DNA of 64,000 nt, taken from Isosphaera pallida ATCC 43644 (lineage in GTDB: Bacteria; Planctomycetota; Planctomycetia; Isosphaerales; Isosphaeraceae). Each line of letters starts with the position of its first letter. Positions within the stretch are counted from its first letter, which is position 1. This document shows positions 1-64,000 of this stretch, one piece after another. The stretch covers positions 4,864,450 through 4,928,449 of the forward strand of contig NC_014962.1 of the NCBI RefSeq assembly GCF_000186345.1. The letters run 5' to 3'. The position numbers and the translations under genes are program-made. The notes under the pieces were generated by a model. That model was not told the origin of the DNA. It saw only the letters and a list, made by a program, of their open reading frames with translations, and did not search any database.

Positions 1-3000
1 AAGGAAGCCGACCCGGTCTCGGATCTCGCGGATGAGGTCGCCGGCGATCTTCTTGGCCTCCCGATCCGGCTTGTATCCCTTGACGAACTTGAGCAACTCG
101 CTCAGAGGAAGGTTGCAAATGGCTTCCAGAGTCATTCCCTCGAAGCGAACCGCCGCCGCGTCGTCGCGCAGGCGTCCGCCCATGCAGCTTGCGCACAAGA
201 CTTCGTCCACGAGGCCCTGCAATCGCCAGCGGTAGAAAAACGAGGTCCGCCCGGCCTGCTCGATTGCTGGGAAGAGTCCTTTGAACTGGAAGGCGAACCC
301 TGGTTCAGGGGTGCCGTCGGGACCGTTTCCGGCGGGCACTTCGCGCCACTGGTCCGAGCCGTGCAGCAGCAGACGCCGCTGTGCCTCGCGGAGACGATTG
401 ATTGGAACATCCAAATCGAGTCCCGAGTGTTCCAGCATCCGATCAAACAACCGGTTGGTTCCAGGTGCCGGCCAGCAGCGTACCGCGCCGCCGCGGATGG
501 TCTTGCGGTCGTCGGGTACCAGGGTTTCCAGACTCGCTCCCTTCTGAACTCCCAGCCCCTGGCAGGCCGGACACCAGCCCAGCGGGCTGTTGAACGAGAA
601 GTGGTGGGGTGTCAATTCCTCGAAGCCGCGTCCGCAGCTGGGACAGGTCCGATGCAGGCTGAACGACTCGACTTCGACCGCGACGGGTCGTTGTTCCCGC
701 GTTCGTCCTGTCTCACTTGGCCGATCGCCGTCGGACACTTCGCGGGCCACCCTCACCACCCCTTTGCCCAAATCAAGCGCGGCCTCGACCGAGTCAGCCA
801 GACGGCTTCGACTCTTGGGGGAGGCAATCACCCGATCGACCACGACCTCTAGCTCGTAACGCCGTTGATCCGACAGACTGGGCGGTTCCTCAAGGGGACA
901 AACCACTCCGTCGATCCGCACCCGAGCAAACCCCGCCGCCCGCAGACGGTCCCACACCTCCTCCAACCTTTCGCCGTCCCGACGCTCAATCGGGGCCAGC
1001 AAAAGCAGGCGGCAGCCAGAGTAACGCGCCAGAATCTGGTCGATCACCTCGTCGGCTGTCTGGGTGCCGACCGGCACGGCGCACTTGGGGCAGTGGGGCA
1101 CCCCTAGGCGGGCATAAAGAATCCGAAGATAATCATAAATCTCGGTGACGGTACCGACTGTGGACCGAGGCGATTTGCTCGTGGTTTTCTGTTCGATGGA
1201 AATGGCGGGCGAGAGGCCGCTGATCCGTTCCACTCGCGGCTTTTGCAGTGGGGCTAGGAACTGACGGGCGTAGCTGGAGAGGCTTTCGACGTAGCGCCGC
1301 TGGCCTTCGGCGTACAAGGTGTCGATCGCCAGCGAGCTTTTGCCCGACCCGCTGGGACCGCTGCACACGGTCAGCGAGTCACGGGGAATGAAGGCGTTGA
1401 CGTGCTTGAGGTTGTGTTGTTCTGCGCCTTCGATGACGATGCCGCGGGTCGCGTCGGGCGTCGCGTCGCGTTGGGTTCGGCGCGACGTTGGGGCTGGGGA
1501 GGAACCGGAACCGCCCCGAGCGGCTTGCGTCGGACTGAGCGCCGCGGTTCGTTTGATCGCGTCGCGTCCTCGGGAGGTCTGCGAAGGCGACGAATCCGAA
1601 TTCGGACTCGTTGAAGGAGTCATGGAGCGGATGGCGGCCCGTTCCCACAGACGTTTGAGGGCACGCCCGGTATGGCTGGCGGGATGGTCGGCCACAGTCT
1701 CCGGAGGGCCGACGGCGACGACCCGGCCGCCTCCCGAGCCGCCTTCAGGGCCCAGGTCGATGATCCAGTCGGCGGTTTTGATCACGTCGAGGTTGTGTTC
1801 GATGACCACCACGGTGTTGCCGCGATCTACCAGGTCGTGCAACACGTTCAAAAGTCGGTGGACATCCTCGAAGTGCAACCCGGTGGTTGGTTCGTCCAGA
1901 ATGTAGAGGGTTCGTCCGGTGGCCTTGCGGGCCAGTTCGCGGGCCAGCTTGATCCGCTGGGCTTCGCCGCCGGAGAGGGTGGGCGAGGGCTGGCCGAGCT
2001 TGATGTAATCCAATCCCACGTCGTGCAGAGTTCGCAGCCAGGCGGCGATCCGCGGCACGTTGGCGAAATGCTCCAACGCCTCTTGGACATCCATCTCCAG
2101 CACGTCGGCGATGTTTTTCCCCTTGAACCGCACCTGGAGGGTTTCCCGGTTGAACCGGTGTCCCTCGCAGACCGGGCAGGTCACCCAGACATCGGCCAGG
2201 AAGTCCATTTCGAGACGGTTCGAGCCGTTGCCTTCGCACGCCTCGCAGCGTCCACCCGCGACGTTGAAGCTGAAACGTCCCGGCGGATAGCCCCGCGCTT
2301 TGGACTCGGGCAGTTGGGCGTAAAGGTCGCGGATCAGGTCGAACAGCTTGGTGTAGGTCGCCGGATTGGAGCGCGGGGTACGCCCAATTGGCGACTGGTC
2401 GATCTCGATCACCTTGTCGAGATGTTCGATTCCTCGAATCGCTCGATGGGGTCCCGGCGTGGTTTCGGCGTGGTTGAGTTCACGGGCTAGGGCTTGGAGC
2501 AAAATGTCGTTGACCAGGGAGCTTTTGCCCGAGCCGGAGACCCCAGTGACGGCGACAAACAGCCCCAGGGGAATCTCCACGTCGATGTTTTGGAGGTTGT
2601 GGTGCGCGGCTCCCTCCACGATCAGGCGGGCCGGGCCGGGTTGGCGGCGGGCAGAAGGACCAGCGATGGTTTTACGTCCCGAGAGATATTGGCCCGTAAG
2701 GCTTGCCGGGGTGTTGGCCAGGTCTTGGATGGTTCCCTGCGCGACGATCCGTCCCCCTTTGACGCCAGGACCGGGGCCGAAATCGACCAGATAGTCGGCG
2801 GCCCTCATGGTGTCCTCGTCATGTTCGACGACCACCACGGTGTTGCCTTGGTCGCGTAGGCGTTCCAGACTGGCGATGAGACGGTCATTGTCGCGGGGGT
2901 GCAGGCCGATTGACGGCTCGTCCAAGATGTAGACAATCCCCACCAGACCGGCTCCCACCTGACTGGCCAAACGGATGCGTTGGGCCTCACCGCCGGAGAG

Positions 3001-4644
3001 GGTCGGGGCGGCGCGGTCGAGCGTCAGGTAGTCGAGTCCCACGTTGACCAGAAAGCTCAAACGGTTGTGAATCTCCTTGAGGAGTTCGGCGGCGATCCGT
3101 CGCGACAAAGGGGACAGCGGCGTGATCGGATGCTGGGCGTTGGGAACGACGGAAAGGGGTTCCCAACCGCCGTGGTTCCAGTTCGAAGCCGCTCGACCCC
3201 GGCCGCGGCCCGACGGCTTTGGGTCGGCCTCAGCCGATGGCGACGGGGCCGACCCGGTCTGGCAAGGCGGGCTCATCAAGGCGTCGATGAACGCCAAGGC
3301 TTGACCAATCGACAGGGATTCGAGTTGGGGGAGGGTCAGTCCGCCGACGGTCACGCCGTTGGCGCGGGGGTTAAGCCGCGTCCCTCTGCAGGCGTCGCAC
3401 ACGCCGATCGTCATATATTGTTCCAAAGCGGCGGCGTTGGTCCCCTTAGAGCTTTTGTATTTTTCGGTGAGTTCGGCCAGGAAGCCGGGGAACGTGTCGG
3501 CGTGCGACCAGGATTGGCCGCGGGGGTTGTGCCAACGGAAGACCAAGCGGCGGTCGCCCGAGCCGTGGAGCCACAGGTTGCGCCAGCGGGGTTCGAGGCG
3601 TTCCCAAGGAGTGTGCAACAGCGTGCCGGGGGGAGGACCGTCTTCCCCGGTCTCGTAATTGACAGCAACGCCTTCAAGGATGTGCCGTTTCCACCTGCGC
3701 ATCTTCTTCAAGGGACCGATTGGTTCGACCGCACCCTGGGCGACGCTGAGCTTGGGGTTGGGGACGAGCTTGGCCGGGTCGAACCGCCGGGCCTCGCCCA
3801 AACCCTCGCAGGTTGGGCACATCCCCTGCGGCGAGTTGAAGCTGAAGAGTTGCGGGCTGGGCGGCTCGAAGCCGATTTGACAGCTGGGACAGGCGTACTT
3901 GGAGGAGAGGACCAGGTCGGGTTGACCCTCCACCGCCAGGATCACCGTGCCGTCGCCGACTGCAATGGCCGCTTCGACCGCCTCGGCGATCCGCGCGCGG
4001 GCGCTGGGCGTGGCCTTGAGTCGGTCGATCACAAGTTCGATGTCGTGCTTGGTCTGGCGGTCCAGACGTAGATCCTCCCCCAGCGACACGAGGTGGCCAT
4101 CGACCCGCGCCCGGGTGTAGCCCCGTCGCGCTAGGTCGGCCAGGGCGTCCTTGTGTTCCCCTTTTTGGCCGCGAATCACTGGGGCCAGCACCAGAAACGG
4201 GGTTGATTCGGGCAACTCCAGCGCCCGGGCCACGATTTGGTCGCGGGTTTGGGCTTCAATGGGACGCCGGCATTGGGGACAATGGCCGATCCCCACCCGC
4301 GCGTACAACACGCGTAGGTAGTCGTGAATCTCGGTGATCGTGCCGACGGTGCTGCGGGGGTTGCGGCCTCCGGTCTTTTGTTGGATCGCAATCGAGGGGG
4401 ACAGGCCGTCGATTCGGTCCACCTCCGGCTTAGGCAGTTGACCCAGGAACTGGCGGGCGTAGCTGGAGAGGCTTTCGACATAACGCCGTTGGCCCTCGGC
4501 GTAGAGGGTGTCGAAGGCTAATGAACTTTTGCCCGAACCCGAGACCCCCGTAAAGCAGATGAGGTGATTGCGCGGCAAAACCAACGAGACGTCGCGCAAA
4601 TTGTGTTCCCGCGCGCCCTGAATAGAAAGATCGGAGGCGGCCAT
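1..4644 (-). CDS. uvrA: Double-length excinuclease ABC subunit UvrA (3' end outside the window)
   Basis: UvrA is the damage-recognition ATPase of nucleotide excision repair. The frame is open for 1,548 codons from ATG 4644 to the window edge. Residues about 1-985 form a complete UvrA: Walker A GVSGSGKS at 33-40, zinc-type CxxC pairs ([16 protein letters not shown]), signature [12 protein letters not shown] near 550, a second Walker A near 700, CEACEGNG, and a second [12 protein letters not shown] near 886. A Ser/Thr/Arg-rich linker follows. From about 1068 a second UvrA begins, with [24 protein letters not shown] and [11 protein letters not shown], and it runs off the window. Ordinary UvrA is about 940 residues, so this is a head-to-tail fusion likely near 2,000 residues. 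The start is supported because [16 protein letters not shown] matches the usual UvrA N-terminus. No frameshift was seen, because the first codon and the window edge are in register. Confidence 0.95.
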
Positions 4645-4818
4645 CCGTGGTGGTCTCTCGTGCCGGGACAATCCAACCGTGAAGGAAACATGAGCCAAGA
4701 GGCAGACGAACCGGTGTGGCGCAGTTTCGCTTGTCATGGTGGCCGATCACCGGACGATCGGCAAGAGTCGCCCCTAGGGCGTTGATTGGCTGGGACGAGT
4801 CGGCCCTGTTGGTCCGGG

Positions 4819-5823
4819 TCAGCGGGATCGGCGGTTGAAGGTGTTGGTGTCGATATAGCGATGCGACCCACCGGTGGCCCGGGTGAGGTTCTTGAGCGGG
4901 TTGGTTGTCGAGAGATCGGGGCCAACCCCGAATTCGATGGCGTGGATGCGGGTCGAGCCGACCTGGCGTAGCACCTCTTCGGCCTCCGATTCGGTCATGA
5001 GTTCGGCGTCGGTGAGGAAGTAGACCACTTCGGCCCCGAGTTTGAGCGATTCCCGAAGCGCCGCGATGTGATCGGTGCCGCCAAAGGGTTTGACATTCTC
5101 AAGATAGTTGCGGAACTTGGCCTTTTCCGCCGGGTTGGCCGGCAACAAGGTGCGTTCGTAGAATCGAGGGGTGAGCGAATAGAAGACCACGCCGAACCGA
5201 GCTTCGGGCGGCAGGCGTTCCAGGCTGGCGAGCAGTTCGGCCTTGGCGACATTCAATGCGCGGTTGCGGGCCATGCTGCCGGAGGTGTCGATCACATAGG
5301 CGAACGAACCGGCGTTTTCCTTGACGCCGAAGAACTCAGTCCCGGGTCCGACCCCTCGGCCGCGGCCACCGCCCGAGCCACCGCCGAAGCCTCCGCCTCC
5401 ACCAACGCTGTCGTCGGCCAGCAGCCCCAGACCGGTGGTCGAGGGCAGAGGCGGAGTGGAGGGATTCCGTCCATCGGTGCCTGTTGTGGTCAGCACCTCG
5501 TCGAGCAAACGGCCCAGAGCCGATTCGTTAGCGGTTTCACCCGGCCCTTTGACCGTGACGGCAATCTCGCCCAAGCCGCCCAGGTCGCCAGGTGCGCCAC
5601 CGGGCGTGGGCGTGGGGATCATCGGGGTCGGTTCGGCGGGATCGACCACTTCGCCGACTAGCGTCAACGTCGTTGAGGCCTCGAACGAGGCCAGGCGGGG
5701 AATCGGTACGCTGATCAAGACCGCCAAAAGCAGTACGTGCAGCGCGGCGGAACTTAGGATCGAGCGGCCGTCGGTCAAGGGCGATTCGCCGGAGATCACG
5801 CGCCCTCGGTTCCAGATGGTCAT
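4819..5823 (-). CDS. Membrane-anchored von Willebrand factor A domain protein
   Basis: A 334-residue protein with one N-terminal membrane segment (about residues 22-45, SSAALHVLLLAVLISVPIP), a Pro/Gly-rich linker that includes a long glycine run, then a VWA domain from about residue 165. The MIDAS motif DTSGS is intact (FAYVIDTSGSMARNRALNVA), followed by GGTDH and a late YFLTDAEL strand. The fold suggests divalent-metal-dependent protein binding outside the membrane; no enzyme motif is visible. Its ATG overlaps the stop of the upstream gene by 4 nt, so it is the last gene of the TolQ/ExbD operon. Related VWA proteins with an N-terminal anchor are common in planctomycetes next to ExbD genes. 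Its partner and substrate are unknown. Confidence 0.85.
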   Translation of the reverse strand: MTIWNRGRVISGESPLTDGRSILSSAALHVLLLAVLISVPIPRLASFEASTTLTLVGEVVDPAEPTPMIPTPTPGGAPGDLGGLGEIAVTVKGPGETANESALGRLLDEVLTTTGTDGRNPSTPPLPSTTGLGLLADDSVGGGGGFGGGSGGGRGRGVGPGTEFFGVKENAGSFAYVIDTSGSMARNRALNVAKAELLASLERLPPEARFGVVFYSLTPRFYERTLLPANPAEKAKFRNYLENVKPFGGTDHIAALRESLKLGAEVVYFLTDAELMTESEAEEVLRQVGSTRIHAIEFGVGPDLSTTNPLKNLTRATGGSHRYIDTNTFNRRSR

Positions 5824-6620
5824 GCGGAAGGACTCCGGTGGGGGTCATCGGTGGCGAGGGGAGCGGAGTTGGTGAGGGTCGGCGGGGGTGAGGCGAAGGG
5901 ATTGTCTGGGTCGGGTTGAACTGCCACGCTGCTTCGACGAGCGCGGGCGGCGGGATGACAGCTCCGTCGGGTCGTCGAGGGCGTCGTTAGTCGGACCCTC
6001 AGCAGCATCGTCAGGGCGATCGCTCCTAACAAAATCGCCAGTCCCCACTCCATGATTCGCCTTTGAGCGGCGAAGTCCAGATCCAGCCCGATCGGAGCGG
6101 TCGCGTCGGCAGGGCGAGCCGTGGCGACCGGAGGCACGGGACCGGCCAGCAGCGGGGCGACCCGATCGCGGCCGTCGGCGGTTGCTCCATAACGTAAGGG
6201 TCGGATCGACACCCCACGAAACGTCACCCAATCTCCTGGTTGGGGGGCGGGGGCGGACGACCCGGGCCATTCTAGCGAAGGTTTGAGGGGGTGGACCAAG
6301 CAGAGCGGTCCCTGCTGCGGGTCCACGATCCAGACCTCCGCCAACGCGGGCAGATCGCCCCATGCCCCTTGGGTGAAACGGCGGGCGAGTCGTCCAACCA
6401 CCTCGACCCGACGGCCCTTCCACACGCCAGGCTGCTCCAGCAAACTAGACCGATCGATCCGAACCGCTGGCGTGTTGGGATCGGTCTCGAACGCCCTCAA
6501 GTAGGCCGCCACGTCGGCCAGATCAAGCGGTGAGACCTCGTCGCTTTCCAACCACCCCGACCCACTCGTCGCGGCAACCGCGACGGTCCCAATCATCATC
6601 CCAAGAGAAAGCCACGTCAT
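5820..6620 (-). CDS. Membrane protein of unknown function, OB-like domain, in the TolQ/ExbD operon
   Basis: A 266-residue protein that I do not recognise as a named family. It has a signal-like N-terminus (MTWLSLGMMIGTVAVAA), a soluble region of about 150 residues and a C-terminal membrane segment near residues 192-212 (GLAILLGAIALTMLLRV) followed by a basic, low-complexity tail. Within the soluble part, the run WKGRRVEVVGRLARRF, then AEVWIVDPQQGPLCLV, then PGDWVTFRGVSIRPLRY has the spacing of a small OB-type beta barrel; this is inference from pattern only. It overlaps both neighbours by 4 nt (ATGA), so it is translationally coupled to the ExbD gene before it and the VWA gene after it and probably works in the same envelope complex. 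Confidence 0.75.
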   Translation of the reverse strand: MTWLSLGMMIGTVAVAATSGSGWLESDEVSPLDLADVAAYLRAFETDPNTPAVRIDRSSLLEQPGVWKGRRVEVVGRLARRFTQGAWGDLPALAEVWIVDPQQGPLCLVHPLKPSLEWPGSSAPAPQPGDWVTFRGVSIRPLRYGATADGRDRVAPLLAGPVPPVATARPADATAPIGLDLDFAAQRRIMEWGLAILLGAIALTMLLRVRLTTPSTTRRSCHPAARARRSSVAVQPDPDNPFASPPPTLTNSAPLATDDPHRSPSA

Positions 6621-7357
6621 GGCCGGATGTCTCCCGACGAGTTGGCGGGCAACCCCTCCAGGCGAATCGAGCCGACCCCAGCGGCTGCCAGTCGCTCTAG
6701 AATTCGAGACGCTTCCTCATGCCTCAATCGATCGTCAGCCCGCAACACCACCGTCAACGGCGACTCCTCTCCAAGTGCTTCGGCGTAGCGAGCGACTCGG
6801 ATGAAGAGGTCGTTGAGGTCGGCCACCGGAGTGCCGCCCTCCGCCAGGCTCATCGAGGCGATCCGCCCATCCGGGTCGGCGACGACCTTCAAAATCAGAC
6901 GATCATCTAAACCCAGATCGAACCTGGAATCCTCCAAACGTGGGAATTGCGATAGCTGTCGGGAATCCGAGGCGACGGGCGCAACGATCGCCTGGGGTTG
7001 AGCGGGAAGTTCCAGGTCGATGCGCGACTCGGTGCTTGGGGTTTGAAAGGTCAGGATGAAAAACGCCAGCAACTGGAAGGCCATGTCGAGCATCGGCGCG
7101 ACTTGCAGCTCGGGGCTGGCCGCGGGGTCAGCTCCTCGGGGACCCAGCCCCAACCGTCGCGCCTTGAGCGGTGAGGAGAGGAACCCGCCCGCCTCGCCAC
7201 GCGTCGCAAAGCCGAACTCGCGGGGGTGGGGTCCGACCGAGACGGGATCGAACGGGTTGAAGTCGGTTGAGGCTGAAGCCGCTGTCGCGTTCACGGCGTG
7301 GTTGGACTCGGGACCAGAGCCGGGGTTGGGTTGTGGCCAAGGGAGCGGCGTGGTCAC
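6617..7357 (-). CDS. ExbD/TolR-type biopolymer transport protein (second copy)
   Basis: A 246-residue protein with an unusually long N-terminal cytoplasmic region (about 85 residues), then the single ExbD transmembrane helix PMLDMAFQLLAFFILTF with the conserved proton-carrying Asp, then a periplasmic domain of about 140 residues ending in RLEGLPANSSGDIRP. ExbD/TolR proteins pair with ExbB/TolQ to turn proton motive force into mechanical work in the envelope. The ATG overlaps the stop of the preceding ExbD by 4 nt, and its own stop overlaps the next gene by 4 nt. The two ExbD copies are diverged, which suggests a heteromeric stator rather than a recent duplication. Confidence 0.9.
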   Translation of the reverse strand: MTTPLPWPQPNPGSGPESNHAVNATAASASTDFNPFDPVSVGPHPREFGFATRGEAGGFLSSPLKARRLGLGPRGADPAASPELQVAPMLDMAFQLLAFFILTFQTPSTESRIDLELPAQPQAIVAPVASDSRQLSQFPRLEDSRFDLGLDDRLILKVVADPDGRIASMSLAEGGTPVADLNDLFIRVARYAEALGEESPLTVVLRADDRLRHEEASRILERLAAAGVGSIRLEGLPANSSGDIRP

Positions 7358-7941
7358 GGCGATCCTCCCGCGCCCCGATCGCGTTTGACGATCACGCTAA
7401 AGGTCTGAAAGCCTTGGGACTGGGCCTCGGCTAGCACGCGACGCACCGCGCCGTAGGTGGCTGCGCGATCAGCGCGCACAATGACCACGGTGGGCAGGGT
7501 GTCGGCCGCGGCGCGTCCCAAACCGGTGGCAGCGCGGGCCAGACGGCGGTCGCGGGCCTGAGCGGCCCACCATTGCCGGCTGGTTGAGGAGTCGATGAGC
7601 TGATCGTCCACCATCAGGCGACCCGCGGCGTCGATCGCTACAGCCAAGCGGTCGATGGCCAGGTCGCGTGACGGCAGCGCTGCGGGCACTTCGGGCAGGT
7701 TGACCAGCAGCGTTTCTCCCTCCACTCGCGTACCGAAGTGAACCAACATCATGAAAAATGTCACCAGTTGCAGCACCACGTCCAGCAACGGGGTCAAGTT
7801 GGGGGTGAAGCGGCTGAGACGAGCATTCCGGCGCACGTGGTTTCCTCGTCGTTGCGGCCAGGCGGCTGGTTCTCCGCCGCCTGCCCAACCGCCGATGTCG
7901 TTGCGTTCGCCACGGTCGTCAAAGGTGGCCGCAATCGCCAT
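7354..7941 (-). CDS. ExbD/TolR-type biopolymer transport protein (first copy)
   Basis: ExbD family protein with the transmembrane helix PLLDVVLQLVTFFMMLV carrying the conserved Asp, preceded by RFTPNLT, and a periplasmic domain ending with the typical GAVRRVLAEAQSQGF segment. I chose ATG 7941 (MAIAATFDDRG), which has GGAG about 10 nt upstream and gives 195 residues, near the family norm. An in-frame GTG at 8082 and ATGs between would add up to 47 residues with a hydrophobic stretch, so the start is uncertain. The stop overlaps the start of the second ExbD by 4 nt. Upstream lies the TolQ/ExbB gene on the same strand. Confidence 0.87.
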   Translation of the reverse strand: MAIAATFDDRGERNDIGGWAGGGEPAAWPQRRGNHVRRNARLSRFTPNLTPLLDVVLQLVTFFMMLVHFGTRVEGETLLVNLPEVPAALPSRDLAIDRLAVAIDAAGRLMVDDQLIDSSTSRQWWAAQARDRRLARAATGLGRAAADTLPTVVIVRADRAATYGAVRRVLAEAQSQGFQTFSVIVKRDRGAGGSP

Positions 7942-8115
7942 GAGGTCGCTCCGTCGCGTCGCGTCTCCGATCGACATGCAGCCGATCGTCGGAACGATCA
8001 TCAAAAGGAAGCGGAACGTGGGAATGGGAAAAGGACCAAACCAGGGTGAAGGCGGATTGTCCAACCGGTTTGAAGCATCCACCCGAAACAGCGACGGGGT
8101 ACGGTGACCTGATTG

Positions 8116-9156
8116 TCATTCGCCCCGATGACCAGCGCGGGTTTCATCGTCGCCGGCGCGGGGGGAAGGCAAGCTCGCCGCGCCGAAGCTTCCCACGGGA
8201 CCAGGGTGGCCGCCGCCCGCCACGACGCCGCCCGCGGCCAGAGGGTGTGGCGCGCGATAGCCTTTGGCGAATCGCTCGAAGAGGTGTTCGCCGGTCGTTT
8301 CGACATCCAGCGAGAGCCGAGCGATCTTGTTGCGGAACAACGCGTGGAAATAGATCGCTGGAATTGAGAGCGTGACTCCCTCCAAGGTGGCAAACAGCGC
8401 GGTGGAAATCCCCATTGCCAGGTCGGAGGCTTGAGGCGCGGCTCCGGCGGTGGCGATGACCCGGAAGCTGATGATCATGCCATAGACAGTGCCCACTAGG
8501 CCGATCATCGGACCCAGAGTGCCCACGGTCGCCAGATAGGTGATGCGATGCTCGAACTCCATCGCCACGTCCTCGTTGGCGGTCTCCATCGCGCGACGAG
8601 CCGCGGCTGGCCCCGAGGGCAGCTTGCGCAGGCCGGCGGCCAGACACCGGGCCAGATAAGAGTCGTCAGCCGAGATCCGCTGAAAGGCGTCGGAGTAAGC
8701 TTTCTGGTCCAGCAACTCCTCCAATTCGCGCACCAAACCTGATGGGATGGCCACCTCGCGGCGGAGCTTGAGTGCCATCCAGATCACCAACGCGACTAAA
8801 TAGAACGAGAGAAACAGGATCAACCAGCCGATCGGGCCGGAGGCTTCGATCATCCAATTCAAGAAGGAACGGGTGTCGGGTTCGTTGACCTTCGTCGATG
8901 CGAAGCCACCGCCGAATTCGCCACCGTCGTCCTCACCGGGCGACGCGGGGGGGGTTAGACTTGGGGTCGCCGGCGGATCGAGCGTGATTGTTTGAGCCGC
9001 GACGGACGCAGGATCGCCTAGAGGCCAGGCGACGGCAACGGTGTGGAGGGTCAATATCACGGCGGTTACCAGGACGAACATCCGGGTTCGTCGCCGCCGC
9101 GGAGGACCGAGGCACAAAGGCCCGACCCTGATTTGGTCGTGTCGCCCGGCGATCAT
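8116..9156 (-). CDS. MotA/TolQ/ExbB proton channel family protein
   Basis: First gene of the operon: the ion-conducting subunit that works with the two ExbD proteins encoded downstream. It has a signal-like hydrophobic N-terminus (MFVLVTAVILTLHTVAVAW), a linker rich in Pro and Gly, a transmembrane segment IGWLILFLSFYLVALVIWMAL, a cytoplasmic loop, then the paired helices with the hallmark TLGPMIGLVGTVYGMIISF and LATLEGVTLSIPAIYFH-type region. ATG 9156 is chosen over 9231 because a strong GGAGGGGAGGGAG precedes it; the start gives 346 residues. The N-terminal extension of about 100 residues before the channel core is common in planctomycete homologues. Confidence 0.9.
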   Translation of the reverse strand: MIAGRHDQIRVGPLCLGPPRRRRTRMFVLVTAVILTLHTVAVAWPLGDPASVAAQTITLDPPATPSLTPPASPGEDDGGEFGGGFASTKVNEPDTRSFLNWMIEASGPIGWLILFLSFYLVALVIWMALKLRREVAIPSGLVRELEELLDQKAYSDAFQRISADDSYLARCLAAGLRKLPSGPAAARRAMETANEDVAMEFEHRITYLATVGTLGPMIGLVGTVYGMIISFRVIATAGAAPQASDLAMGISTALFATLEGVTLSIPAIYFHALFRNKIARLSLDVETTGEHLFERFAKGYRAPHPLAAGGVVAGGGHPGPVGSFGAASLPSPRAGDDETRAGHRGE

Positions 9157-9366
9157 CCGCTCCCTCCCCTCCAACCTGACGTCGCCTCCGGGCGTGTCCC
9201 GGGCACCGTGGGGCCGTCGCCGCGTGATCATTTGGCAATCGGCTTGACGGGACGTGGTTCCCTCGGCGCATGGCTGGGTTGGCAGGGATCATATGCCGGA
9301 CCCTTCAACTCGGCAACGTCAATCGCCCTGGTCGTGCCGCTTCCCAATGGGTTGGGCGAGGCGCGC

Positions 9367-10545
9367 TCAGAGCGAACGCAGGGCGGCGATCACATCCAGC
9401 CGCAGCGCTCTCATGGCCGGGAAGAGGCCGCCCAGCACCCCGACGGCCAGCGTGATCAGGAACGCGCCCCCCATCACCAGGGGACCAATCCGGAACTGGA
9501 ACGTCGCCTCGCTAAAGTTGTTGACAGTGGAAAGTGTCAGACTGGTGAGGGGCAGGGTGGCCAGCAAGCCGATCAGCCCCCCTAGGCCGCAGAGCAGAAT
9601 CGACTCGATCAGAAACGAGACCAGGATGCTCATGCGCGAAAAGCCGATGGCTCGCATGGTGCCGATCTCGCGGGTTCGGCTGGCGACCGCTGCGTACATG
9701 GTGTTGGCCGCCGCGAACAACGCGCCGAAGCTCAACAGAATGGCGATCACCAACCCGGTGCCGAACAACACGCCGGCGGCCCGGGTCTGTTTCTCGTAGA
9801 ACTCCGGCTCGGGCACGCCGTCGAGTTTGAATCGCACATCGTCGGCTAGGATCGCGCGTAATTGATCCCGCGCCTCCGGCGAGACGGCCCGCAACTGCAC
9901 GCTGGAAATCGTCCCCTCGGTGTAGGTGTTGCGCTGCAGGGTCGTGAGGTCGAGCCAGATTTCACTTTCCGCCGCGCCTCCTCCAGCGGTGAACAGCCCG
10001 ACGACCTGATACTGCTCGTTGTCGGAAATGACCAGGGTTTCTCCCAAGCGGGTTCCCACGAACCGTCCCGCCATGCGGGCGCTAACCAGACACTCGTTGA
10101 GTCCCCCTTTGAGGCCGCGACCCTGAACGATTTGAAAGTCGCGGCGCAGCTTCATGGCCGGAGGCGTTCCGCCATCCTCGGGCAGTTCGATCCCCCGGAA
10201 GGTGACGTTAGCCCGCGAGCCGTTAACCCGCTTCATCGAGGGGATGTACACCAGTTCGGAGGAACACAAGGGGCGGCCTGTCTCGTCGCGTTCGATGCCT
10301 TCGAGGGTCTTGATGAGGTCGGCCTTGGGTTGGTCGAAGCCACCGTTGAGTTCGTTAGAGGACCCCGAGCGTAGCACGATCAGGTCCAGAGGGTCGCCCG
10401 AGAGCCGCAGACTGCCCCGCAACCCATCCACTAGGCCGAACAGGGCGCACGAGCAAAGCACCACCACCGCCGTCACCAGCACGGTGGCCAACGTGTTGAC
10501 CCAGCGGGCTCGGAGGTTGCGGGTGTTGTACTTGAGCGGAATCAT
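9367..10545 (-). CDS. ABC transporter permease, FtsX/MacB family (second permease)
   Basis: A 392-residue permease with the FtsX layout: one N-terminal helix (WVNTLATVLVTAVVVLCSCALFG), a large extracytoplasmic domain of about 220 residues (MacB periplasmic core type), then three C-terminal helices (VLFGTGLVIAILLSFGALFAA, ILVSFLIESILLCGLGGLIG, GPLVMGGAFLITLAVGVLGG). The cytoplasmic coupling segment SRTREIGTMRAIGFSRM between the helices is the classic FtsX signature. It lies 31 nt after the first permease and is the last gene of the export operon. Such systems move lipoproteins, peptides or lipids using force from the ATPase; the cargo cannot be read from sequence. Confidence 0.92.
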   Translation of the reverse strand: MIPLKYNTRNLRARWVNTLATVLVTAVVVLCSCALFGLVDGLRGSLRLSGDPLDLIVLRSGSSNELNGGFDQPKADLIKTLEGIERDETGRPLCSSELVYIPSMKRVNGSRANVTFRGIELPEDGGTPPAMKLRRDFQIVQGRGLKGGLNECLVSARMAGRFVGTRLGETLVISDNEQYQVVGLFTAGGGAAESEIWLDLTTLQRNTYTEGTISSVQLRAVSPEARDQLRAILADDVRFKLDGVPEPEFYEKQTRAAGVLFGTGLVIAILLSFGALFAAANTMYAAVASRTREIGTMRAIGFSRMSILVSFLIESILLCGLGGLIGLLATLPLTSLTLSTVNNFSEATFQFRIGPLVMGGAFLITLAVGVLGGLFPAMRALRLDVIAALRSL

Positions 10546-10576
10546 CGAGCGAACATCCTAACGGCAAGGACTTGGA

Positions 10577-11878
10577 CTAGACCACCTTGCGCAACCCGGC
10601 AACAACCGGAATCGAGGCCGCGCGGGCCGCGGCCGGCACACCACTGAGCAGGCCGACCCAGAACGCCACCGACAAGCCGGCTAACGCGGTCGGCCACGTG
10701 ACGTAGAAGGCCGCCACAAACCCACCGGCGTATTTGGACACGTCGAACCAATCCAGCCAGAGCTTGGTCCCGATCGCTCCGATCACGCCGCCGATCAAGG
10801 TCAGTGCCAGCGACTCGATCAGCACCAACAGGAACACCTGGCGGCGGACGAAGCCAAGGGCCCGCATCACCGAGAGCTCCACCACCCGCTCACGAATCGC
10901 CATCGCCATGGTATTGCCCGCCACGCAGACCAACACGAAGACCACCGCCATGCCGATGTTGCGGATGATTGTGGGCAAATCCCCCAGGAACTCGGCGAAC
11001 TGAGCGGCGAACGCCTCCTCGGTTTGGGTTCGGGTCGGATACTGGCTAGAGGCATTCAGGCCGTCGATTCGCGCGCACAACTCTGGCATCGCCCGCGCCT
11101 CGCGGCACTTGGTCACCACCACGCCCGCGTTGCCCGCGTTGCGGCCCTCCGCTTTGGTCTTGAGCCCCTCCTCCAGATAGTTCCAGTGGAAGAAGCAGAC
11201 CCGTTGCGAGGTCGCCGCCGGCGCGCGATAGATCGCCCGGACCGTCAGTTCGAGCGGGAACTCGTAAATATCGCTAACCAGCGGAATTGTGTCGCCGATC
11301 TTGTAGCCCCGATCCTCAGCGATTTTGTAGCCGATCAGGCAGCCCGCCGGGTCGTTCAGCCAGGCTTGCTTCTGGTCCTCGGGAATCTCATATTCGGTGT
11401 AGATTTGAACGAATTTGGCGGGATCCACCGCGAATTGGGCGAACGGCAGCTGTTCCTCCCCGAGCTTGCCGCCGTACCACGAATAGGGCGTGGCGGCTAC
11501 GATCCACTCGGCGAACTCGGTTTCGATGTCCGAGACATATTTAATCGGCACCACCTGGCCAAAGCCTTGCGAACTCATAGTCACGATGCGGTTATACGCC
11601 CGGAGCGAACTGACCGAGGCGTTCTGCACCGTGATGAACGCTAACAGCAGCATCATGAGGCCCATGCACACCACGGTCGAGCCGATCGTCAGGGCCGCGC
11701 GGGCCTTGTTGCGCCAGACGTTGCGTAGGATGAGGCCCCAGAACCGCACTTGGCTGAAGGCCACGAGGAAGGCGACGAGCATCGCCAGGAGGCTTACCAG
11801 CACGAACAGGTTGATTGGGTCGCGGGCCAGTTCGAGCAGCTGGGCCGGCGTGGGGTTGGTCGCGTCGCTGGCGGTCAT
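10577..11878 (-). CDS. ABC transporter permease, FtsX/MacB family (first permease)
   Basis: A 433-residue permease with an extra N-terminal helix (INLFVLVSLLAMLVAFLVAF) in front of the usual first FtsX helix (AALTIGSTVVCMGLMMLLLAF), an extracytoplasmic domain, then three helices with the coupling motif IRERVVELSVMRALGFVRR. Its ATG overlaps the ATPase stop by 4 nt (ATGA), which indicates translational coupling. Together with the diverged second permease it likely forms a heterodimeric transmembrane channel. The additional N-terminal helix is unusual for the family, and its orientation relative to the ATPase would repay checking. Confidence 0.92.
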   Translation of the reverse strand: MTASDATNPTPAQLLELARDPINLFVLVSLLAMLVAFLVAFSQVRFWGLILRNVWRNKARAALTIGSTVVCMGLMMLLLAFITVQNASVSSLRAYNRIVTMSSQGFGQVVPIKYVSDIETEFAEWIVAATPYSWYGGKLGEEQLPFAQFAVDPAKFVQIYTEYEIPEDQKQAWLNDPAGCLIGYKIAEDRGYKIGDTIPLVSDIYEFPLELTVRAIYRAPAATSQRVCFFHWNYLEEGLKTKAEGRNAGNAGVVVTKCREARAMPELCARIDGLNASSQYPTRTQTEEAFAAQFAEFLGDLPTIIRNIGMAVVFVLVCVAGNTMAMAIRERVVELSVMRALGFVRRQVFLLVLIESLALTLIGGVIGAIGTKLWLDWFDVSKYAGGFVAAFYVTWPTALAGLSVAFWVGLLSGVPAAARAASIPVVAGLRKVV

Positions 11879-12648
11879 GACGATCGGTCCTCCCCGTTGA
11901 CCTGGGAGGAGGCCAAGGCGACCTCCCGAGGGCCGTGGTCGTGGTCATGGCTTGAGCGGGTGTCGTCGCCCACCAACTGGCCTTTGTCCAAACGCAGGAT
12001 TCGTCGGGCCCGTTCGGCAGCGCGGGGGTCATGGGTGACCATCACGATGGTTTTCTCGAACTCCCGGTTGAGGATCTCTAACAGATCGAGGATTTCCTCA
12101 GCGCTGTGGCGGTCGAGGTCGCCGGTCGGTTCGTCAGCCACGATCAAGTAGGGGTCGGTGACGATAGCCCGAGCGATCGAAACTCGTTGTTCCTGGCCGC
12201 CGGAAAGCTGGCGGGGGTAGTGGTCCATCCGGTCGCCCAGGCCGACTACCTTGAGGGCGGTAGCGACGTTGCGGCGACGACGTGATCGAGGCAGGTTCGT
12301 TAGAAGCAGCGGCAATTCGACATTCTCGAACGCCGTCAGCACTGGCACGAGGTTGTAGGTCTGGAAGATGAAGCCGACGTTTTCACCCCGCCAGCGGGTG
12401 ATCTCGTCCTCCGAAAGGACTCCCAGATCCTGACCGTGGACGATCACCTCGCCCTCGGTGGCGAAGTCAAGGCCGGCGATCAGGTTCAACAGGGTCGTTT
12501 TCCCTGAGCCAGAGGGACCCATCAGGGCTAGAAACTCCCCCTCCTCGACCTCCAAATTAAGACGATCCAGCACGGGGACTTCAAATTGGTCGCGGTGGTA
12601 GGTCTTGGAGACCTCCCTGAGTTCGATCGCCCAGTCGGATCCAGTCAT
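11875..12648 (-). CDS. ABC transporter ATP-binding protein, LolD/MacB type
   Basis: A 257-residue nucleotide-binding subunit: Walker A GPSGSGKTT, Q-loop FIFQTYNLVPVLTAFENVELP (the LolD/MacB hallmark), signature LSGGQEQRVSIARAI, Walker B YLIVADEPTGDLD and H-loop VMVTHDPRAA. The C-terminal 25 residues are His/Asp-rich and go beyond the family core. It sits between the HlyD-type adaptor and the two FtsX permeases, so it should energise this tripartite-like exporter. The next gene's start overlaps its stop. Confidence 0.95.
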   Translation of the reverse strand: MTGSDWAIELREVSKTYHRDQFEVPVLDRLNLEVEEGEFLALMGPSGSGKTTLLNLIAGLDFATEGEVIVHGQDLGVLSEDEITRWRGENVGFIFQTYNLVPVLTAFENVELPLLLTNLPRSRRRRNVATALKVVGLGDRMDHYPRQLSGGQEQRVSIARAIVTDPYLIVADEPTGDLDRHSAEEILDLLEILNREFEKTIVMVTHDPRAAERARRILRLDKGQLVGDDTRSSHDHDHGPREVALASSQVNGEDRSS

Positions 12649-12690
12649 GACGCGGATACTCCCAAAACCAGAGGACTTAGCTTCTTTGTC

Positions 12691-14409
12691 TTACTCGGGC
12701 AGTTTGACCAGCATGCCGGGTCGGAGTTCCGCCGGAGGGTTGAGAACAACGCGTTCGCCGCCTTGCAATCCCTGCTCGACCTTCCACTGGGTGGGGGCGT
12801 TGGGGGCGGGAGCGACTTGGAGAGCGACCTTGTTGACCCGGGAATTCTCGTCCACCACCCAGACCCGCGGCTCGCCGTTTTCGTCGAAGACCGCAGCGCG
12901 CGGCACAAACACCTCGGGCTCGGCAGCGGCTTGGATTCCGGCCCGCTCGAAGGAGGCGGCCGGGTCGTTGGGGTCGAAGTCGGGGGGAATGGGCAAGAAG
13001 TTGACGGTCGCGGCCAGTTCGGGAAACAGGCGTTCGTCCTCGTCGAGCAGTTCGACCTTGACCTTGATCGTGCCCCGAGCGCGGTCGCCCAGTTGAATGA
13101 TTTGCCGCAACCGACCCTGATAGCGGCGGTTGGGCACCGCGGCCACCGACACCTCGGCCGGTTGACCAGGTTGGAGCCGGGCCAGCAGACTCTCCGCCAC
13201 GTCGGTTTCCACTTCCAGGTCGGTTAGGTCGGCCAGATTGACCACCGAGCCTCGACCCGAGGCCGCGCCCATGCCGCCGGGGGTCAGTGTTTCGCCCACC
13301 TCCGCGTCCTTGGTCAAAATCGTGCCGGTGAACGGCGCGCGGATTTCCATGTTGCGGATCGTCTCGCGGGTCTCCTGGGCCGACGCTTCCATCAGACGGA
13401 TCGCCGCCTTGAGCGCTTCGACCCGCGACGCGGCCATCCGGGTCTGATACACCGCGTCCTCAAACTCCTCAATCGGCACCGAGCGCCGCGACGACAGGGT
13501 CCGCAACCGTTCCTCTTTACGGCGACGATCCTCCAAGGCAGTCTGAGCCTCTTCCAGTTCCGCCTTCTTTTGCTCGATCATCGCCTCGCGGGATTTCAGC
13601 AGCGCGTCGAGTTCGTTGTGTTCCAGAACGGCAAGCAGTTCCCCTTCGCCAACCTTCATTCCCTCGCTGACCAAAATGCGCTCGATCCGCCCCGGACTCA
13701 TGGCCCCGACCATGGTTTGCCGACGCGCCTTGATGTAACCCTTAGCGCTGAGAATCTTTTGCGCCTCCGCTTGGGTCATCTTCTGAGCGACGGCGACGGT
13801 CACCTCAAACTTGGGCAGCCGGGCGTCGTAATAGCGATACGCCTGGGAGGCCAGGGCCGCCAAGATCGCCAGCGGGATCATCCAGAGCATCAAGCTAAGC
13901 AACTGAAATCCCCAACTCCGCCGACGCCGAGGACGCGGGGCCGATCGGGTTGCCGGACGCGGGGCGGGCTGAACCGTGTCGCGTTCCCAAGGAGGTTTGG
14001 GAGGAATCACGTCGCGGCCGTTGCGATCCGATTCAGCAGCGGGTGACGCGGGAGAAGGAGAGGGAGAGGACGATGACCAGTTGGCCGGGGAGGACGCGGA
14101 AGGGCCGGAGAGGGGAGGTTGGGAGGACCGTCGAGATCGCGGGCGGAACGAGGACGAGCGATCCAACCGCAGTTGCTCAACCGCCTCGCGGATCATCGCC
14201 GCCCTGGCCTCGTCGATCACCAAACGAGAGTCGGGAGGTTCGGGGCCGGACAATGCTGAAATCGTCCCATTCGTTGGAACGGCCTTCCGACCAGAGCGAG
14301 TGGCGGGTTTGGGGCGGGAGATCACCACACGGTCTCGGTCGATTCGTAGCGAGGCGAGTTGCTCGCGGAGCGAACCGGACGGCGCGGAGGACGCCGACTC
14401 CAGAGCCAT
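12691..14409 (-). CDS. HlyD/MacA-type membrane fusion (efflux adaptor) protein with long N-terminal extension
   Basis: A 572-residue periplasmic adaptor. Residues about 1-175 are polar, Ser/Pro/Arg-rich and probably disordered; one transmembrane helix follows (FQLLSLMLWMIPLAILAAL). After it comes a lipoyl half-motif (VGAMSPGRIERILVSEGMKV), a long coiled coil rich in Glu/Lys/Arg (EQKKAELEEAQTALEDRRR), the second lipoyl half (RAPFTGTILTKDAEVGETL) and a beta-barrel ending in AELRPGMLVKLPE. MacA-type adaptors connect an inner-membrane ABC exporter with the outer envelope. It is the first gene of the operon, 42 nt before the ATPase. The cytoplasmic extension of this size is much longer than in standard MacA (about 370 residues in total). 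Confidence 0.92.
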   Translation of the reverse strand: MALESASSAPSGSLREQLASLRIDRDRVVISRPKPATRSGRKAVPTNGTISALSGPEPPDSRLVIDEARAAMIREAVEQLRLDRSSSFRPRSRRSSQPPLSGPSASSPANWSSSSPSPSPASPAAESDRNGRDVIPPKPPWERDTVQPAPRPATRSAPRPRRRRSWGFQLLSLMLWMIPLAILAALASQAYRYYDARLPKFEVTVAVAQKMTQAEAQKILSAKGYIKARRQTMVGAMSPGRIERILVSEGMKVGEGELLAVLEHNELDALLKSREAMIEQKKAELEEAQTALEDRRRKEERLRTLSSRRSVPIEEFEDAVYQTRMAASRVEALKAAIRLMEASAQETRETIRNMEIRAPFTGTILTKDAEVGETLTPGGMGAASGRGSVVNLADLTDLEVETDVAESLLARLQPGQPAEVSVAAVPNRRYQGRLRQIIQLGDRARGTIKVKVELLDEDERLFPELAATVNFLPIPPDFDPNDPAASFERAGIQAAAEPEVFVPRAAVFDENGEPRVWVVDENSRVNKVALQVAPAPNAPTQWKVEQGLQGGERVVLNPPAELRPGMLVKLPE

Positions 14410-14617
14410 GATGAAACGACCTCACAAGGCGGTCCAGAGGTGGAGTGGTCAAACTACGCGACGCTGGACCAAACCACGTCGCGCCCCCCTCTTGCGAGCG
14501 GATGAAGCCAACCTGATGGTTCATCCATCCGCCTTGATTATGATCTTACGCATTTTGACCAGGAGTGTCGAGGTCGGTCACATGGATTCAATGCCATCCA
14601 TACGCGACCAACGCCTG

Positions 14618-16321
14618 TCAGCTGCGTGCGTGGTGAGTCAAGCCGAAGCGGCGAAGACCAAGAGCGGGGAAAGCGGCGGTGGCTAGCGCCGAGGAGGAGG
14701 AAGCTCGCAAGGACGCCAGGACGGGTGGAGCGGAGTTCGGCGGCGTGAACATCGTCGCCGCCGTCGTTCGGAACGCCGCTGAAGGCCAATCGGAAAGGGA
14801 TGCCGGCGGAAGGGGGCCGCGAAGGGTGAACTCGGCCATACGCAGACGCGGCGGAGTCATCGAGCGACGCGCTGGGCGGGCCGCGTTGTCGCCTAGACGC
14901 CTGGGAGTCTGTGACGCGGCAGTGCGTTGGACGACCCCGGTCAGGGCGTTGTCGGCGTCCACGAGGCCGGTGCGGATTGAGCGTCCCGGTGTGTTGAGCA
15001 GCGGCTTGACAGTGGTTAGCACCCGCTGAATCAATTGACGACCACCCAGGGAGGGATACGCCGAGGCCACCAGCGCTAGGGTGCCGCTGACGAACGGGGC
15101 CGCCATCGAGGTGCCGGTCAGAGCGCGGTAGCCGCCACCCAGCCAGGTACTGACGATGTTACGCCCCGGCGCGGCGATCGCTACGGTGTTGCCGTGGTTA
15201 GAGAAGGAGGAGAGCCGGCCGCCGGGGTCGATCGAGGCCACCGCCACCACGTTACCCACGGCGTAGCTGGCCGGATAAATTGGTTGACGGCTCCCAATTG
15301 CCACCCCCTCGTTGCCCGCGGCGGTCACAAACACCACCCCGCGCGCCTCAGCGTAGCGTAACGCCTGTTCCAACACCGCGCTGCGGGGACCGCCCGACCA
15401 GCTAGCATTGATGATCCGCGCGCCGTTATCCACCGCGTAATAAATCGCGCGGGCGGCATTCTGAACGGTCCCCGAGCCGTCGAAGTCGAGGAACTTGAGC
15501 GGCATAAGCCGGACGCCGTGGGCGACCCCGGCGATCCCCTCGCCGTTGCCACCCCGCGCGGCGATAATTCCGGCAACATGGGTGCCGTGGCCGAGGTCGT
15601 CTTGCACGTTGGGCGAGTTGGCCACGAAATTCCAGCCGTGAACATCGTCCACAAAGCCGTTGCCGTCGTCGTCACGCCGAGTGCCGCCGATCTCGCCGGG
15701 GTTGACCCAAAGCTGACCGGCAAACTCGGGATGGTTTAGGTCGATCCCCGAGTCGATCACTGCCACCACCACCGACTCCGACCCGGTGGTGATCGACCAG
15801 GCGCGGACTGCGTCCACGCCAAAACGGGCGTTGGGATCCAATCCCCAGTTGGAAGTCAGTAGGGGGTCGTTGGGCACCGTCGTCGCCGCTTGAATTCGCT
15901 GGTTTGGTTCGGCAAACCGCACCTCAGGCCAGGAGCTGATCCGCCGGGCCCATCGATGCGGGCTGGCTCCCTCCGGCAGCGTCACCACGGCTAGACCCCG
16001 CAGGGTCCGGTCGAACTCCACCACGCCTCCCAGCGCCTCGATCCGTTCCACTGCCCGATCCCGAACCGCTCCCCCGGCTTGGAACGCGACCAGCAAGTCA
16101 GGATCACGGCGGAACCCACCCACCGGACCAGTCTCCACGACCACCTCATAATCGACCCCAGACGACGTGGTTGGAGAAATGGACGACGCCCCCTCGACGC
16201 CAACCAATCCCGACACCTCTGCCGTTCCGCTGAGCAGGCGACGCGGTTCCAACCAGGTGACTTCGGAACAAGCGCGAAACCGTGAACGTCGGCGTGAGGT
16301 CATGGGATCGGACTCGGCCAT
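14618..16321 (-). CDS. Secreted S8 family serine peptidase (subtilase) with LEPR-type N-terminal motif
   Basis: A 567-residue subtilisin-like protease. All catalytic elements are present: Asp in VVVAVIDSGIDLNHPEF, His in DLGHGTHVAGIIA, oxyanion Asn in FVTAAGNEG and Ser in TGTSMAAPFVSG. A propeptide-like region (residues about 55-150) ends near NQRIQAATTVPNDPLL. The N-terminus has no classical signal peptide but carries VTWLEPRRLLSG, the LEPR-x-LL motif found at the start of many planctomycete secreted proteins. The final 100 residues are Ala/Pro/Arg-rich with no recognisable domain. The start could also be ATG 16303; neither candidate has a good ribosome binding site. Confidence 0.92.
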   Translation of the reverse strand: MAESDPMTSRRRSRFRACSEVTWLEPRRLLSGTAEVSGLVGVEGASSISPTTSSGVDYEVVVETGPVGGFRRDPDLLVAFQAGGAVRDRAVERIEALGGVVEFDRTLRGLAVVTLPEGASPHRWARRISSWPEVRFAEPNQRIQAATTVPNDPLLTSNWGLDPNARFGVDAVRAWSITTGSESVVVAVIDSGIDLNHPEFAGQLWVNPGEIGGTRRDDDGNGFVDDVHGWNFVANSPNVQDDLGHGTHVAGIIAARGGNGEGIAGVAHGVRLMPLKFLDFDGSGTVQNAARAIYYAVDNGARIINASWSGGPRSAVLEQALRYAEARGVVFVTAAGNEGVAIGSRQPIYPASYAVGNVVAVASIDPGGRLSSFSNHGNTVAIAAPGRNIVSTWLGGGYRALTGTSMAAPFVSGTLALVASAYPSLGGRQLIQRVLTTVKPLLNTPGRSIRTGLVDADNALTGVVQRTAASQTPRRLGDNAARPARRSMTPPRLRMAEFTLRGPLPPASLSDWPSAAFRTTAATMFTPPNSAPPVLASLRASSSSALATAAFPALGLRRFGLTHHARS

Positions 16322-16764
16322 TTCAGGGTCACATCATCATTGATGAAAAACCCGCGCCGAGTCCCTGGCGCGACGCTACTCGACTCGACTGTCTGGTCCA
16401 ACTCCGCCGCGTTCAGGAAACACCCTCAGCCTCACGGCGACGACAAGACCCCCAACCGAACGGGTCGAACCTAAACCAAGTCTGTCCCACCAATCGGCTC
16501 GCTTCAAGGGCGACGATCCCGGCGCTTCAGTAACGCAGCGCGATCGCTCGCAAGAAGGCGACTGGACCGCCTGGACAATCCCCAACCTCATGGACTGTCG
16601 AGCGAGCCTCACCAACAACGTCCCACCATCGAGTGGTCGCGGCGAAGGCAATATCGCCACCATGACCAAACGAGGATGGGACGCCGAATGGAACACGTCC
16701 GCTTCAACTTGGACGTTTTGTTTCGCTCTTAAGGACGTAAGCCATGCGTTGGTTACGTCGCAGG
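16322..16764. other. Intergenic region of 443 nt
   Basis: Lies between the subtilase start and the DUF1559 stop, both on the minus strand, so it must carry the subtilase promoter and the end of the DUF1559 transcript. Reading frames here have no recognisable protein features. I see no convincing hairpin with a T-run, repeat or RNA gene. Confidence 0.4.
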
Positions 16765-17832
16765 TCACAGCGCGTCGGCGCTGACGACCTCGCCACCGTC
16801 GCGGGTTCCCAGCGCCCACCAGGTGATCATGTTAATAGTCTGTTTGATAAACCGCACCGAGCCATCGCCCATCAGCACGTTGCAACCGCCGGGGTGGTTG
16901 CTGGTGGAGTTGATGATGTGCGAGTTATCCATGCCGCAGCCGGGACAGTCGCGGCGGCAGGAGTTCCAAGGATGCTCGGTCGAGTTGGGCGGCACCACAG
17001 TGCAGAACAGGGTCATGCCGGTCGTCCCCCAGCCCCAACGCTGACCGTTGGACTGAAAGCCCGAAGGGGTCGTCGGCGAGCTTTGTTGATACATCGTGCT
17101 GCACTGGGTCAACGTCGCCTGAATCCGAGCCATCGGGAAGGTTGAAACGTTGACCGCTTCCCACAAGTCGCCGCCACCGACATTGACAATCCCATTGCCT
17201 CGGGTGCGATCCGGCAGACCCGGCGAGCCAACCAACCGCTCCGCGAACGCCACCGTGTTGCTCGTGCCGTCGGTGATCGATGGAATGTTGAACGAGCGGG
17301 TCATGACGAATAGACCCGAACTGTTGGTTTGGATCTGATAACCAATCGCCGGACCCACGCTGGCCGCGTAGTTGTTGATCATCTGAATCCCCGCCCGACC
17401 GTCCGACGGACACAGGAAGGTGGTGATGATTGTATTATAGGCCGTGGCGTTGGCCAGTTGGCCCAAACCCGGACTCGAAACCGGCGGGAAGTGGAAATTG
17501 ATCGACGCCGCCGCCGGAACTTGTTCCAGGTACGGCAGCAGCATCGCGTGGGCGCTCCAGTTGTTCCAGTTGTAGATGTTCCCCTGCAAGTCCCGGAAGG
17601 CCCGCGACGAACCCGGCGGAAACGTCTCGTGCGTCGAGTGATAGTTGTGCAGCGCCAGGCCGATCTGCTTGAGGTTGTTGACGCACTGGGTACGCCGGGC
17701 CGCCTCGCGCGCTGACTGAACCGCCGGCAACAACAACGCGATCAACACCGCGATGATAGCAATCACCACCAAGAGTTCGATCAGAGTAAAACCCGATCGA
17801 ACTCGACTAAGCGAAATCCTCGAAGAATTCAT
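16765..17832 (-). CDS. DUF1559 family pseudopilin-like protein
   Basis: A 355-residue protein of the planctomycete-expanded DUF1559 family. It begins with a type IV pilin-like N-terminus: the prepilin peptidase site RSGFTLIELLVVIAIIAVLI (Gly before Phe, Glu at +5) and a hydrophobic helix, then the family hallmark AVQSAREAARRTQCVNNLKQ and the closing segment GDGSVRFIKQTINM with ALGTRDGGEVVSADAL. ATG 17832 is chosen because GGGAG lies about 9 nt upstream and it puts the pilin motif near residue 13; the frame stays open much further upstream without meaning. Proteins of this type are abundant in planctomycetes and are thought to be exported by a type II/IV pilus-like route; their function is unknown. 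A small lipoprotein gene precedes it by 218 nt. Confidence 0.93.
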   Translation of the reverse strand: MNSSRISLSRVRSGFTLIELLVVIAIIAVLIALLLPAVQSAREAARRTQCVNNLKQIGLALHNYHSTHETFPPGSSRAFRDLQGNIYNWNNWSAHAMLLPYLEQVPAAASINFHFPPVSSPGLGQLANATAYNTIITTFLCPSDGRAGIQMINNYAASVGPAIGYQIQTNSSGLFVMTRSFNIPSITDGTSNTVAFAERLVGSPGLPDRTRGNGIVNVGGGDLWEAVNVSTFPMARIQATLTQCSTMYQQSSPTTPSGFQSNGQRWGWGTTGMTLFCTVVPPNSTEHPWNSCRRDCPGCGMDNSHIINSTSNHPGGCNVLMGDGSVRFIKQTINMITWWALGTRDGGEVVSADAL

Positions 17833-18050
17833 GATGAGCACGCTCCCAAGCGGAACCGTCAAACTCCGTCCTCCCACGCAACTCGGGCACGGCGACGGTG
17901 CGGTTCGCTTTGTGAAGAAAAGAAGAAGAGATAGTGTTGGACAGACGTGGACCGTGAGGTGAATTAATCTTGATCCGATGTGAGGTCGGATTCGGGGCAG
18001 AACGCTCTCGAAACGGGCAGAAAACCGTGCCCGAATGGGCGAAGCCGGCT

Positions 18051-18299
18051 TCAGGAGCCGCCTTTGGTTTGCTGTTGCTTCATCATGTTGAGCATATGCT
18101 CTTCGGACGCGGCTTCGCCGGCGGCCTGACCAGGGGCTTCCTTGGCCATGTCGCCGGTTTTGGGACCGCCGCAGCCGATCGCTCCCAGGCATAGAATCGC
18201 TGCGACTACTCCAACCGATCGCCTGAGGGAACGCGAAGAATCCACACGCGAGCAGAATGAGGGCACGACGACGACTCCCGAATAAGACATCGGGACCAC
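18051..18299 (-). CDS. Small putative lipoprotein
   Basis: An 82-residue product with a signal peptide (VGVVAAILCLGAIGC) ending in a lipobox-like AIGC, leaving a mature peptide of about 40 residues, GGPKTGDMAKEAPG onward, that is charged and ends with QQQTKGGS. The predicted site is outer-envelope or membrane-anchored. Small lipoproteins located next to DUF1559 genes are a recurrent planctomycete arrangement, and this one precedes the DUF1559 gene on the same strand. It lacks any catalytic motif. The start could be ATG 18299 or the ATG three codons later. Confidence 0.65.
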   Translation of the reverse strand: MVPMSYSGVVVVPSFCSRVDSSRSLRRSVGVVAAILCLGAIGCGGPKTGDMAKEAPGQAAGEAASEEHMLNMMKQQQTKGGS

Positions 18300-18829
18300 T
18301 CGACCGCGACGACCCTCGCAGAGTCGAATGGTGTAGTTTCTTGTAGAAGGGGAAGGAACGGACAGCCTTCGAGGCGATCGATCAGTGCGGTGTCACAACT
18401 AGCGGCGAGGATGGATGGCCGAGAGCGAGGACAATGAAGGGTGACCTGTAATCGATCGTTCCTAGCGGGAAGGCTGAAAGCAGCTTGGCTTGGGTTGGAT
18501 CGATTGTCAATACCCCGTGTAGAAATTTTAGGGAAATTTTAGGAAAGGTATTTGGCAATCCTCCGCATGACGGAAGGCAACGGTCGAGATCCCAGCTCGT
18601 TGGGATAAGTAAGAGGAATTGTTAAGACCTGAGGCAATCCAAGACGGGTCAAGATCCCCGAGGCCAACCTCGCGGTGGAATGATTTTTTTGGGAGGGCAA
18701 AGTCGAACCCGCGCGGTCGGTCTCTTGGAAACCGGGGTTGAATCGGGTAGGGTCAAAGACAATCGAGCGTGACACGGGAAGGACCATGTGACGCTTGGTT
18801 GTCGCCCCTCTCTCCGGAGGTTTTCAAAG
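18300..18829. other. Divergent intergenic region of 530 nt
   Basis: Lies between the minus-strand lipoprotein and the plus-strand coiled-coil gene. It should hold two outward promoters. An A+T-rich patch at about 18505-18550 contains a short direct repeat (ATTTTAGG twice) and is the best candidate for a regulatory or promoter segment. I see no coding frame worth supporting and no RNA gene. Confidence 0.35.
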
Positions 18830-19954
18830 ATGACGCCGTTGTTGGGACGCTTGATGGCCGCCGGTCTTGGGCTGGCTCTGGTGTCCGGTTTGGCGGTCGC
18901 TACGGGTTCGGGTCAGGAAGAACGTCGCCCGGACGCCCCTCCCGCTCCGCCCCGCCCTGAAGGTCGCATCCCTGATCCCCGCCCTGACGAGGAACGCGAA
19001 ATCGCCCGTCTGGAGCGCCGCATCCGCGCTGAGTTGATTGAGGTCGAACTCAACGCCCTGCGCGACGCCCTGTCCGAACTGGTCCGCATGAGGGTCCGTG
19101 GTCAAGTCGATCCCGAGGCGTCCGCCGGTCCCGAAGCCCGCCAACGGTTTCAGGAAGCCAACGAGCGGCTGCAACGGCGGATCTTCGAGTTGGCCCGCGA
19201 ACTCGCCGAGCTGCGCGGACACGACGAACCTCGCCCCCGGCCTGAACCCGATCTCGAACCGATCCGCGACGAGATCACTAAGCGGTTCGTGGAGGCGCGC
19301 AAAAAGATGGAGGAGGCGCGCAAAAAGATGGAGGAGGCGCGCAAAAAGATGGAGGAGCGCCGCGAGCGGGTGCTGGACGATCGCCCCGTCCTGATTGATC
19401 CTCTGTTCCCATCGCAAGGTGTAGGAGAACGGGGTCTCGAAGGCCGCCCCTTCGCCGCCATGCTGGAACAGCGTCTCGAACGGATCGAAGCCAAGCTCGA
19501 CGAACTGCTCGAACGGGTGGGTTCCGCATCCCGTTCCGATTCGCCGGAGGCTCCTGGATCGCCGCGGGTCCGTCAAATGGAACGCAAGAAAGCTCAGGAG
19601 GCCGAAAAGAAGGAACGAGAGGCGGAAAAGAAGGAACGAGAGGCCGAAAAGAAGAAACGGGAGGCGGAAAAGAAGGAAGCGGAGCCGGGTGAACGCGCCG
19701 CGTCGCGTATCCAACAGCTTTTCGAGAGTGAAGGGCCTCGTCTTCAACTCGATCCCGACGCGGTGGGTCAAGAGATTGAAAAGGCGGTACGCGAGGTCGG
19801 CGAGGCGATCAAGAAGATCGAGAGCGAGATCGAGGTGAAAATCAAGTCGGTCGATCTGCCCGCGTTCAAGAAGGACGCCCCCGCCCCACCCAATCCGTCG
19901 GAGAGTCCACAAACCGAGCCGCCCTCCACGGCTGAACCGCCCTCGGTCAAGTGA
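18830..19954 (+). CDS. Secreted coiled-coil protein with heptad-repeat blocks
   Basis: A 374-residue protein of unknown function. ATG 18830 is preceded by GGAGG at 18816-18820, and it starts with a signal peptide (LLGRLMAAGLGLALVSGLAVATG). The rest is extremely charged and predicted helical: a Pro/Arg/Glu-rich stretch, a long helix, three exact copies of a seven-residue EARKKME unit, then LEQRLERIEAKLDELLERV (a leucine-zipper-like heptad), then four copies of an EAEKKER-type unit and a Pro-rich tail. The repeats have a period of exactly 7 residues (21 nt), as expected for a continuous coiled coil. Likely an extracytoplasmic structural or tethering protein; no enzyme motif is visible. Confidence 0.8.
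   Translation: MTPLLGRLMAAGLGLALVSGLAVATGSGQEERRPDAPPAPPRPEGRIPDPRPDEEREIARLERRIRAELIEVELNALRDALSELVRMRVRGQVDPEASAGPEARQRFQEANERLQRRIFELARELAELRGHDEPRPRPEPDLEPIRDEITKRFVEARKKMEEARKKMEEARKKMEERRERVLDDRPVLIDPLFPSQGVGERGLEGRPFAAMLEQRLERIEAKLDELLERVGSASRSDSPEAPGSPRVRQMERKKAQEAEKKEREAEKKEREAEKKKREAEKKEAEPGERAASRIQQLFESEGPRLQLDPDAVGQEIEKAVREVGEAIKKIESEIEVKIKSVDLPAFKKDAPAPPNPSESPQTEPPSTAEPPSVK
19292..19354 (+). repeat. Tandem repeat, 3 copies of 21 nt (coding)
   Basis: Three identical 21-nt units (GAGGCGCGCAAAAAGATGGAG) encode consecutive EARKKME heptads inside the coiled-coil gene. There is no mismatch between the units even at silent sites, so the array expanded recently or is kept homogeneous. 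Confidence 0.9.
19601..19684 (+). repeat. Tandem repeat, 4 copies of about 21 nt (coding)
   Basis: Four near-identical 21-nt units of the form GCSGAAAAGAAGGAACGAGAG encode EAEKKER-like heptads. The last two copies differ at a few positions. Same coiled-coil gene and same period as the block at 19292, but a different unit sequence. Confidence 0.88.
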
Positions 19955-20106
19955 GTGATCGATGGCTAAGAGGGCAAGCGTAGGGTAAGGTGAGGGTTGG
20001 TTGAGGAGAGGCGTGCCGTGCTGTATCCCTCCAACCCTCTTGTAAATGTAAAGGCGTCAATTTCTTGAATAGACACTCTCCGACCGTCGTCGATGGATAG
20101 TCCCCT

Positions 20107-22131
20107 ATGTTCCGCGACTCCGACTTGTTCCGACATCTCAGTGGTGAAACCGACGACGGCCAGACCGAGGTGGCGACCCACGCCGCTGGTCCTGAGGGGA
20201 TGCTGCCTCTGACGGAGACGATGTTGCGTGAATGGTCTAGCGGCGACCTGTTCGGGCTGTCCCAAAACGCCGGCATGGGTTGGAATCCCTCCGAGACGGC
20301 CAACGACGCTTATTTGATCCTCTCGACCCAGGGAGGACTGCGGGAGCCGGACGGCTCGCCGCTGGCCCTGGGGTTTCACACTGGCCACTGGGAAATCGTG
20401 CTTCAAGCGCGGGCCGCGGCCGAGCGGTTCCGTGAGTTGGGGGCGGTCCCGTTCGCCGTGGCAGTCTCCGACCCCTGCGACGGTCGCACCCAGGGCACGA
20501 CCGGCATGTTCGACAGCCTCCCCTACCGCAACGACGCGGCGGTGGTGTTGAGGCGTCTGGCCCGCTCGCTGCCCCGACGCAAAGGACTGCTGGGTGTGGC
20601 GACCTGCGACAAGGGTCTGCCCGCGATGATGCTGGCTCTGGCCGGTTTGAAGCATCTACCCGGCGTCATCGTGCCCGGAGGCGTCACCCTGCCTCCCACC
20701 CAGGGCGAGGATGCCGGCAAAATCCAGACGATCGGCGCGCGGTTCACCCACGGCGAATTGACCCTGTTGGAAGCGGCTGATCTGGGTTGCCGCGCCTGCG
20801 CGACCCCTGGCGGCGGCTGTCAGTTCTTGGGCACCGCGGCCACCGCCCAGGTGGTGGCCGAAGCGTTCGGCTTGGCCCTGCCCCACACGGCGCTTTGCCC
20901 TTCCGGTTCGTCGCTGTGGCTGGAACTGGCACGGCGTTCGGCCCGCGCAGTGGTCGAACACGCCCGCGCTGGCCGGACCACCGGCGACCTCATCACTCCC
21001 GCCTCACTCCGCAATGTGATGACAGTCCACGCGGCGTTCGGCGGGTCAACAAACCTGCTCATTCATGTTCCGGCGATCGCCTTCGCCGCCGGGGTGCCCC
21101 GCCCCAGCGTGGAGGATTGGCGGGCGGTCAACCTCGCCACCCCTCGCTTGGTCAGCGTGCTGCCCAACGGACCTCGCCACCACCCCACCGTGCGGGTCTT
21201 CCTTGCCGGCGGCGTGCCCGAAGTGATGGTTCACCTGCGTGAGTTGGGACTGCTCGACGAGTCGGTGCTGACCGCCACCGGCGAACCGCTGGGACGCCTG
21301 CTCGACTGGTGGCCGACTTCCCAGCGCCGCAAACGGTTGCGCGATCGCCTCTTCGAATCCGACGGGATCGACCCCGACGAGGTGATTCTCCCGCCAGCGC
21401 GAGCCCGAGCCGAAGGATTGACCCCTACGGTCGCTTTCCCCACCGGCAACCTCGCGCCGGAGGGTTCGGTCATCAAAAGCACCGCGATCGATCCCAGCGT
21501 GGTCGATGCCGACGAGGTCTACCGCAAGACCGGCCCGGCCCGGGTCTTCGTCCGCGAACGCGACGCGGTCGCCGCCATTAAACGGGGCGACATCCGCGCT
21601 GGTGACGTGATCGTGCTGATGGGGCGGGGACCAATGGGCACCGGCATGGAGGAGATCTATCAGATCACCTCGGCGCTCAAACATCTCTCGTTCGGCAAAC
21701 ACGTGGCGGTGCTGACCGACGCGCGGTTTTCTGGAGTCTCGACCGGGGCGTGTGTGGGCCACATTGGTCCCGAGGCGCTGGCGGGCGGGCCTTTGGGCAA
21801 GGTGCGGGAAGGGGATTGGATCCGCGTCGAGATCGACCGCCGCCGCCTGGTGGGACGTTTGGACCTAATCGGCTCGGCTGAGACTGGGGCAGTGGACTCC
21901 GAGATCGGATCGCGGTTGTTGGAACAGCGTTGCCCCCACCCCGACCTGTCGCCCGACCCCGACCTGCCCGACGACACCCGGCTCTGGGCGGCGCTTCAGG
22001 CGGTCAGCGGCGGAGCCTGGGGAGGATGTGTCTACGACGTGGAGGCCATCCTGAATCAGTTGGGCGGCCCCCTGCCCATTCCCGTCGCCGCCCATCGAGG
22101 TCAGCCCGCTTCCATCTCCACCGCTGGGTAA
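20107..22131 (+). CDS. yjhG: D-xylonate (aldonate) dehydratase, YjhG/YagF branch of the IlvD/Edd family
   Basis: A 674-residue [Fe-S] dehydratase that converts sugar acids such as D-xylonate into 2-keto-3-deoxy acids. Hallmarks of the YjhG/YagF branch run along the whole length: ITHAAGP-like start (ATHAAGPEG), [105 protein letters not shown] and [15 protein letters not shown]. Cluster-ligand cysteines in DPCDG and GCRACA are present. E. coli YagF/YjhG are about 655 residues. An SDR gene follows after 9 nt, which suggests a small sugar-acid or sugar-derivative operon. The substrate is inferred from family. Confidence 0.95.
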
Positions 22132-22140
22132 AGCCCTGTT

Positions 22141-23292
22141 ATGATGGTTATGGTCGCACACGAACCGAATCACCCAACTCGTCTTGGCACGCGCCCGCCG
22201 GGCCCTGTCCCAACCGCCTCGGACCGGTTCATCCGTCCTGCGCCTCCCTTCAGTCTGGTGACTGGGGCGACCGGATTACTCGGCAGCCATTTGGCCGAAC
22301 GCTTGCTTATGGGCGGCGGGCGGGTGCGTGCCCTGGTCCGTCCCAGCTCGGACACGAGTCAACTATCGGCATGGGGAGTCGAGATCGTTGAAGGCGATCT
22401 AACCAATCCTTACGATTGTCGGCGGGCTGTGGAGGGGGTTGACGTAGTGTTCCACGCTGGGGCCAAAGTGGGTGATTGGGGACCCTGGCGCGAGTTCGAA
22501 TCGGGAGTGATTCAGGCCACCGCCAATCTCGCTGAAGCGGCCGCCGAGGCGCGGGTCGGCCGGTTCCTCCATATCGGCACCACCAGCGCCTATGGCCATC
22601 CCCCCGCTCCGCGCGATGGCCGTCCGTTGGACGAACGAGCTGCGTTGTATCGCCGGGTCTGGATGTTGGACCACTACACCCGGGCCAAGTTTCAAGCCGA
22701 GCGGATCGTCTGGACCGTCGCCTGCGACCGCGGCTTGCCGGTCACAGTGCTTCGCCCCAGTTGGCTTTACGGCGAACGTGACCGAATCACCTTCCCTAGG
22801 CTCATCGACCGGGTCGCTTCGGGACGGATGCGGTTGGTGGGTCGGGGCGACAACATCCTCAGCGCTATCTACGCGGGCAACGTGGCCGACGCCGCGATCC
22901 TGGCCGCGACCCACTCCGCGGCCCGCGGCGAGGTGTTCAACGTCACTGATCAAGGGTTGATCACTCAGGCCGAGTTTTTCAACCTTATGGCTCGTCACCT
23001 CGGCGCGCCGGAGGTTCGCAAGCGGCACAACTACCATGCAGTCTTCGCCGTGGCGGTCGTTCTGGAAGGCAGTGCGCGGCTGCTTGGCTTGCGCCGACCG
23101 CCCTTGATCACCCGTTACGCCGCCTGGTTGCTGGGACGCCGATTAGTCTATTCCTCCGAGAAGATCAAAACCCTATTGCGCTGGAATCCTCCTTACGACC
23201 ATGAGACGGCGATGCGGCGGACCATCGCATGGTTTCAGTCGCATCGGCAAGCCAAAGGGGGGGCCGTCGCCGCGTCCGCCCCGGTGGCGTGA
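22141..23292 (+). CDS. Extended SDR family NAD(P)-dependent epimerase/dehydratase/reductase
   Basis: A 383-residue extended short-chain dehydrogenase. The Rossmann motif is VTGATGLLGSHLAERL; GDLTNPYDCRRAV, VFHAGAKVGDWG and the catalytic YTRAKFQAERIV (Tyr-x-x-x-Lys) are seen, with the Ser-equivalent in IGTTSAYG. The N-terminus has about 35 extra residues before the nucleotide-binding strand. The C-terminal part (LLGRRLVYSSEKIKTLLRWNPPYD) resembles 3-beta-HSD/dihydroflavonol-reductase-like members. It begins 9 nt after the dehydratase stop, so cotranscription is likely. The substrate is unknown; 3-beta-hydroxysterol or nucleotide-sugar chemistry are both possible. Confidence 0.9.
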   Translation: MMVMVAHEPNHPTRLGTRPPGPVPTASDRFIRPAPPFSLVTGATGLLGSHLAERLLMGGGRVRALVRPSSDTSQLSAWGVEIVEGDLTNPYDCRRAVEGVDVVFHAGAKVGDWGPWREFESGVIQATANLAEAAAEARVGRFLHIGTTSAYGHPPAPRDGRPLDERAALYRRVWMLDHYTRAKFQAERIVWTVACDRGLPVTVLRPSWLYGERDRITFPRLIDRVASGRMRLVGRGDNILSAIYAGNVADAAILAATHSAARGEVFNVTDQGLITQAEFFNLMARHLGAPEVRKRHNYHAVFAVAVVLEGSARLLGLRRPPLITRYAAWLLGRRLVYSSEKIKTLLRWNPPYDHETAMRRTIAWFQSHRQAKGGAVAASAPVA

Positions 23293-23318
23293 GACCGACC
23301 GACCCACGGCAGTCGGTC
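23293..23318 (+). terminator. Weak hairpin after the SDR gene
   Basis: A 7-bp inverted repeat GACCGAC / GTCGGTC with a 12-nt loop lies directly after the SDR stop, in the short gap before the convergent M48 gene. There is no T-run after it, so it is only a weak terminator candidate. Confidence 0.3.
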
Positions 23319-23377
23319 AATTGAGATCAAACTCATTGATAAACTCATACCTGAAAGTCGGCCGACGAGGTGCGGAC

Positions 23378-25447
23378 TCAAACCGCCTCGTGATCGGCCC
23401 AAAGTGGTGGCGCGGGGCAATCCAGCACGGCGGCGACCGCCCGGAGCAACTCGGCCTCGTCGATGGTGACCCGCTGATCCGAATTGATCGCGGCCACGCA
23501 GGCTTCCAATAGAGTTGGCTTGAGTTCGGGAGGGATTCGCTCCAACACCTTCAGAGCGGCGTGGATCTGATCCAGCCCGGTCTGGTCGCGGGGCGGCAGG
23601 TCAATCGGGGTAGTGATGCCCAACCGTTTGAGACCGTCCTGAAACGCCTGTCGAGCCTGCTGAGGCGACGATGCCCCGGCGTTGGCGAGCGAGGCCAGCA
23701 GCAACACGGCCGCCTCCCGAATCTCACTGCTGTCAGGTCTCGGTTGACGCGAACCGCGATCCAGACCGAAGTGCCGATCCAAGCCCCGAATGATCAGACG
23801 ATTGATGAGATATTCAAACAGGCTCACCGCGTTGTCGGCCTCAGTGAGTTCGCGGATGGTCTGGCGGAACGGCTCATACTGGCGTCGGGTCATCGACATG
23901 AGGGCAGGATGAGTCAATTCGACCAGGGGCAACCAAAGGGCGCGGGGCATTTGACGGATTTCGGCTTCGATCCGCTGCAACTCCACCAAGAGGCCGGTTT
24001 CTGCGCGTTTGGCGATGAGTTCTTCTTGGCGTGCGCGGACTTCGGGATCGTTGCTCATCATCAGGGCGTAGATCACCGCACGGGCCGAGAACGGATCGGA
24101 CGCGGCTTCAAGCAGGGCGTCGGAGAAGGCCGATCGAAGGATTTCGCCGAGTTCGGCGAAGTTAGAGGGGAGGCGTCCGACCGTATCCATGAAGCGGTTG
24201 CGATTGAACCGGGGGACCGGCGGTGGGGTGGCCGTGTCCTCTTCGGCGGCCAGGCCCAGCGTCGCGCCGGGGATCGACCGGCCGCCGGGTCTGCGACCAC
24301 CGGGCGACGGCATTGGAATGGGCAACGGCAGCGGGCCGGTCCGCGCGCCGCGACGGCTGGGCGGATCGGGTTCGGTGATCCGCCGTCGGGTGATCGTTTT
24401 GGGGAACTGGCCGTCCCAGGTGGGATCGATCGCGCGGATGCGGTCCTCGAGAGGGGGATGGGTGGCGAAGAGGGAAAAGATCCGCGCGATACCGTCACTG
24501 AAAAACATGTGACTGGCTTCGGATGCGTTGGGGGCCACGATGATCGACCCTTGACTGATCGCGCCGATCTTTTTGAGCGCCCCGGCGATTCCGTGAGGGT
24601 TGCGGGTAAACTGGACTGCCGAGGCGTCGGCCAGGAACTCCCGTTGCCGCGAGATCGCCGCTTTGATGAGATTGCCGAACAGCACGCCTACCGACCCGAT
24701 GATTACCAAGGCTAACCCGAACAACGCGAGACCAGCCGCGGAATTGGAATTTTTCCCGTCGCGCCGCGAGCCGGCCGAGGAATAAAACCCGGTGCGTATC
24801 AGGATTTCACCGATCTGAGCCAGCAAAAGGATGCCGGCAACCACGCCGATGAGCCGGATGTTGATCCGCATGTCGCCGTTGAGGATGTGGCTGAATTCGT
24901 GGGCGATGACCCCTTGAAGCTCGTCGCGGTCCAGCACGTCGAGCAGGCCGCGGGTGACGGCTACTGCCGCGTCGTCGGGCGAGTAACCGGCGGCGAAGGC
25001 GTTGATTCCCGGCTCCTCTTCGAGGATGAACACCTTGGGAACTGGTACGCCCGAAGCCAGCGCCATTTCCTCGACCACGTTGAGCAACCGCCGTTCGTCC
25101 GGAACACGGCTACCGGGAGGAATGGGGCGTCCGCCCAGGGCCAAGGCCACTGACTCGCCACCCGAACCCAACATAGCGATCTTGATCAAGCTGCTTAGCC
25201 CGATGATCCCCAGCGTCAAAACGGTGGTGGTGACGAAAAGACTAGGATTCCAAAGCCAATCGCCCCCATTCAACGAGGAGTCCTGGAACGGCGCAGGAGT
25301 CCCGTCGGACCCGCTCTCCGAGAACATGAACGCCGCCACCAGGTAAACTAGAAACGTGATCGTCAGGACCGCCAGGGCCATGCCGACGAACAAGATTCGG
25401 GACTGTTGGCGCGCGCGCTCTTGACGCGCAAAGAAATCGGTGGCCAT
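23378..25447 (-). CDS. M48 family (HtpX-like) membrane metalloprotease with C-terminal extension
   Basis: A 689-residue protein. Two N-terminal helices (ILFVGMALAVLTITFLVYLVAAF and VTTTVLTLGIIGLSSLIKIAM) precede the zinc site IAHEFSHILNGD (HExxH), a third helix (RLIGVVAGILLLAQIGEIL) and LFGLALVIIGSVGVLFGNL, with the third ligand in LADASAVQFTRNP. From about residue 330 there is a C-terminal region about as long as the protease, ending with LLEACVAAINSDQRVTIDEAELLRAVAAVL, which is reminiscent of TerB-like metal-binding folds (inference). ATG 25447 (MATDFFARQ) has GGGAG upstream. The LemA gene lies upstream on the same strand with a 290-nt gap. Role: membrane protein quality control. Confidence 0.92.
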   Translation of the reverse strand: MATDFFARQERARQQSRILFVGMALAVLTITFLVYLVAAFMFSESGSDGTPAPFQDSSLNGGDWLWNPSLFVTTTVLTLGIIGLSSLIKIAMLGSGGESVALALGGRPIPPGSRVPDERRLLNVVEEMALASGVPVPKVFILEEEPGINAFAAGYSPDDAAVAVTRGLLDVLDRDELQGVIAHEFSHILNGDMRINIRLIGVVAGILLLAQIGEILIRTGFYSSAGSRRDGKNSNSAAGLALFGLALVIIGSVGVLFGNLIKAAISRQREFLADASAVQFTRNPHGIAGALKKIGAISQGSIIVAPNASEASHMFFSDGIARIFSLFATHPPLEDRIRAIDPTWDGQFPKTITRRRITEPDPPSRRGARTGPLPLPIPMPSPGGRRPGGRSIPGATLGLAAEEDTATPPPVPRFNRNRFMDTVGRLPSNFAELGEILRSAFSDALLEAASDPFSARAVIYALMMSNDPEVRARQEELIAKRAETGLLVELQRIEAEIRQMPRALWLPLVELTHPALMSMTRRQYEPFRQTIRELTEADNAVSLFEYLINRLIIRGLDRHFGLDRGSRQPRPDSSEIREAAVLLLASLANAGASSPQQARQAFQDGLKRLGITTPIDLPPRDQTGLDQIHAALKVLERIPPELKPTLLEACVAAINSDQRVTIDEAELLRAVAAVLDCPAPPLWADHEAV

Positions 25448-25738
25448 CCCGCTGTCGCGCTCCCAAACAAGGGAAGGGTCGTGGTGTGGTTCGAGTTCCG
25501 GTCTTGTCTTGGTTGGGTATGTTGAGGCCGGCGCGACCGGTCTCAATGGAAGGGGACTTTCCCGCCGGGTCGTTTTGAGTGACCCTCTGGTGGCTGAGAA
25601 GCAAGGCATGGGGTCGCGCCGTCCGCCTGGTCTTTGCTGGCGGTCGGCACGAACCGATTCCGGGCGTTGGTTTGTTGGCCGAGCGTCCGTTGGTTCTCGA
25701 ACCCACCGTTTCGCCCCTGCCGGTTCGAGGTGGTGAGC

Positions 25739-26338
25739 TCAGAAGGCGACCTTGGGGGCTTCGCGTTCCGCCTTGGATTCAATCTCGAAGAGTTGAGCCG
25801 GAGTGAAGTTGAGGAAGTTGGCCACCACCACGTTGGGGAAGATCTCGCGTTGGGTGTTGTACACCATCACCGCGTCGTTGTAAGCCTGGCGGGCGAAGGA
25901 GATTTTATTTTCGGTCGAGGTAAGTTCCTCCTGAAGGCTCAGCATGTTCTGATTGGCTTTGAGGTCGGGGTAGGCTTCCGAGAGGGCAAACAATCGTCCG
26001 AGGACGCCGGTGAGTTGGCCTTCGGCGGCCATCAGGGTCTTCATCGCTGCCGGGTCGCCCGGCGAGGCCGCCGCCTGACCCACCGCCGTCACTGCCGAAT
26101 TGCGGGCCGCGATCACGGCCTCCAGCGTCTCCCGTTCGTGTGCCATGTAACCCTTGACGGTCTCGACCAGGTTGGGGATCAGATCATAACGCCGTTTGAG
26201 TTGCACGTCGATCTGGCTGAATGCGTTGCGGTATTGATTGCGCAGCGCTACGAGTTTGTTGTAAATCCCGACCACGAACAGCACCACCAGGATCAAAAGC
26301 ACCAGTACGACAACCAGCGCGATCGACACTCCACTCAT
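25739..26338 (-). CDS. lemA: LemA family protein
   Basis: A 199-residue protein with one N-terminal helix (MSGVSIALVVVLVLLILVVLFVVG) and the LemA core: YNKLVALRNQYRNAFSQIDVQLKRRYDLIPNLVETVKGYMAHER, then ENKISFARQAYNDAVMVYN and FPNVVVANFLNF. ATG 26338 is chosen because AAGGAG lies about 8 nt upstream. LemA proteins pair with HtpX/M48 proteases, and the M48 gene is next on this strand. The function of LemA itself is undefined; it is anchored in the membrane with its helical domain outside the hydrophobic segment. Confidence 0.95.
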   Translation of the reverse strand: MSGVSIALVVVLVLLILVVLFVVGIYNKLVALRNQYRNAFSQIDVQLKRRYDLIPNLVETVKGYMAHERETLEAVIAARNSAVTAVGQAAASPGDPAAMKTLMAAEGQLTGVLGRLFALSEAYPDLKANQNMLSLQEELTSTENKISFARQAYNDAVMVYNTQREIFPNVVVANFLNFTPAQLFEIESKAEREAPKVAF

Positions 26339-26597
26339 TGACAGTCTCCTTGAAGAGAGGACCTTCGACCGAGTTGATCCACTCGACCGGCCGTGTCCTC
26401 CCGATGATTCTGTGAGAAAATCAGCAAACACCGATTGGCTTACTCGCCGGCCCTTAGTCTCATCCGCAGGGCGTGGTCGCTCGGTTGCGGCGGACTCAGG
26501 CGATCCTTCTCCAAGAGGATTCGCCGGACGACATCCAATCTCGTCCCACCTCCGGTGATTCCTCGGCGATGAGTGTATCGCGGAGGTCGGTTCCGGC

Positions 26598-28250
26598 TCA
26601 ATGACTTACGCCGGGTCCGGGCGGCGGATTGCTTGAAGCGGGCGGCGGCGGAGTCGCGTGTGGTCTCAGGTCGCGGGCGGCCGACGCGATGGCTTGGGCG
26701 GTTTGGGAGCCGGCGCGATCGACCTGGGCGTTGGCCCGCCGCATCGCCTCCACCGGGATTGTATTGACCAGGCGTCGCAGCGCCTCGACCCACTCGGGAC
26801 GGTTGGCCACCCGCCGGGAAACCAGAAGCAGGGCGTCGTAAGGAGGGATCGCTTGGCGGGGGTCCTCCAGGGTCACCAGGTCGAAGGCGTCGATCCGGCC
26901 GTCGGTGGTGAAGGCGGAGATCACGTCGGCCTCGCCCCGGCGGGCGGCGTCGTAGAGGAAAGTGGGCTCGAAGGTGCGGCGATCCTTGAAACGCAGGTGG
27001 TAGTGGTCGCGCACGGCCTGCCATTCGGGACGGCCCAGGAATTCGTAATCCGATCCGAAGATCAGGTCAGGGGCGTGACGGGTGAGGTCGGCGATCGAGG
27101 CGACGCCGAGGCGTTGAGCCTGTTGACGGCGCATCGCCAAGGCGTAGGCGTTCTCGAAGCCGAGCGGGCCGATCACGGTCACGCCGTAACGTGTGGGAAG
27201 CTCGCGGGCGAGGATGTCGATGACCTCGCGGCGACCGGGCCGATCGTCGCGTTTGAGGATGTTGACCCAGAGGGTGCCCGAGTAGTCGACCGCCACGTCG
27301 ATCGCGCCGCTGGCCAAGCCGTCGAACAACACGGTCGAACCCAATCCCTCGGCGCGTTCGACGCGGGTGCCGGCCTGTTCCAGAGTATCTTCGATGACAC
27401 GGGCGAGGATGTATTGCTCGGTGAAATTTTTGGCTCCGATGGTCAGGACAGGACGATCGGCGGCGGGATCAGGCTCGGCGGAGGTGGCTTGGGCGGCCCG
27501 AAGCAGGTCAGGCGCGGCCAGTCCGAGCAGGGTCAGCGTCGCCAAGGCAATCAGAGCCAGGCGGGTGGAGCTGGGTCGTCGGGAGGCGGCGGCCCGTTCG
27601 ATACCACCGAGGACCGCGTCGAGGATGAGGGCGAGGGCGGCGGCGGCCAAACAACCGGCCACCACCAACGCGGGGTCGCGCAGCTGCAGGCCGCGAAAGA
27701 TCAGGTCGCCTAGGCAGCGTTGGCCCACCGGGGTGGCCAACGTAGCAGCTCCAACCACCTGGACGGTCGCGGTGCGGGCTCCGGCGAGGATCACCGGCGC
27801 GGCCAGGGGCAGTTGCACCGCGCGGAGAATGGCCGCGTCGGTCATGCCCAGACCGCGGGCCGATTCGACGATTTGTGGGTCTACTCCCCCCAAACCGGTG
27901 ACGGTGTTGCGCAGCACCGGCAGCAGGCCATACAACGTCAGCGCGCCCAGAGCGGGCAGAAAGCCCAGGGTTGGCAGGTCGCGGCCGATCAGGACACCTA
28001 AACCGGCCAGGATCGGTACGGCCAGGGCCAACAGGGCCAGGCTGGGAATCGTCTGAACCAACGAGGCCAGGCCAAGCAGCCCAGCCCGCAACCGCGGGCG
28101 GTTCAGGGACGCGACCGCCAGCGGCAAAGCCAGGCCGCCGCCCAAGGTGAGAGCCGCCAAGCTCAAGCGGAGATGGTCGGCCGCGTTGGGGGCGGAGCGG
28201 CCCAGGGCCAGCCCCACCTGTTCCAGGAACTCCCACCACGGTGTTGGCAT
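26598..28250 (-). CDS. Osmoprotectant ABC transporter, fused permease and substrate-binding protein
   Basis: A 550-residue fusion. The N-terminal half is a BPD-type permease with several helices (LAALTLGGGLALPLAVASL, SLVQTIPSLALLALAVPIL) and the EAA-like loop VESARGLGMTDAAILRAVQLPLAAP. After a last helix (LALIALATLTLLGLAAP) comes an OpuAC/OpuCC-type binding domain: VLTIGAKNFTEQYILARVIEDTLE, FDGLASGAIDVAVDYSGTLW, YALAMRRQQAQRLGV and GSDYEFLGRPEWQAV. It imports glycine betaine, choline or related compounds. ATG 28250 follows the ATPase stop by 4 nt; ATG 28268 or 28286 would overlap that gene. Permease-binding protein fusions are known in this family. Confidence 0.93.
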   Translation of the reverse strand: MPTPWWEFLEQVGLALGRSAPNAADHLRLSLAALTLGGGLALPLAVASLNRPRLRAGLLGLASLVQTIPSLALLALAVPILAGLGVLIGRDLPTLGFLPALGALTLYGLLPVLRNTVTGLGGVDPQIVESARGLGMTDAAILRAVQLPLAAPVILAGARTATVQVVGAATLATPVGQRCLGDLIFRGLQLRDPALVVAGCLAAAALALILDAVLGGIERAAASRRPSSTRLALIALATLTLLGLAAPDLLRAAQATSAEPDPAADRPVLTIGAKNFTEQYILARVIEDTLEQAGTRVERAEGLGSTVLFDGLASGAIDVAVDYSGTLWVNILKRDDRPGRREVIDILARELPTRYGVTVIGPLGFENAYALAMRRQQAQRLGVASIADLTRHAPDLIFGSDYEFLGRPEWQAVRDHYHLRFKDRRTFEPTFLYDAARRGEADVISAFTTDGRIDAFDLVTLEDPRQAIPPYDALLLVSRRVANRPEWVEALRRLVNTIPVEAMRRANAQVDRAGSQTAQAIASAARDLRPHATPPPPASSNPPPGPGVSH

Positions 28251-28254
28251 GACG

Positions 28255-29145
28255 TCACTTGGCTTCATCGGTAGAAAACGCAACACAGGATGAAACGGCG
28301 TCCGACTTGAGGATCACCTGGGTTGATTCCCCGTCGAGGTCGCCGGGAAGGTTCGAGGGGATAGGGATGGCACCTTGGGCCGACGGATCGGCCCACCCCG
28401 CCAACAAGCGGGCGTGACGCACCGGCCCGTTGAGCATCCGCTCGACGGCTGGGTGACTGGGCCGGGACACCAGTTCGCGCGGAGTGGCTAGACGAATGAG
28501 TTCGCCTTGATCCAGCACCGCGATCCGGTCGGCCAATTCCAGCGCCTCCACGAGGTCGTGGGTCACCAACACGGTGGTGAGTCCGAGGGAACGATGGACT
28601 TGAAGGAACTCGGCCCGCAACTCGTCGCGGATTTCCGGGTCTAACGCGCCGAAGGGTTCGTCCATGAGCAGAATCGAGGGCGAACCGGCTAGGGCACGGG
28701 CGAAGCCGACCCGTTGGCGTTGGCCGCCGGAGAGCGAATCGGGGAACCGTTGGGCGTAGTCCTGGGCGGGCAGGCGGATCATGGTCATTAGCTCATTGAC
28801 CCGTTGACGCACCCGATCAGCAGACCAACCCAGCAATCGCGGAACAGCCGCGACATTGTCGAAGACGGTCCAGTGGGGAAACAGTCCGGAGGTTTGCACC
28901 ACATGGCCAATGGTTCGCCGAAGCAGGTGGGCGGGCATCGATCGGTTGTCTCGGCCATTGATCCGGACTTCGCCCTGGCGGGGCTCGACCAGGCGGTTGA
29001 TCGTTTTGAGCAGAGTGGTTTTACCCGACCCCGACCCGCCCACCAAGGCGACCAGTTCCCCCGCCGCGACCCTTAGCGATACGTTCCGCAATGCTGGTCG
29101 AGCGGGATCGTCATACCAGTGGGTGATGTTCCGAAGTTCGATCAT
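28255..29145 (-). CDS. Osmoprotectant (glycine betaine/choline) ABC transporter ATP-binding protein
   Basis: A 296-residue ATPase: Walker A GGSGSGKTTLLKTINRL, Q-loop GHVVQTSGLFPHWTVFDN, signature SLSGGQRQRVGFARAL, Walker B ILLMDEPFGALDP and H-loop VLVTHDLVEAL, matching the OpuCA/ProV group. It lacks the tandem CBS domains of long OpuCA/ProV proteins; the C-terminus after residue 230 is short and Pro/Ser-rich. The gene precedes the fused permease/binding protein by 4 nt (from its stop to ATG 28250), so the two form an operon. It starts at ATG 29145; the HEAT gene diverges from it. Confidence 0.95.
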   Translation of the reverse strand: MIELRNITHWYDDPARPALRNVSLRVAAGELVALVGGSGSGKTTLLKTINRLVEPRQGEVRINGRDNRSMPAHLLRRTIGHVVQTSGLFPHWTVFDNVAAVPRLLGWSADRVRQRVNELMTMIRLPAQDYAQRFPDSLSGGQRQRVGFARALAGSPSILLMDEPFGALDPEIRDELRAEFLQVHRSLGLTTVLVTHDLVEALELADRIAVLDQGELIRLATPRELVSRPSHPAVERMLNGPVRHARLLAGWADPSAQGAIPIPSNLPGDLDGESTQVILKSDAVSSCVAFSTDEAK

Positions 29146-29363
29146 AGCAGGATGGGGTGGGGATCGGCTGGGAGCGGGCGGGCGAACCGGTCGTCTTGGC
29201 TCCGATTAGCGGGAGGGCAAGGCGTCGGCGGGCTGTGTGTGACATGCAGACTTGCGTGGGATCATCTGGCTCAACTGATGGAGCGGAGGGTATTGTGGAC
29301 CAAAGGCGGTTCGATGTCCACTGGCTCCAAGTCGTTTGGGCGAAACATGAGGGAATTCGGCCG

Positions 29364-30392
29364 ATGAATCCATGCGTTTCCGGCGTCGCGTTGCTGAGCC
29401 TGTTGATGGGCGGAGTTGATCCATCGTGGTGGCCGAACGCCGCAGCGGCATGGCGGACGTTGATGGTCGTGATCGCCGCCGAGCCACCGGAGTTTCGGTT
29501 CGACCCCCTGGCCTCCTATCTTCAGGCCGGTCCCGAGGAACGGATTCGGATTGTCGAGCGGCTGAGCGAGCCAACCCGGGAGCCGTCCCACGCGATCGAG
29601 TTGGGCACGTTGCTGACTGCCTGGGAGGAGGCCGATCCAGTTTTGGCCGACGCCGCGGCGCGTTCGGTTGGACGCCTGGGCGCAACGGTCGCGCTGGGGC
29701 TGGCCGAGGCGTTGCGGGCCGAACGGTTGGAGCGACGGCGGACCGCCGCCGCGGCGTTGGCAACCCTCGGGTTGGATGCGGCTCCTGCTCAGGAAGCTTT
29801 GCTTGACCTAATGGCCCGCGAACCCGATCCGGTCGCGCGCCGTCGCGCCTTGGTGGCCTTGGGGCAACTCGGCACGCTTGACGCCCAACGCCGCGGCGCG
29901 ATTCGCCCAGCGCTCGAAGCGTTGCTTCACCATGCCGATCAAGAACCGGACTCGCCCCTGATTCCGCTGGCGTTGACGATTCTCGGTGGCTGGGGCGAAG
30001 ATGCCGCCGCGCTGACCGGTTCGGTGAAAACGCTGCTGGATCGCAACCGGCCTGCCCCACTGCGTTTGGCGGCGGTGGAAACCCTAGGTCGGATTGGTCC
30101 GCCAGCGCGAGAGGCGATCCCCGAGTTGGTCGCGTTGCTGCGCGAGTCGGACCTTGCATTGAGAACGGCGGCGCTAGTGTCATTGCGTCGGATCGGTCCC
30201 GAGGCGATCGGCCCACTGACAGTGGCCCTGGGAGGTGATCCTCTCTGGGCGCGGATGGCAGCGCTGGGCTTGACCTCGTTCGGTTCGCAGGCCCGCTCCG
30301 CCTCCGACGCGCTTCATCGAATGCTCAACGCCAAGGAGGCGGATCTCCGACGCGCCGCGGCCCGCGCTCTTCAAAGTATCCACGGTTCGTGA
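29364..30392 (+). CDS. HEAT-repeat protein
   Basis: A 342-residue protein with an N-terminal signal-like segment (CVSGVALLSLLMGG) followed by HEAT/PBS-lyase-type helical repeats: DPVLADAAARSVGRLG, RRTAAAALATLGLDA, DPVARRRALVALGQLG, PLRLAAVETLGRIGPP, DLALRTAALVSLRRIGPEA and DLRRAAARALQSIHG. HEAT repeats build protein-binding solenoids; the partner is not identifiable. ATG 29364 has GAGGGA upstream; earlier in-frame starts have no such site. Convergent with the RND permease, whose stop lies 5 nt away. Confidence 0.85.
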   Translation: MNPCVSGVALLSLLMGGVDPSWWPNAAAAWRTLMVVIAAEPPEFRFDPLASYLQAGPEERIRIVERLSEPTREPSHAIELGTLLTAWEEADPVLADAAARSVGRLGATVALGLAEALRAERLERRRTAAAALATLGLDAAPAQEALLDLMAREPDPVARRRALVALGQLGTLDAQRRGAIRPALEALLHHADQEPDSPLIPLALTILGGWGEDAAALTGSVKTLLDRNRPAPLRLAAVETLGRIGPPAREAIPELVALLRESDLALRTAALVSLRRIGPEAIGPLTVALGGDPLWARMAALGLTSFGSQARSASDALHRMLNAKEADLRRAAARALQSIHGS

Positions 30393-30397
30393 TCGCG

Positions 30398-33300
30398 TTA
30401 CCTGGGTGGGTCGGCTGAGTCGGTCGCGGCGGGGGAGGCGTGGGACGACGCAGCGGGGGTGGGAGCTGGATCGTTCGAGTCGGTTGCCAACACCGGGGTC
30501 GCGTTGTCGGTTGAGGGCGTCGGCGTGGGCTGGTGGGGCGTCGCCGGGGTTCGGAGCCGGCCCACCCACTCGGTGAAGCCCACGATCACGTCGTAAAAGA
30601 CCGGCGTGAAGAACAGGCCGAAGAGGGTCACGCCGAGCATCCCTGAGAAAACCGCCACTCCCATCGGGTAACGCATTTCGACCCCCGCGCCCGTGCCAAG
30701 GATCAAGGGGACGACCCCCAGAATGAAGGCGAAGGCGGTCATGAGGATCGGTCGCAACCGCAGGCGGCAGCCCTCAACGATCGCCTCGCGGCGGGGCAGG
30801 CCCTGTTCCTGGAGCTGCTTGACGAACTCGACGATCAGAATCGCGTTCTTGGCGGCCAGACCGACTAACACCACAAAGCCAATTTGGATGAAGATGTTAT
30901 TGTCCAGTCCGACCAAGGCCACCCCGGTGATCCCGGCCACGAGGCACATCGGCACGATTAGGACGATTGACAGAGGCAGCGACCAACTCTCAAACTGGGC
31001 CGCCAGCACAAGGAAGACGAATAGGGTACCTAGGCCAAAGACGAATCCTAACGTGTTGCCAGCCGTCACCTGTTGGAAGGCGATTTCGGTCCATTCAAAG
31101 CCCATCGTCCCTGGCGGCAGATTGGCCCGCGCGATCGATTCCATGAGGCCAATCGCCTGGCCCGAGGAGACACCCGGCGCGGGGCGGGCGATCACGTCGG
31201 CCGCGGGATAAATGTTGAAGTGGGAAACCAGCGACGGCCCCACGATCTCGCGCAGGTTGATCAAGGTGCCCAAGGGAACCATGTCGCCGGCGGCATTACG
31301 CACCTTCAGGCGGCCCACGTCGGCCGGGTCGATGCGGAACTCGGCGTCGGCTTGCACCTTGACCTGCCAGTTGCGGTTGAGGTAGGTGAAGTCGTTGACA
31401 TAAGACGATCCCAGGTAGGTTTGCAGCGTGCCGAATACCTGGTTGAGCGGTACCTGAAGCGCCTTGGCTTTCTCTCGATCGACTTCGATGAAGTACTGGG
31501 GTTGATCGTTGCGGAATCCGGTGTAGAGACCCTGCAAGCGGGGTTCGGCACGGGCGGCGTCGAGAATGGTCTCGACTGAGCCTTGAAGCTGGTCGAGGCC
31601 AACGCCGCCGATGTCCTGAACTTGCATCCGCAGCCCTCCGGTGGTTCCCAGCCCCTCAACTGGCGGAGCGTTGGCCACCAGCACGATGGCGTCCTCGAAG
31701 TCGCGTAATTGTTCCTCGATCCAGGCGACCAACTGGATCGCCTTGGCTTCAGCCATGCCGGCCCGTTCCTCGAACGGCTTGAAGGTGACGAAGAGGGTGC
31801 CGTAATTGGGGATTGTGGCGTTGGAGGCTACCGACAGCCCGGAAAAGCCGATGGTGTGGTCAATGGCCGGGTTGGTTCGCACGATCTTGTCCAGACGGCG
31901 CATGACCTCGGTGGTCCGTGAGAGGCTGGCTCCCTCGGGCAATCGTACTAGTAGCAAGCAATAGCCCTTGTCCTGCTCGGGAATGAAGCCGAGTGGCACG
32001 GAGGTGAAGACCCGCGCGCCCAGGAACATCAAACCACCGTAAACGATCAACAGAATGAGACTGAACCGAACCACCCGGCGCACTAGGGCAACATAAACCG
32101 CGGTGAACCCTTGGAAACCTAGGTTGAACAGGCGGAAGAACCAACCGAGGGTCAGGTCGATGAGCAAGGTGAGGGGGTCACGGCGGGGCGGTGGTCCGTG
32201 TTCGTCGTGGACATGTCCCTTGAGGAGCAGACGGCAGAGGGCGGGGCTGAGGGTCAGGGCGTTGAAGGCGGAAATCGCGGTCGAGGCGGCGATGGTCAGG
32301 GCGAACTGGCGGTAGAACTGGCCGGGAATGCCAGGCATGAAGGCCGTTGGCACGAAAACCGCGATCAGCACCAACGCAATGGCGATGAGCGCGCTGGAGA
32401 TCTCCTTCATCGCCTTACGGCTGGCCTCGCGGGGGGACAACCCGAGTTTCAGGTTGCGTTCGACGTTTTCAACCACCACGATGGCGTCGTCCACTACGAT
32501 GCCGATGGCCAGCACGAGGCTCAGCAGTGAGAGGTTGTTGAGTGAGAAGCCCAGCCCATTCATCACCGCGAAGGTGCCAACTAAGGAGACCGGCACCGCA
32601 ATCATTGGGATGAGGGTGGCCCGCCAGTTCTGGAGGAAGACCAGGACGACCAAGAAGACCAGGATGAAGGCGTCCCGCAGGGCGTGTTGAACCTCCTCGA
32701 TCGAGGTTTTCACGAAGATGGTGGTGTCGTAGTGAATCGCGTACTCGACCCCCGGAGGAAAAAGCGACTCGCCATCGGGACTGGTACGGAGCGATTCCAT
32801 GCGCTGACGGATCCGTTCGGCAGTGGCCAGGGCGTTGGAGCCGGGGAGCTGGTAAACAACCAGGGTGACCGAGTCGCCGCCGTCCAACAGGTTGTCCTGG
32901 CTGGAGTCTTTAGCCCCGAGCTGAATTCGGGCCACATCGCCCAGACGGGTCAGACGTCCGCCCGGCTCCGCTTTGAGAACGATCCGCTCGAACTCCTCGG
33001 CGTTGAGTAATCGTCCCTTGGCCGAGAGGGTGTAGCGGAATTCGACCCCCTCAGGCACCGGAGGATCGCCCAACGCCCCAGCGGCCACTTGAACATTTTG
33101 TTCCTGAAGCGCCTGGATCACGTCGCTAGCCGAAAGGTTGCGGCTGGCCATCGCGCCGGGATCGAGCCAGACCCGCATGGCGTATTCCCGCTCCCCGGCC
33201 ACGGTCAGTTCGCCTACTCCCTCGACCCGCGCCAATGCGTCGTAGAGCCGGGTCCGCGCGAAGTTGCTTAGGTAGAGGGCATCGCGTGACTGGTCGGGCG

Positions 33301-33733
33301 AGTATAAGTTGATGGTCAACAGGATGCTGGGCGACTTCTTCTTGACCGTGATTCCCTGACGAATGACCTCGGGGGGGAGTTTAGCCTGGGCGATCGCCAC
33401 CCGATTCTGGACCAGCACCTGAGCAAAGTCGAGGTCGGTGCCCAGGGCAAAGGTCACGTCGATCGAAACCTGGCCGTTGTTGCCCGAGGAGGAGGTCATG
33501 TAGAGCATGTTCTCCACGCCGTTGATCTGTTGTTCAATCGGCGTGGCAACTACGTCGGCAACCACCTGGGCGTTGGCTCCGGGATAAATCGCCGTGACGT
33601 TCACCGTCGGCGGCGCGATCTCGGGATATTGCGCTACTGGCAAATTCTGATACGAAACCACTCCGAGGATCACCAACACGATCGACAAGACCGAGGCGAA
33701 GATTGGTCGGTCAATGAAGAAATGCGAGAACAT
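30398..33733 (-). CDS. RND multidrug efflux transporter permease (HAE1/AcrB type)
   Basis: A 1,111-residue inner-membrane pump with the AcrB pattern: MFSHFFIDRPIFASVLSIVLVI start, GVENMLYMTSSSGNNG, the TM4 proton-relay pair in GIVVDDAIVVVENVERNL (Asp-Asp), MKEISSALIAIALVLIAVFVPTAF, PLGFIPEQDKGY and the C-terminal GLAAKNAILIVEFVKQLQEQG with SLPLSIVLIVPMCL. The C-terminal tail after the last helix is Thr/Pro/Ala-rich. The adaptor gene lies 147 nt upstream on the same strand. There is no outer-membrane TolC-type gene next to it, so the channel must be encoded elsewhere. Confidence 0.96.
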   Translation of the reverse strand: MFSHFFIDRPIFASVLSIVLVILGVVSYQNLPVAQYPEIAPPTVNVTAIYPGANAQVVADVVATPIEQQINGVENMLYMTSSSGNNGQVSIDVTFALGTDLDFAQVLVQNRVAIAQAKLPPEVIRQGITVKKKSPSILLTINLYSPDQSRDALYLSNFARTRLYDALARVEGVGELTVAGEREYAMRVWLDPGAMASRNLSASDVIQALQEQNVQVAAGALGDPPVPEGVEFRYTLSAKGRLLNAEEFERIVLKAEPGGRLTRLGDVARIQLGAKDSSQDNLLDGGDSVTLVVYQLPGSNALATAERIRQRMESLRTSPDGESLFPPGVEYAIHYDTTIFVKTSIEEVQHALRDAFILVFLVVLVFLQNWRATLIPMIAVPVSLVGTFAVMNGLGFSLNNLSLLSLVLAIGIVVDDAIVVVENVERNLKLGLSPREASRKAMKEISSALIAIALVLIAVFVPTAFMPGIPGQFYRQFALTIAASTAISAFNALTLSPALCRLLLKGHVHDEHGPPPRRDPLTLLIDLTLGWFFRLFNLGFQGFTAVYVALVRRVVRFSLILLIVYGGLMFLGARVFTSVPLGFIPEQDKGYCLLLVRLPEGASLSRTTEVMRRLDKIVRTNPAIDHTIGFSGLSVASNATIPNYGTLFVTFKPFEERAGMAEAKAIQLVAWIEEQLRDFEDAIVLVANAPPVEGLGTTGGLRMQVQDIGGVGLDQLQGSVETILDAARAEPRLQGLYTGFRNDQPQYFIEVDREKAKALQVPLNQVFGTLQTYLGSSYVNDFTYLNRNWQVKVQADAEFRIDPADVGRLKVRNAAGDMVPLGTLINLREIVGPSLVSHFNIYPAADVIARPAPGVSSGQAIGLMESIARANLPPGTMGFEWTEIAFQQVTAGNTLGFVFGLGTLFVFLVLAAQFESWSLPLSIVLIVPMCLVAGITGVALVGLDNNIFIQIGFVVLVGLAAKNAILIVEFVKQLQEQGLPRREAIVEGCRLRLRPILMTAFAFILGVVPLILGTGAGVEMRYPMGVAVFSGMLGVTLFGLFFTPVFYDVIVGFTEWVGRLRTPATPHQPTPTPSTDNATPVLATDSNDPAPTPAASSHASPAATDSADPPR

Positions 33734-33880
33734 AACAGATCAGCAACTCCGGAGATTCGGGATCGAGAAAAGCCAAAACCGTTCTCGTTCAACAGAGCAG
33801 GACGTCTTGAGATGGGATGAAAGCTGGAGGAATCGGGTCGATTCACGCGCTGTGACGTGAAGAGTCGAGAGCCGACTGGT

Positions 33881-35242
33881 TCATTTTGGGGGTTGGGTCA
33901 TGGCGGGTTGGCCGGACGGTTCGGTGGCGGAATCGCCGGGGGTTGGGGGCGGGGCGGAAGCGGGATCGGGATCGGGTTGGGTTTCGGCCGGTTCGGGTTG
34001 GGCCTTGGTTTCCTCTTTGTCGGCGTCGGGGTTGCGGCTAAACCGAGCCGAGCGGGGCATCTCGACCGGGTTGGGGTTGACCGTCACTCCGGGCCGGATG
34101 CGCTGAAGGCCATTGACCACCAGGGTCTCCTCGGCGTTGAGACCCCGGACGACTTCGCGCAGGCCATCGAACCGCGAGCCAGTCTCGATGGCGCGGGCCT
34201 GGACCTTGTTGTCGGCGTCCAGCACGTAGACAGTGGGTTGGCCCTGGTCGGAGAAGATCGCCCGTTCGGAGATCAGCACGCGGGGACGGGCCTCTCCAAG
34301 CGGGACACGCACCCGGGCGTGGTTGCCCGGTTTCATGATCTGATCAGGGTTGGGCAGGAGGCCGCGTACCAGAATCGTGCCGGTGGAGCGGTCCAACTGG
34401 TTGTCGATGAAGTCGATGGTCCCCTCGTGAGGAAACCGACCCGGTTCGTCGTCCAGGCCGACCTGGATGGGAAACCGAGCGCGGGCGATCTCGGTGTGCC
34501 CCTGGGCGCGGGCGCGGCGGCGGTAATCCAGGGCGTCGCGTTCATTGACCGCGAAATACACGTGGATCGGATCGACCGAAACAATCGTGGTCAGGTCAGT
34601 CGAGGCGGAGTCGGCGGCGATTAGGTTGCCTGGACGGATCAGCACCCGCCCGGCAATGCCCGTGATGGGCGAATGGATTCGGGTAAACTCCAGATTCAAC
34701 TCGGCCTGAGCCAATTGAGCCTGGAGCGACTCGACCGCTGCGGCCGCCTCGTTGCGTTGGGCCACGGTCTGGTCGTACTCCTCCTTGCTCATGGCCCGTT
34801 TGGCGATCAGTTGTTGAGCGCGCACGAGGTCAGCGTCGTACTTCTTGATCGCCGCCTGTGCCCGAGCCAGATCGCCCTTGGCCTGAGCCACTGCGTTTTC
34901 GTAAGGCCGGGGGTCAATCAAGAAGAGAGGATCGCCCGTCTTGACCAGTTGGCCCTCCTCGAAGAACACCTCTTGAAGATAGCCGCTGACCCGCGCGCGA
35001 ATTCGCACCCTCTCGATTGCCTCGATCGTGCCGTTGTCGAACACCGCCGCGTCGGTGAATGACTCGACCACCGGGCGGGAGACCGAGACCGTCGGCAGCG
35101 GTGGGGTCGCCGGTTCGGCGCGGCCCGCGCCGTCGCCGCCACAGCCCGCCATTCCGCTCAAACTCAAAAAAGTGAAGAAAAGCGTCACGAGACCCGCTAG
35201 GCTTCTCCGACACCATTCACCCCGATCGCCGCTCGGCACCAT
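33881..35242 (-). CDS. RND efflux periplasmic adaptor lipoprotein (AcrA/MexA type)
   Basis: A 453-residue membrane fusion protein with a lipoprotein signal (LVTLFFTFLSLSGMAGC, lipobox MAGC). The AcrA core follows: RARVSGYLQEVFFEEGQLVKTG, a helical hairpin (ARAQAAIKKYDADLVRAQQL), RIHSPITGIAGRVLIRPGNL, IVSVDPIHVYFAVNERDAL and a beta-barrel ending ETLVVNGLQRIRPGVTV. The last 55 residues are a Pro/Ala/Glu-rich tail. AAGGAGAG lies just upstream of ATG 35242. First gene of the AcrAB-like operon; its promoter must lie in the divergent region that also serves the beta-helix gene. Confidence 0.96.
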   Translation of the reverse strand: MVPSGDRGEWCRRSLAGLVTLFFTFLSLSGMAGCGGDGAGRAEPATPPLPTVSVSRPVVESFTDAAVFDNGTIEAIERVRIRARVSGYLQEVFFEEGQLVKTGDPLFLIDPRPYENAVAQAKGDLARAQAAIKKYDADLVRAQQLIAKRAMSKEEYDQTVAQRNEAAAAVESLQAQLAQAELNLEFTRIHSPITGIAGRVLIRPGNLIAADSASTDLTTIVSVDPIHVYFAVNERDALDYRRRARAQGHTEIARARFPIQVGLDDEPGRFPHEGTIDFIDNQLDRSTGTILVRGLLPNPDQIMKPGNHARVRVPLGEARPRVLISERAIFSDQGQPTVYVLDADNKVQARAIETGSRFDGLREVVRGLNAEETLVVNGLQRIRPGVTVNPNPVEMPRSARFSRNPDADKEETKAQPEPAETQPDPDPASAPPPTPGDSATEPSGQPAMTQPPK

Positions 35243-35642
35243 GATCGCTCTCCTTCGCTTCCGAACCCACTGTCGCTTGATTCAACCGATCCCTCCACGC
35301 CAAGCCTCCCTGCCCAGAATGGGAAGATCGCGCCGCAGAGCCGACATGGTGACAAATCGTCCGTCTCCCCGCCACATGGCGGTTGGCGGGTTCACTCTTC
35401 TGGTGCGTCTCCACTCGATCGCTCTCTCGATCACCGGGGAAACCCACGCGACGTTCTCACCCTCCAAAATTGGCGTTGCTAGATTTCAACTTCATTTTCA
35501 AACACACTCGTTCGTTTTTTTTGAAAAACGGTTCTGCTTCGTTTAGAATAATTATTGTCTCCTAGATCTCCCACTTTGTCTACTCGCCTATGAGTAGGGT
35601 GCGGATGAAGCGTTCTCAACAGCCACCTAAGTGACTTTAACT
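35243..35642. other. Divergent promoter region of 400 nt
   Basis: Lies between the RND adaptor (minus) and the beta-helix giant (plus). The right half (about 35470-35560) is distinctly A+T-rich compared with the surrounding high-GC DNA and carries a consensus-like promoter facing the beta-helix gene. No coding frame or RNA gene is apparent. Confidence 0.5.
35521..35549 (+). promoter_or_regulatory. Sigma70-type promoter candidate
   Basis: TTGAAA at 35521-35526 and TAGAAT at 35544-35549 are separated by exactly 17 nt. Both hexamers are one mismatch from the bacterial consensus (TTGACA, TATAAT), inside an A+T-rich island. It points toward the beta-helix gene whose ATG lies about 95 nt downstream. 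Confidence 0.5.
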
Positions 35643-38600
35643 ATGATGACACGCATCTACAAACAGATTTTGGCATGGATGCTTGCCAATCGTCGCGCGT
35701 GTGATGATCGGGCCCGACTATCACGGCGTCTACGGATCGACCCGGCCAGCACGAATCTGGAAACGCGGGTGGTGCCGGCGGTTTTCGTGGTGGACACAGT
35801 GGCCGATTTCCCACTCGGCGATCCCAACGGAATCGGCACCTCGTTGCGGGCGGCGATGCAACAGGCGGCGCTGAGTTTGGACCCGTCGGACACGATCCTC
35901 TTTAATATCCCCGGTCCAGCCGGTCAGGAGCGGCTCATCGCGCTCGACCCTGTTCTCGGGCCGCTGCCGACGATCGCTCGGCCACTGGTGATCGACGGCT
36001 ACTCGCAGTTGGGTTCGTCGGTCAACACGGCCGAGTTCGGCACCAACGCGACCCTGGCGATTCGGATCGACGGGACTCTCGTTGGCAACGAAGGGCTGTT
36101 GATCGATGGCTATCTCAGGGTAGTCAACGGCACGGTGATTCGCGGCCTGTCGATCACTGGGTTTGACACGGGCATTTTGATCACCCAGGCTTCGGGCGTC
36201 ACGCTCGAGGGCAACTTCGTGGGGGTAGATACCACGGGGATTGGTCCCGGCGTTGGCAATAATGTGGGTGTCCGGGTAGAGTTGGCGAGCAGTTCCATTC
36301 TAATCGGCGGCAACCTAGCCGCCCGCAACTTGATCGCGGGCAACCAGCGGGGTCTCGTTCTCAACAATAGCAACGCGATCATCCAAAACAACACGATTGC
36401 CCGCAACGCCGGCGACGGTGTGACCGTGAGCTCGTTTTCGCCTGTATCTGTCGAGAACAACACAATCCGCGAGAATACCGGCTTCGGAGTGACATCCCAT
36501 TCCGGTCGTGCGCCGAATGTGCTGGGCAACGTGATTTCTCAAAACGCTCTGGGAGGCATCGGGTTTGGGCTGGGCAATCCCGTGGGGCCGCCCGCTCCGG
36601 TCTTCATGCAGGCCTTCCACGACGAGCCGGGGTTCGCGCGTCTGGAAGGTCGGATTGAAGGGTACAACCCCGGAACCATCATCACCATTGAACTGTTTCG
36701 GGACAACGTGTCGTTGATTCCCCAGGGCGACACCCCGTTGCCAAGGCTGACCATTCCGATTCCGCTCAATGGCGTGGGAACCTTCAGCGTCCCGGTGCCG
36801 ACGACCTCGCTCATCGACACGTTCACCGCCACCGCCACTTGGATTGACGAGTCGGGACAGGGCACCTCGGTCTTCGTTCCCGTTACCTCCATGCTCAATT
36901 TGGTGGTCACCAACACCAACGACGCCGGATTTGGCAGTTTGCGTCGCGCTCTGGACAACGCCGCCTTCTACTTTTCTACCAACCTGGCCACCATCACCTT
37001 CGCCATTCCCGGAACTGGCGTCCAGACCATCAGGCCGCTGACTCCCTTACCCCCAATTCGCTCGCCGATCGTGCTGGACGGCTACTCGCAGTTGGGTTCG
37101 TCGGTCAACACGGCCGAGTTCGGCACCAACGCGACCCTGGCGATTCGGATCGACGGGACTCTCGTTGGCAACGAAGGGCTGTTGATCGACGGCGATCTCG
37201 GGGAAGTCAACGGCACGGTGATTCGCGGCCTGTCGATCACTGGGTTTGACACGGGCATTTTGATCACCCAGGCTTCGGGCGTCACGCTGCAAGGCAATTT
37301 CCTGGGCGTCGATCCCTCGGGAATCAGTCCTGGAGGCGAAAACAACGTTGGGTTGCGTGTGGAGTCCAGTTCCAACATCCAGATCGGCGGTGATCGCGCG
37401 GCTCGCAACCTGATCGCGGGTAACATCACGTTCGGGGCGTTTCTGAACGAGGTTTCTAACCTGCGGATTCAAGGCAACCTGATCGGTACCAACGCGGCGG
37501 GTACCGCCGCAATCCCTAATGGCGTGACGGGTCTTCAGATCCTCGGAGGCTCGAATCACCTGATCGGCGGCGGTGATCCTGGTCAGGGCAACCTGATCGC
37601 GGGCAACGGTGGTGAAGGGGTGTTGGCGCAGGGTGTGGATGGTCTGGGCGTTCAGGGCAACCGGATTGGCACCAACGCGGCGGGAACCGCGGCGCTGGGT
37701 AATGGGGGGTCCGGGGTGTTCGTGGGCGTCAATCCGCTCAATCAGGTCGCTTCGCAGAATGTGACGATCGGCGGGTCGTCGCCAGGCGCGGGCAATGTGG
37801 TTTCGGGAAACCTCGGTGAAGGGATCAGTGTTCAAGGCGTGAATGGCGTTGTCATCCAAGGCAACCGAATCGGCACGGACGCGATGGGAACCGCCGCGAT
37901 CCCCAACCGTTTCGCGGGAATCGCGGTGGGTCGGGATTCCAGCTTGCTTACCCCATCCTCGAACATCGTGATTGGCGGCCCCGACCCCAACGCGGGGAAC
38001 GTGATTTCAGGCAACTTCAGCAACATCGTGCTTCTCGCCGTAAATGGGGTCACCATCCAGGGCAACCGGATCGGCACCAACGCGGCGGGAACCATCGCCT
38101 TGGACAATCGTGGCTTCGGAGTCTTCGTAGGGGACGACTCGCCATCCCAGCCTCGGGTTTTCTCGACCAACGTGACAATTGGCGGCGCGACGCCCAACGC
38201 CGGCAATGTAATCTCGGGCAATCCGCTTGCGGGCGTGCATCTCTCGGGCGTGATCGGCGCGACCCTCCAAGGCAATCGGATTGGCACCAACGCGGAAGGA
38301 ACCGCCACGCTGAGCAATGGTGAGGGGGTGTTGGTGACCAATTCCTCCTCCAACATCGTGATTGGTGGCGCGGCGTCGGGCGCGGGTAATCTGATCTCGG
38401 GCAACGCGGGAGCCGGGATTCGGCTGGGGGTGGTCAATCAGGTGGCCGTTCAGGGCAACCGAATCGGCGTTGGATTGAATGGCACGACCGCGTTGCCCAA
38501 CGGCGGTGATGGGGTGAATGTGGAACCGGGAGCAACCCCTCTTACCATCGGCGGTGTTTCGGCGGCCGCGTCTAACGTGATTGCCTTCAATGGTGGGTTC

Positions 38601-40805
38601 GGGGTCAAAACCCAGCTAGAGACTGGAGCGCCCGCACCATCGGTCTTGGGCAACGCGATCTTCGACAACCAGGCGGGCGGCATCGGGTTCGATCCGTTGG
38701 GCGCAGGCGCGCCGCCAGTCGCGCCGGTGTTCACGGACTTTCAATTCGACGCGCAAGGCGGCGTGACCTTAAGAGGACGGGTCGCTGGGGATCCAGGTGG
38801 GTTGGCTCGGGTTGAGTTCTTCCAAGAGAATCGGACCTTCACGCCGCAACAAGCCCAGGGGCGCTTCTTCCTAGAGGCGTTGGAGATTCCTCTGGACGCT
38901 CAGGGAGTCGGTGTCTTTGAAGTGAGGCGGTTGGCGGCCACCTTCTCGGAACTGTTCACCGCGACCACGACGACGCCGACGCAAGGCACGTCAATCTTCA
39001 CGCCGATCCGCGCTGAGTTGTTGTTCCAGGTGGTTAACACCAATGATGGCGGCCTGGGCAGCTTGCGGCGGGCGATCGAAAACGCCAACCTGTTCCCGGA
39101 CGAGAATGTGATCGACTTCGACCTTTCTGCTGATCCGATTCAGACGATTCGACTGGAGACCCCCCTACCCCGTTTGACGACCCCCCTGACTATCGATGGC
39201 CTTTCCGCACCCGGAGCGCAGGCCGGCTCGCTGGGCACTGGTTCGCTAGCGCTTCCAAACATTCGGGTGGTCGTGGATGGATCGAACCTCAGTCCCAGCG
39301 GATCGACGGGACCGGACGACGGTTTTGTGATCGAAGCGCGGGTGAGACTGACAGGGTTGGCGATCGTGGGCTTCCCCGGCGCGGGGGTGCGGATCGCCGC
39401 CAACGCCGACGACGCCCAGTTGACCAATCTGTTCGTCGGGGTGGACGCCCAAGGGGTCACCGCTTTCGGTAACCGCCGCAGCGGCGTGGTGATCGAAGGC
39501 GGGACAGGTCATCGTCTCAGTGATTCGTTGATCGCGGGCAATCGGGGCGACGGCGTGGTCATTCTGGGCGGGTCGGGAATCGTCATCGAAGGGAGTCGGA
39601 TTGGAACATCCTTGAGTGGTCGTACCAGCCTGCCCAACCTTGGTAACGGCGTGGCGATTCGGGGCGGTCTGAACCATCGGGTGGTGAACGCCCTTCTCTC
39701 CGGCAACGACTTGAATGGGATCGTCCTTGAGGGAGTAGACGTGTCGGGTGTACAGGTGGAAGCCTCGCGGATCGGCACCGACTTCTCGGGCGCGTCGGCT
39801 CTGGGCAACGGCTTGGACGGGGTGGCGATTTTGAACTCGCCCAACAACCTGATCTTGGAAACTCTGATTTCTGGCAATGGACGGCTCGATGAGGGGGCCG
39901 GCGTGGTCGTCCGGGGTGCGACGGCGTTGGGCAATCGGATTGTCCTCAACACGATTGGTCTAGATGGTTCGGCTCAACAAGCGCTAGGCAACTCGGCCCA
40001 CGGCGTGTTCGTGGGCGACGGAGCGACCGGCACCTTGATTCAACGCAACGTGATCGCGGGCAACGGTGGTTTGGTTCCGGGCGTGGGGATTTACCTCTCG
40101 TCGCGCGACGCTCAAGGGAACGCCTCGGCCGATGTTCCCAGCCAAGGCAATGTGATCGCGGACAACCGCATTGGCGTGGATGGCACAGGAACCCGGGCGA
40201 TCGGGGGGTCTCAAGTGGGGGTGGTCATCGACGACCTGCCCAATAACCTGGTGCGCTCCAATGTGATTTCGGGGCACGCCATTGCGGGACTCTTGATCGC
40301 CGGAGCGCGGGCGACCGGCAACACGATTGTCGGCAACACGATCGGGCTGGACGCGGCCCGTCAAAACCCTGTGCCCAACGGCTCGCGGCTGAATGGCCGT
40401 TTGGTGGGTGAGGGTATCGCCATCAATCAATCCGTGGGCAACGTGATCGGCGGTTCGGGGGGCGACGCCAACGTGATCGGCGGTAACCTGCGGTACGGAA
40501 TCGCTCTCTTGGGGTTGGAACTCAATGCCAACCGGCTTGCGAGCAACATTCTGGGCGCGCCGGTGATCAATGGCACCGGTCCCGATGACGACGTGGCGTT
40601 GATTCCCTTGATCGCGCAGCCGACGCCGACGAATCCCATGCCTTCCCGTTCGGTCTCGCCAGGGACTCCCCAACCGGGGACACGTCCCCGGTTGGGTCAA
40701 CGTCCGCGTCCCCATGCGACACCGCGGCCGATTCTGAATTCACCGCGTCCGAGTCGTCGTCCCCCCGGTTGGCGGCTTGGTTCCAAAGGGTCGGGTCGTT
40801 CCTGA
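35643..40805 (+). CDS. Giant secreted right-handed parallel beta-helix protein
   Basis: A 1,720-residue surface or secreted protein. Near the N-terminus is LETRVVPAVFVV, a LEPR/LEDR-like motif of planctomycete exported proteins. Three SLR blocks (GTSLRAAMQQA, NTNDAGFGSLRRAL, NTNDGGLGSLRRAIENAN) each precede a beta-helix, and dozens of coils carry the unit GNRIGTNAAGTAALGNGG / GNVISGN. Between blocks are Ig-like beta segments (RLEGRIEGYNPGTIITIELF, LRGRVAGDPGGLARVEFF). Such helices typically bind or cleave polysaccharide, but no lyase residues are identifiable. Start: ATG 35643 or 35646 (or GTG 35631); none has a clear ribosome binding site. The last 55 codons are Pro/Arg-rich and may be out of frame (see findings). 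Confidence 0.88.
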   Translation: MMTRIYKQILAWMLANRRACDDRARLSRRLRIDPASTNLETRVVPAVFVVDTVADFPLGDPNGIGTSLRAAMQQAALSLDPSDTILFNIPGPAGQERLIALDPVLGPLPTIARPLVIDGYSQLGSSVNTAEFGTNATLAIRIDGTLVGNEGLLIDGYLRVVNGTVIRGLSITGFDTGILITQASGVTLEGNFVGVDTTGIGPGVGNNVGVRVELASSSILIGGNLAARNLIAGNQRGLVLNNSNAIIQNNTIARNAGDGVTVSSFSPVSVENNTIRENTGFGVTSHSGRAPNVLGNVISQNALGGIGFGLGNPVGPPAPVFMQAFHDEPGFARLEGRIEGYNPGTIITIELFRDNVSLIPQGDTPLPRLTIPIPLNGVGTFSVPVPTTSLIDTFTATATWIDESGQGTSVFVPVTSMLNLVVTNTNDAGFGSLRRALDNAAFYFSTNLATITFAIPGTGVQTIRPLTPLPPIRSPIVLDGYSQLGSSVNTAEFGTNATLAIRIDGTLVGNEGLLIDGDLGEVNGTVIRGLSITGFDTGILITQASGVTLQGNFLGVDPSGISPGGENNVGLRVESSSNIQIGGDRAARNLIAGNITFGAFLNEVSNLRIQGNLIGTNAAGTAAIPNGVTGLQILGGSNHLIGGGDPGQGNLIAGNGGEGVLAQGVDGLGVQGNRIGTNAAGTAALGNGGSGVFVGVNPLNQVASQNVTIGGSSPGAGNVVSGNLGEGISVQGVNGVVIQGNRIGTDAMGTAAIPNRFAGIAVGRDSSLLTPSSNIVIGGPDPNAGNVISGNFSNIVLLAVNGVTIQGNRIGTNAAGTIALDNRGFGVFVGDDSPSQPRVFSTNVTIGGATPNAGNVISGNPLAGVHLSGVIGATLQGNRIGTNAEGTATLSNGEGVLVTNSSSNIVIGGAASGAGNLISGNAGAGIRLGVVNQVAVQGNRIGVGLNGTTALPNGGDGVNVEPGATPLTIGGVSAAASNVIAFNGGFGVKTQLETGAPAPSVLGNAIFDNQAGGIGFDPLGAGAPPVAPVFTDFQFDAQGGVTLRGRVAGDPGGLARVEFFQENRTFTPQQAQGRFFLEALEIPLDAQGVGVFEVRRLAATFSELFTATTTTPTQGTSIFTPIRAELLFQVVNTNDGGLGSLRRAIENANLFPDENVIDFDLSADPIQTIRLETPLPRLTTPLTIDGLSAPGAQAGSLGTGSLALPNIRVVVDGSNLSPSGSTGPDDGFVIEARVRLTGLAIVGFPGAGVRIAANADDAQLTNLFVGVDAQGVTAFGNRRSGVVIEGGTGHRLSDSLIAGNRGDGVVILGGSGIVIEGSRIGTSLSGRTSLPNLGNGVAIRGGLNHRVVNALLSGNDLNGIVLEGVDVSGVQVEASRIGTDFSGASALGNGLDGVAILNSPNNLILETLISGNGRLDEGAGVVVRGATALGNRIVLNTIGLDGSAQQALGNSAHGVFVGDGATGTLIQRNVIAGNGGLVPGVGIYLSSRDAQGNASADVPSQGNVIADNRIGVDGTGTRAIGGSQVGVVIDDLPNNLVRSNVISGHAIAGLLIAGARATGNTIVGNTIGLDAARQNPVPNGSRLNGRLVGEGIAINQSVGNVIGGSGGDANVIGGNLRYGIALLGLELNANRLASNILGAPVINGTGPDDDVALIPLIAQPTPTNPMPSRSVSPGTPQPGTRPRLGQRPRPHATPRPILNSPRPSRRPPGWRLGSKGSGRS
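35994..36205 (+). repeat. Internal duplication, copy 1 (212 nt)
   Basis: Copy 1 of a 212-nt segment repeated 1,083 nt downstream, in frame (361 codons). Only 4 positions differ, including just one silent change, so the two copies are very recent or are homogenised. It encodes the coil starting DGYSQLGSSVNTAEFGTNAT. Confidence 0.95.
37077..37288 (+). repeat. Internal duplication, copy 2 (212 nt)
   Basis: Copy 2 of the same segment. It lies after the second SLR block, in the same relation to that block as copy 1 has to the first, so each SLR unit starts its helix with the same coil. Confidence 0.95.
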
Positions 40806-41102
40806 TTCGGCAGGGGTTGTGAAGACCGCATGAAGGTGGTTTGGGGGCTTCGGATCGGCATCGTCTTGACCGCGGCCCCCGCTCCCCTACGATGGAAGAG
40901 GTACCCAAGCGCGTCGCGGTGGTTTGGTCCTGATCTAGGATTTGACTCGCCCGCGGCGGGGTAACCTTTCTGTTTCAGTATCCATTCGGATGCACAACTC
41001 CGGCGGCCTTCCGATCGACTTGGTGAGCAGCTGTGTGCCTCTTTCTCCCCAAGACGATTTTCTCGCGCCGTCTTCTCCCGCTTCCGCGACGGGAACCACG
41101 CC

Positions 41103-42614
41103 GTGATTGAGCATCGCCCCCGCCTGGCCCTCTCGGTTGCCGAAGACGGTTGCGTTCCCTCGTTGGCCACGCTGGCGCTTCTCGCCGGTTTGAGTGAACG
41201 GGGCATGAAGGTTCAGCATTTCCGAACTCGGTCCTGCTTGACGGGTTTGGAGACCTACGCCCGGGCTACTGGATTTCACCCCCGCCACCTCGACCCGTGG
41301 TTGATGGGACGGGAAACCTGTCAGGCCGCGTTCCACCACGGCGGACGCCACGCCGATCTCGCCGTGATCGAGGGCCATCTGCCCCCTCGCAGTCACCTCT
41401 ATCCTCAAAAAGATCTCCCGACCCTCTCTTCCTCCTGCCAAGCGGCCTTTTCATCACCTTGCCTTGGGGATTTAAATTGCCCTGAAGGCCAAGAGCTTTG
41501 CGACCGTCACGAACCCGAGTTTGCCTCTGGTGGTCTGGCCAGTCTCTGCGAGACGCTGGATTTGCCTAAGGTGGCCGTGGTCTCCTGTCGAGGGTTGGAG
41601 GGATTTCATCTGCCTCCCCTGCCCGAGGGGATCGACGCGGTTCTGCTCGACGGCCTGGAGCATCCCGAAGAGATCGACGCGCTGCGGCATGTGTTCGAGG
41701 TGTTCTGGCGTCTGCCGGTTCTCGCCGCGATTGAAGCCTTTCCAGAGTTTCGCCGATTGGTGGCGTCCGACCATTTCCTGGTGGGACGTGACGACGAACT
41801 CCTGCATGAGCTGGCGCGCTCCTTTTTGCAAACGGCCGATCTCGACTTGCTTCATCAGCTGATCAAACGTCCGTTTCATCATGCGCGGCCCTTCTCGTTC
41901 ATTCCGGCTCGTCAAGGTTGTTTCCGAGTCGCCCTAGCGCAGGACGACGCCTTTGACACCTATTTCCCGGACACCCTGGAGGCCTTGGAACACCTTGGGG
42001 CGGATCTCGTGGAGTTTTCGCCTCTGAGAGACGATCAGGTGCCGCCGGATTGCGACCTCATTTTGTTGGGGTGCGGCCATCCCGATCAGTTCGCTAGCGA
42101 ACTTGCGGCGAATCTTTCGATGATTTACTCGCTCCGCGCTTCGGTCTGTCGAGGTACCCGTCTTTACGCCGAGGGGGGAGGCGCGGCTTGGCTGGCGGAG
42201 GCGTTGGAGGTGGACGGCCAGGTTGTTCCAGGCGTGGGACTCTTCCCCGGCGTGGTCGCTCAGCGGTTGCGAACCTCCGCCGGGTCGCAACGGGTCTGCC
42301 GGGTGTTGCGACACGACACTTGGCTGGGAAGTTGTGGTCAAGTGGTCCGGGGTTACGCTACGCCTCATTGGCGGTTTCAAATCCATTCCTCGGACTCTTC
42401 AGGACCAAATGGTTTTCCACGCCATGCGGCGGTCCAAACTCTAACTTGTTCTGGCGATATGGTTGGGCGTCACCGCGCGGTGGCCAGTTTGGTGCATTTG
42501 CATCTGACCGCGTTGCCGGAGTTTCTGGCGGCCTTCGCCTCGCAGTCAGTTCCCCTTAATGGATCGGCGACCATTTCGCCGTCGATTCGGCCCGCACCCG
42601 GTCATTCGTCTTGA
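41103..42614 (+). CDS. CobB/CbiA-like (cobyrinate a,c-diamide synthase) homologue lacking catalytic motifs
   Basis: A 503-residue protein with the layout of cobyrinate a,c-diamide synthase: an N-terminal CbiA-type ATPase domain and a C-terminal class I glutamine amidotransferase domain. Family marks remain: HPRHLDPWLMG, ADLAVIEG, VAVVSCRGLEG, CFRVALAQDDAFDTYFPDTLEAL, LVEFSPLRDD, LILLGCGHPDQFA and LVHLHLTALPEF. The P-loop expected near residues 10-18 (GxxSGxGKT) reads AEDGCVPSL. The glutaminase nucleophile of YAECGG is replaced by Gly (residue 358, YAEGGG), while the C-terminal His-x-His is kept. So it is probably a pseudoenzyme or has a new activity. It begins with GTG 41103, immediately before the RPRLALSV strand. 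No cobalamin genes are next to it. Confidence 0.8.
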   Translation: MIEHRPRLALSVAEDGCVPSLATLALLAGLSERGMKVQHFRTRSCLTGLETYARATGFHPRHLDPWLMGRETCQAAFHHGGRHADLAVIEGHLPPRSHLYPQKDLPTLSSSCQAAFSSPCLGDLNCPEGQELCDRHEPEFASGGLASLCETLDLPKVAVVSCRGLEGFHLPPLPEGIDAVLLDGLEHPEEIDALRHVFEVFWRLPVLAAIEAFPEFRRLVASDHFLVGRDDELLHELARSFLQTADLDLLHQLIKRPFHHARPFSFIPARQGCFRVALAQDDAFDTYFPDTLEALEHLGADLVEFSPLRDDQVPPDCDLILLGCGHPDQFASELAANLSMIYSLRASVCRGTRLYAEGGGAAWLAEALEVDGQVVPGVGLFPGVVAQRLRTSAGSQRVCRVLRHDTWLGSCGQVVRGYATPHWRFQIHSSDSSGPNGFPRHAAVQTLTCSGDMVGRHRAVASLVHLHLTALPEFLAAFASQSVPLNGSATISPSIRPAPGHSS

Positions 42615-42758
42615 CCCACTCCCAAGACGCAACGCGGAAATCCGAATTGTATCAAATCAAATCGAATTGTCTTGACCGACGGAGCGAAATCGGCTCTGAT
42701 CCCTCTCATGTCGCGCCAGGAGGGCGCTGCCCTGTCCCTCGCAAGGATTGTGGTCTTC

Positions 42759-43610
42759 ATGGTCTTGACTCCCGATCAATCCGTCGCCCCGTCATCGACC
42801 ATCATCGAGCCTTCTCCTCGACGAGCTCAGCGCTCGATCGGTCGTGCGGCGCTCTGGGTTCTGGGAAGCCTCGGTCTGATCGTGGCGCTGCTAGGGTTGA
42901 TCCCTCGCGCTCTGCGTTATGAACCGCCGTTCTATCGAGCCGCGTTAGCCACACCGCCAGAGACGCGCCGGCTTCAATCCGAGCGGTTCCTCGCTACCTT
43001 GCTCGATCTTCGAAACGACATGGCAAACGAGCCAGTCTGGGAAACACGCTGGACCGAGGATCAAGTCAATAGCTGGTTGGCCGAACATCTGGAGCTGGAT
43101 TCTGAAGGGATTTTGGCGCTTCCCCACGATGCATCCGTTTGGCAACCTCGATTGGGCTTCGAGCGTGATCGAGCGCGTCTGGCGTTTCGGGGCCGTCTGT
43201 TGGGTTTGGAGACGGTTTTCGAGGCGGTGTTCTCGGTCGTGTACGACTCCAACGGCGACTCGAACTTATCGGCCACGGGGGTGGAACACCCTGCTTGTGG
43301 TCTGGTTCTGGAGATCGAGTCGGTTTCGGCGGGCTTGGTTCCGTTGCCTGTCGGCTTCGTGGCCGATCGCTTGCTTGAGCGTGGCGTCTGGCCTGGATTT
43401 GTCCTCAAACGCGATCCCACCTCGAACCATCCGGGCCGACTGCTCGTGACGCTGGATTCCGAAGGTCAATCGATTCTGACCAGATTGAGTCGATTGGAAA
43501 TCCTTCAGGGAGCGGTACGGCTCACGGGAGGCCAACTCGCTGACCCCGCCTCCTCTCCCTTTGTGGTGGGGGATCGATCCGCCTCGGACCAGCCCGCGGC
43601 GCGTCGTTGA
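42759..43610 (+). CDS. Membrane-anchored protein of unknown function
   Basis: A 283-residue protein from ATG 42759; in-frame starts at 42672 or 42708 would add up to 29 residues. One N-terminal helix (AALWVLGSLGLIVALLGLIP) is followed by a soluble domain with TRWTEDQVNSWLAEHL near its start and beta-rich segments (RLAFRGRLLGLETVFEAVFSVVY, LLVTLDSEGQSILTRLSRLEI). The WTEDQVNSWL element resembles the start of YpmS/DUF2140-like domains; this is a weak resemblance. It follows the CobB-like gene by 144 nt on the same strand and converges with a kinase gene. The product is probably extracytoplasmic. Function unknown. Confidence 0.7.
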   Translation: MVLTPDQSVAPSSTIIEPSPRRAQRSIGRAALWVLGSLGLIVALLGLIPRALRYEPPFYRAALATPPETRRLQSERFLATLLDLRNDMANEPVWETRWTEDQVNSWLAEHLELDSEGILALPHDASVWQPRLGFERDRARLAFRGRLLGLETVFEAVFSVVYDSNGDSNLSATGVEHPACGLVLEIESVSAGLVPLPVGFVADRLLERGVWPGFVLKRDPTSNHPGRLLVTLDSEGQSILTRLSRLEILQGAVRLTGGQLADPASSPFVVGDRSASDQPAARR

Positions 43611-43648
43611 TGAGGTTGGGAACGGAACCCCACGGACGCGGTTTGAGG

Positions 43649-43662
43649 GTTCCACGTGAAAC
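43649..43662. other. parS-like site (degenerate)
   Basis: GTTCCACGTGAAAC, one mismatch from the 14-nt parS core GTTTCACGTGAAAC (13 of the 16 full-consensus bases), in the short gap between convergent genes. Confidence 0.5.
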
Positions 43663-43711
43663 GCGCTCCCAATCTTTCCCAATTGAGGAGCATGAACGAG
43701 TCAGGATGACT

Positions 43712-45223
43712 TTAGAGATCGAACCAGTAGAGGATTGCCAGCCAGATGGCCAGCATCCAGCCGAGGAGCGCTAGCAGGCTGACGGTGGTCAAGGTAGGCC
43801 GCGTCAAGAGGCAACGACAAATCCGCTCCATCCAGGAGATCTGGCGCGCTGCGATGGGGCGGCGATCCAAGACACGCTCTAGGTCGTCGGCCAACGCTTG
43901 AGCGCAGGGGTAACGGTTGGCCGGGGACCGCTCCAGACATTTGAGGATGATCGTTTCCAGGTCGCGTGGCAACTCGGGACGCCGTTCACGGGGGGGGACC
44001 ACTCGGTCGTAGACCACCCGATGAATTGTTTCGGAGGGAGTGGCTCCGTGGAACGGGGTTTGGCCCATCAGCATTTCATAAAGGATGACCCCCAGCGAAT
44101 AGACGTCAGTGGCCGGTCCCACTTGGTCGAGCTGGCCGGTTGCTAGTTCTGGGGCAATATAGTCGGGTGAGCCGCGAACTGTGCCGGGACGTTCTTCGGG
44201 AGGACAGCGCAAGTCGAAGCGACGGGCCAGGCCAAAGTCACCCACCTTGGGGTCGCAGCTCCAGAAGGGAGCGTTGGGATCACCTTCCATGAGGATGTTG
44301 GCTGGCTTCAGGTCGAGATGAATGACGCCTCGGCGATGCATCGCCTCCACCGCGATCGCCAGGGTTCGGATCAGTCGCACTGTCTCGCGGATCGGCTGCA
44401 GGGTTCCTGGCGGCATGAGACGATCGGCAAGACTGCCGCCGCGAACGTACTCCATCACATAGTAGGGAAGCCCGTCATGTTCGCCCGAATCGATTACCTG
44501 AACGATGTTGGGATGGCGAATCCGCGCCACCATCTCGGCCTCGCGGACGAAGCGGGTTTTCTCCTCGGCACTGGTTTGCGAATCGTGGATGAGGACGATT
44601 TTGACCGCCACCAGGCGATACAACGTAAGTTGCTGGGCGACATAGACCTCGCCCATTCCTCCCCGCCCGAGAAGCCGCAAAAAGTCGTAACCAGGGATCC
44701 GTGGAATCCGAGGCCGTCGAGTAAGACTGGGCGACGAGGAAACCGAGTCGGTCGCGGATGACCTTGGCAGGTGAGTCTGCCCTAGGCCAAGCTCGGAGGC
44801 GACGCAATTGAGCGAGGCTGTGGATGGCTCCTGGGCGACGTCAGTAGTGAGCAGGAAGCTTGCACTGGCGTGCGAATGATGATTCAACTCGCTGTCCGTT
44901 TCGCTCGCATGCGCTGACACTGAAGGCGAGGTCCTGACTCCAACCTGGATTTGCGTGGTCTTCGAGGATGGTTTGGTCTGAACTGTCACAATTCGGGTGG
45001 TGGAACGACTTCGATCGATCGAGGCATCCTGACAAGTGAGAAATGAATCGACCGGATCGTCCAAGACGATCGAAACCAGCGCAATCTCCTCTTCGTCGAG
45101 GGTTGACTCGCCCGATTTTGCGGTGACCATTTCGAATGAATCCACAGCGGGCGACGACGACTCGTCGGACGAATCCAAATCTGAAGTGGGTTTGGAATGG
45201 GGCGGGGGAAACGCTGAAGTCAT
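43712..45223 (-). CDS. Ser/Thr protein kinase, tail-anchored, non-RD type
   Basis: A 503-residue Hanks-type kinase. Residues about 1-175 are Ser/Thr/Asp-rich, probably disordered and a possible phosphorylation region. The kinase domain has GRGGMGEVYVAQ (glycine loop), VAVKIVLIHD (Lys), HLDLKPANILME (catalytic loop, HLD in place of HRD), VGDFGLARRFD (DFG) and SPDYIAPELATG, and ends near ALADDLERVLDRRP. After it a single C-terminal hydrophobic stretch (TTVSLLALLGWMLAIWLAILYW) ends the protein, so there is no extracellular sensor domain. ATG 45223 has GAGG upstream. The absence of the Arg before the catalytic Asp suggests it is not controlled by activation-loop phosphorylation. Convergent with the membrane protein gene. 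Confidence 0.92.
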   Translation of the reverse strand: MTSAFPPPHSKPTSDLDSSDESSSPAVDSFEMVTAKSGESTLDEEEIALVSIVLDDPVDSFLTCQDASIDRSRSTTRIVTVQTKPSSKTTQIQVGVRTSPSVSAHASETDSELNHHSHASASFLLTTDVAQEPSTASLNCVASELGLGQTHLPRSSATDSVSSSPSLTRRPRIPRIPGYDFLRLLGRGGMGEVYVAQQLTLYRLVAVKIVLIHDSQTSAEEKTRFVREAEMVARIRHPNIVQVIDSGEHDGLPYYVMEYVRGGSLADRLMPPGTLQPIRETVRLIRTLAIAVEAMHRRGVIHLDLKPANILMEGDPNAPFWSCDPKVGDFGLARRFDLRCPPEERPGTVRGSPDYIAPELATGQLDQVGPATDVYSLGVILYEMLMGQTPFHGATPSETIHRVVYDRVVPPRERRPELPRDLETIILKCLERSPANRYPCAQALADDLERVLDRRPIAARQISWMERICRCLLTRPTLTTVSLLALLGWMLAIWLAILYWFDL

Positions 45224-45323
45224 CGTCGCCAATCCTCGTTTCGGCAAGGGGAGAATCCGACACGCAACAAAGAAAGTCGTTGCCGGCGTCTCGCTCCTCC
45301 TCCCCTTCCCTGGAGCTTCTCCC

Positions 45324-46466
45324 CTATGAGGAACGAACGCGACCTTGAGCCTCGTCGATCAGAGTTCGAAATTCATCGAATAAGTAATGGCTGTCATGAG
45401 GTCCAGCAGACGCCTCGGGGTGGTACTGTACAGCAAAGATCGGCAACGCGCGGTGACGCAGTCCTTCAAGGGTACGATCGTTGAGGTTGAAGTGGGTGGC
45501 CCGAACCACTTCGGGCAACGACGAAGGATCCACCGCGAAACCGTGATTCTGAGTGGTGATCTCAACTCGCCCCGTCGCTTCGTGACGAACCGGATGGTTG
45601 GCTCCGCGGTGCCCAAACTTGAGTTTATACGTTTTCCCGCCCAAAGCTAGACCCAGCAGTTGATGACCGAGACAGATTCCAAAGATCGGCACGCCATCGG
45701 CTTCGGCGGCATCTCGAATCAACCGGCGAATGGTGGCAATGGCTCCCTCCAGCGGCTCGGGGTCACCAGGGCCGTTGGAGAGGAAAATTCCAGCGGGGCG
45801 GCGTTCCAGAACCGCCTCGGCCGGAGTGTTGCCGGGAAGGATGGTGGTCCGACATCCCCGCGCGGTCAAGTGTCGAGGAATGTTCCACTTCATGCCGAAA
45901 TCGAGCGCGACCACATCGACCCAAGGTTGGGTGGGAGCGACCCGCGGCGACTCGTCCCAAACGGTCGCCGTCTCGGGAACCACCTCGCGTACAAGGTCGC
46001 GCCCCACCAAGCCGGGAGACTGTCTTGCCTTCTCCACAAGGGAGGCGTCATCGAGATCAATCTGGGATAACACCCCTTTGAGCGCCCCGACAGTTCGCAG
46101 ACGCCTAACCAACGCGCGGGTGTCGATTCCCTCCAGACCAGGAATCCCGTGGGTTTTCAAGTAGTGATCCAAATCGGTTTCGGCCCGATGGTTGGAGACG
46201 CAACGCGACAGTTCACGAATGACGAATCCCCGAACACGTGGGCGCGCGCTTTCAGCGTCGGCAGTGTTGACCCCGTAGTTGCCAATCTGGGGGTAGGTCA
46301 TCGTCACGATCTGCCCATGATAGGACGGATCGGTGACGATCTCCTGATATCCCGTCATACTGGTGTTGAAGACCACTTCGCCGTCGGTTTCGGTCTCCGC
46401 GCCAAAGCCCCGACCGACGAACACCGTTCCATCCTCCAGCGCCAGTTTGGCGATCCGCGACGCCAT
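45324..46466 (-). CDS. carA: Carbamoyl-phosphate synthase small subunit
   Basis: A 380-residue glutaminase subunit that supplies ammonia to CarB for arginine and pyrimidine synthesis. Marks: LALEDGTVFVGRGFG, GEVVFNTSMTGYQEIVTDPSYHGQIV, TYPQIGNYG, ALDFGMKWNIPRHL, LSNGPGDPEPLEGAI, the catalytic Cys in FGICLGHQLLGLALGG, TTQNHGFAVD and the His-Glu pair in YHPEASAGPHDS. ATG 46466 has AAGGAGAG immediately upstream, which settles the start; the frame stays open 78 codons further. CarB is not adjacent. The neighbour downstream is the kinase, 100 nt away on the same strand. Confidence 0.97.
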   Translation of the reverse strand: MASRIAKLALEDGTVFVGRGFGAETETDGEVVFNTSMTGYQEIVTDPSYHGQIVTMTYPQIGNYGVNTADAESARPRVRGFVIRELSRCVSNHRAETDLDHYLKTHGIPGLEGIDTRALVRRLRTVGALKGVLSQIDLDDASLVEKARQSPGLVGRDLVREVVPETATVWDESPRVAPTQPWVDVVALDFGMKWNIPRHLTARGCRTTILPGNTPAEAVLERRPAGIFLSNGPGDPEPLEGAIATIRRLIRDAAEADGVPIFGICLGHQLLGLALGGKTYKLKFGHRGANHPVRHEATGRVEITTQNHGFAVDPSSLPEVVRATHFNLNDRTLEGLRHRALPIFAVQYHPEASAGPHDSHYLFDEFRTLIDEAQGRVRSS

Positions 46467-46817
46467 CGACTCTCCTTGGGATACGCAATCCCCGTTCCCC
46501 GCTGATCCTCGAACCCGCGACGCCTTCGCGTTCCTCGAACCTTCCCCTTTGACCTGAATCCAAGTCAGCCCCTTATGAGAACACCGTGACGCCAAGTCCA
46601 CCCCTAATGAAGTCCATCCTGATTGACGTTGCATAACTGGTTGCGACCTTGGCGCTCGCAATCGCTCTTTGATCCTAACACGTTCCGGCGTTTGCTTCAT
46701 CCCGCCTTACCGACTGGTGGCGAGAAAAGACCGTCGCCCGCGTGGGTTGAGCACGAGCGACGGTTGGATTGACCAACACAGAATGGGAGAATCGGTTGAG
46801 ACACGCCGCTAGTTTGG
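46467..46817. other. Intergenic region of 351 nt
   Basis: Lies between the carA start and the oxidoreductase stop, both on the minus strand. It holds the terminator of the oxidoreductase gene (46722-46764) and must hold the carA promoter. I see no coding frame with protein-like composition and no clear leader-peptide attenuator. Confidence 0.45.
46722..46764 (-). terminator. Intrinsic terminator candidate after the Gfo/Idh gene
   Basis: On the minus strand an 8-bp stem ACCGTCGC / GCGACGGT, with an inner CGTG / CACG stem, is followed by TCTTTTCTC. It lies about 54 nt after the oxidoreductase stop, so it fits a rho-independent terminator for that gene. Confidence 0.6.
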
Positions 46818-48191
46818 TTAGACCCTCGGTTCCCAACCTGGCGCGTACTCGCGGCTCCAGTAGGTCATGGCCTCAGCGTCGTCGAGAATCGTTCCGGTGG
46901 CCGGGTCGCAACGCAGCGCTCGACCAAGACGCTGAGCAATGTTGCCTAGATGACAAGCCAGCGTAGAAAGGTGTCCCTCGGCGATTGGTGAGTTGAGTGG
47001 TTTGTTCTCACGCACGGCGTCGAGGAAGTTGGCGATGTGGAGATCGTCGGGACTGGGAACCGCGTTCCTCTCGATCTCCTTGCCTTTGGGATCGTGAATC
47101 GAATAGCCGTTACGGCGAATCGCCAGCGACCCATTTTCGCCGTACACAATGACGTCGGGGTGGTCAGCCACGGGGCTACGATCGCAGCTCAGACCGGAAT
47201 AACAGATCGACTTGCCGTCGGCGTATTCAAACACGGTTTGCTGGGTGTCCGGGGTTTCTTGATCGTCGTCAAACCGATAACGCCCTCCCGCCGAAACCAC
47301 TCTGACCGGGTTGCCAACCCCGAGTGCCCAACGGCACACGTCGATCATGTGGACGCCGTTGTTGCCGAGTTCACCGTTGCCCCAGTGCCAGAACCAGTGC
47401 CAGTTGTAGTGGAGGATGTTGGGTCGATACCCGGTTCGTGGAGCCGGCCCTTGCCAGAGGTCGAAGTCCAAACCGGCGGGCGGATCGAGTTCCTTCGCTT
47501 TGCCGATCGAGGGACGGTTGTTGAAGTAGAAGCATTGGGCGTGACTAAGCCGACCAAGTTCGCCAGCCCTCAAGCGATTCATCGCCTCTTGGAGCGCTGG
47601 GTAACTCCGACGCTGGTTGCCCATTTGGATCGGCTTGCCGGTCTTGCGGGAGGCTTCGACCATCAGTTCCCCTTCGCGGGGGTTATGCGAGCAGGGCTTT
47701 TCGACATAGACCGGCTTGCCCGCTTGCACTCCCAAAATCGCGGCCGGAGCGTGCCAGTGGTTGCACGCAGCAACCACGAACACGTCGATCGCGGGATCAT
47801 CCAGAATCGCTCGGAAGTCGTTGACTGCTTTGGGAGGAGTCGCTTGCCCCGACCATTTGACGATCTCGTCGGCGGCGCGACCCAGGCGTTCGCGATCCAC
47901 GTCGCAGACCGCGGCGATCTCCACGTTGGACTGCCGCCCGAAGACGCGAGCCAGGTCGTTGCCGCGCCCCCCCATACCCATGATACCAACGCGAACCCGA
48001 TCCGCGGCGGAACGTCCGCGCGACGTCATGGGACGAGTCTGAGCCTGAGCTTGAGAGGTCGCTCCACTCAGCGCGGCCAACCCTATGCCCATTCCTGCTG
48101 TTTCCAGGAAGACGCGCCGTGTGGGCGCGGAAGGAGTCGCTAGAGTCGTCTTGGCCACGTCGGGAGAGGATCGACGAACAGGAGGGGTCAT
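46818..48191 (-). CDS. Gfo/Idh/MocA family oxidoreductase with Tat signal
   Basis: A 457-residue NAD(P)-dependent oxidoreductase exported by the Tat path: the signal TRRVFLETAGMGIGLAALSGA has the twin arginine. Then comes the Rossmann motif VRVGIMGMGGRGNDLARVFG, DVDRERLGRAADEIV, EKPCSHNPREGELMVEASR (the EKP motif), MGNQRRSYPALQEAMNRL, NWHWFWHWGNGELGNNGVHMIDVCRWALG and the C-terminal PTTGTI-like region. ATG 48191 has GGAGG upstream and puts the signal near residue 24. Such periplasmic oxidoreductases are highly expanded in planctomycetes and handle sugar derivatives; the substrate is not readable. Confidence 0.95.
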   Translation of the reverse strand: MTPPVRRSSPDVAKTTLATPSAPTRRVFLETAGMGIGLAALSGATSQAQAQTRPMTSRGRSAADRVRVGIMGMGGRGNDLARVFGRQSNVEIAAVCDVDRERLGRAADEIVKWSGQATPPKAVNDFRAILDDPAIDVFVVAACNHWHAPAAILGVQAGKPVYVEKPCSHNPREGELMVEASRKTGKPIQMGNQRRSYPALQEAMNRLRAGELGRLSHAQCFYFNNRPSIGKAKELDPPAGLDFDLWQGPAPRTGYRPNILHYNWHWFWHWGNGELGNNGVHMIDVCRWALGVGNPVRVVSAGGRYRFDDDQETPDTQQTVFEYADGKSICYSGLSCDRSPVADHPDVIVYGENGSLAIRRNGYSIHDPKGKEIERNAVPSPDDLHIANFLDAVRENKPLNSPIAEGHLSTLACHLGNIAQRLGRALRCDPATGTILDDAEAMTYWSREYAPGWEPRV

Positions 48192-48555
48192 CGGGAGCCT
48201 CCGAGTCGGTTGGTTGAAGGAATGGAGAATCAGGTCGAGCCAACGCGGTCGGGTCGTGTTTGAATCGACCATATTCGATCATCCCAAGTTCCTCAACGAA
48301 TCGCCACCATTTCCCCTTCCATTTCTTCATCATGTGTTGAGAGTCGCGCAAGGTTTCACGTGAAACATGGCGCATCGGTGAAGACCAACCGAAGTCCGCT
48401 TCGAGAGCGCTTGGGAATCGCGTGAAGGACGACTCACGCCTCAACCCGCTTCATCCAGGTGGACGATGACAGCAACCTCAAACCAGTGCAAGGGTTTGGA
48501 ACCCAGCGTCGCTCTTGCAAACGGCGAGACCCACTCGCTTGCTTCGTTCGAGGGA
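48192..48555. other. Intergenic region of 364 nt with a parS-like site
   Basis: Lies between the oxidoreductase start and the stop of the GH-A-like gene. It contains a strong parS-like sequence at 48352 and presumably the oxidoreductase promoter. No other gene is apparent. Confidence 0.4.
48352..48367. other. parS-like site (15 of 16)
   Basis: GGTTTCACGTGAAACA differs from the canonical ParB-binding parS by one base at the first position. It lies between two genes. Confidence 0.8.
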
Positions 48556-50316
48556 TCAGCGGGAAGGGTGACGACGGAGGAACGCTCGAACCGCCGAAAA
48601 TTTGGGAGCCTCGTCGAGGCTTTGGCCCTCGTGTTCGAGCATTCCCCAACTTCCCCACTTGGAGGGCTTCCCCATCGACGAGAACATCACGATCAACCCG
48701 CCGCCCGCATCAGCCCAGCCGTCGAGATAGGTTTCATAGAGGGTTTTCATGCGCGGGTGACGGTTGGCGGCGTGGAAGAGTGCGGTCAATGCCTCGTTGT
48801 TCTCGGCTCCTCCGTGGCCTGCCAGATGCTGACCGGCTTCGTAGGCGACGAGTTCAAGGCCACGTTCCCGCGCCATGGCGGCGTACTCGCGCACTTTGCC
48901 CAACGAGTTGGCGACGCTGTCCTGAAGCGCGTCCAGCAGTTGGGTCACCTCCAGCTTGAGGGTTTCCTCAACCCGTTTGGGTGATCCCCACTCGTTTCCG
49001 AAGTAAGGAGCGATCGCAATGGCGTCAGCTTCTTTGAAGGCGTCGTTCCAGTCCATCACTTGCAGGCCGGTCCACGGGTTGGCCGACTGAGCAGGCAGGA
49101 CCCGCACTACACGGTCGGCTTCTGAGCCGAAGACCTCGCGCCAGATGCGAAAGATCTCAACCGAACGCTGAGACACAAACCGCAACTGTGCCTGGAAGTC
49201 GTTGTCGCTGAGCTTCAGTTCCTTGCCTCGATCTCGACAGTAACGTGATTGTTCAAACTGGTTATTCCAACATTCGTTGGAATACTCGACCCAGATCGGT
49301 TTGCCTGGTTTGAGTTCCCGCTTAACCTGAAGGGCGAATTGACGCACATATTCGTCGTCGGCTCGGTGCGGCATACAGAACCAAGGGGCGACATCCAGCG
49401 TGTTGCACAAGGCGATTTGATACTCCAGTGCCACGCCGTGGAGGGATTGGCGGGCGTCAGACGGCTTGGGACGATCTTCCCAACGCGCGATCTTGGAGTT
49501 GTTGGTTTCCATCCAATCCATGAATCTCAGCACCGCGAAGTCACGCCAACGATCGAGGAAGGGTTGGCGAAACGGTTGCGATTCATAAGTGGTCTCGGCC
49601 TCGGCGGGAATGAAGCGTATCTTCCGCAACGGGTCGCTGGAGTCGGTCTCCATGATCGCCAGGAAAATCCCACCCTTCGATTGATCGATCCGCACGCGAA
49701 GCCGACCATTCTCCCCGCCGACAATCCGCGCGGGTCCGTTGAGCCGCAGCTTACCTTTGCCTTCATGGAGAATGAGATAATCGCCCACCGGCAGATGGGG
49801 CTCGAAGTCGGTGACGATCACGGTTTCAGCGTATTGGTTGGGACGGAGCGACTTGACCTCGCCGTGTTCGTCCAAGTCGAGCGGCCCCCCCTGCCCCCAC
49901 GGTTTGCCCTTCTCTTGGCTGATCCACTTCCGCGATGCCTTGAAGGCATCCACAAAGACCAGTTCCGAGGAGTAATCCCTTATCCCTCCCAGGTTGACTC
50001 CGACTTGAACCGGTCCCGGTTTCCGTTTGTCAACAGTTGCAGGAGACACCGCGTCCGTGATCAGACGAGTGGGGGTAGGAGCAGCAACCGGCGCGGAAGC
50101 TTCTTCGTTCGAGGGGGGGAGAAGGACAGGCGAAGTGACATGGGGATCGGAGCTGGCTTCGGACACGCGGGGTTCAAAGCCAGGTTGCTGGGTGTAGGGA
50201 TTCCCACACCCGGCTAGCCCACCCAACCCTAACGCCGCCAACCAGAGGGTCGCATCCATGATGGTTCGCCAAGTCCGGCGTGGACCAGCGAACAATCTGA
50301 TCAAGTTGACGATCAT
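48556..50316 (-). CDS. Lipoprotein with clan GH-A-like glycoside hydrolase barrel
   Basis: A 586-residue lipoprotein: signal LWLAALGLGGLAGC (lipobox LAGC), a Pro/Ala/Ser-rich linker, a beta-sandwich-like segment (PVGDYLILHEGKGKLRLNGPARIVGG) and a TIM-barrel-like region. The barrel carries PIWVEYSNECWNNQFEQS, which has the Asn-Glu of the clan GH-A acid/base motif, and LELVAYEAGQHLAGHGG, which fits a nucleophile Glu at the end of a beta strand. Planctomycete proteins of this type are annotated as cellulose-binding or hypothetical; no exact GH family is assigned here. Start ATG 50316 with a GGAG upstream. The catalytic assignment is inference. Confidence 0.82.
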   Translation of the reverse strand: MIVNLIRLFAGPRRTWRTIMDATLWLAALGLGGLAGCGNPYTQQPGFEPRVSEASSDPHVTSPVLLPPSNEEASAPVAAPTPTRLITDAVSPATVDKRKPGPVQVGVNLGGIRDYSSELVFVDAFKASRKWISQEKGKPWGQGGPLDLDEHGEVKSLRPNQYAETVIVTDFEPHLPVGDYLILHEGKGKLRLNGPARIVGGENGRLRVRIDQSKGGIFLAIMETDSSDPLRKIRFIPAEAETTYESQPFRQPFLDRWRDFAVLRFMDWMETNNSKIARWEDRPKPSDARQSLHGVALEYQIALCNTLDVAPWFCMPHRADDEYVRQFALQVKRELKPGKPIWVEYSNECWNNQFEQSRYCRDRGKELKLSDNDFQAQLRFVSQRSVEIFRIWREVFGSEADRVVRVLPAQSANPWTGLQVMDWNDAFKEADAIAIAPYFGNEWGSPKRVEETLKLEVTQLLDALQDSVANSLGKVREYAAMARERGLELVAYEAGQHLAGHGGAENNEALTALFHAANRHPRMKTLYETYLDGWADAGGGLIVMFSSMGKPSKWGSWGMLEHEGQSLDEAPKFSAVRAFLRRHPSR

Positions 50317-50622
50317 GCGTGGTCTCCGAGGAGAGAACCGAGTCTTTGGGTAGGCCCAGCGTGAGTTTGTTGGCGACTCCGACAAACGCGATCGTCATCG
50401 CGCTAGTTGATCGGAGACTCGGATCGCCTCAGCTTGCCAGGTCGTTGATCGTTTTGCAATCAGGTTCAACCTCGTCTCTCGATCGGATCTCAAACCCTCC
50501 CCTTCTCCGATGCGTCGCGTTGGCCTTATCAAACAACGGCTCGGCGATCACAAGGGATCGTCGAGCCGTGGTGAGTTCAACTCGGTTCGTTGATCCTCAC
50601 CGGAAGCGAAACCACCAGTTGG
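50317..50622. other. Intergenic region of 306 nt
   Basis: Between the GH-A-like lipoprotein and the stop of the large TPR/FG-GAP gene, all on the minus strand. I see nothing recognisable in it beyond its likely promoter role. Confidence 0.3.
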
Positions 50623-53600
50623 TCACGGGCGGATTTCGCGGGTCTGATACCTGTCGAGATAGCGCTGATAGGCGGGGTCGCGGAGTCGTTCGGTGATCGG
50701 GTCGATGAAGGGAAATTCAGGCATTCCCTTCCAGGGCAACGGTTCGACCGTGTCACTGCCCGCTGTGAAGGGGTCAGCGTCCTTGCAGTAACCGACCGAG
50801 CGCAACACGAAGGTTCGGTTCCATCCTTTGGGCAACTCGGGCAGCGTGGTCGCGTCGAACTCCAGTTTAACTTCGTCGCCGGGACCAATCACTGCGAACT
50901 GGTCGTCGTCGCGGGCAACGAGTTCGGTGACCTCTCCAAACCGAGTCAAGCGTCCACGAAAGCTGGCGAACGGCGCAGGATCGACTTGAGCGTACTCGTA
51001 GAGCAACGGTGGTTGTCCGTCGGGCGAAACCTCGCGTAAGTAACCCCGCGCCGCCAACCAAGCCCGCATGACGGGGAGCGTGGTCGAACGATAAAGAGCG
51101 GGCTGTTCGGCGGTGGGAGCCGGTTCGGTGATCGCAAGAAACGCCTCGTCCCAGTCGCACTCCATATTGGTACGGATGCGCACAACAAACGGATGCGCAA
51201 GCTTGCTGGGGTCGAGTTCCACGCTCATGGTTCGCGGCAACCCGGCGGGATAACCAGGATAGGGTTCCAGCGTCTCCCAGGTTCCATCTGACCGTTGTTG
51301 TTCCAAAACGGGTGGCTTGAGTTCCACGCCAGCGGTAGCGGCGGCGTAATTGGTTTGCGAGTAGGGATATTCGACCCAACCATTCAGTACCAGCAGCAAC
51401 CGTCGTCCCGGTTCGTTTTCGACCCGACTCCAGGCGTCACGGACTCGGTTTCCGAAGTCGAGCGTGATGGCATGTTCTTCAGCATAGCCAATCCACTTGC
51501 CCAGCTTTTTGACGCCTCCAGCGAAGCGACGGTCGGTGGATTTCAGATGGTCCGTCACCTCCTGCCCTTGAGAGTTGACGGCCTTGGTCGGATCAATCCG
51601 AGTCCGCCATGCGCGAACCTCTCCCGTCGGCCGCGGACCTTCGGGCGCGAAGCGTTCATCCAACCCGATCGTCACCTCGGCAGGGTGGTCGATGACTTCG
51701 AGCTCGAAGTGGTCCAGGTAGGAGATCTCGTCCATCGGTTCGACCACGGCGATGCGATAAACCCCGCGGGTCGGCTTCAACTGATCGCTGCGAATCAGCA
51801 ACGCCTCGTCGCGATCGGGCTGCCCGTAAATCCCAGGCGCGACCAGATAACCCATTCCACCTCCTCCGAGGAAATCGCCTAGGCACTCGAACCGGGTTCC
51901 GTTCCACGTGAAACACACTGGACAGCTTCCCGTCTTGCGATTGGTCTCGATCAGGTTGAGCCGCTGGTTGGCAGCGACCTGGAGCTCTGACTGCAACACA
52001 CCATCTGGCCAGGTGATCTGAACCAGTTCCGCCTTCGTGGAATCGCCTAACCCCAAAACCACGGGACCAAGCGATTGACCGGTCGCACCGATAAGCGACG
52101 TGGTCTCCAACCGAAGATTGAGCTTCGGCCCCAACACTCCGAGTTTGGCTCCATAGCCGTGAGGGTTGGTCCGCATTTGGTCGAATCCCACTTTCCACCG
52201 ACCCGCGAACTCAAGCGCCAACCAGTTGAATCGATTCCCCAAGTTCTCGAACACCCTCGGCGGCTCGCCAGGACGCCAAACCAAGAGATCAGGAAGGTCG
52301 TCACCCACGAGATTGGCCGTCTCTAAAGAATCCCTCCCTTGCTCCGGCGAGGTTGAACCATCGTTGGAACGCAGCTCGTCGAGGCCCACACTGAACCCGA
52401 TCAAACGGTCACCCAGGTTTCGACCCGCCAGCGGTTGTTGGTCGGTGGGACCAATCACGTCAGGGCTGCCATTCAAGTCGATGTCGATCATTCGGACCGA
52501 ACTTAGACCACGGAGATTCGTGGGAAACTCCACGAAGTTGGGCTGACGACGGCCAGGCGTGGAATCGGTCTCGTTCCTCCAGACTCGCAACCGCCCTTCA
52601 TGATCGAGCGCGACTAGGTCGGAACGTCCGTCAGCGTCCAGGTCAAGGGCGAGCAGATGGTTGATCCTGGAAGGTCCATTGGGCAGCTCGATCGGTTCCC
52701 GGAGAAACCGTCCCAGGCGTTCGTTTCGCAGTAGGTACGGGGTTCCATCCCAGCCAGCCACAATCAGATCAAGGTCACGGTCGCTGTCGAAATCGAAGGC
52801 CGCCAGCGTTGTCGGAACTCCAGATGGCTTCAGTGCTTCCTCGAGGCCGGGCCAGCGGGAGAATGCGATCGAAAGTCCCTCCTCGGCGGGTGTCTCGGGA
52901 TGGGCGACTGCCTTAGGAGCCCAGTTGTCTTTGGGAAGGTTCCCCGGCAGCGGCGCGGGTACGCCGTCGTTGCGGAACAGGATCACCGGGGAAGGGGGGG
53001 GTTGTTCTCCCTCCCGAAAGAGGGTCTCTAATTGGGACGCCAGGGTTGGCGTCACCAAGACGAGATCGAGGTCGCCATCCTGGTCCAAATCGATCCAACG
53101 GGCGGTGAGCGCGACCTGATTCAGGTTCGCTAAACCAGCCTGAGCTGTGACATCTTCAAAGCTCTGATTGCCTAGGTTGCGCAGAAGCCGCACGCCACGA
53201 GTTCCCGTCAAGACCAGGTCGTTCCAACCATCGGCGTCGAAGTCGGCGGCAGCGGCTCCGAGGGTCACACCGTGGTCGGATCCATTGCCGCTGGGTGCCA
53301 ACGCCCTGGGTAACTCCGTGTAGCCACCATCGGGACGTTGACGGAAAAGACCGTCTCGAATCCCCTGGTCGTCTCGAATGGCGTTGGGAAGAAACAGGTC
53401 GATCAGGTCGTCGTTATCCAGATCGAATGCAACGATCGGTCGCCCGAACTGGCCGGCGATCCGTTCTGCGTTGGCAGAGTGTTGGCGAAGTTCCTCTGGT
53501 GTCGCCCAGTTTGACCCTTGGGCGAGCTCGAACTTCAGATCGGTCGCGTTCCACCGCACGGGGGCGTCGGTCTCGGCGGGTTTTGAAACGATTCCAGGTG

Positions 53601-54483
53601 GGTTGATGATCGTGGCATAAGGTCCTGCCTCGCCATAGGTCAAAGCGAACGCCTCGCCTGGTCCCTGAGGATTGCCCGCCGTTTTGGGACTCAGCTGGGC
53701 GCGGAGATTGAACATCTCCGTCCGCTTGCGAATCGCTTCGGCCTTTTGTTGAGGATCGCGGGCAGTGACCTCTTGGTTGCGGTAAGCCAGCATCAAGCGG
53801 TAAGCGGCCGACTCAAAATAAGGGTTGAGTTCGAACGCCTTCTCAAAGTAAGGCAAGATCAACTCGGGCTTGTTTTGGGCCACCGGAAAATCGGGTCGGT
53901 CAGGGTCGGGAAGAGTCGCCCCCAGCTGGTACCAGGTTGTAGCATCGTTGGGATCGAGTTCGTTGACCTTTCGAAATGCCTCGTGAGCTTGAGCCGTCTC
54001 GCCGACGTATCCCAAAATGAGGCCCCGACAGTAATAAGCGTGGGCGTTGTTGGGATCTTGGCGGATGACCTCGGCTAGCAGATCCAACTCCCTCTGGAAA
54101 TCTTGAGCGGAAGGCGATCGTCCCGCCTTGCGGGCGTCCTCCGCTTTGACACCCGTGTTGTTCAAAAGCGCGATCGCCAGATTGACTCCGCTAGGAGGCC
54201 AACCAGGAGCGATCCTCCGAACCGTTTCAAACGCTTGAGCGGCCTCGGCGTACTCGAACCGCTGCATTCGTCCCAACCCTTCGAGATGGGCTTCGACCAA
54301 GTCCTTGAATTGGTCCGGCGTCAGGTCGGAAAGGGTGGCGGCCCGCGTCTCAGGAGCGGTGGTTTGAACTCGTTCAGACTTGGGGACACTCTTGGTTTCA
54401 GGTTGGGTTCCACAACCACAACCAATCCCGATGGGTGTCATTAGCAATCCCAACCCCACCCAACGACGTATCGTGGCGCTCAT
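50623..54483 (-). CDS. Large lipoprotein with TPR, FG-GAP/VCBS and ASPIC/UnbV-like domains
   Basis: A 1,286-residue lipoprotein (signal VGLGLLMTPIGIGCGCG). Residues about 50-260 are TPR-like (YAEAAQAFETVRRIAP, NNAHAYYCRGLILGYVGETAQAHEAFRK). Then comes a beta-propeller of FG-GAP/VCBS repeats (VAFDLDNDDLIDLFLPN, AAADFDADGWNDLVLTG, IDLDQDGDLDLVLVT, FDFDSDRDLDLIVAG, LDLDADGRSDLVALD, IDLNGSPDVIGPT), whose Asp/Asn clusters fit calcium binding. An ASPIC/UnbV-like part follows (YGAKLGVLGPKLNL, LGPVVLGLGDSTKAELVQITWPDGV), then about 390 residues of a beta-rich C-terminal region with NPxCF-like CPVCFTWNGTRFECLGD. ATG 54483 begins MSATIRRWVG; SD is weak. Probably an extracellular binding protein. It has a parS-like site inside (51900). 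Confidence 0.87.
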   Translation of the reverse strand: MSATIRRWVGLGLLMTPIGIGCGCGTQPETKSVPKSERVQTTAPETRAATLSDLTPDQFKDLVEAHLEGLGRMQRFEYAEAAQAFETVRRIAPGWPPSGVNLAIALLNNTGVKAEDARKAGRSPSAQDFQRELDLLAEVIRQDPNNAHAYYCRGLILGYVGETAQAHEAFRKVNELDPNDATTWYQLGATLPDPDRPDFPVAQNKPELILPYFEKAFELNPYFESAAYRLMLAYRNQEVTARDPQQKAEAIRKRTEMFNLRAQLSPKTAGNPQGPGEAFALTYGEAGPYATIINPPGIVSKPAETDAPVRWNATDLKFELAQGSNWATPEELRQHSANAERIAGQFGRPIVAFDLDNDDLIDLFLPNAIRDDQGIRDGLFRQRPDGGYTELPRALAPSGNGSDHGVTLGAAAADFDADGWNDLVLTGTRGVRLLRNLGNQSFEDVTAQAGLANLNQVALTARWIDLDQDGDLDLVLVTPTLASQLETLFREGEQPPPSPVILFRNDGVPAPLPGNLPKDNWAPKAVAHPETPAEEGLSIAFSRWPGLEEALKPSGVPTTLAAFDFDSDRDLDLIVAGWDGTPYLLRNERLGRFLREPIELPNGPSRINHLLALDLDADGRSDLVALDHEGRLRVWRNETDSTPGRRQPNFVEFPTNLRGLSSVRMIDIDLNGSPDVIGPTDQQPLAGRNLGDRLIGFSVGLDELRSNDGSTSPEQGRDSLETANLVGDDLPDLLVWRPGEPPRVFENLGNRFNWLALEFAGRWKVGFDQMRTNPHGYGAKLGVLGPKLNLRLETTSLIGATGQSLGPVVLGLGDSTKAELVQITWPDGVLQSELQVAANQRLNLIETNRKTGSCPVCFTWNGTRFECLGDFLGGGGMGYLVAPGIYGQPDRDEALLIRSDQLKPTRGVYRIAVVEPMDEISYLDHFELEVIDHPAEVTIGLDERFAPEGPRPTGEVRAWRTRIDPTKAVNSQGQEVTDHLKSTDRRFAGGVKKLGKWIGYAEEHAITLDFGNRVRDAWSRVENEPGRRLLLVLNGWVEYPYSQTNYAAATAGVELKPPVLEQQRSDGTWETLEPYPGYPAGLPRTMSVELDPSKLAHPFVVRIRTNMECDWDEAFLAITEPAPTAEQPALYRSTTLPVMRAWLAARGYLREVSPDGQPPLLYEYAQVDPAPFASFRGRLTRFGEVTELVARDDDQFAVIGPGDEVKLEFDATTLPELPKGWNRTFVLRSVGYCKDADPFTAGSDTVEPLPWKGMPEFPFIDPITERLRDPAYQRYLDRYQTREIRP
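51900..51915. other. parS-like site inside a coding region (14 of 16)
   Basis: CGTTCCACGTGAAACA, two mismatches from canonical parS, within the large TPR/FG-GAP gene (codons for the CFTWN region). The coincidence of codon use with the consensus is possible. Confidence 0.5.
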
Positions 54484-54734
54484 GTGTGGGAGGTTCGCTG
54501 GACAACATTTGAAAGAGGGCACGGAATCATCTCCCAACTTGAAAATGAAAAAAGCGATCTTCTTCGACGTGGGATGTGATCAGCCAGACCGAACCACGTT
54601 TCACACTGTCCCACATCTCGTGGAATCGTCGTCGTGAAACAGGCTGGAGTGACGTTTCCCTTTGCGGTCAGGAACTGATCTCGAAAGCCCCGTCAGGATC
54701 GCCGGAGGACCACAACCGGCTTCAGACGGTCAAC

Positions 54735-54750
54735 CGTTTCACGTGAAACA
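54735..54750. other. parS site (15 of 16)
   Basis: CGTTTCACGTGAAACA, one mismatch from the canonical ParB-binding sequence. First of the cluster. Confidence 0.85.
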
Positions 54751-54778
54751 CGAATCGAGGCAATCCGTGACTCCCTTC

Positions 54779-54794
54779 TGTTTCACGTGAAACA
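54779..54794. other. parS site, perfect match
   Basis: TGTTTCACGTGAAACA matches the canonical bacterial parS consensus at all 16 positions. The centre is 44 nt from the previous site. Confidence 0.93.
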
Positions 54795-54820
54795 AGACCG
54801 GTCGCTTGTCATTCTTCCAC

Positions 54821-54836
54821 CGTTTCACGTGCAATC
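54821..54836. other. parS-like site (degenerate, 12 of 16)
   Basis: CGTTTCACGTGCAATC: left half intact, right half carries three changes. Spacing of 42 nt from the perfect site continues the regular phasing. Confidence 0.45.
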
Positions 54837-54872
54837 CCCATCGAGGCGTGCAGCGACAAGCTTGCGAATCCT

Positions 54873-54898
54873 CCCACCGTTTCACGTGAAACGGTGGG
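54873..54898. other. parS core in an extended 26-nt perfect palindrome
   Basis: The core GTTTCACGTGAAAC is embedded in a perfect inverted repeat whose arms also include CCCACC / GGTGGG. It is the last site of the cluster. The extended palindrome could form a cruciform or hairpin. Confidence 0.8.
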
Positions 54899-55013
54899 AA
54901 CGACGATCGGCGACGACTTGACGAGGGGGGCGGGATTCACGAGAGCGGGCCGATGAAAGTGAGGGAGATCGTATCTGTCGAAGCCGTCGCCGCCTTCGTG
55001 AATCTCATCGAGA

Positions 55014-55991
55014 TCATCGTCGTGTGGCCCGGCGGTACGGATCAATATAGCCGGGCGGGGCGGGATCAAGCGATTCTAACATGAGGCCGCCAGGATTGAG
55101 CCGAGGCGGCGCGAACCGACCGTGACGGAGCATCTGGTGCCCCCGCCTTCGTTCGCGGGCGCGACGCAGACCGTCCAAGTCGATCGGACCCATGACGATT
55201 TTGGAGCCGGGACCGGGAGACGCCTGAGTGACGATCCGACCATCGTAATCGACGATCATGCTGCCGCCAGGCCAGGAGTAGGGGGGGTAGTGTGTCAGGC
55301 TCGCTCCTTGATTGGCTGCCACGACGTAAGCTAAATTCTCGATTGCCCGCGCTCGGTTGATCACGGTCCACCAATCCATCGGTTCGGTCGTTCCCCAAGG
55401 GTCCATGTAGGCCGAGACCCGAATTAGCACCTCGCAGCCCCGGAGCGCCATCGAACGCAGCACCTCGGGAAAGAGCCAGTCGTAACAGATCGCCACCCCC
55501 AAACGTCCAATCTCGGTCTCGACCACTGGCAAGAGGGTGGCGAGGTCGTCGTGGAACTCGGCGGGGCTGCCGTGTACCTCAAACGGAATCCAAGGGTTGA
55601 GCTTGCGGTAGGTAGCTAGCAGACCGTCGGGACCAATCAGGCAGGTGGTGTTGAAAACGACTCCGGGATGGGAGGGCGACGACTCCAGAAAACTCCCAGT
55701 CTGAATGTGGATCCGATGCCGGCGCGCTACTTGGATGTAACGGTCGGTGAACTCGTTGGGAATCGGTAAGGCAAGCTTGTCGAGGAGTTCGGCGGCACTG
55801 GGATAGATCGGGGCGGCGTGGGCGAACTCGGGGAAAACCACCAGTTTGAGATCGTCGAAGGGACCAGTGCCGACGACGGCGTGGTCAATCAATTCAGCCA
55901 ACGCGGTGAAACGCGCTGGATAGTCCGAACGGTCACGAGGGCAGGGGAGGTCGGTTTGAATCGCCGCGGCGGCGTAGCGGAGCGAACTCAT
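55014..55991 (-). CDS. Carbon-nitrogen hydrolase (nitrilase superfamily) amidase
   Basis: A 325-residue enzyme with the Glu-Lys-Cys triad: Glu in VVFPEFAHAAP, Lys in TYRKLNPWIPFE, Cys in GVAICYDWLFPEVLRSM. A second Glu (PMDWWTVINRARAIENLAYVVAANQGAS) fits the family's NRARA-x-EN motif. The exact substrate (nitrile, amide or carbamoyl) is unclear; the N-terminal AAAIQTDLPCPRD start resembles amidases of the N-carbamoyl-putrescine type. ATG 55991 (MSSLRYAAAA) puts the first beta strand near the N-terminus. The TPR gene is upstream on the same strand, 154 nt away. Confidence 0.93.
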   Translation of the reverse strand: MSSLRYAAAAIQTDLPCPRDRSDYPARFTALAELIDHAVVGTGPFDDLKLVVFPEFAHAAPIYPSAAELLDKLALPIPNEFTDRYIQVARRHRIHIQTGSFLESSPSHPGVVFNTTCLIGPDGLLATYRKLNPWIPFEVHGSPAEFHDDLATLLPVVETEIGRLGVAICYDWLFPEVLRSMALRGCEVLIRVSAYMDPWGTTEPMDWWTVINRARAIENLAYVVAANQGASLTHYPPYSWPGGSMIVDYDGRIVTQASPGPGSKIVMGPIDLDGLRRARERRRGHQMLRHGRFAPPRLNPGGLMLESLDPAPPGYIDPYRRATRR

Positions 55992-56145
55992 CGCGTGGTG
56001 GTTTCCATAGCCGAGGGATTGGAGAGAACACGAGGCGCGGGTTGAAACGCGACCTCGTCCACCAAGACAGGATGCGCCGAAGCGAGATGATCGTCGAGGA
56101 GACAAGGTCTCAACCGGCCGATCAGAATAAGGGATCGAGAGCAAG

Positions 56146-56730
56146 TCAGCGTGATGTCAGCTCCAACCCGCGTCGGATCGCCGCCCGCGTGGATGCGTCC
56201 AAGGTATCGGTCCGTGCCGCCGGTCTCAACCGGGTTAGAGCGTCTCGGGCGCGTTGGAACTCACCGCAACGGGCAAGAATGGCGGCCAGCAGCAACCACG
56301 CCGATTCATCCCGCGGATATCGTTGTAGGTGACGCTCCAGACCTGCTAGAGCATCGTTGACGACCCGCTCGGCTTTGAGATAGGTGTGAATCGATCGGGC
56401 TTGTTCGAACCAGGCCGGGTCGGTTTGAACGATCAGATGAATTTCGGCCAGCGCTTGAGCGTAGCGGCCGCGGCTCACGTCGAGAAGCGCCAGGCGTTCC
56501 CGTGCGGCTGAAGCGTAGGGATTCAGAACGAGGGCGCGCTGGTAGCGATCCCGCGCTTGAGGTTCGCGTCCAGCTCGCAAAAGCCGGTCGCCTCGCGCCA
56601 AGAGATCGGCGACCCTTTGGTCGCGCTCGGTGTGGCCTGGATTTGAGCCGTTCGCAAGACCGGAAGAGCCCCGAAGGATGGTCGAGACGATGGCTTGGGA
56701 CCCCGTCCACCCCACTAGGATCGTCGCCAT
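56146..56730 (-). CDS. TPR-repeat protein, secreted or membrane-bound
   Basis: A 194-residue protein from ATG 56730 (GTG 56769 would add 13 residues). A short hydrophobic N-terminus (MATILVGWTGSQAIVSTIL) precedes TPR units: LLARGDRLLRAGREPQARDR, YQRALVLNPYASAARERLAL, RYAQALAEIHLIVQTDPAWF, LERHLQRYPRDESAWLLLAA and REFQRARDAL-like. Helical repeats that bind other proteins. The gene starts 57 nt downstream of the kinase stop, so the two likely form an operon. Confidence 0.8.
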   Translation of the reverse strand: MATILVGWTGSQAIVSTILRGSSGLANGSNPGHTERDQRVADLLARGDRLLRAGREPQARDRYQRALVLNPYASAARERLALLDVSRGRYAQALAEIHLIVQTDPAWFEQARSIHTYLKAERVVNDALAGLERHLQRYPRDESAWLLLAAILARCGEFQRARDALTRLRPAARTDTLDASTRAAIRRGLELTSR

Positions 56731-56787
56731 GACGCAAGCGCTATGAAGGTTCGGCTTCAGGTTGCACACGACGCGCGACTCCCGAAA

Positions 56788-58446
56788 TCATCGAGGAGTG
56801 AAATCCACCCGGTTGAGTGATGGCGGGGGCGGCGGAACTTCGGAGGACCATCTTCGTGAATTCAAAATCGAAATGGTGAGAAACCCTACCACCAGCGCCA
56901 GGAGGACCCCGCCCATGACCATCACCATGACCCGCAGCTCATTGTCGTCGCGGGATCGAGCTTCGCTCGGATGGTATCCGAACATCCCATAGCTCGGTGG
57001 GGAGGGGAGCGGGGCAGGGGAGAGCGGATGGAAATCGTCCGTTTCCGCACTAAGGTCTTTGGGACGGACCTTGTGGATAGACCGGTTCCGTTTCGCGGAC
57101 CGGGTTGATCTCGACGATTTCGACGAGGCAGCTTCGGTGGACGCCCGACTTGATCGTGGACTGGGTTGGGTGTGGTTGAGGTCGGTTGCAGCCGGCGCGG
57201 ACGACGACCCACTCCGAGAGGATGAGCCGGCAAGCGATGATGAGGCGAGAGGCGTTACGGCGGGAAGCTCGTCTTCAAACCCTGGATCGTCACCGAAACT
57301 GAAAGGTTGGTTTGGTGAGGCAAACGCTGCAGCGTTGTCTGCCGATCGACTCCCTGGAACCAACTCCACTACTGTTCCCACCGAGGACGCGCCCAGATCG
57401 AACTCGGACTCGGAATCGGACGGCATTTCGGGAGGGGCAGACCGCGAAGGGGGCTTAGGGGCAACCGGGAACTCCGCCGTCGGACGCGTGGCCGAGAGGG
57501 ACCGCAACGCCTGAATGAGTTGCCGATAGGAGTCGTAACGCCGCTCGGGCGACTTGGCCATCATAGTCTTAAGGATCGCGGCGAACTCCGGCGGGACATC
57601 GGGTCGAACCTTTCGAACGTCAGGAATGTCGCCGCGAATGTGAAGGAGTACTTTTTCGGAGATCTTGTCGGCGACATAAGGCGGGGAGCCGGTCAACAGG
57701 TAGTAGAGGGTGCAACCCAGGGAGTAAATATCGCTGCGAATGGTGGCGGCGTGGCTGTCGCGGGCCTGCTCGGGGGCCATGTAGTCAATGGTGCCGATCG
57801 TGGTACCTTCGCGAGTTAACCGTTCGTCATCCAAGATGGTCCGCGCCAGTCCCAGATCGGCGAGCTTGACCTGGCCTTCGCTGGTGATCAGGAGGTTGCC
57901 GGGTTTGATGTCGCGGTGGACTAACCCAGCCTGGGCGGCGTGATCAAGCGCCTCGGCGGTCTGGATCGCCACTTCGATCACACGAGCAACCGGCATGGAA
58001 CCATGTTTTTTGACGTACCGCGAAAGATCACCGCCGTTGACGTATTCGAAGACCAGGAAGTGACGATCCTGCGCGTGGCCCACGTCGAGCAGTTCCACCA
58101 CGTTGGGATGGCTCAACGAGGCCAGGAGTCTAGCCTCGTTGAGAAAGCGTTGAAGGGTGGTGGGCTTGCGAGCGAGTTCCTTGGGCAAAATTTTGAGCGC
58201 GACGATCAGTCCAGTGGGACGATGTCGGCCCCGCGCGACCAAGCTCATCCCGCCTTTGCCGAGCAGTTCCAGCACCTCGTAGTCGCCAAGGACGGGGCGA
58301 TCGCCTGAAATCGTCCCCCCGCCGCCTAGCGAAGCAAAATCTTCGACCGCCGACATCGAACCAAGCGACGCCTCGCGGTCCTGCGGACTCGATTTGGCCG
58401 ACGCCGAAACCGAGGTGTTCGCGGAGTCTTGGGGTCGCGGGGTCAC
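56788..58446 (-). CDS. Ser/Thr protein kinase with C-terminal membrane anchor
   Basis: A 552-residue Hanks-type kinase: GKGGMSLVARGRHRPTG, VALKILPKELA, LVHRDIKPGNLLI (RD kinase, unlike the one at 43712), LADLGLARTI (DLG for DFG, as in many planctomycete kinases), GTIDYMAPEQA and SDIYSLGCTLYYLLTG. After the domain (to about residue 310) come about 200 residues of Ser/Pro-rich linker and one transmembrane helix (LRVMVMVMGGVLLALVVGFLTISIL) with a short outside tail. The Cys-poor linker is likely disordered. Start ATG 58446 (MTPRPQDSANTS). Followed by the TPR protein and amidase genes. Confidence 0.93.
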   Translation of the reverse strand: MTPRPQDSANTSVSASAKSSPQDREASLGSMSAVEDFASLGGGGTISGDRPVLGDYEVLELLGKGGMSLVARGRHRPTGLIVALKILPKELARKPTTLQRFLNEARLLASLSHPNVVELLDVGHAQDRHFLVFEYVNGGDLSRYVKKHGSMPVARVIEVAIQTAEALDHAAQAGLVHRDIKPGNLLITSEGQVKLADLGLARTILDDERLTREGTTIGTIDYMAPEQARDSHAATIRSDIYSLGCTLYYLLTGSPPYVADKISEKVLLHIRGDIPDVRKVRPDVPPEFAAILKTMMAKSPERRYDSYRQLIQALRSLSATRPTAEFPVAPKPPSRSAPPEMPSDSESEFDLGASSVGTVVELVPGSRSADNAAAFASPNQPFSFGDDPGFEDELPAVTPLASSSLAGSSSRSGSSSAPAATDLNHTQPSPRSSRASTEAASSKSSRSTRSAKRNRSIHKVRPKDLSAETDDFHPLSPAPLPSPPSYGMFGYHPSEARSRDDNELRVMVMVMGGVLLALVVGFLTISILNSRRWSSEVPPPPPSLNRVDFTPR

Positions 58447-58880
58447 GAGAGAAGCCCTCGGAGTGGGTCGAAAGGAAGAGGAATTCGACCGACGCGCGGA
58501 AGCGATGATCGTGTGAGAGCGTGCGCGCAGACAACAACGTCAATCCATCCGGCCAATCGAATCGAGTGGCTTGGCTTAGTGTCGGGGAACAACCAAACCG
58601 ACCGGCTCGCCCAAGAAAGAGATCGAAGAAGCGGGGAAACGACGGTTGAAGACACGTCCTTTTCAACAGACGAGGCGTCGCAAATCACGCAGGGGTCTTC
58701 GAACGAGAAACGCGACGCCAAGTCAATCCGCGGCGTCCGATCCATTCCGTTGCCTTCGCTTTATCGTTAGGGCTTGATGATTGAATGGCAAGCCGGTTCT
58801 CCACCATCTCGGCGGATGACTCCGCGGCGTTGGTTGGGGACTCCTTGGTTAGGTGGGGTGGAAGGACCAGAACGGTTACA
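58447..58880. other. Intergenic region of 434 nt
   Basis: Between the kinase start and the stop of the SDR gene, both minus. It should hold the kinase promoter and the end of the SDR transcript. I find no hairpin with a clear T-run and no convincing small gene. Confidence 0.35.
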
Positions 58881-59708
58881 TTACAGCCTCTGGAGATGAA
58901 GCCCGCCATCGAGAGGCAAAACCACGCCGGTGGCGTAGGGCAGGGGGGATCGAGCAAGTTGAGCGACGACTCGTCCCACATCCTCGGGCGTGCCCCAGCG
59001 GGGTATCGGCACCAGACCGTCGCGGATCCGTTGCGTGTAGAGGTCGGCCACACGCTCGGTCATGTCGGTACGAATCAGACCTGGACGCAGTTCGACCACT
59101 CGGATCGGGGAGTCGGCCAATCGAAGGGCAAAGGCTCGTGCGATGGTGGCGATGCCCGCCTTCGAGACGCAGTATTCGACCCGGTTGAGACTGACATGGT
59201 CGGCCGAGATCGAGCCGATGAAATGAATCTGAGCCGCCTCGAGCTCGGGATGAAGCGGTTGGGTCATCATCAACCGCGCCAGCCTTTGCGTGAGAAAAAA
59301 CACGCCTTTCAGGTTGGCGTTCATCACCTCGTCCCAGCTTTCCGGCGTGGTCTCCAGCACATCCGACCGAACCCTCGGGGCCATGCCAGCGTTGTTGACC
59401 AACAGATCGAGGCGTCCAAAACGAGACGCCACCTCATGGGTCACCGTTTCAACCGTGGTGAGATCGCCCGAGTCGGCGGCCACCGACCAGGCTTGGGGAG
59501 CGCCTAAGCTCAACGCCTCGGAAACCGTCTGTTGAGCGGCTTCCGAGCCGGAGCGATATGTCAAGCCAATGGCGAACCCCGCCCGAGCCAGCGCATGAAC
59601 AATGCCCCGGCCAATCCCACGCCCTCCTCCGGTCACGAGGGCGGTGGGCGGAGACGACCTGAGCGAAGGGTCCACGATCCGGCTCGAATCCTCGAAACTC
59701 ATACTCAC
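58881..59708 (-). CDS. Classical SDR family oxidoreductase
   Basis: A 275-residue classical short-chain dehydrogenase. TALVTGGGRGIGRGIVHAL (TGxxxGxG), LVNNAGMAPR (NNAG), GSISADHVSLNRVEYCVSKAG (catalytic Ser, Tyr, Lys) and VVELRPGLIRTDMT are present; the C-terminus GVVLPLDGGLHLQRL ends like 3-ketoacyl-reductase relatives. The first codon is GTG 59708 (GGGAG upstream); ATG 59702 is an alternative. Function beyond NAD(P)-dependent oxidoreduction cannot be read. Confidence 0.93.
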   Translation of the reverse strand: MSMSFEDSSRIVDPSLRSSPPTALVTGGGRGIGRGIVHALARAGFAIGLTYRSGSEAAQQTVSEALSLGAPQAWSVAADSGDLTTVETVTHEVASRFGRLDLLVNNAGMAPRVRSDVLETTPESWDEVMNANLKGVFFLTQRLARLMMTQPLHPELEAAQIHFIGSISADHVSLNRVEYCVSKAGIATIARAFALRLADSPIRVVELRPGLIRTDMTERVADLYTQRIRDGLVPIPRWGTPEDVGRVVAQLARSPLPYATGVVLPLDGGLHLQRL

Positions 59709-60038
59709 AGGGGAGGACTCCCGAGAAAAAATGACGATAAGGGTGCTTCGTCTGGCGAGGAACGGTCACCCAACCCATCGTGATCCGCCACAACCAGAAA
59801 CGAAACGAAAACGGGTGGACTAGTGGACCGGCACCACACGCCCGTGCGCGCGAAGGCGTTGAAGGTACGTGACCCGTCGCGCGGGATCAAGATTCGGGCG
59901 CTTGACTTCACCATCCAAGACGATTTCAATAGGTGCGGGATCCTCGTGGTTGGGAAGGGTGGGCGAACGTTCGATCGAGTTGCTTTCTCACGCCTCGTCA
60001 TCATAACGGGGCCAGGCCCTCGGTGGGATCCGGCGAAC
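59709..60038. other. Intergenic region of 330 nt upstream of the tRNA genes
   Basis: Lies between the SDR gene and the first tRNA-Arg gene. It should hold the tRNA promoter; a weak match to -35/-10 elements may lie in the last 80 nt, but I cannot single one out. Confidence 0.3.
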
Positions 60039-60112
60039 GCGCTCGTAGCTCAGGAGGATAGAGCGGCGGTTTCCTAAACCGCAGGTCGCAGGTTCGAATC
60101 CTGCCGGGCGCA
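60039..60112 (+). tRNA. tRNA-Arg (anticodon CCT)
   Basis: A full cloverleaf of 74 nt including the discriminator base: acceptor GCGCTCG / CGGGCGC, D arm GCTC...GAGC, anticodon stem GCGGT / ACCGC with loop TTCCTAA (anticodon CCT at 60073-60075), T arm GCAGG-TTCGAAT-CCTGC. Reads AGG codons. CCA is not encoded. Confidence 0.95.
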
Positions 60113-60220
60113 TGACTTCACTCTTGCCACGGCACAGGCGCGCCTCACGCGGCACGTTGATCAACCCCAGCTTGAACTCGTCTCTCGAAACTCGAAGAAG
60201 GTGAGATAGATCACTACCAC

Positions 60221-60294
60221 GCGCCCGTAGCTCAGCTGGATAGAGCATCGGTCTTCTAAACCGACGGTCGCAGGTTCGAATCCTGCCGGGCGTA
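60221..60294 (+). tRNA. tRNA-Arg (anticodon TCT)
   Basis: A 74-nt tRNA: acceptor GCGCCCG / CGGGCGT, D arm GCTC...GAGC, anticodon stem TCGGT / ACCGA with loop CTTCTAA (anticodon TCT), T arm GCAGG-TTCGAAT-CCTGC. Reads AGA (and AGG by wobble). CCA is not encoded. The T arm is identical to that of the upstream tRNA-Arg. Confidence 0.95.
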
Positions 60295-60370
60295 CTGATA
60301 GAGGGGTTCACGCAAATCGTGAGCGCCTGGCCTACGTCGTCCGCGTTCTTCTGCAAGATTCAGTAACGGT

Positions 60371-60860
60371 TTACGTCTGCCTTTTTAGGTCATAGGCTGG
60401 TTCAATTCTTCTCTCGGAACCCGACAGTAACGGTTCGGAGATTGGAGCGCGACCTACGCGAACCTGCCGACCTCGGGTTAGCACCAATTTTTTCTGAATC
60501 AGGAGCGTCCAATACTCCTGCGGTTGAGCCAGGATAGTGTCGGCCGCGACTGGCACGACCTCGCCCTCGTAGTTGATCGAGCGGAGGAGGTAGCCGGCGT
60601 GTTCGATCTCGTGCAGGAAGCCGACCGGCTGTGGCGGATCGCGTTGGAGGTGCAACTCCATAATGACGGCGGCGTGTGGAAAGCGACGCAGCGTCTTTTG
60701 CATCCTTTCCTAGACCAGGCTTTCCGCACCCTCTGCATCGATCTTGACCAGTTCCAGGCACGGCCATTCAGCGCAGAGGCGGTCCAAAGTGATCGCAGGG
60801 GCCTGTATGGTCTGGCCGCGATGCGTGTAGGCCCAACGTCCCAGCGGCGCTCGCAGTCGG
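60371..60860 (-). pseudogene. FkbM-type methyltransferase remnant with in-frame stop
   Basis: The C-terminal half of a FkbM-family methyltransferase: AYTHRGQTIQAPAITLDRLC, LVKIDAEGAESLV, an in-frame TAG, then ERMQKTLRRFPHAAVIMEL and EIEHAGYLLRSINYEG. The TAG at 60710-60712 replaces a codon inside the conserved KIDAEGAE-x-LV-x-x-M stretch, where a Trp codon (TGG) would fit, so the gene is broken by one base change. The N-terminal half, with the SAM-binding glycine motif, is absent; it is fused to a piece of unrelated sequence and a HsdM fragment upstream on the same strand. Confidence 0.75.
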
Positions 60861-61065
60861 CCACGCCTTCCCCGACATTCGCGCCCTTGTTCCCAGCGCA
60901 TCGGCCGCTCGTCGTGGCCGACGCGGCGGTAGAGGAACCGTTGACCGGTCAATTCGTCAATGACCCGCTGTCCCTCGGGCGTCGGGTCCGGGTTGTGCCA
61001 GAGGACACCGTCCCAGCGGTTACGCAGGTCGGCCACGAGGTTGAAGCAGAGTTCCTTCGTTGGCG

Positions 61066-61580
61066 AGCGAGTTGTTGCGGCGATTGCCGCCCGGCCGCCA
61101 CGCTCGTTGCTCGCGCTGGGGCGTTTCAGCTTGCGCATGATGAGTTGCAGGAACAGCAAGGCCGTTTCGCTGGTCTGCTTGTCGGCCAGGAAATTGCCAC
61201 GGATGCCCGCCTCTTCCTCGTCGCCAAATGGCGGATTGGTCAGGATCACGTCCACGCGGTCGCGGTCGCCCGGTTTGGTGAGCTTGACGGCCAGGCTGTT
61301 GCCGTACCAATGACCGGGGCGTCGAGTCCGTGCAGAAGCAGGTTCATCTGGGCGAGCAGTAGGGCTGCAGCTTGGCCTCGCCCCCGCGGATGCCGCGTTC
61401 CTGCAAGGTGCGCCGGTCCTAGACTGTCTTGTACTGCTTTTCCAAGTGGGCGAAGGTTTCCGCGAGGAAGCCGCTGGTGCCACAGGCGGGATCGAGGACC
61501 ACTTCGCCGAGCCGGGGATCGGTCACCGTGATCAAGAACTGGATGACGGGCCGGGGCGTGTAGATTTCGCCCGCCTCCCG
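61066..61580 (-). pseudogene. HsdM (type I N6-adenine DNA methylase) remnant
   Basis: A decayed middle part of a type I modification subunit: AGEIYTPRPVIQFL, DPACGTSGFLAETFAHLEKQY (motif I), then a TAG where Gln is expected, RTLQERGIRGGEAKLQPY, one lost base, LLAQMNLLLHGLDAPVIG, another lost base or bases, GNSLAVKLTKPGDRDRVDVILTNPPFGDEEEAGI (NPPF, motif IV) and ALLFLQLIMRKLKRP. Both ends of the gene are gone. The restriction (HsdR) and specificity (HsdS) genes are not in the window. It overlaps the end of the neighbouring herA frame. Confidence 0.85.
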
Positions 61581-63484
61581 TTGTCAGCTTTGTTGTTGGC
61601 TCTACCCATTTGATTCACTCGCAGGAACTCTGCCGGGTCAGTGAAGGCCGTGAAGAAAATCGGCTTGCCGGAAAACGCTAGAGGCGAGACGGGGCCGACA
61701 GCCATGAACGGAAACTCTTGCAGGTCACGGCGTGGAAAGCTCTGCGGATCGCGGAACGATTGGTAGAGTTCGAGCGACCGCTTGTCGCCGCCGGCGAAGT
61801 CACGCAGCCGGTCGAACTCGGTGCCCATCGCTAGGCCGAAGCCAAAAGCGAGAATGCGTAGTTGCTGGAGAATCTCGTTATCGATGCCGCCCAGGGTTTG
61901 ACTGATGAAGAACCAGCCGATGCCGTACTTCCGCGTCTCACGCACCGCCCGGCGCAGCAGCGAGCGAAGGCGATCCGCCTCGGAACCCTCGTCGAGTCGG
62001 CCGCTCGGCGCATGACGATGCGCTTCATCGAGCAGCACCAGCACGTTGGCACTCTGCTCGGTGCTCAGGGCCGATGTGGCCTGCGCTACTAGAATGTTGA
62101 GGAGCTTTGCTAGAATCCTGCGCTGCAATTCCTCAGACCAGAACCGCTGGTTACCTTGGCGAGAGATGTCAATCACGATGACTGGGCGGGGAGAGTTGTC
62201 CCCAGCCGATCCAAGGAGCCGATTGACGATGCCGTGCTGTTGTTGGCCAAAGCTGTAGAGCCGGTGCCGGTCTTGCCCTCGCGTAAACAGCCGGCAGATC
62301 GGTTGCCAGGTCTTGGCAAGCAGCTGATTTTGCGCCTGCTTGTCGTTGAGGAACCGTTGGACTCGCTGCTGAAGCTGCTGGGCACGCTGTCTGGTCGTGT
62401 AGATGAATCCAGCATTGTTGGGGTCATTGATGGCATTCAACGCGGCCTGCAGAACCGGCAGTGTTTCGAGAGCGTCAAGCTTGTGAGTGCCCTCTAAGGC
62501 TTGACGCACGACCTCAGCAGCCCGACGGGCATTTTCTGCTGACGCGCTCGGAATCTGTAACTGTTCAAAGAACCGCAAAGAGATCAGCATTTCCTCGAAG
62601 GTATCCCAATCATCCAATTGGATGTCGCCAATCCTGAATACTTCGATCGGTCGTCCCTGTGCCCGAATTGCCTGGTCTAATTGCAAGCCCTGCTGACCGA
62701 CGCGTTTGCCGGAGAGTTCCAGCGAGAATTCTCCCTGCGGGTCAATGACCAAAATGCCGAGTTGAGGATGCCGGGCGTAAGCGCAAAGCATCATCTTCGC
62801 CAGGCCCGACTTGCCGGAGCCAGTCTTGCCGAAGACGCCAAGGTGGTAGGCTTCACCCGCGCCCCCAACACCGCTGCCGAAATGCTTGAACCACATGGGA
62901 TACAGCACGTCGTTCGCGTAGGCCTTGCCCAGGTAGACGATCTCTTTCTCTTTCTGATAGACCGACAGAAGCTCATTTAGAAGGGCTTGATTAACCCGAA
63001 AGACGCGGGTTCCCGTGGGCGGAACCATGCCCAGCACCTCCGGCTCGTAGCCGTTGCTGCCCTGGCGGAACGTCGCGCCGACGACCAGGTCCGCGATGCG
63101 CGTATCCTGGCGATTGGTGATCGGCGGAATCTCTCCGGTTCGCTTGACCAGGTTGCGAAAGACGGAATCCTCGTGCCAACGGTTACGCAACTCGATGCCG
63201 ACGACTTGGCCAACGGAAATAATGGGCGTGCCGTTCTGTTCGGCGCGAAATGCCGTCAGCGCCCCGACCATGCGTTCTTTGGTCGCTTCGAGCAAGAGGT
63301 CGAGCGTCAGTTCGGTGTTGGACGACGGGCTGCCGATGACGGCCACATCTTGGTTGCGTTCCGTGGACATGCTCAACCTCCTCGCCCGCCTTCGGTGCGA
63401 TAGTTTTGCAGAAACAGTCGTCAGTTCGGTGTTGGACGACGGGCTGCCGATGACGGCCACATCTTGGTTGCGTTCCGTGGACAT
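61532..63484 (-). CDS. HerA-like DNA translocase ATPase
   Basis: A 650-residue ATPase of the HerA/FtsK superfamily, the partner of NurA in DNA-end processing. It has an N-terminal beta barrel (DLVVGATFRQGSNGYEPEVLGMVPP), Walker A GVFGKTGSGKSGLAKMM, the GILVIDPQGEFSLE segment, a long helical insert, Walker B NVLVLLDEAHRHAP and an arginine-finger-type ETRKYGIGWFFISQ. The first 23 residues are repeated (MSTERNQDVAVIGSPSSN twice, 38 codons apart) because of a 114-nt duplication; an inner ATG at 63370 with GAGGAGG is an equally good start. The C-terminal 20 residues read into the hsdM remnant out of frame, so the natural end is missing. Confidence 0.87.
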   Translation of the reverse strand: MSTERNQDVAVIGSPSSNTELTTVSAKLSHRRRARRLSMSTERNQDVAVIGSPSSNTELTLDLLLEATKERMVGALTAFRAEQNGTPIISVGQVVGIELRNRWHEDSVFRNLVKRTGEIPPITNRQDTRIADLVVGATFRQGSNGYEPEVLGMVPPTGTRVFRVNQALLNELLSVYQKEKEIVYLGKAYANDVLYPMWFKHFGSGVGGAGEAYHLGVFGKTGSGKSGLAKMMLCAYARHPQLGILVIDPQGEFSLELSGKRVGQQGLQLDQAIRAQGRPIEVFRIGDIQLDDWDTFEEMLISLRFFEQLQIPSASAENARRAAEVVRQALEGTHKLDALETLPVLQAALNAINDPNNAGFIYTTRQRAQQLQQRVQRFLNDKQAQNQLLAKTWQPICRLFTRGQDRHRLYSFGQQQHGIVNRLLGSAGDNSPRPVIVIDISRQGNQRFWSEELQRRILAKLLNILVAQATSALSTEQSANVLVLLDEAHRHAPSGRLDEGSEADRLRSLLRRAVRETRKYGIGWFFISQTLGGIDNEILQQLRILAFGFGLAMGTEFDRLRDFAGGDKRSLELYQSFRDPQSFPRRDLQEFPFMAVGPVSPLAFSGKPIFFTAFTDPAEFLRVNQMGRANNKADNGRRAKSTRPGPSSSS

Positions 63485-63532
63485 GCTCAACCTCCTCGCC
63501 CGCCTTCGGTGCGGTAGTTTTGCAGAAACAGT
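63306..63532. repeat. Direct tandem repeat of 114 nt spanning the nurA-herA junction
   Basis: Two copies (63306-63418 and 63420-63532) with one mismatch. The unit carries the end of nurA, the TGA stop, a GAGGAGG ribosome binding site, the herA ATG and its first codons. The period is a multiple of three, so herA remains in frame in both copies. Confidence 0.97.
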
Positions 63533-64000
63533 ATCGTCGTCTCCCCATCAGGGGAATCGCCAGCGACGTGCTGAGCCACAGCCTGCTCGACGACGGCGAC
63601 ACCCGCTCCCAAGCTCTTGACCATGCGGTCTGCCAGAAAAAGTGGGTATGGCTCGACGACAGCGGGGCTGAAAAACTGGCGTTCGATGCCGTGCAGCACC
63701 ATTGACAAGCGGGTCAGACTGGAAGCGATCGGCTTGGGCAATTCAAGCCGAATCGCCGGCACCCAATCGCATGGCCGAAAGAAGATGACACGCATGTCCG
63801 CCAAATGCTGGTTGATGAGTTTCTGCGTTTGCGCTGGGCAACTGCCCTTCGGCAGGTGGTATTCCTGGTCTTCGCCGCCAAAGTGATAGATCGGTTCGGG
63901 AGCGGTGTATTCGCCGGGGGACAAAATCAAGGTCGCCAAGGTCTTCCCATCTGTTTCCGGGAGGTCCTTGCCTGTGAGCAAGTCCGCGAGTTCGTTTCGG
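63487..64000 (-). CDS. NurA-like nuclease domain protein (5' end outside the window)
   Basis: The C-terminal 170 residues of a protein that I place in the NurA family by the segment ending VVEPYPLFLADRMVKSLG, the earlier IRLELPKPIASSL and by its position: it ends 2 nt before the herA start. NurA is a 5'-3' nuclease that works with the HerA hexamer at DNA ends. The N-terminal part, with the metal-binding Asp residues, is outside the window, so activity cannot be judged. The assignment rests on context as much as on sequence. Confidence 0.6.
   Translation of the reverse strand, partial: RNELADLLTGKDLPETDGKTLATLILSPGEYTAPEPIYHFGGEDQEYHLPKGSCPAQTQKLINQHLADMRVIFFRPCDWVPAIRLELPKPIASSLTRLSMVLHGIERQFFSPAVVEPYPLFLADRMVKSLGAGVAVVEQAVAQHVAGDSPDGETTILFLQNYRTEGGRGG

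Follow-up and report, generated by a model that had tools for sequence, protein, structure and literature searches.

The seven parS sites clustered within 11.2 kb of the Isosphaera pallida chromosome probably act as its centromere, where ParB would nucleate although its gene lies 2.10 Mb away. The window (the whole 64,000-nt stretch of DNA that was analysed) corresponds to C2:4864450-4928449 of the 5,472,964-bp chromosome. One second replicon of 56,340 bp brings the genome to 5,529,304 bp in total; plasmid ISOP01 of I. pallida IS1B is likewise 56,340 bp (PMC5352709).

A single parS cluster in the genome

Six matches to the parS 16-mer TGTTTCACGTGAAACA with at most 3 mismatches were found in the window, against 0.11 expected, and no more than one match was found in any of 100 shuffles. 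A first-pass annotation of this DNA had described four parS-type sequences within 164 nt, spaced by about 44, 42 and 57 nt, and had judged the chance occurrence of even one exact 16-mer negligible. The description holds: three exact 14-bp parS cores and a degenerate fourth lie at 54735-54893, the reported spacings being correct for the cores. Three further sites (43648, 48352 and 51900), the outer two of which both carry GTTCCACGTGAAAC, stretch the cluster to 11.2 kb and make seven sites in all (Table 1). Within the four-site group, the flanking word ATCGAGGC is common to sites 1 and 3 and CCACCGTTTCACGTG to sites 3 and 4, which suggests local duplication.

The same annotation had proposed a scan of the full genome, in which all exact or 1-mismatch parS cores of the 5.5 Mb were found to fall inside the 11.2-kb cluster. 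Outside it, 2-mismatch cores were about as frequent as expected by chance (9, versus 5 for a reversed-pattern control). I. pallida thus has a single parS cluster, and its sites are not scattered or spread evenly round the genome. An origin of the sites by chance or as a degenerate repeat was ruled out by the shuffles and the reversed-pattern controls. Judged by sequence, the sites in the window are very likely parS-type elements.

Table 1. parS sites and neighbouring features in the window, with the ParA2 genes at the parS locus of two relatives (window positions, except where a contig is named)
Feature	Position	Strand	Remarks
parS-type site	43648..43663	.	GGTTCCACGTGAAACG; 3 mismatches; between convergent genes
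parS site	48352..48367	.	GGTTTCACGTGAAACA; 1 mismatch, core exact; intergenic
1304-aa gene	50623..54537	-	TPR; FG-GAP/UnbV-like by sequence reading; downstream of four-site group
parS-type site	51900..51915	.	CGTTCCACGTGAAACA; 2 mismatches; within CDS of 1304-aa gene
parS site	54735..54750	.	CGTTTCACGTGAAACA; 1 mismatch to 16-mer, core exact
parS site	54779..54794	.	TGTTTCACGTGAAACA; 16/16, 0 mismatches
Degenerate parS site	54822..54835	.	GTTTCACGTGCAAT; 2 core mismatches, one half intact
Perfect 26-bp palindrome	54873..54898		CCCACCGTTTCACGTGAAACGGTGGG; centred on parS site 54878
parS site	54878..54893	.	2 mismatches to 16-mer, 14-bp core exact; centre of 26-bp palindrome
Nitrilase/amidase-family gene	55014..56144	-	Conserved neighbour at Isosphaeraceae parS locus
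TPR protein (56146-56769) and Ser/Thr kinase (56788-58446)	56146..58446	-	Conserved neighbours at Isosphaeraceae parS locus
SDR oxidoreductase, 3-ketoacyl-ACP reductase type	58881..59708	-	Conserved neighbour at Isosphaeraceae parS locus
tRNA-Arg(CCT) and tRNA-Arg(TCT)	60039..60295	+	Conserved pair adjoining SDR and parS in relatives
ParA2 gene, G001	G001:C1:1752768-1753544		At parS locus; L294:10748 onwards
ParA2 gene, G002	G002:C282:11146-11922		At parS locus; L213:1138 onwards

A chromosomal-type ParB encoded far from its sites

The window contains neither parA nor parB, as the annotation had correctly stated. Absence of ParB from the genome had been named beforehand as refuting the parS reading; one chromosomal-type ParB is in fact encoded (315 aa, C2:1547883-1548830, 177 bits to TIGR00180), two other matches to this profile falling below the cut-off. 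By the shorter way round, the gene lies 38% of the chromosome from the parS cluster, flanked by a Gfo/Idh-type oxidoreductase and a phosphofructokinase-like gene (names read from sequence). An ARAGORN call of a tRNA-Asp inside the parB coding sequence (L052:8537-8617) is probably false.

Its alignment with solved ParB structures, those of Caulobacter (6t1f) and Thermus (1vz0) among them, extends from the N-terminal motif through the CTP-binding motifs to the HTH, and both CTP motifs (GERR and ENxQR) are present. The N-terminal motif LGxGLxxLL, the usual ParA-contact region of ParB, is kept in I. pallida and in the ParB of the parA-less genomes aligned. Caulobacter R173 and G201, which are invariant among ParBs but differ in Noc (PMC7383237), correspond to R and G in I. 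pallida ParB, with L and D at 179 and 184. Nucleoid occlusion of the Noc/NBS kind was ruled out, since the sites are parS and not TATTTCCCGGGAAATA and the four ParB residues are R, L, D and G, not Q/K/K/R; the Noc profile gave 226 bits against a cut-off of 315 bits. The branch leading to I. pallida ParB is very long in a tree of the ParBs from 35 genomes. The DnaA of I. pallida scores lowest among full-length DnaAs, so the proteins of this species may be divergent generally, and the long branch is not by itself evidence of changed function.

A single cluster, together with a chromosomal-type ParB carrying parS-reading residues, makes it very probable that the sites are genuine loading points for ParB, which is predicted with good confidence to occupy those in the window.

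The ancestral parABS locus of the Isosphaeraceae

Comparison was made across 45 Isosphaeraceae genomes (G000-G044, I. pallida being G000). The relatives have 2-5 parS sites around parA-parB, among neighbour genes matching those of the window. Their gene order, with minor variants and with short gene names that are readings of the sequences, is nitrilase - TPR - kinase - SDR - tRNA-Arg(CCT) - tRNA-Arg(TCT) - [parS] - ECF - csrA - PfpI - HDAC - [parS] - GT - NAPRT - parA - parB - HisK - tRNA-Pro - rpiA - deoC - memb - rnc - efp. A homologue of the 1304-aa gene adjoins the nitrilase gene in G001, G002, G014, G043 and G044.

The block from nitrilase to tRNA-Arg is kept in the I. pallida window at 54.9-60.3 kb. 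ECF-csrA-PfpI is found another 31 kb along, at about C2:4955.7-4957.5 kb; rnc-efp maps to 4.16 Mb and parB to 1.55 Mb. This scatter indicates that the neighbourhood has been broken up in I. pallida and that parB ended far from its sites. By gene order, the window is the ancestral parABS locus of the Isosphaeraceae, from which in I. pallida parB has moved away and the parB-linked parA has been lost. In the relatives checked parS lies mainly in the tRNA-Arg/ECF gap, in the HDAC/GT gap and by deoC; the I. pallida sites occupy other places within the same neighbourhood.

Two further observations concern these loci. The approximately 31 kb between the tRNA-Arg pair and ECF-csrA (window position 60300 to C2:4955703) has no counterpart at the parS locus in any relative examined. 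G006 has 19 GTTYCACGTGRAAC sites on 14 contigs, many of them alone on separate contigs, where the other genomes with sites have 1-7; with an assembly that is 85% complete and 5% contaminated, a real spread of parS and foreign contigs are both possible.

Recurrent loss of parA and a second ParA

A canonical parB-adjacent ParA is present in 33 of the 45 genomes, G011 included, at 72-88% identity to the G011 copy (2 of the 33 matches are partial). It was not found in G000, G001, G002, G012, G013, G014, G016, G017, G018, G021, G043 and G044, seven of which are at least 90% complete. The I. pallida genome yielded no close homologue of the Isosphaeraceae parB-linked parA, and none stands next to parB. 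In G013, G017, G021, G043 and G044, parB comes immediately after NAPRT, at the place expected for parA. G001 and G002 still have carboxy-terminal remnants of parA ahead of parB. The genera g2, g12 and g13 each include genomes with and without canonical parA, indicating that loss has been recurrent; on the ParB tree of 35 genomes, parA presence and absence needs 4 changes, at least 3 of them forced by well-supported branches. Most of the 12 genomes lacking canonical parA have retained both parB and parS.

A second ParA (ParA2), 38-43% identical to the canonical protein, occurs in at least 40 of the 45 genomes. The I. pallida copy (C2:3463886-3464662) is Soj-like by sequence, with 182 bits to 8ray and 154 bits to Thermus Soj 1wcv, and its counterparts in G001, G002, G004 and G011, at 68-70% to the I. 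pallida protein, were confirmed as the same gene. In G001 and G002, both without canonical parA, ParA2 adjoins NAPRT, where other genomes have parA-parB, and lies 5-12 kb from parS (Table 1); parB, with the parA remnants ahead of it, is elsewhere in these two genomes. In G004 and G011 ParA2 has no other parS-locus marker in its vicinity. ParA2 is also encoded alongside canonical parA in other genomes, so it may serve a different function. On balance, its position in two relatives and the motif retained in ParB point to ParA2 as the likely partner of ParB and motor for parS.

Smc and ScpA are not detected

In I. pallida, where 47 of 53 candidates were scored, the bacterial Smc profile matched nothing but coiled coils, none above 37 bits. 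Among the 45 Isosphaeraceae genomes it gave nothing at 1e-12 (best 12 candidates scored per genome); 10 of 14 control genomes exceeded the cut-off. ScpA was found in none of the 45 genomes at 0.001 and in 9 of the 14 controls. These two profiles made up the condensin search.

Function of the cluster

We lean towards a model in which the ParB-parS system of the Isosphaeraceae has lost Smc and, repeatedly, its own ParA, and is then either driven in trans by ParA2 or kept as a ParB-only organiser, with parB unlinked in I. pallida. ParB, made in trans, would load at seven parS sites (one degenerate), close as a CTP clamp, slide and spread from parS and build a partition complex, which ParA2, acting in trans, would then position. 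The complex would not load Smc-ScpAB, an activity that cannot belong to the mechanism if the absence of Smc-ScpAB is real.

Canonical parA is lost in 12 of the 45 genomes, most of which retain parB and parS; neither Smc nor ScpA was found, and parB is unlinked in I. pallida. These findings would also fit a ParB that works alone at parS, with no ParA partner and no Smc, as a nucleoid domain or in regulating nearby genes. We consider this unlikely, as the ParA-contact motif is retained in the ParB of the parA-less genomes aligned and a Soj-type ParA2 is present.

It is improbable that the cluster is a decaying relic from before parB moved, with a working centromere elsewhere or unneeded. The distance to parB, the half-lost site among the seven and the divergence of I. 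pallida ParB are what such decay might leave, but three perfect cores persist within 164 bp, one site lies in a perfect 26-bp palindrome and the genome has no other parS cluster. Moreover, the sites differ in position from those typical of relatives and so have been kept or gained, which counts against a relic.

Least probable is that the palindromes are operators of a transcription factor with a CACGTG core controlling the 1304-aa gene: four sites, one in the perfect palindrome, do lie just upstream of that gene on its strand, but three others are outside this promoter (one of them in coding sequence), the match to the parS consensus extends beyond CACGTG, and the same 14-mer clusters round parAB in relatives, where the 1304-aa gene is often absent from the stretch examined. 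ParB at parS can also affect nearby genes (PMC7022226), so the operator and parS readings are not mutually exclusive.

Relation to the replication origin

The first-pass annotation had expected the origin and parAB to be probably nearby. This is not supported: in addition to the distance to parB, dnaA, at the record start, is 554 kb (10.1%) from the parS cluster, and neither skew nor DnaA boxes revealed an origin. GC skew, raw and at four-fold sites, was computed from 5-kb samples taken round the I. pallida chromosome and from 0.48 Mb of contiguous sequence, and gave no significant origin; the best four-fold-site fit, at approximately 2.5 Mb, went from p 0.05 in the sparse sample to p 0.43 with more sequence. 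No DnaA-box cluster was found in the 1.04 Mb sampled. For G011, sampled in 40 stretches of 20 kb, skew pointed to an origin at 1.1-1.4 Mb (p 0.01 by permutation), with parS at 0.93 Mb and dnaA at 0; this was not taken as proof because TA skew disagreed and single-gene permutation ignores gene clustering. Conserved distance from the origin, compared between I. pallida and G011, rested on 26 ortholog pairs and did not decide the position.

In well-assembled relatives, the distance from dnaA to parB or parS amounts to 0.2% of the contig in G004, about 8% in G040, 11% in G031, 13% in G011, 14% in G027, 19% in G001 (parS) and 22% in G037. Either oriC is not at dnaA in the Isosphaeraceae, or else the centromere is unusually far from oriC. 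A second DnaA-like gene was also observed in I. pallida, at a distance of 114 kb from the parS cluster (G000:C2:5033518-5034573, L112; 89 bits, 450-aa frame), and in most relatives (110-205 bits).

Discussion

The parS sites themselves are an ordinary kind of element; what is unusual is that several features come together: parB is unlinked, parA has been lost repeatedly while parB-parS stayed, a spare Soj is encoded and Smc-ScpAB is undetected. Division without FtsZ is found in most planctomycete lineages. We found no description of this combination in the open literature, most subscription journals being outside its scope, and nothing relevant there on a ParA-less ParB or missing Smc in planctomycetes; few open papers name planctomycetes together with ParB and parS, and the one on the Isosphaeraceae mentions par genes for plasmids only (PMC5352709). 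ParB-parS is usually credited with two roles: ParA moves it, and it loads Smc. The Isosphaeraceae, keeping ParB and parS without detectable Smc-ScpAB and repeatedly without an operon-linked parA, offer a natural experiment on what a centromere is for, and they make takeover by a second Soj testable.

Three known arrangements invite comparison. Corynebacterium glutamicum has two ParA-family ATPases per genome, ParA and the ParA-like PldP, as do the Isosphaeraceae that keep both; ParA and PldP are both reported to meet ParB (PMC7022226), whereas in I. pallida canonical parA is lost and the ParA2-ParB partnership is a predicted one. Streptococcus pneumoniae resembles I. pallida in keeping ParB and parS without an operon-linked ParA, but there ParB brings in SMC close to the origin, with no ParA reported (PMC7022226), whereas I. 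pallida has a Soj-type ParA2 and Smc-ScpAB was not found. From the chromosomal ParABS (Soj-Spo0J-parS) of Bacillus, Caulobacter and Thermus, I. pallida differs in that parB is 2.1 Mb from the sites and does not share an operon with parA, the operon-linked parA has been lost, Smc-ScpAB is undetected and the cluster can be placed relative to dnaA only (10.1% away); with it, I. pallida shares the parS sequence, several clustered sites, the parS-reading residues of ParB and an encoded Soj-type ATPase.
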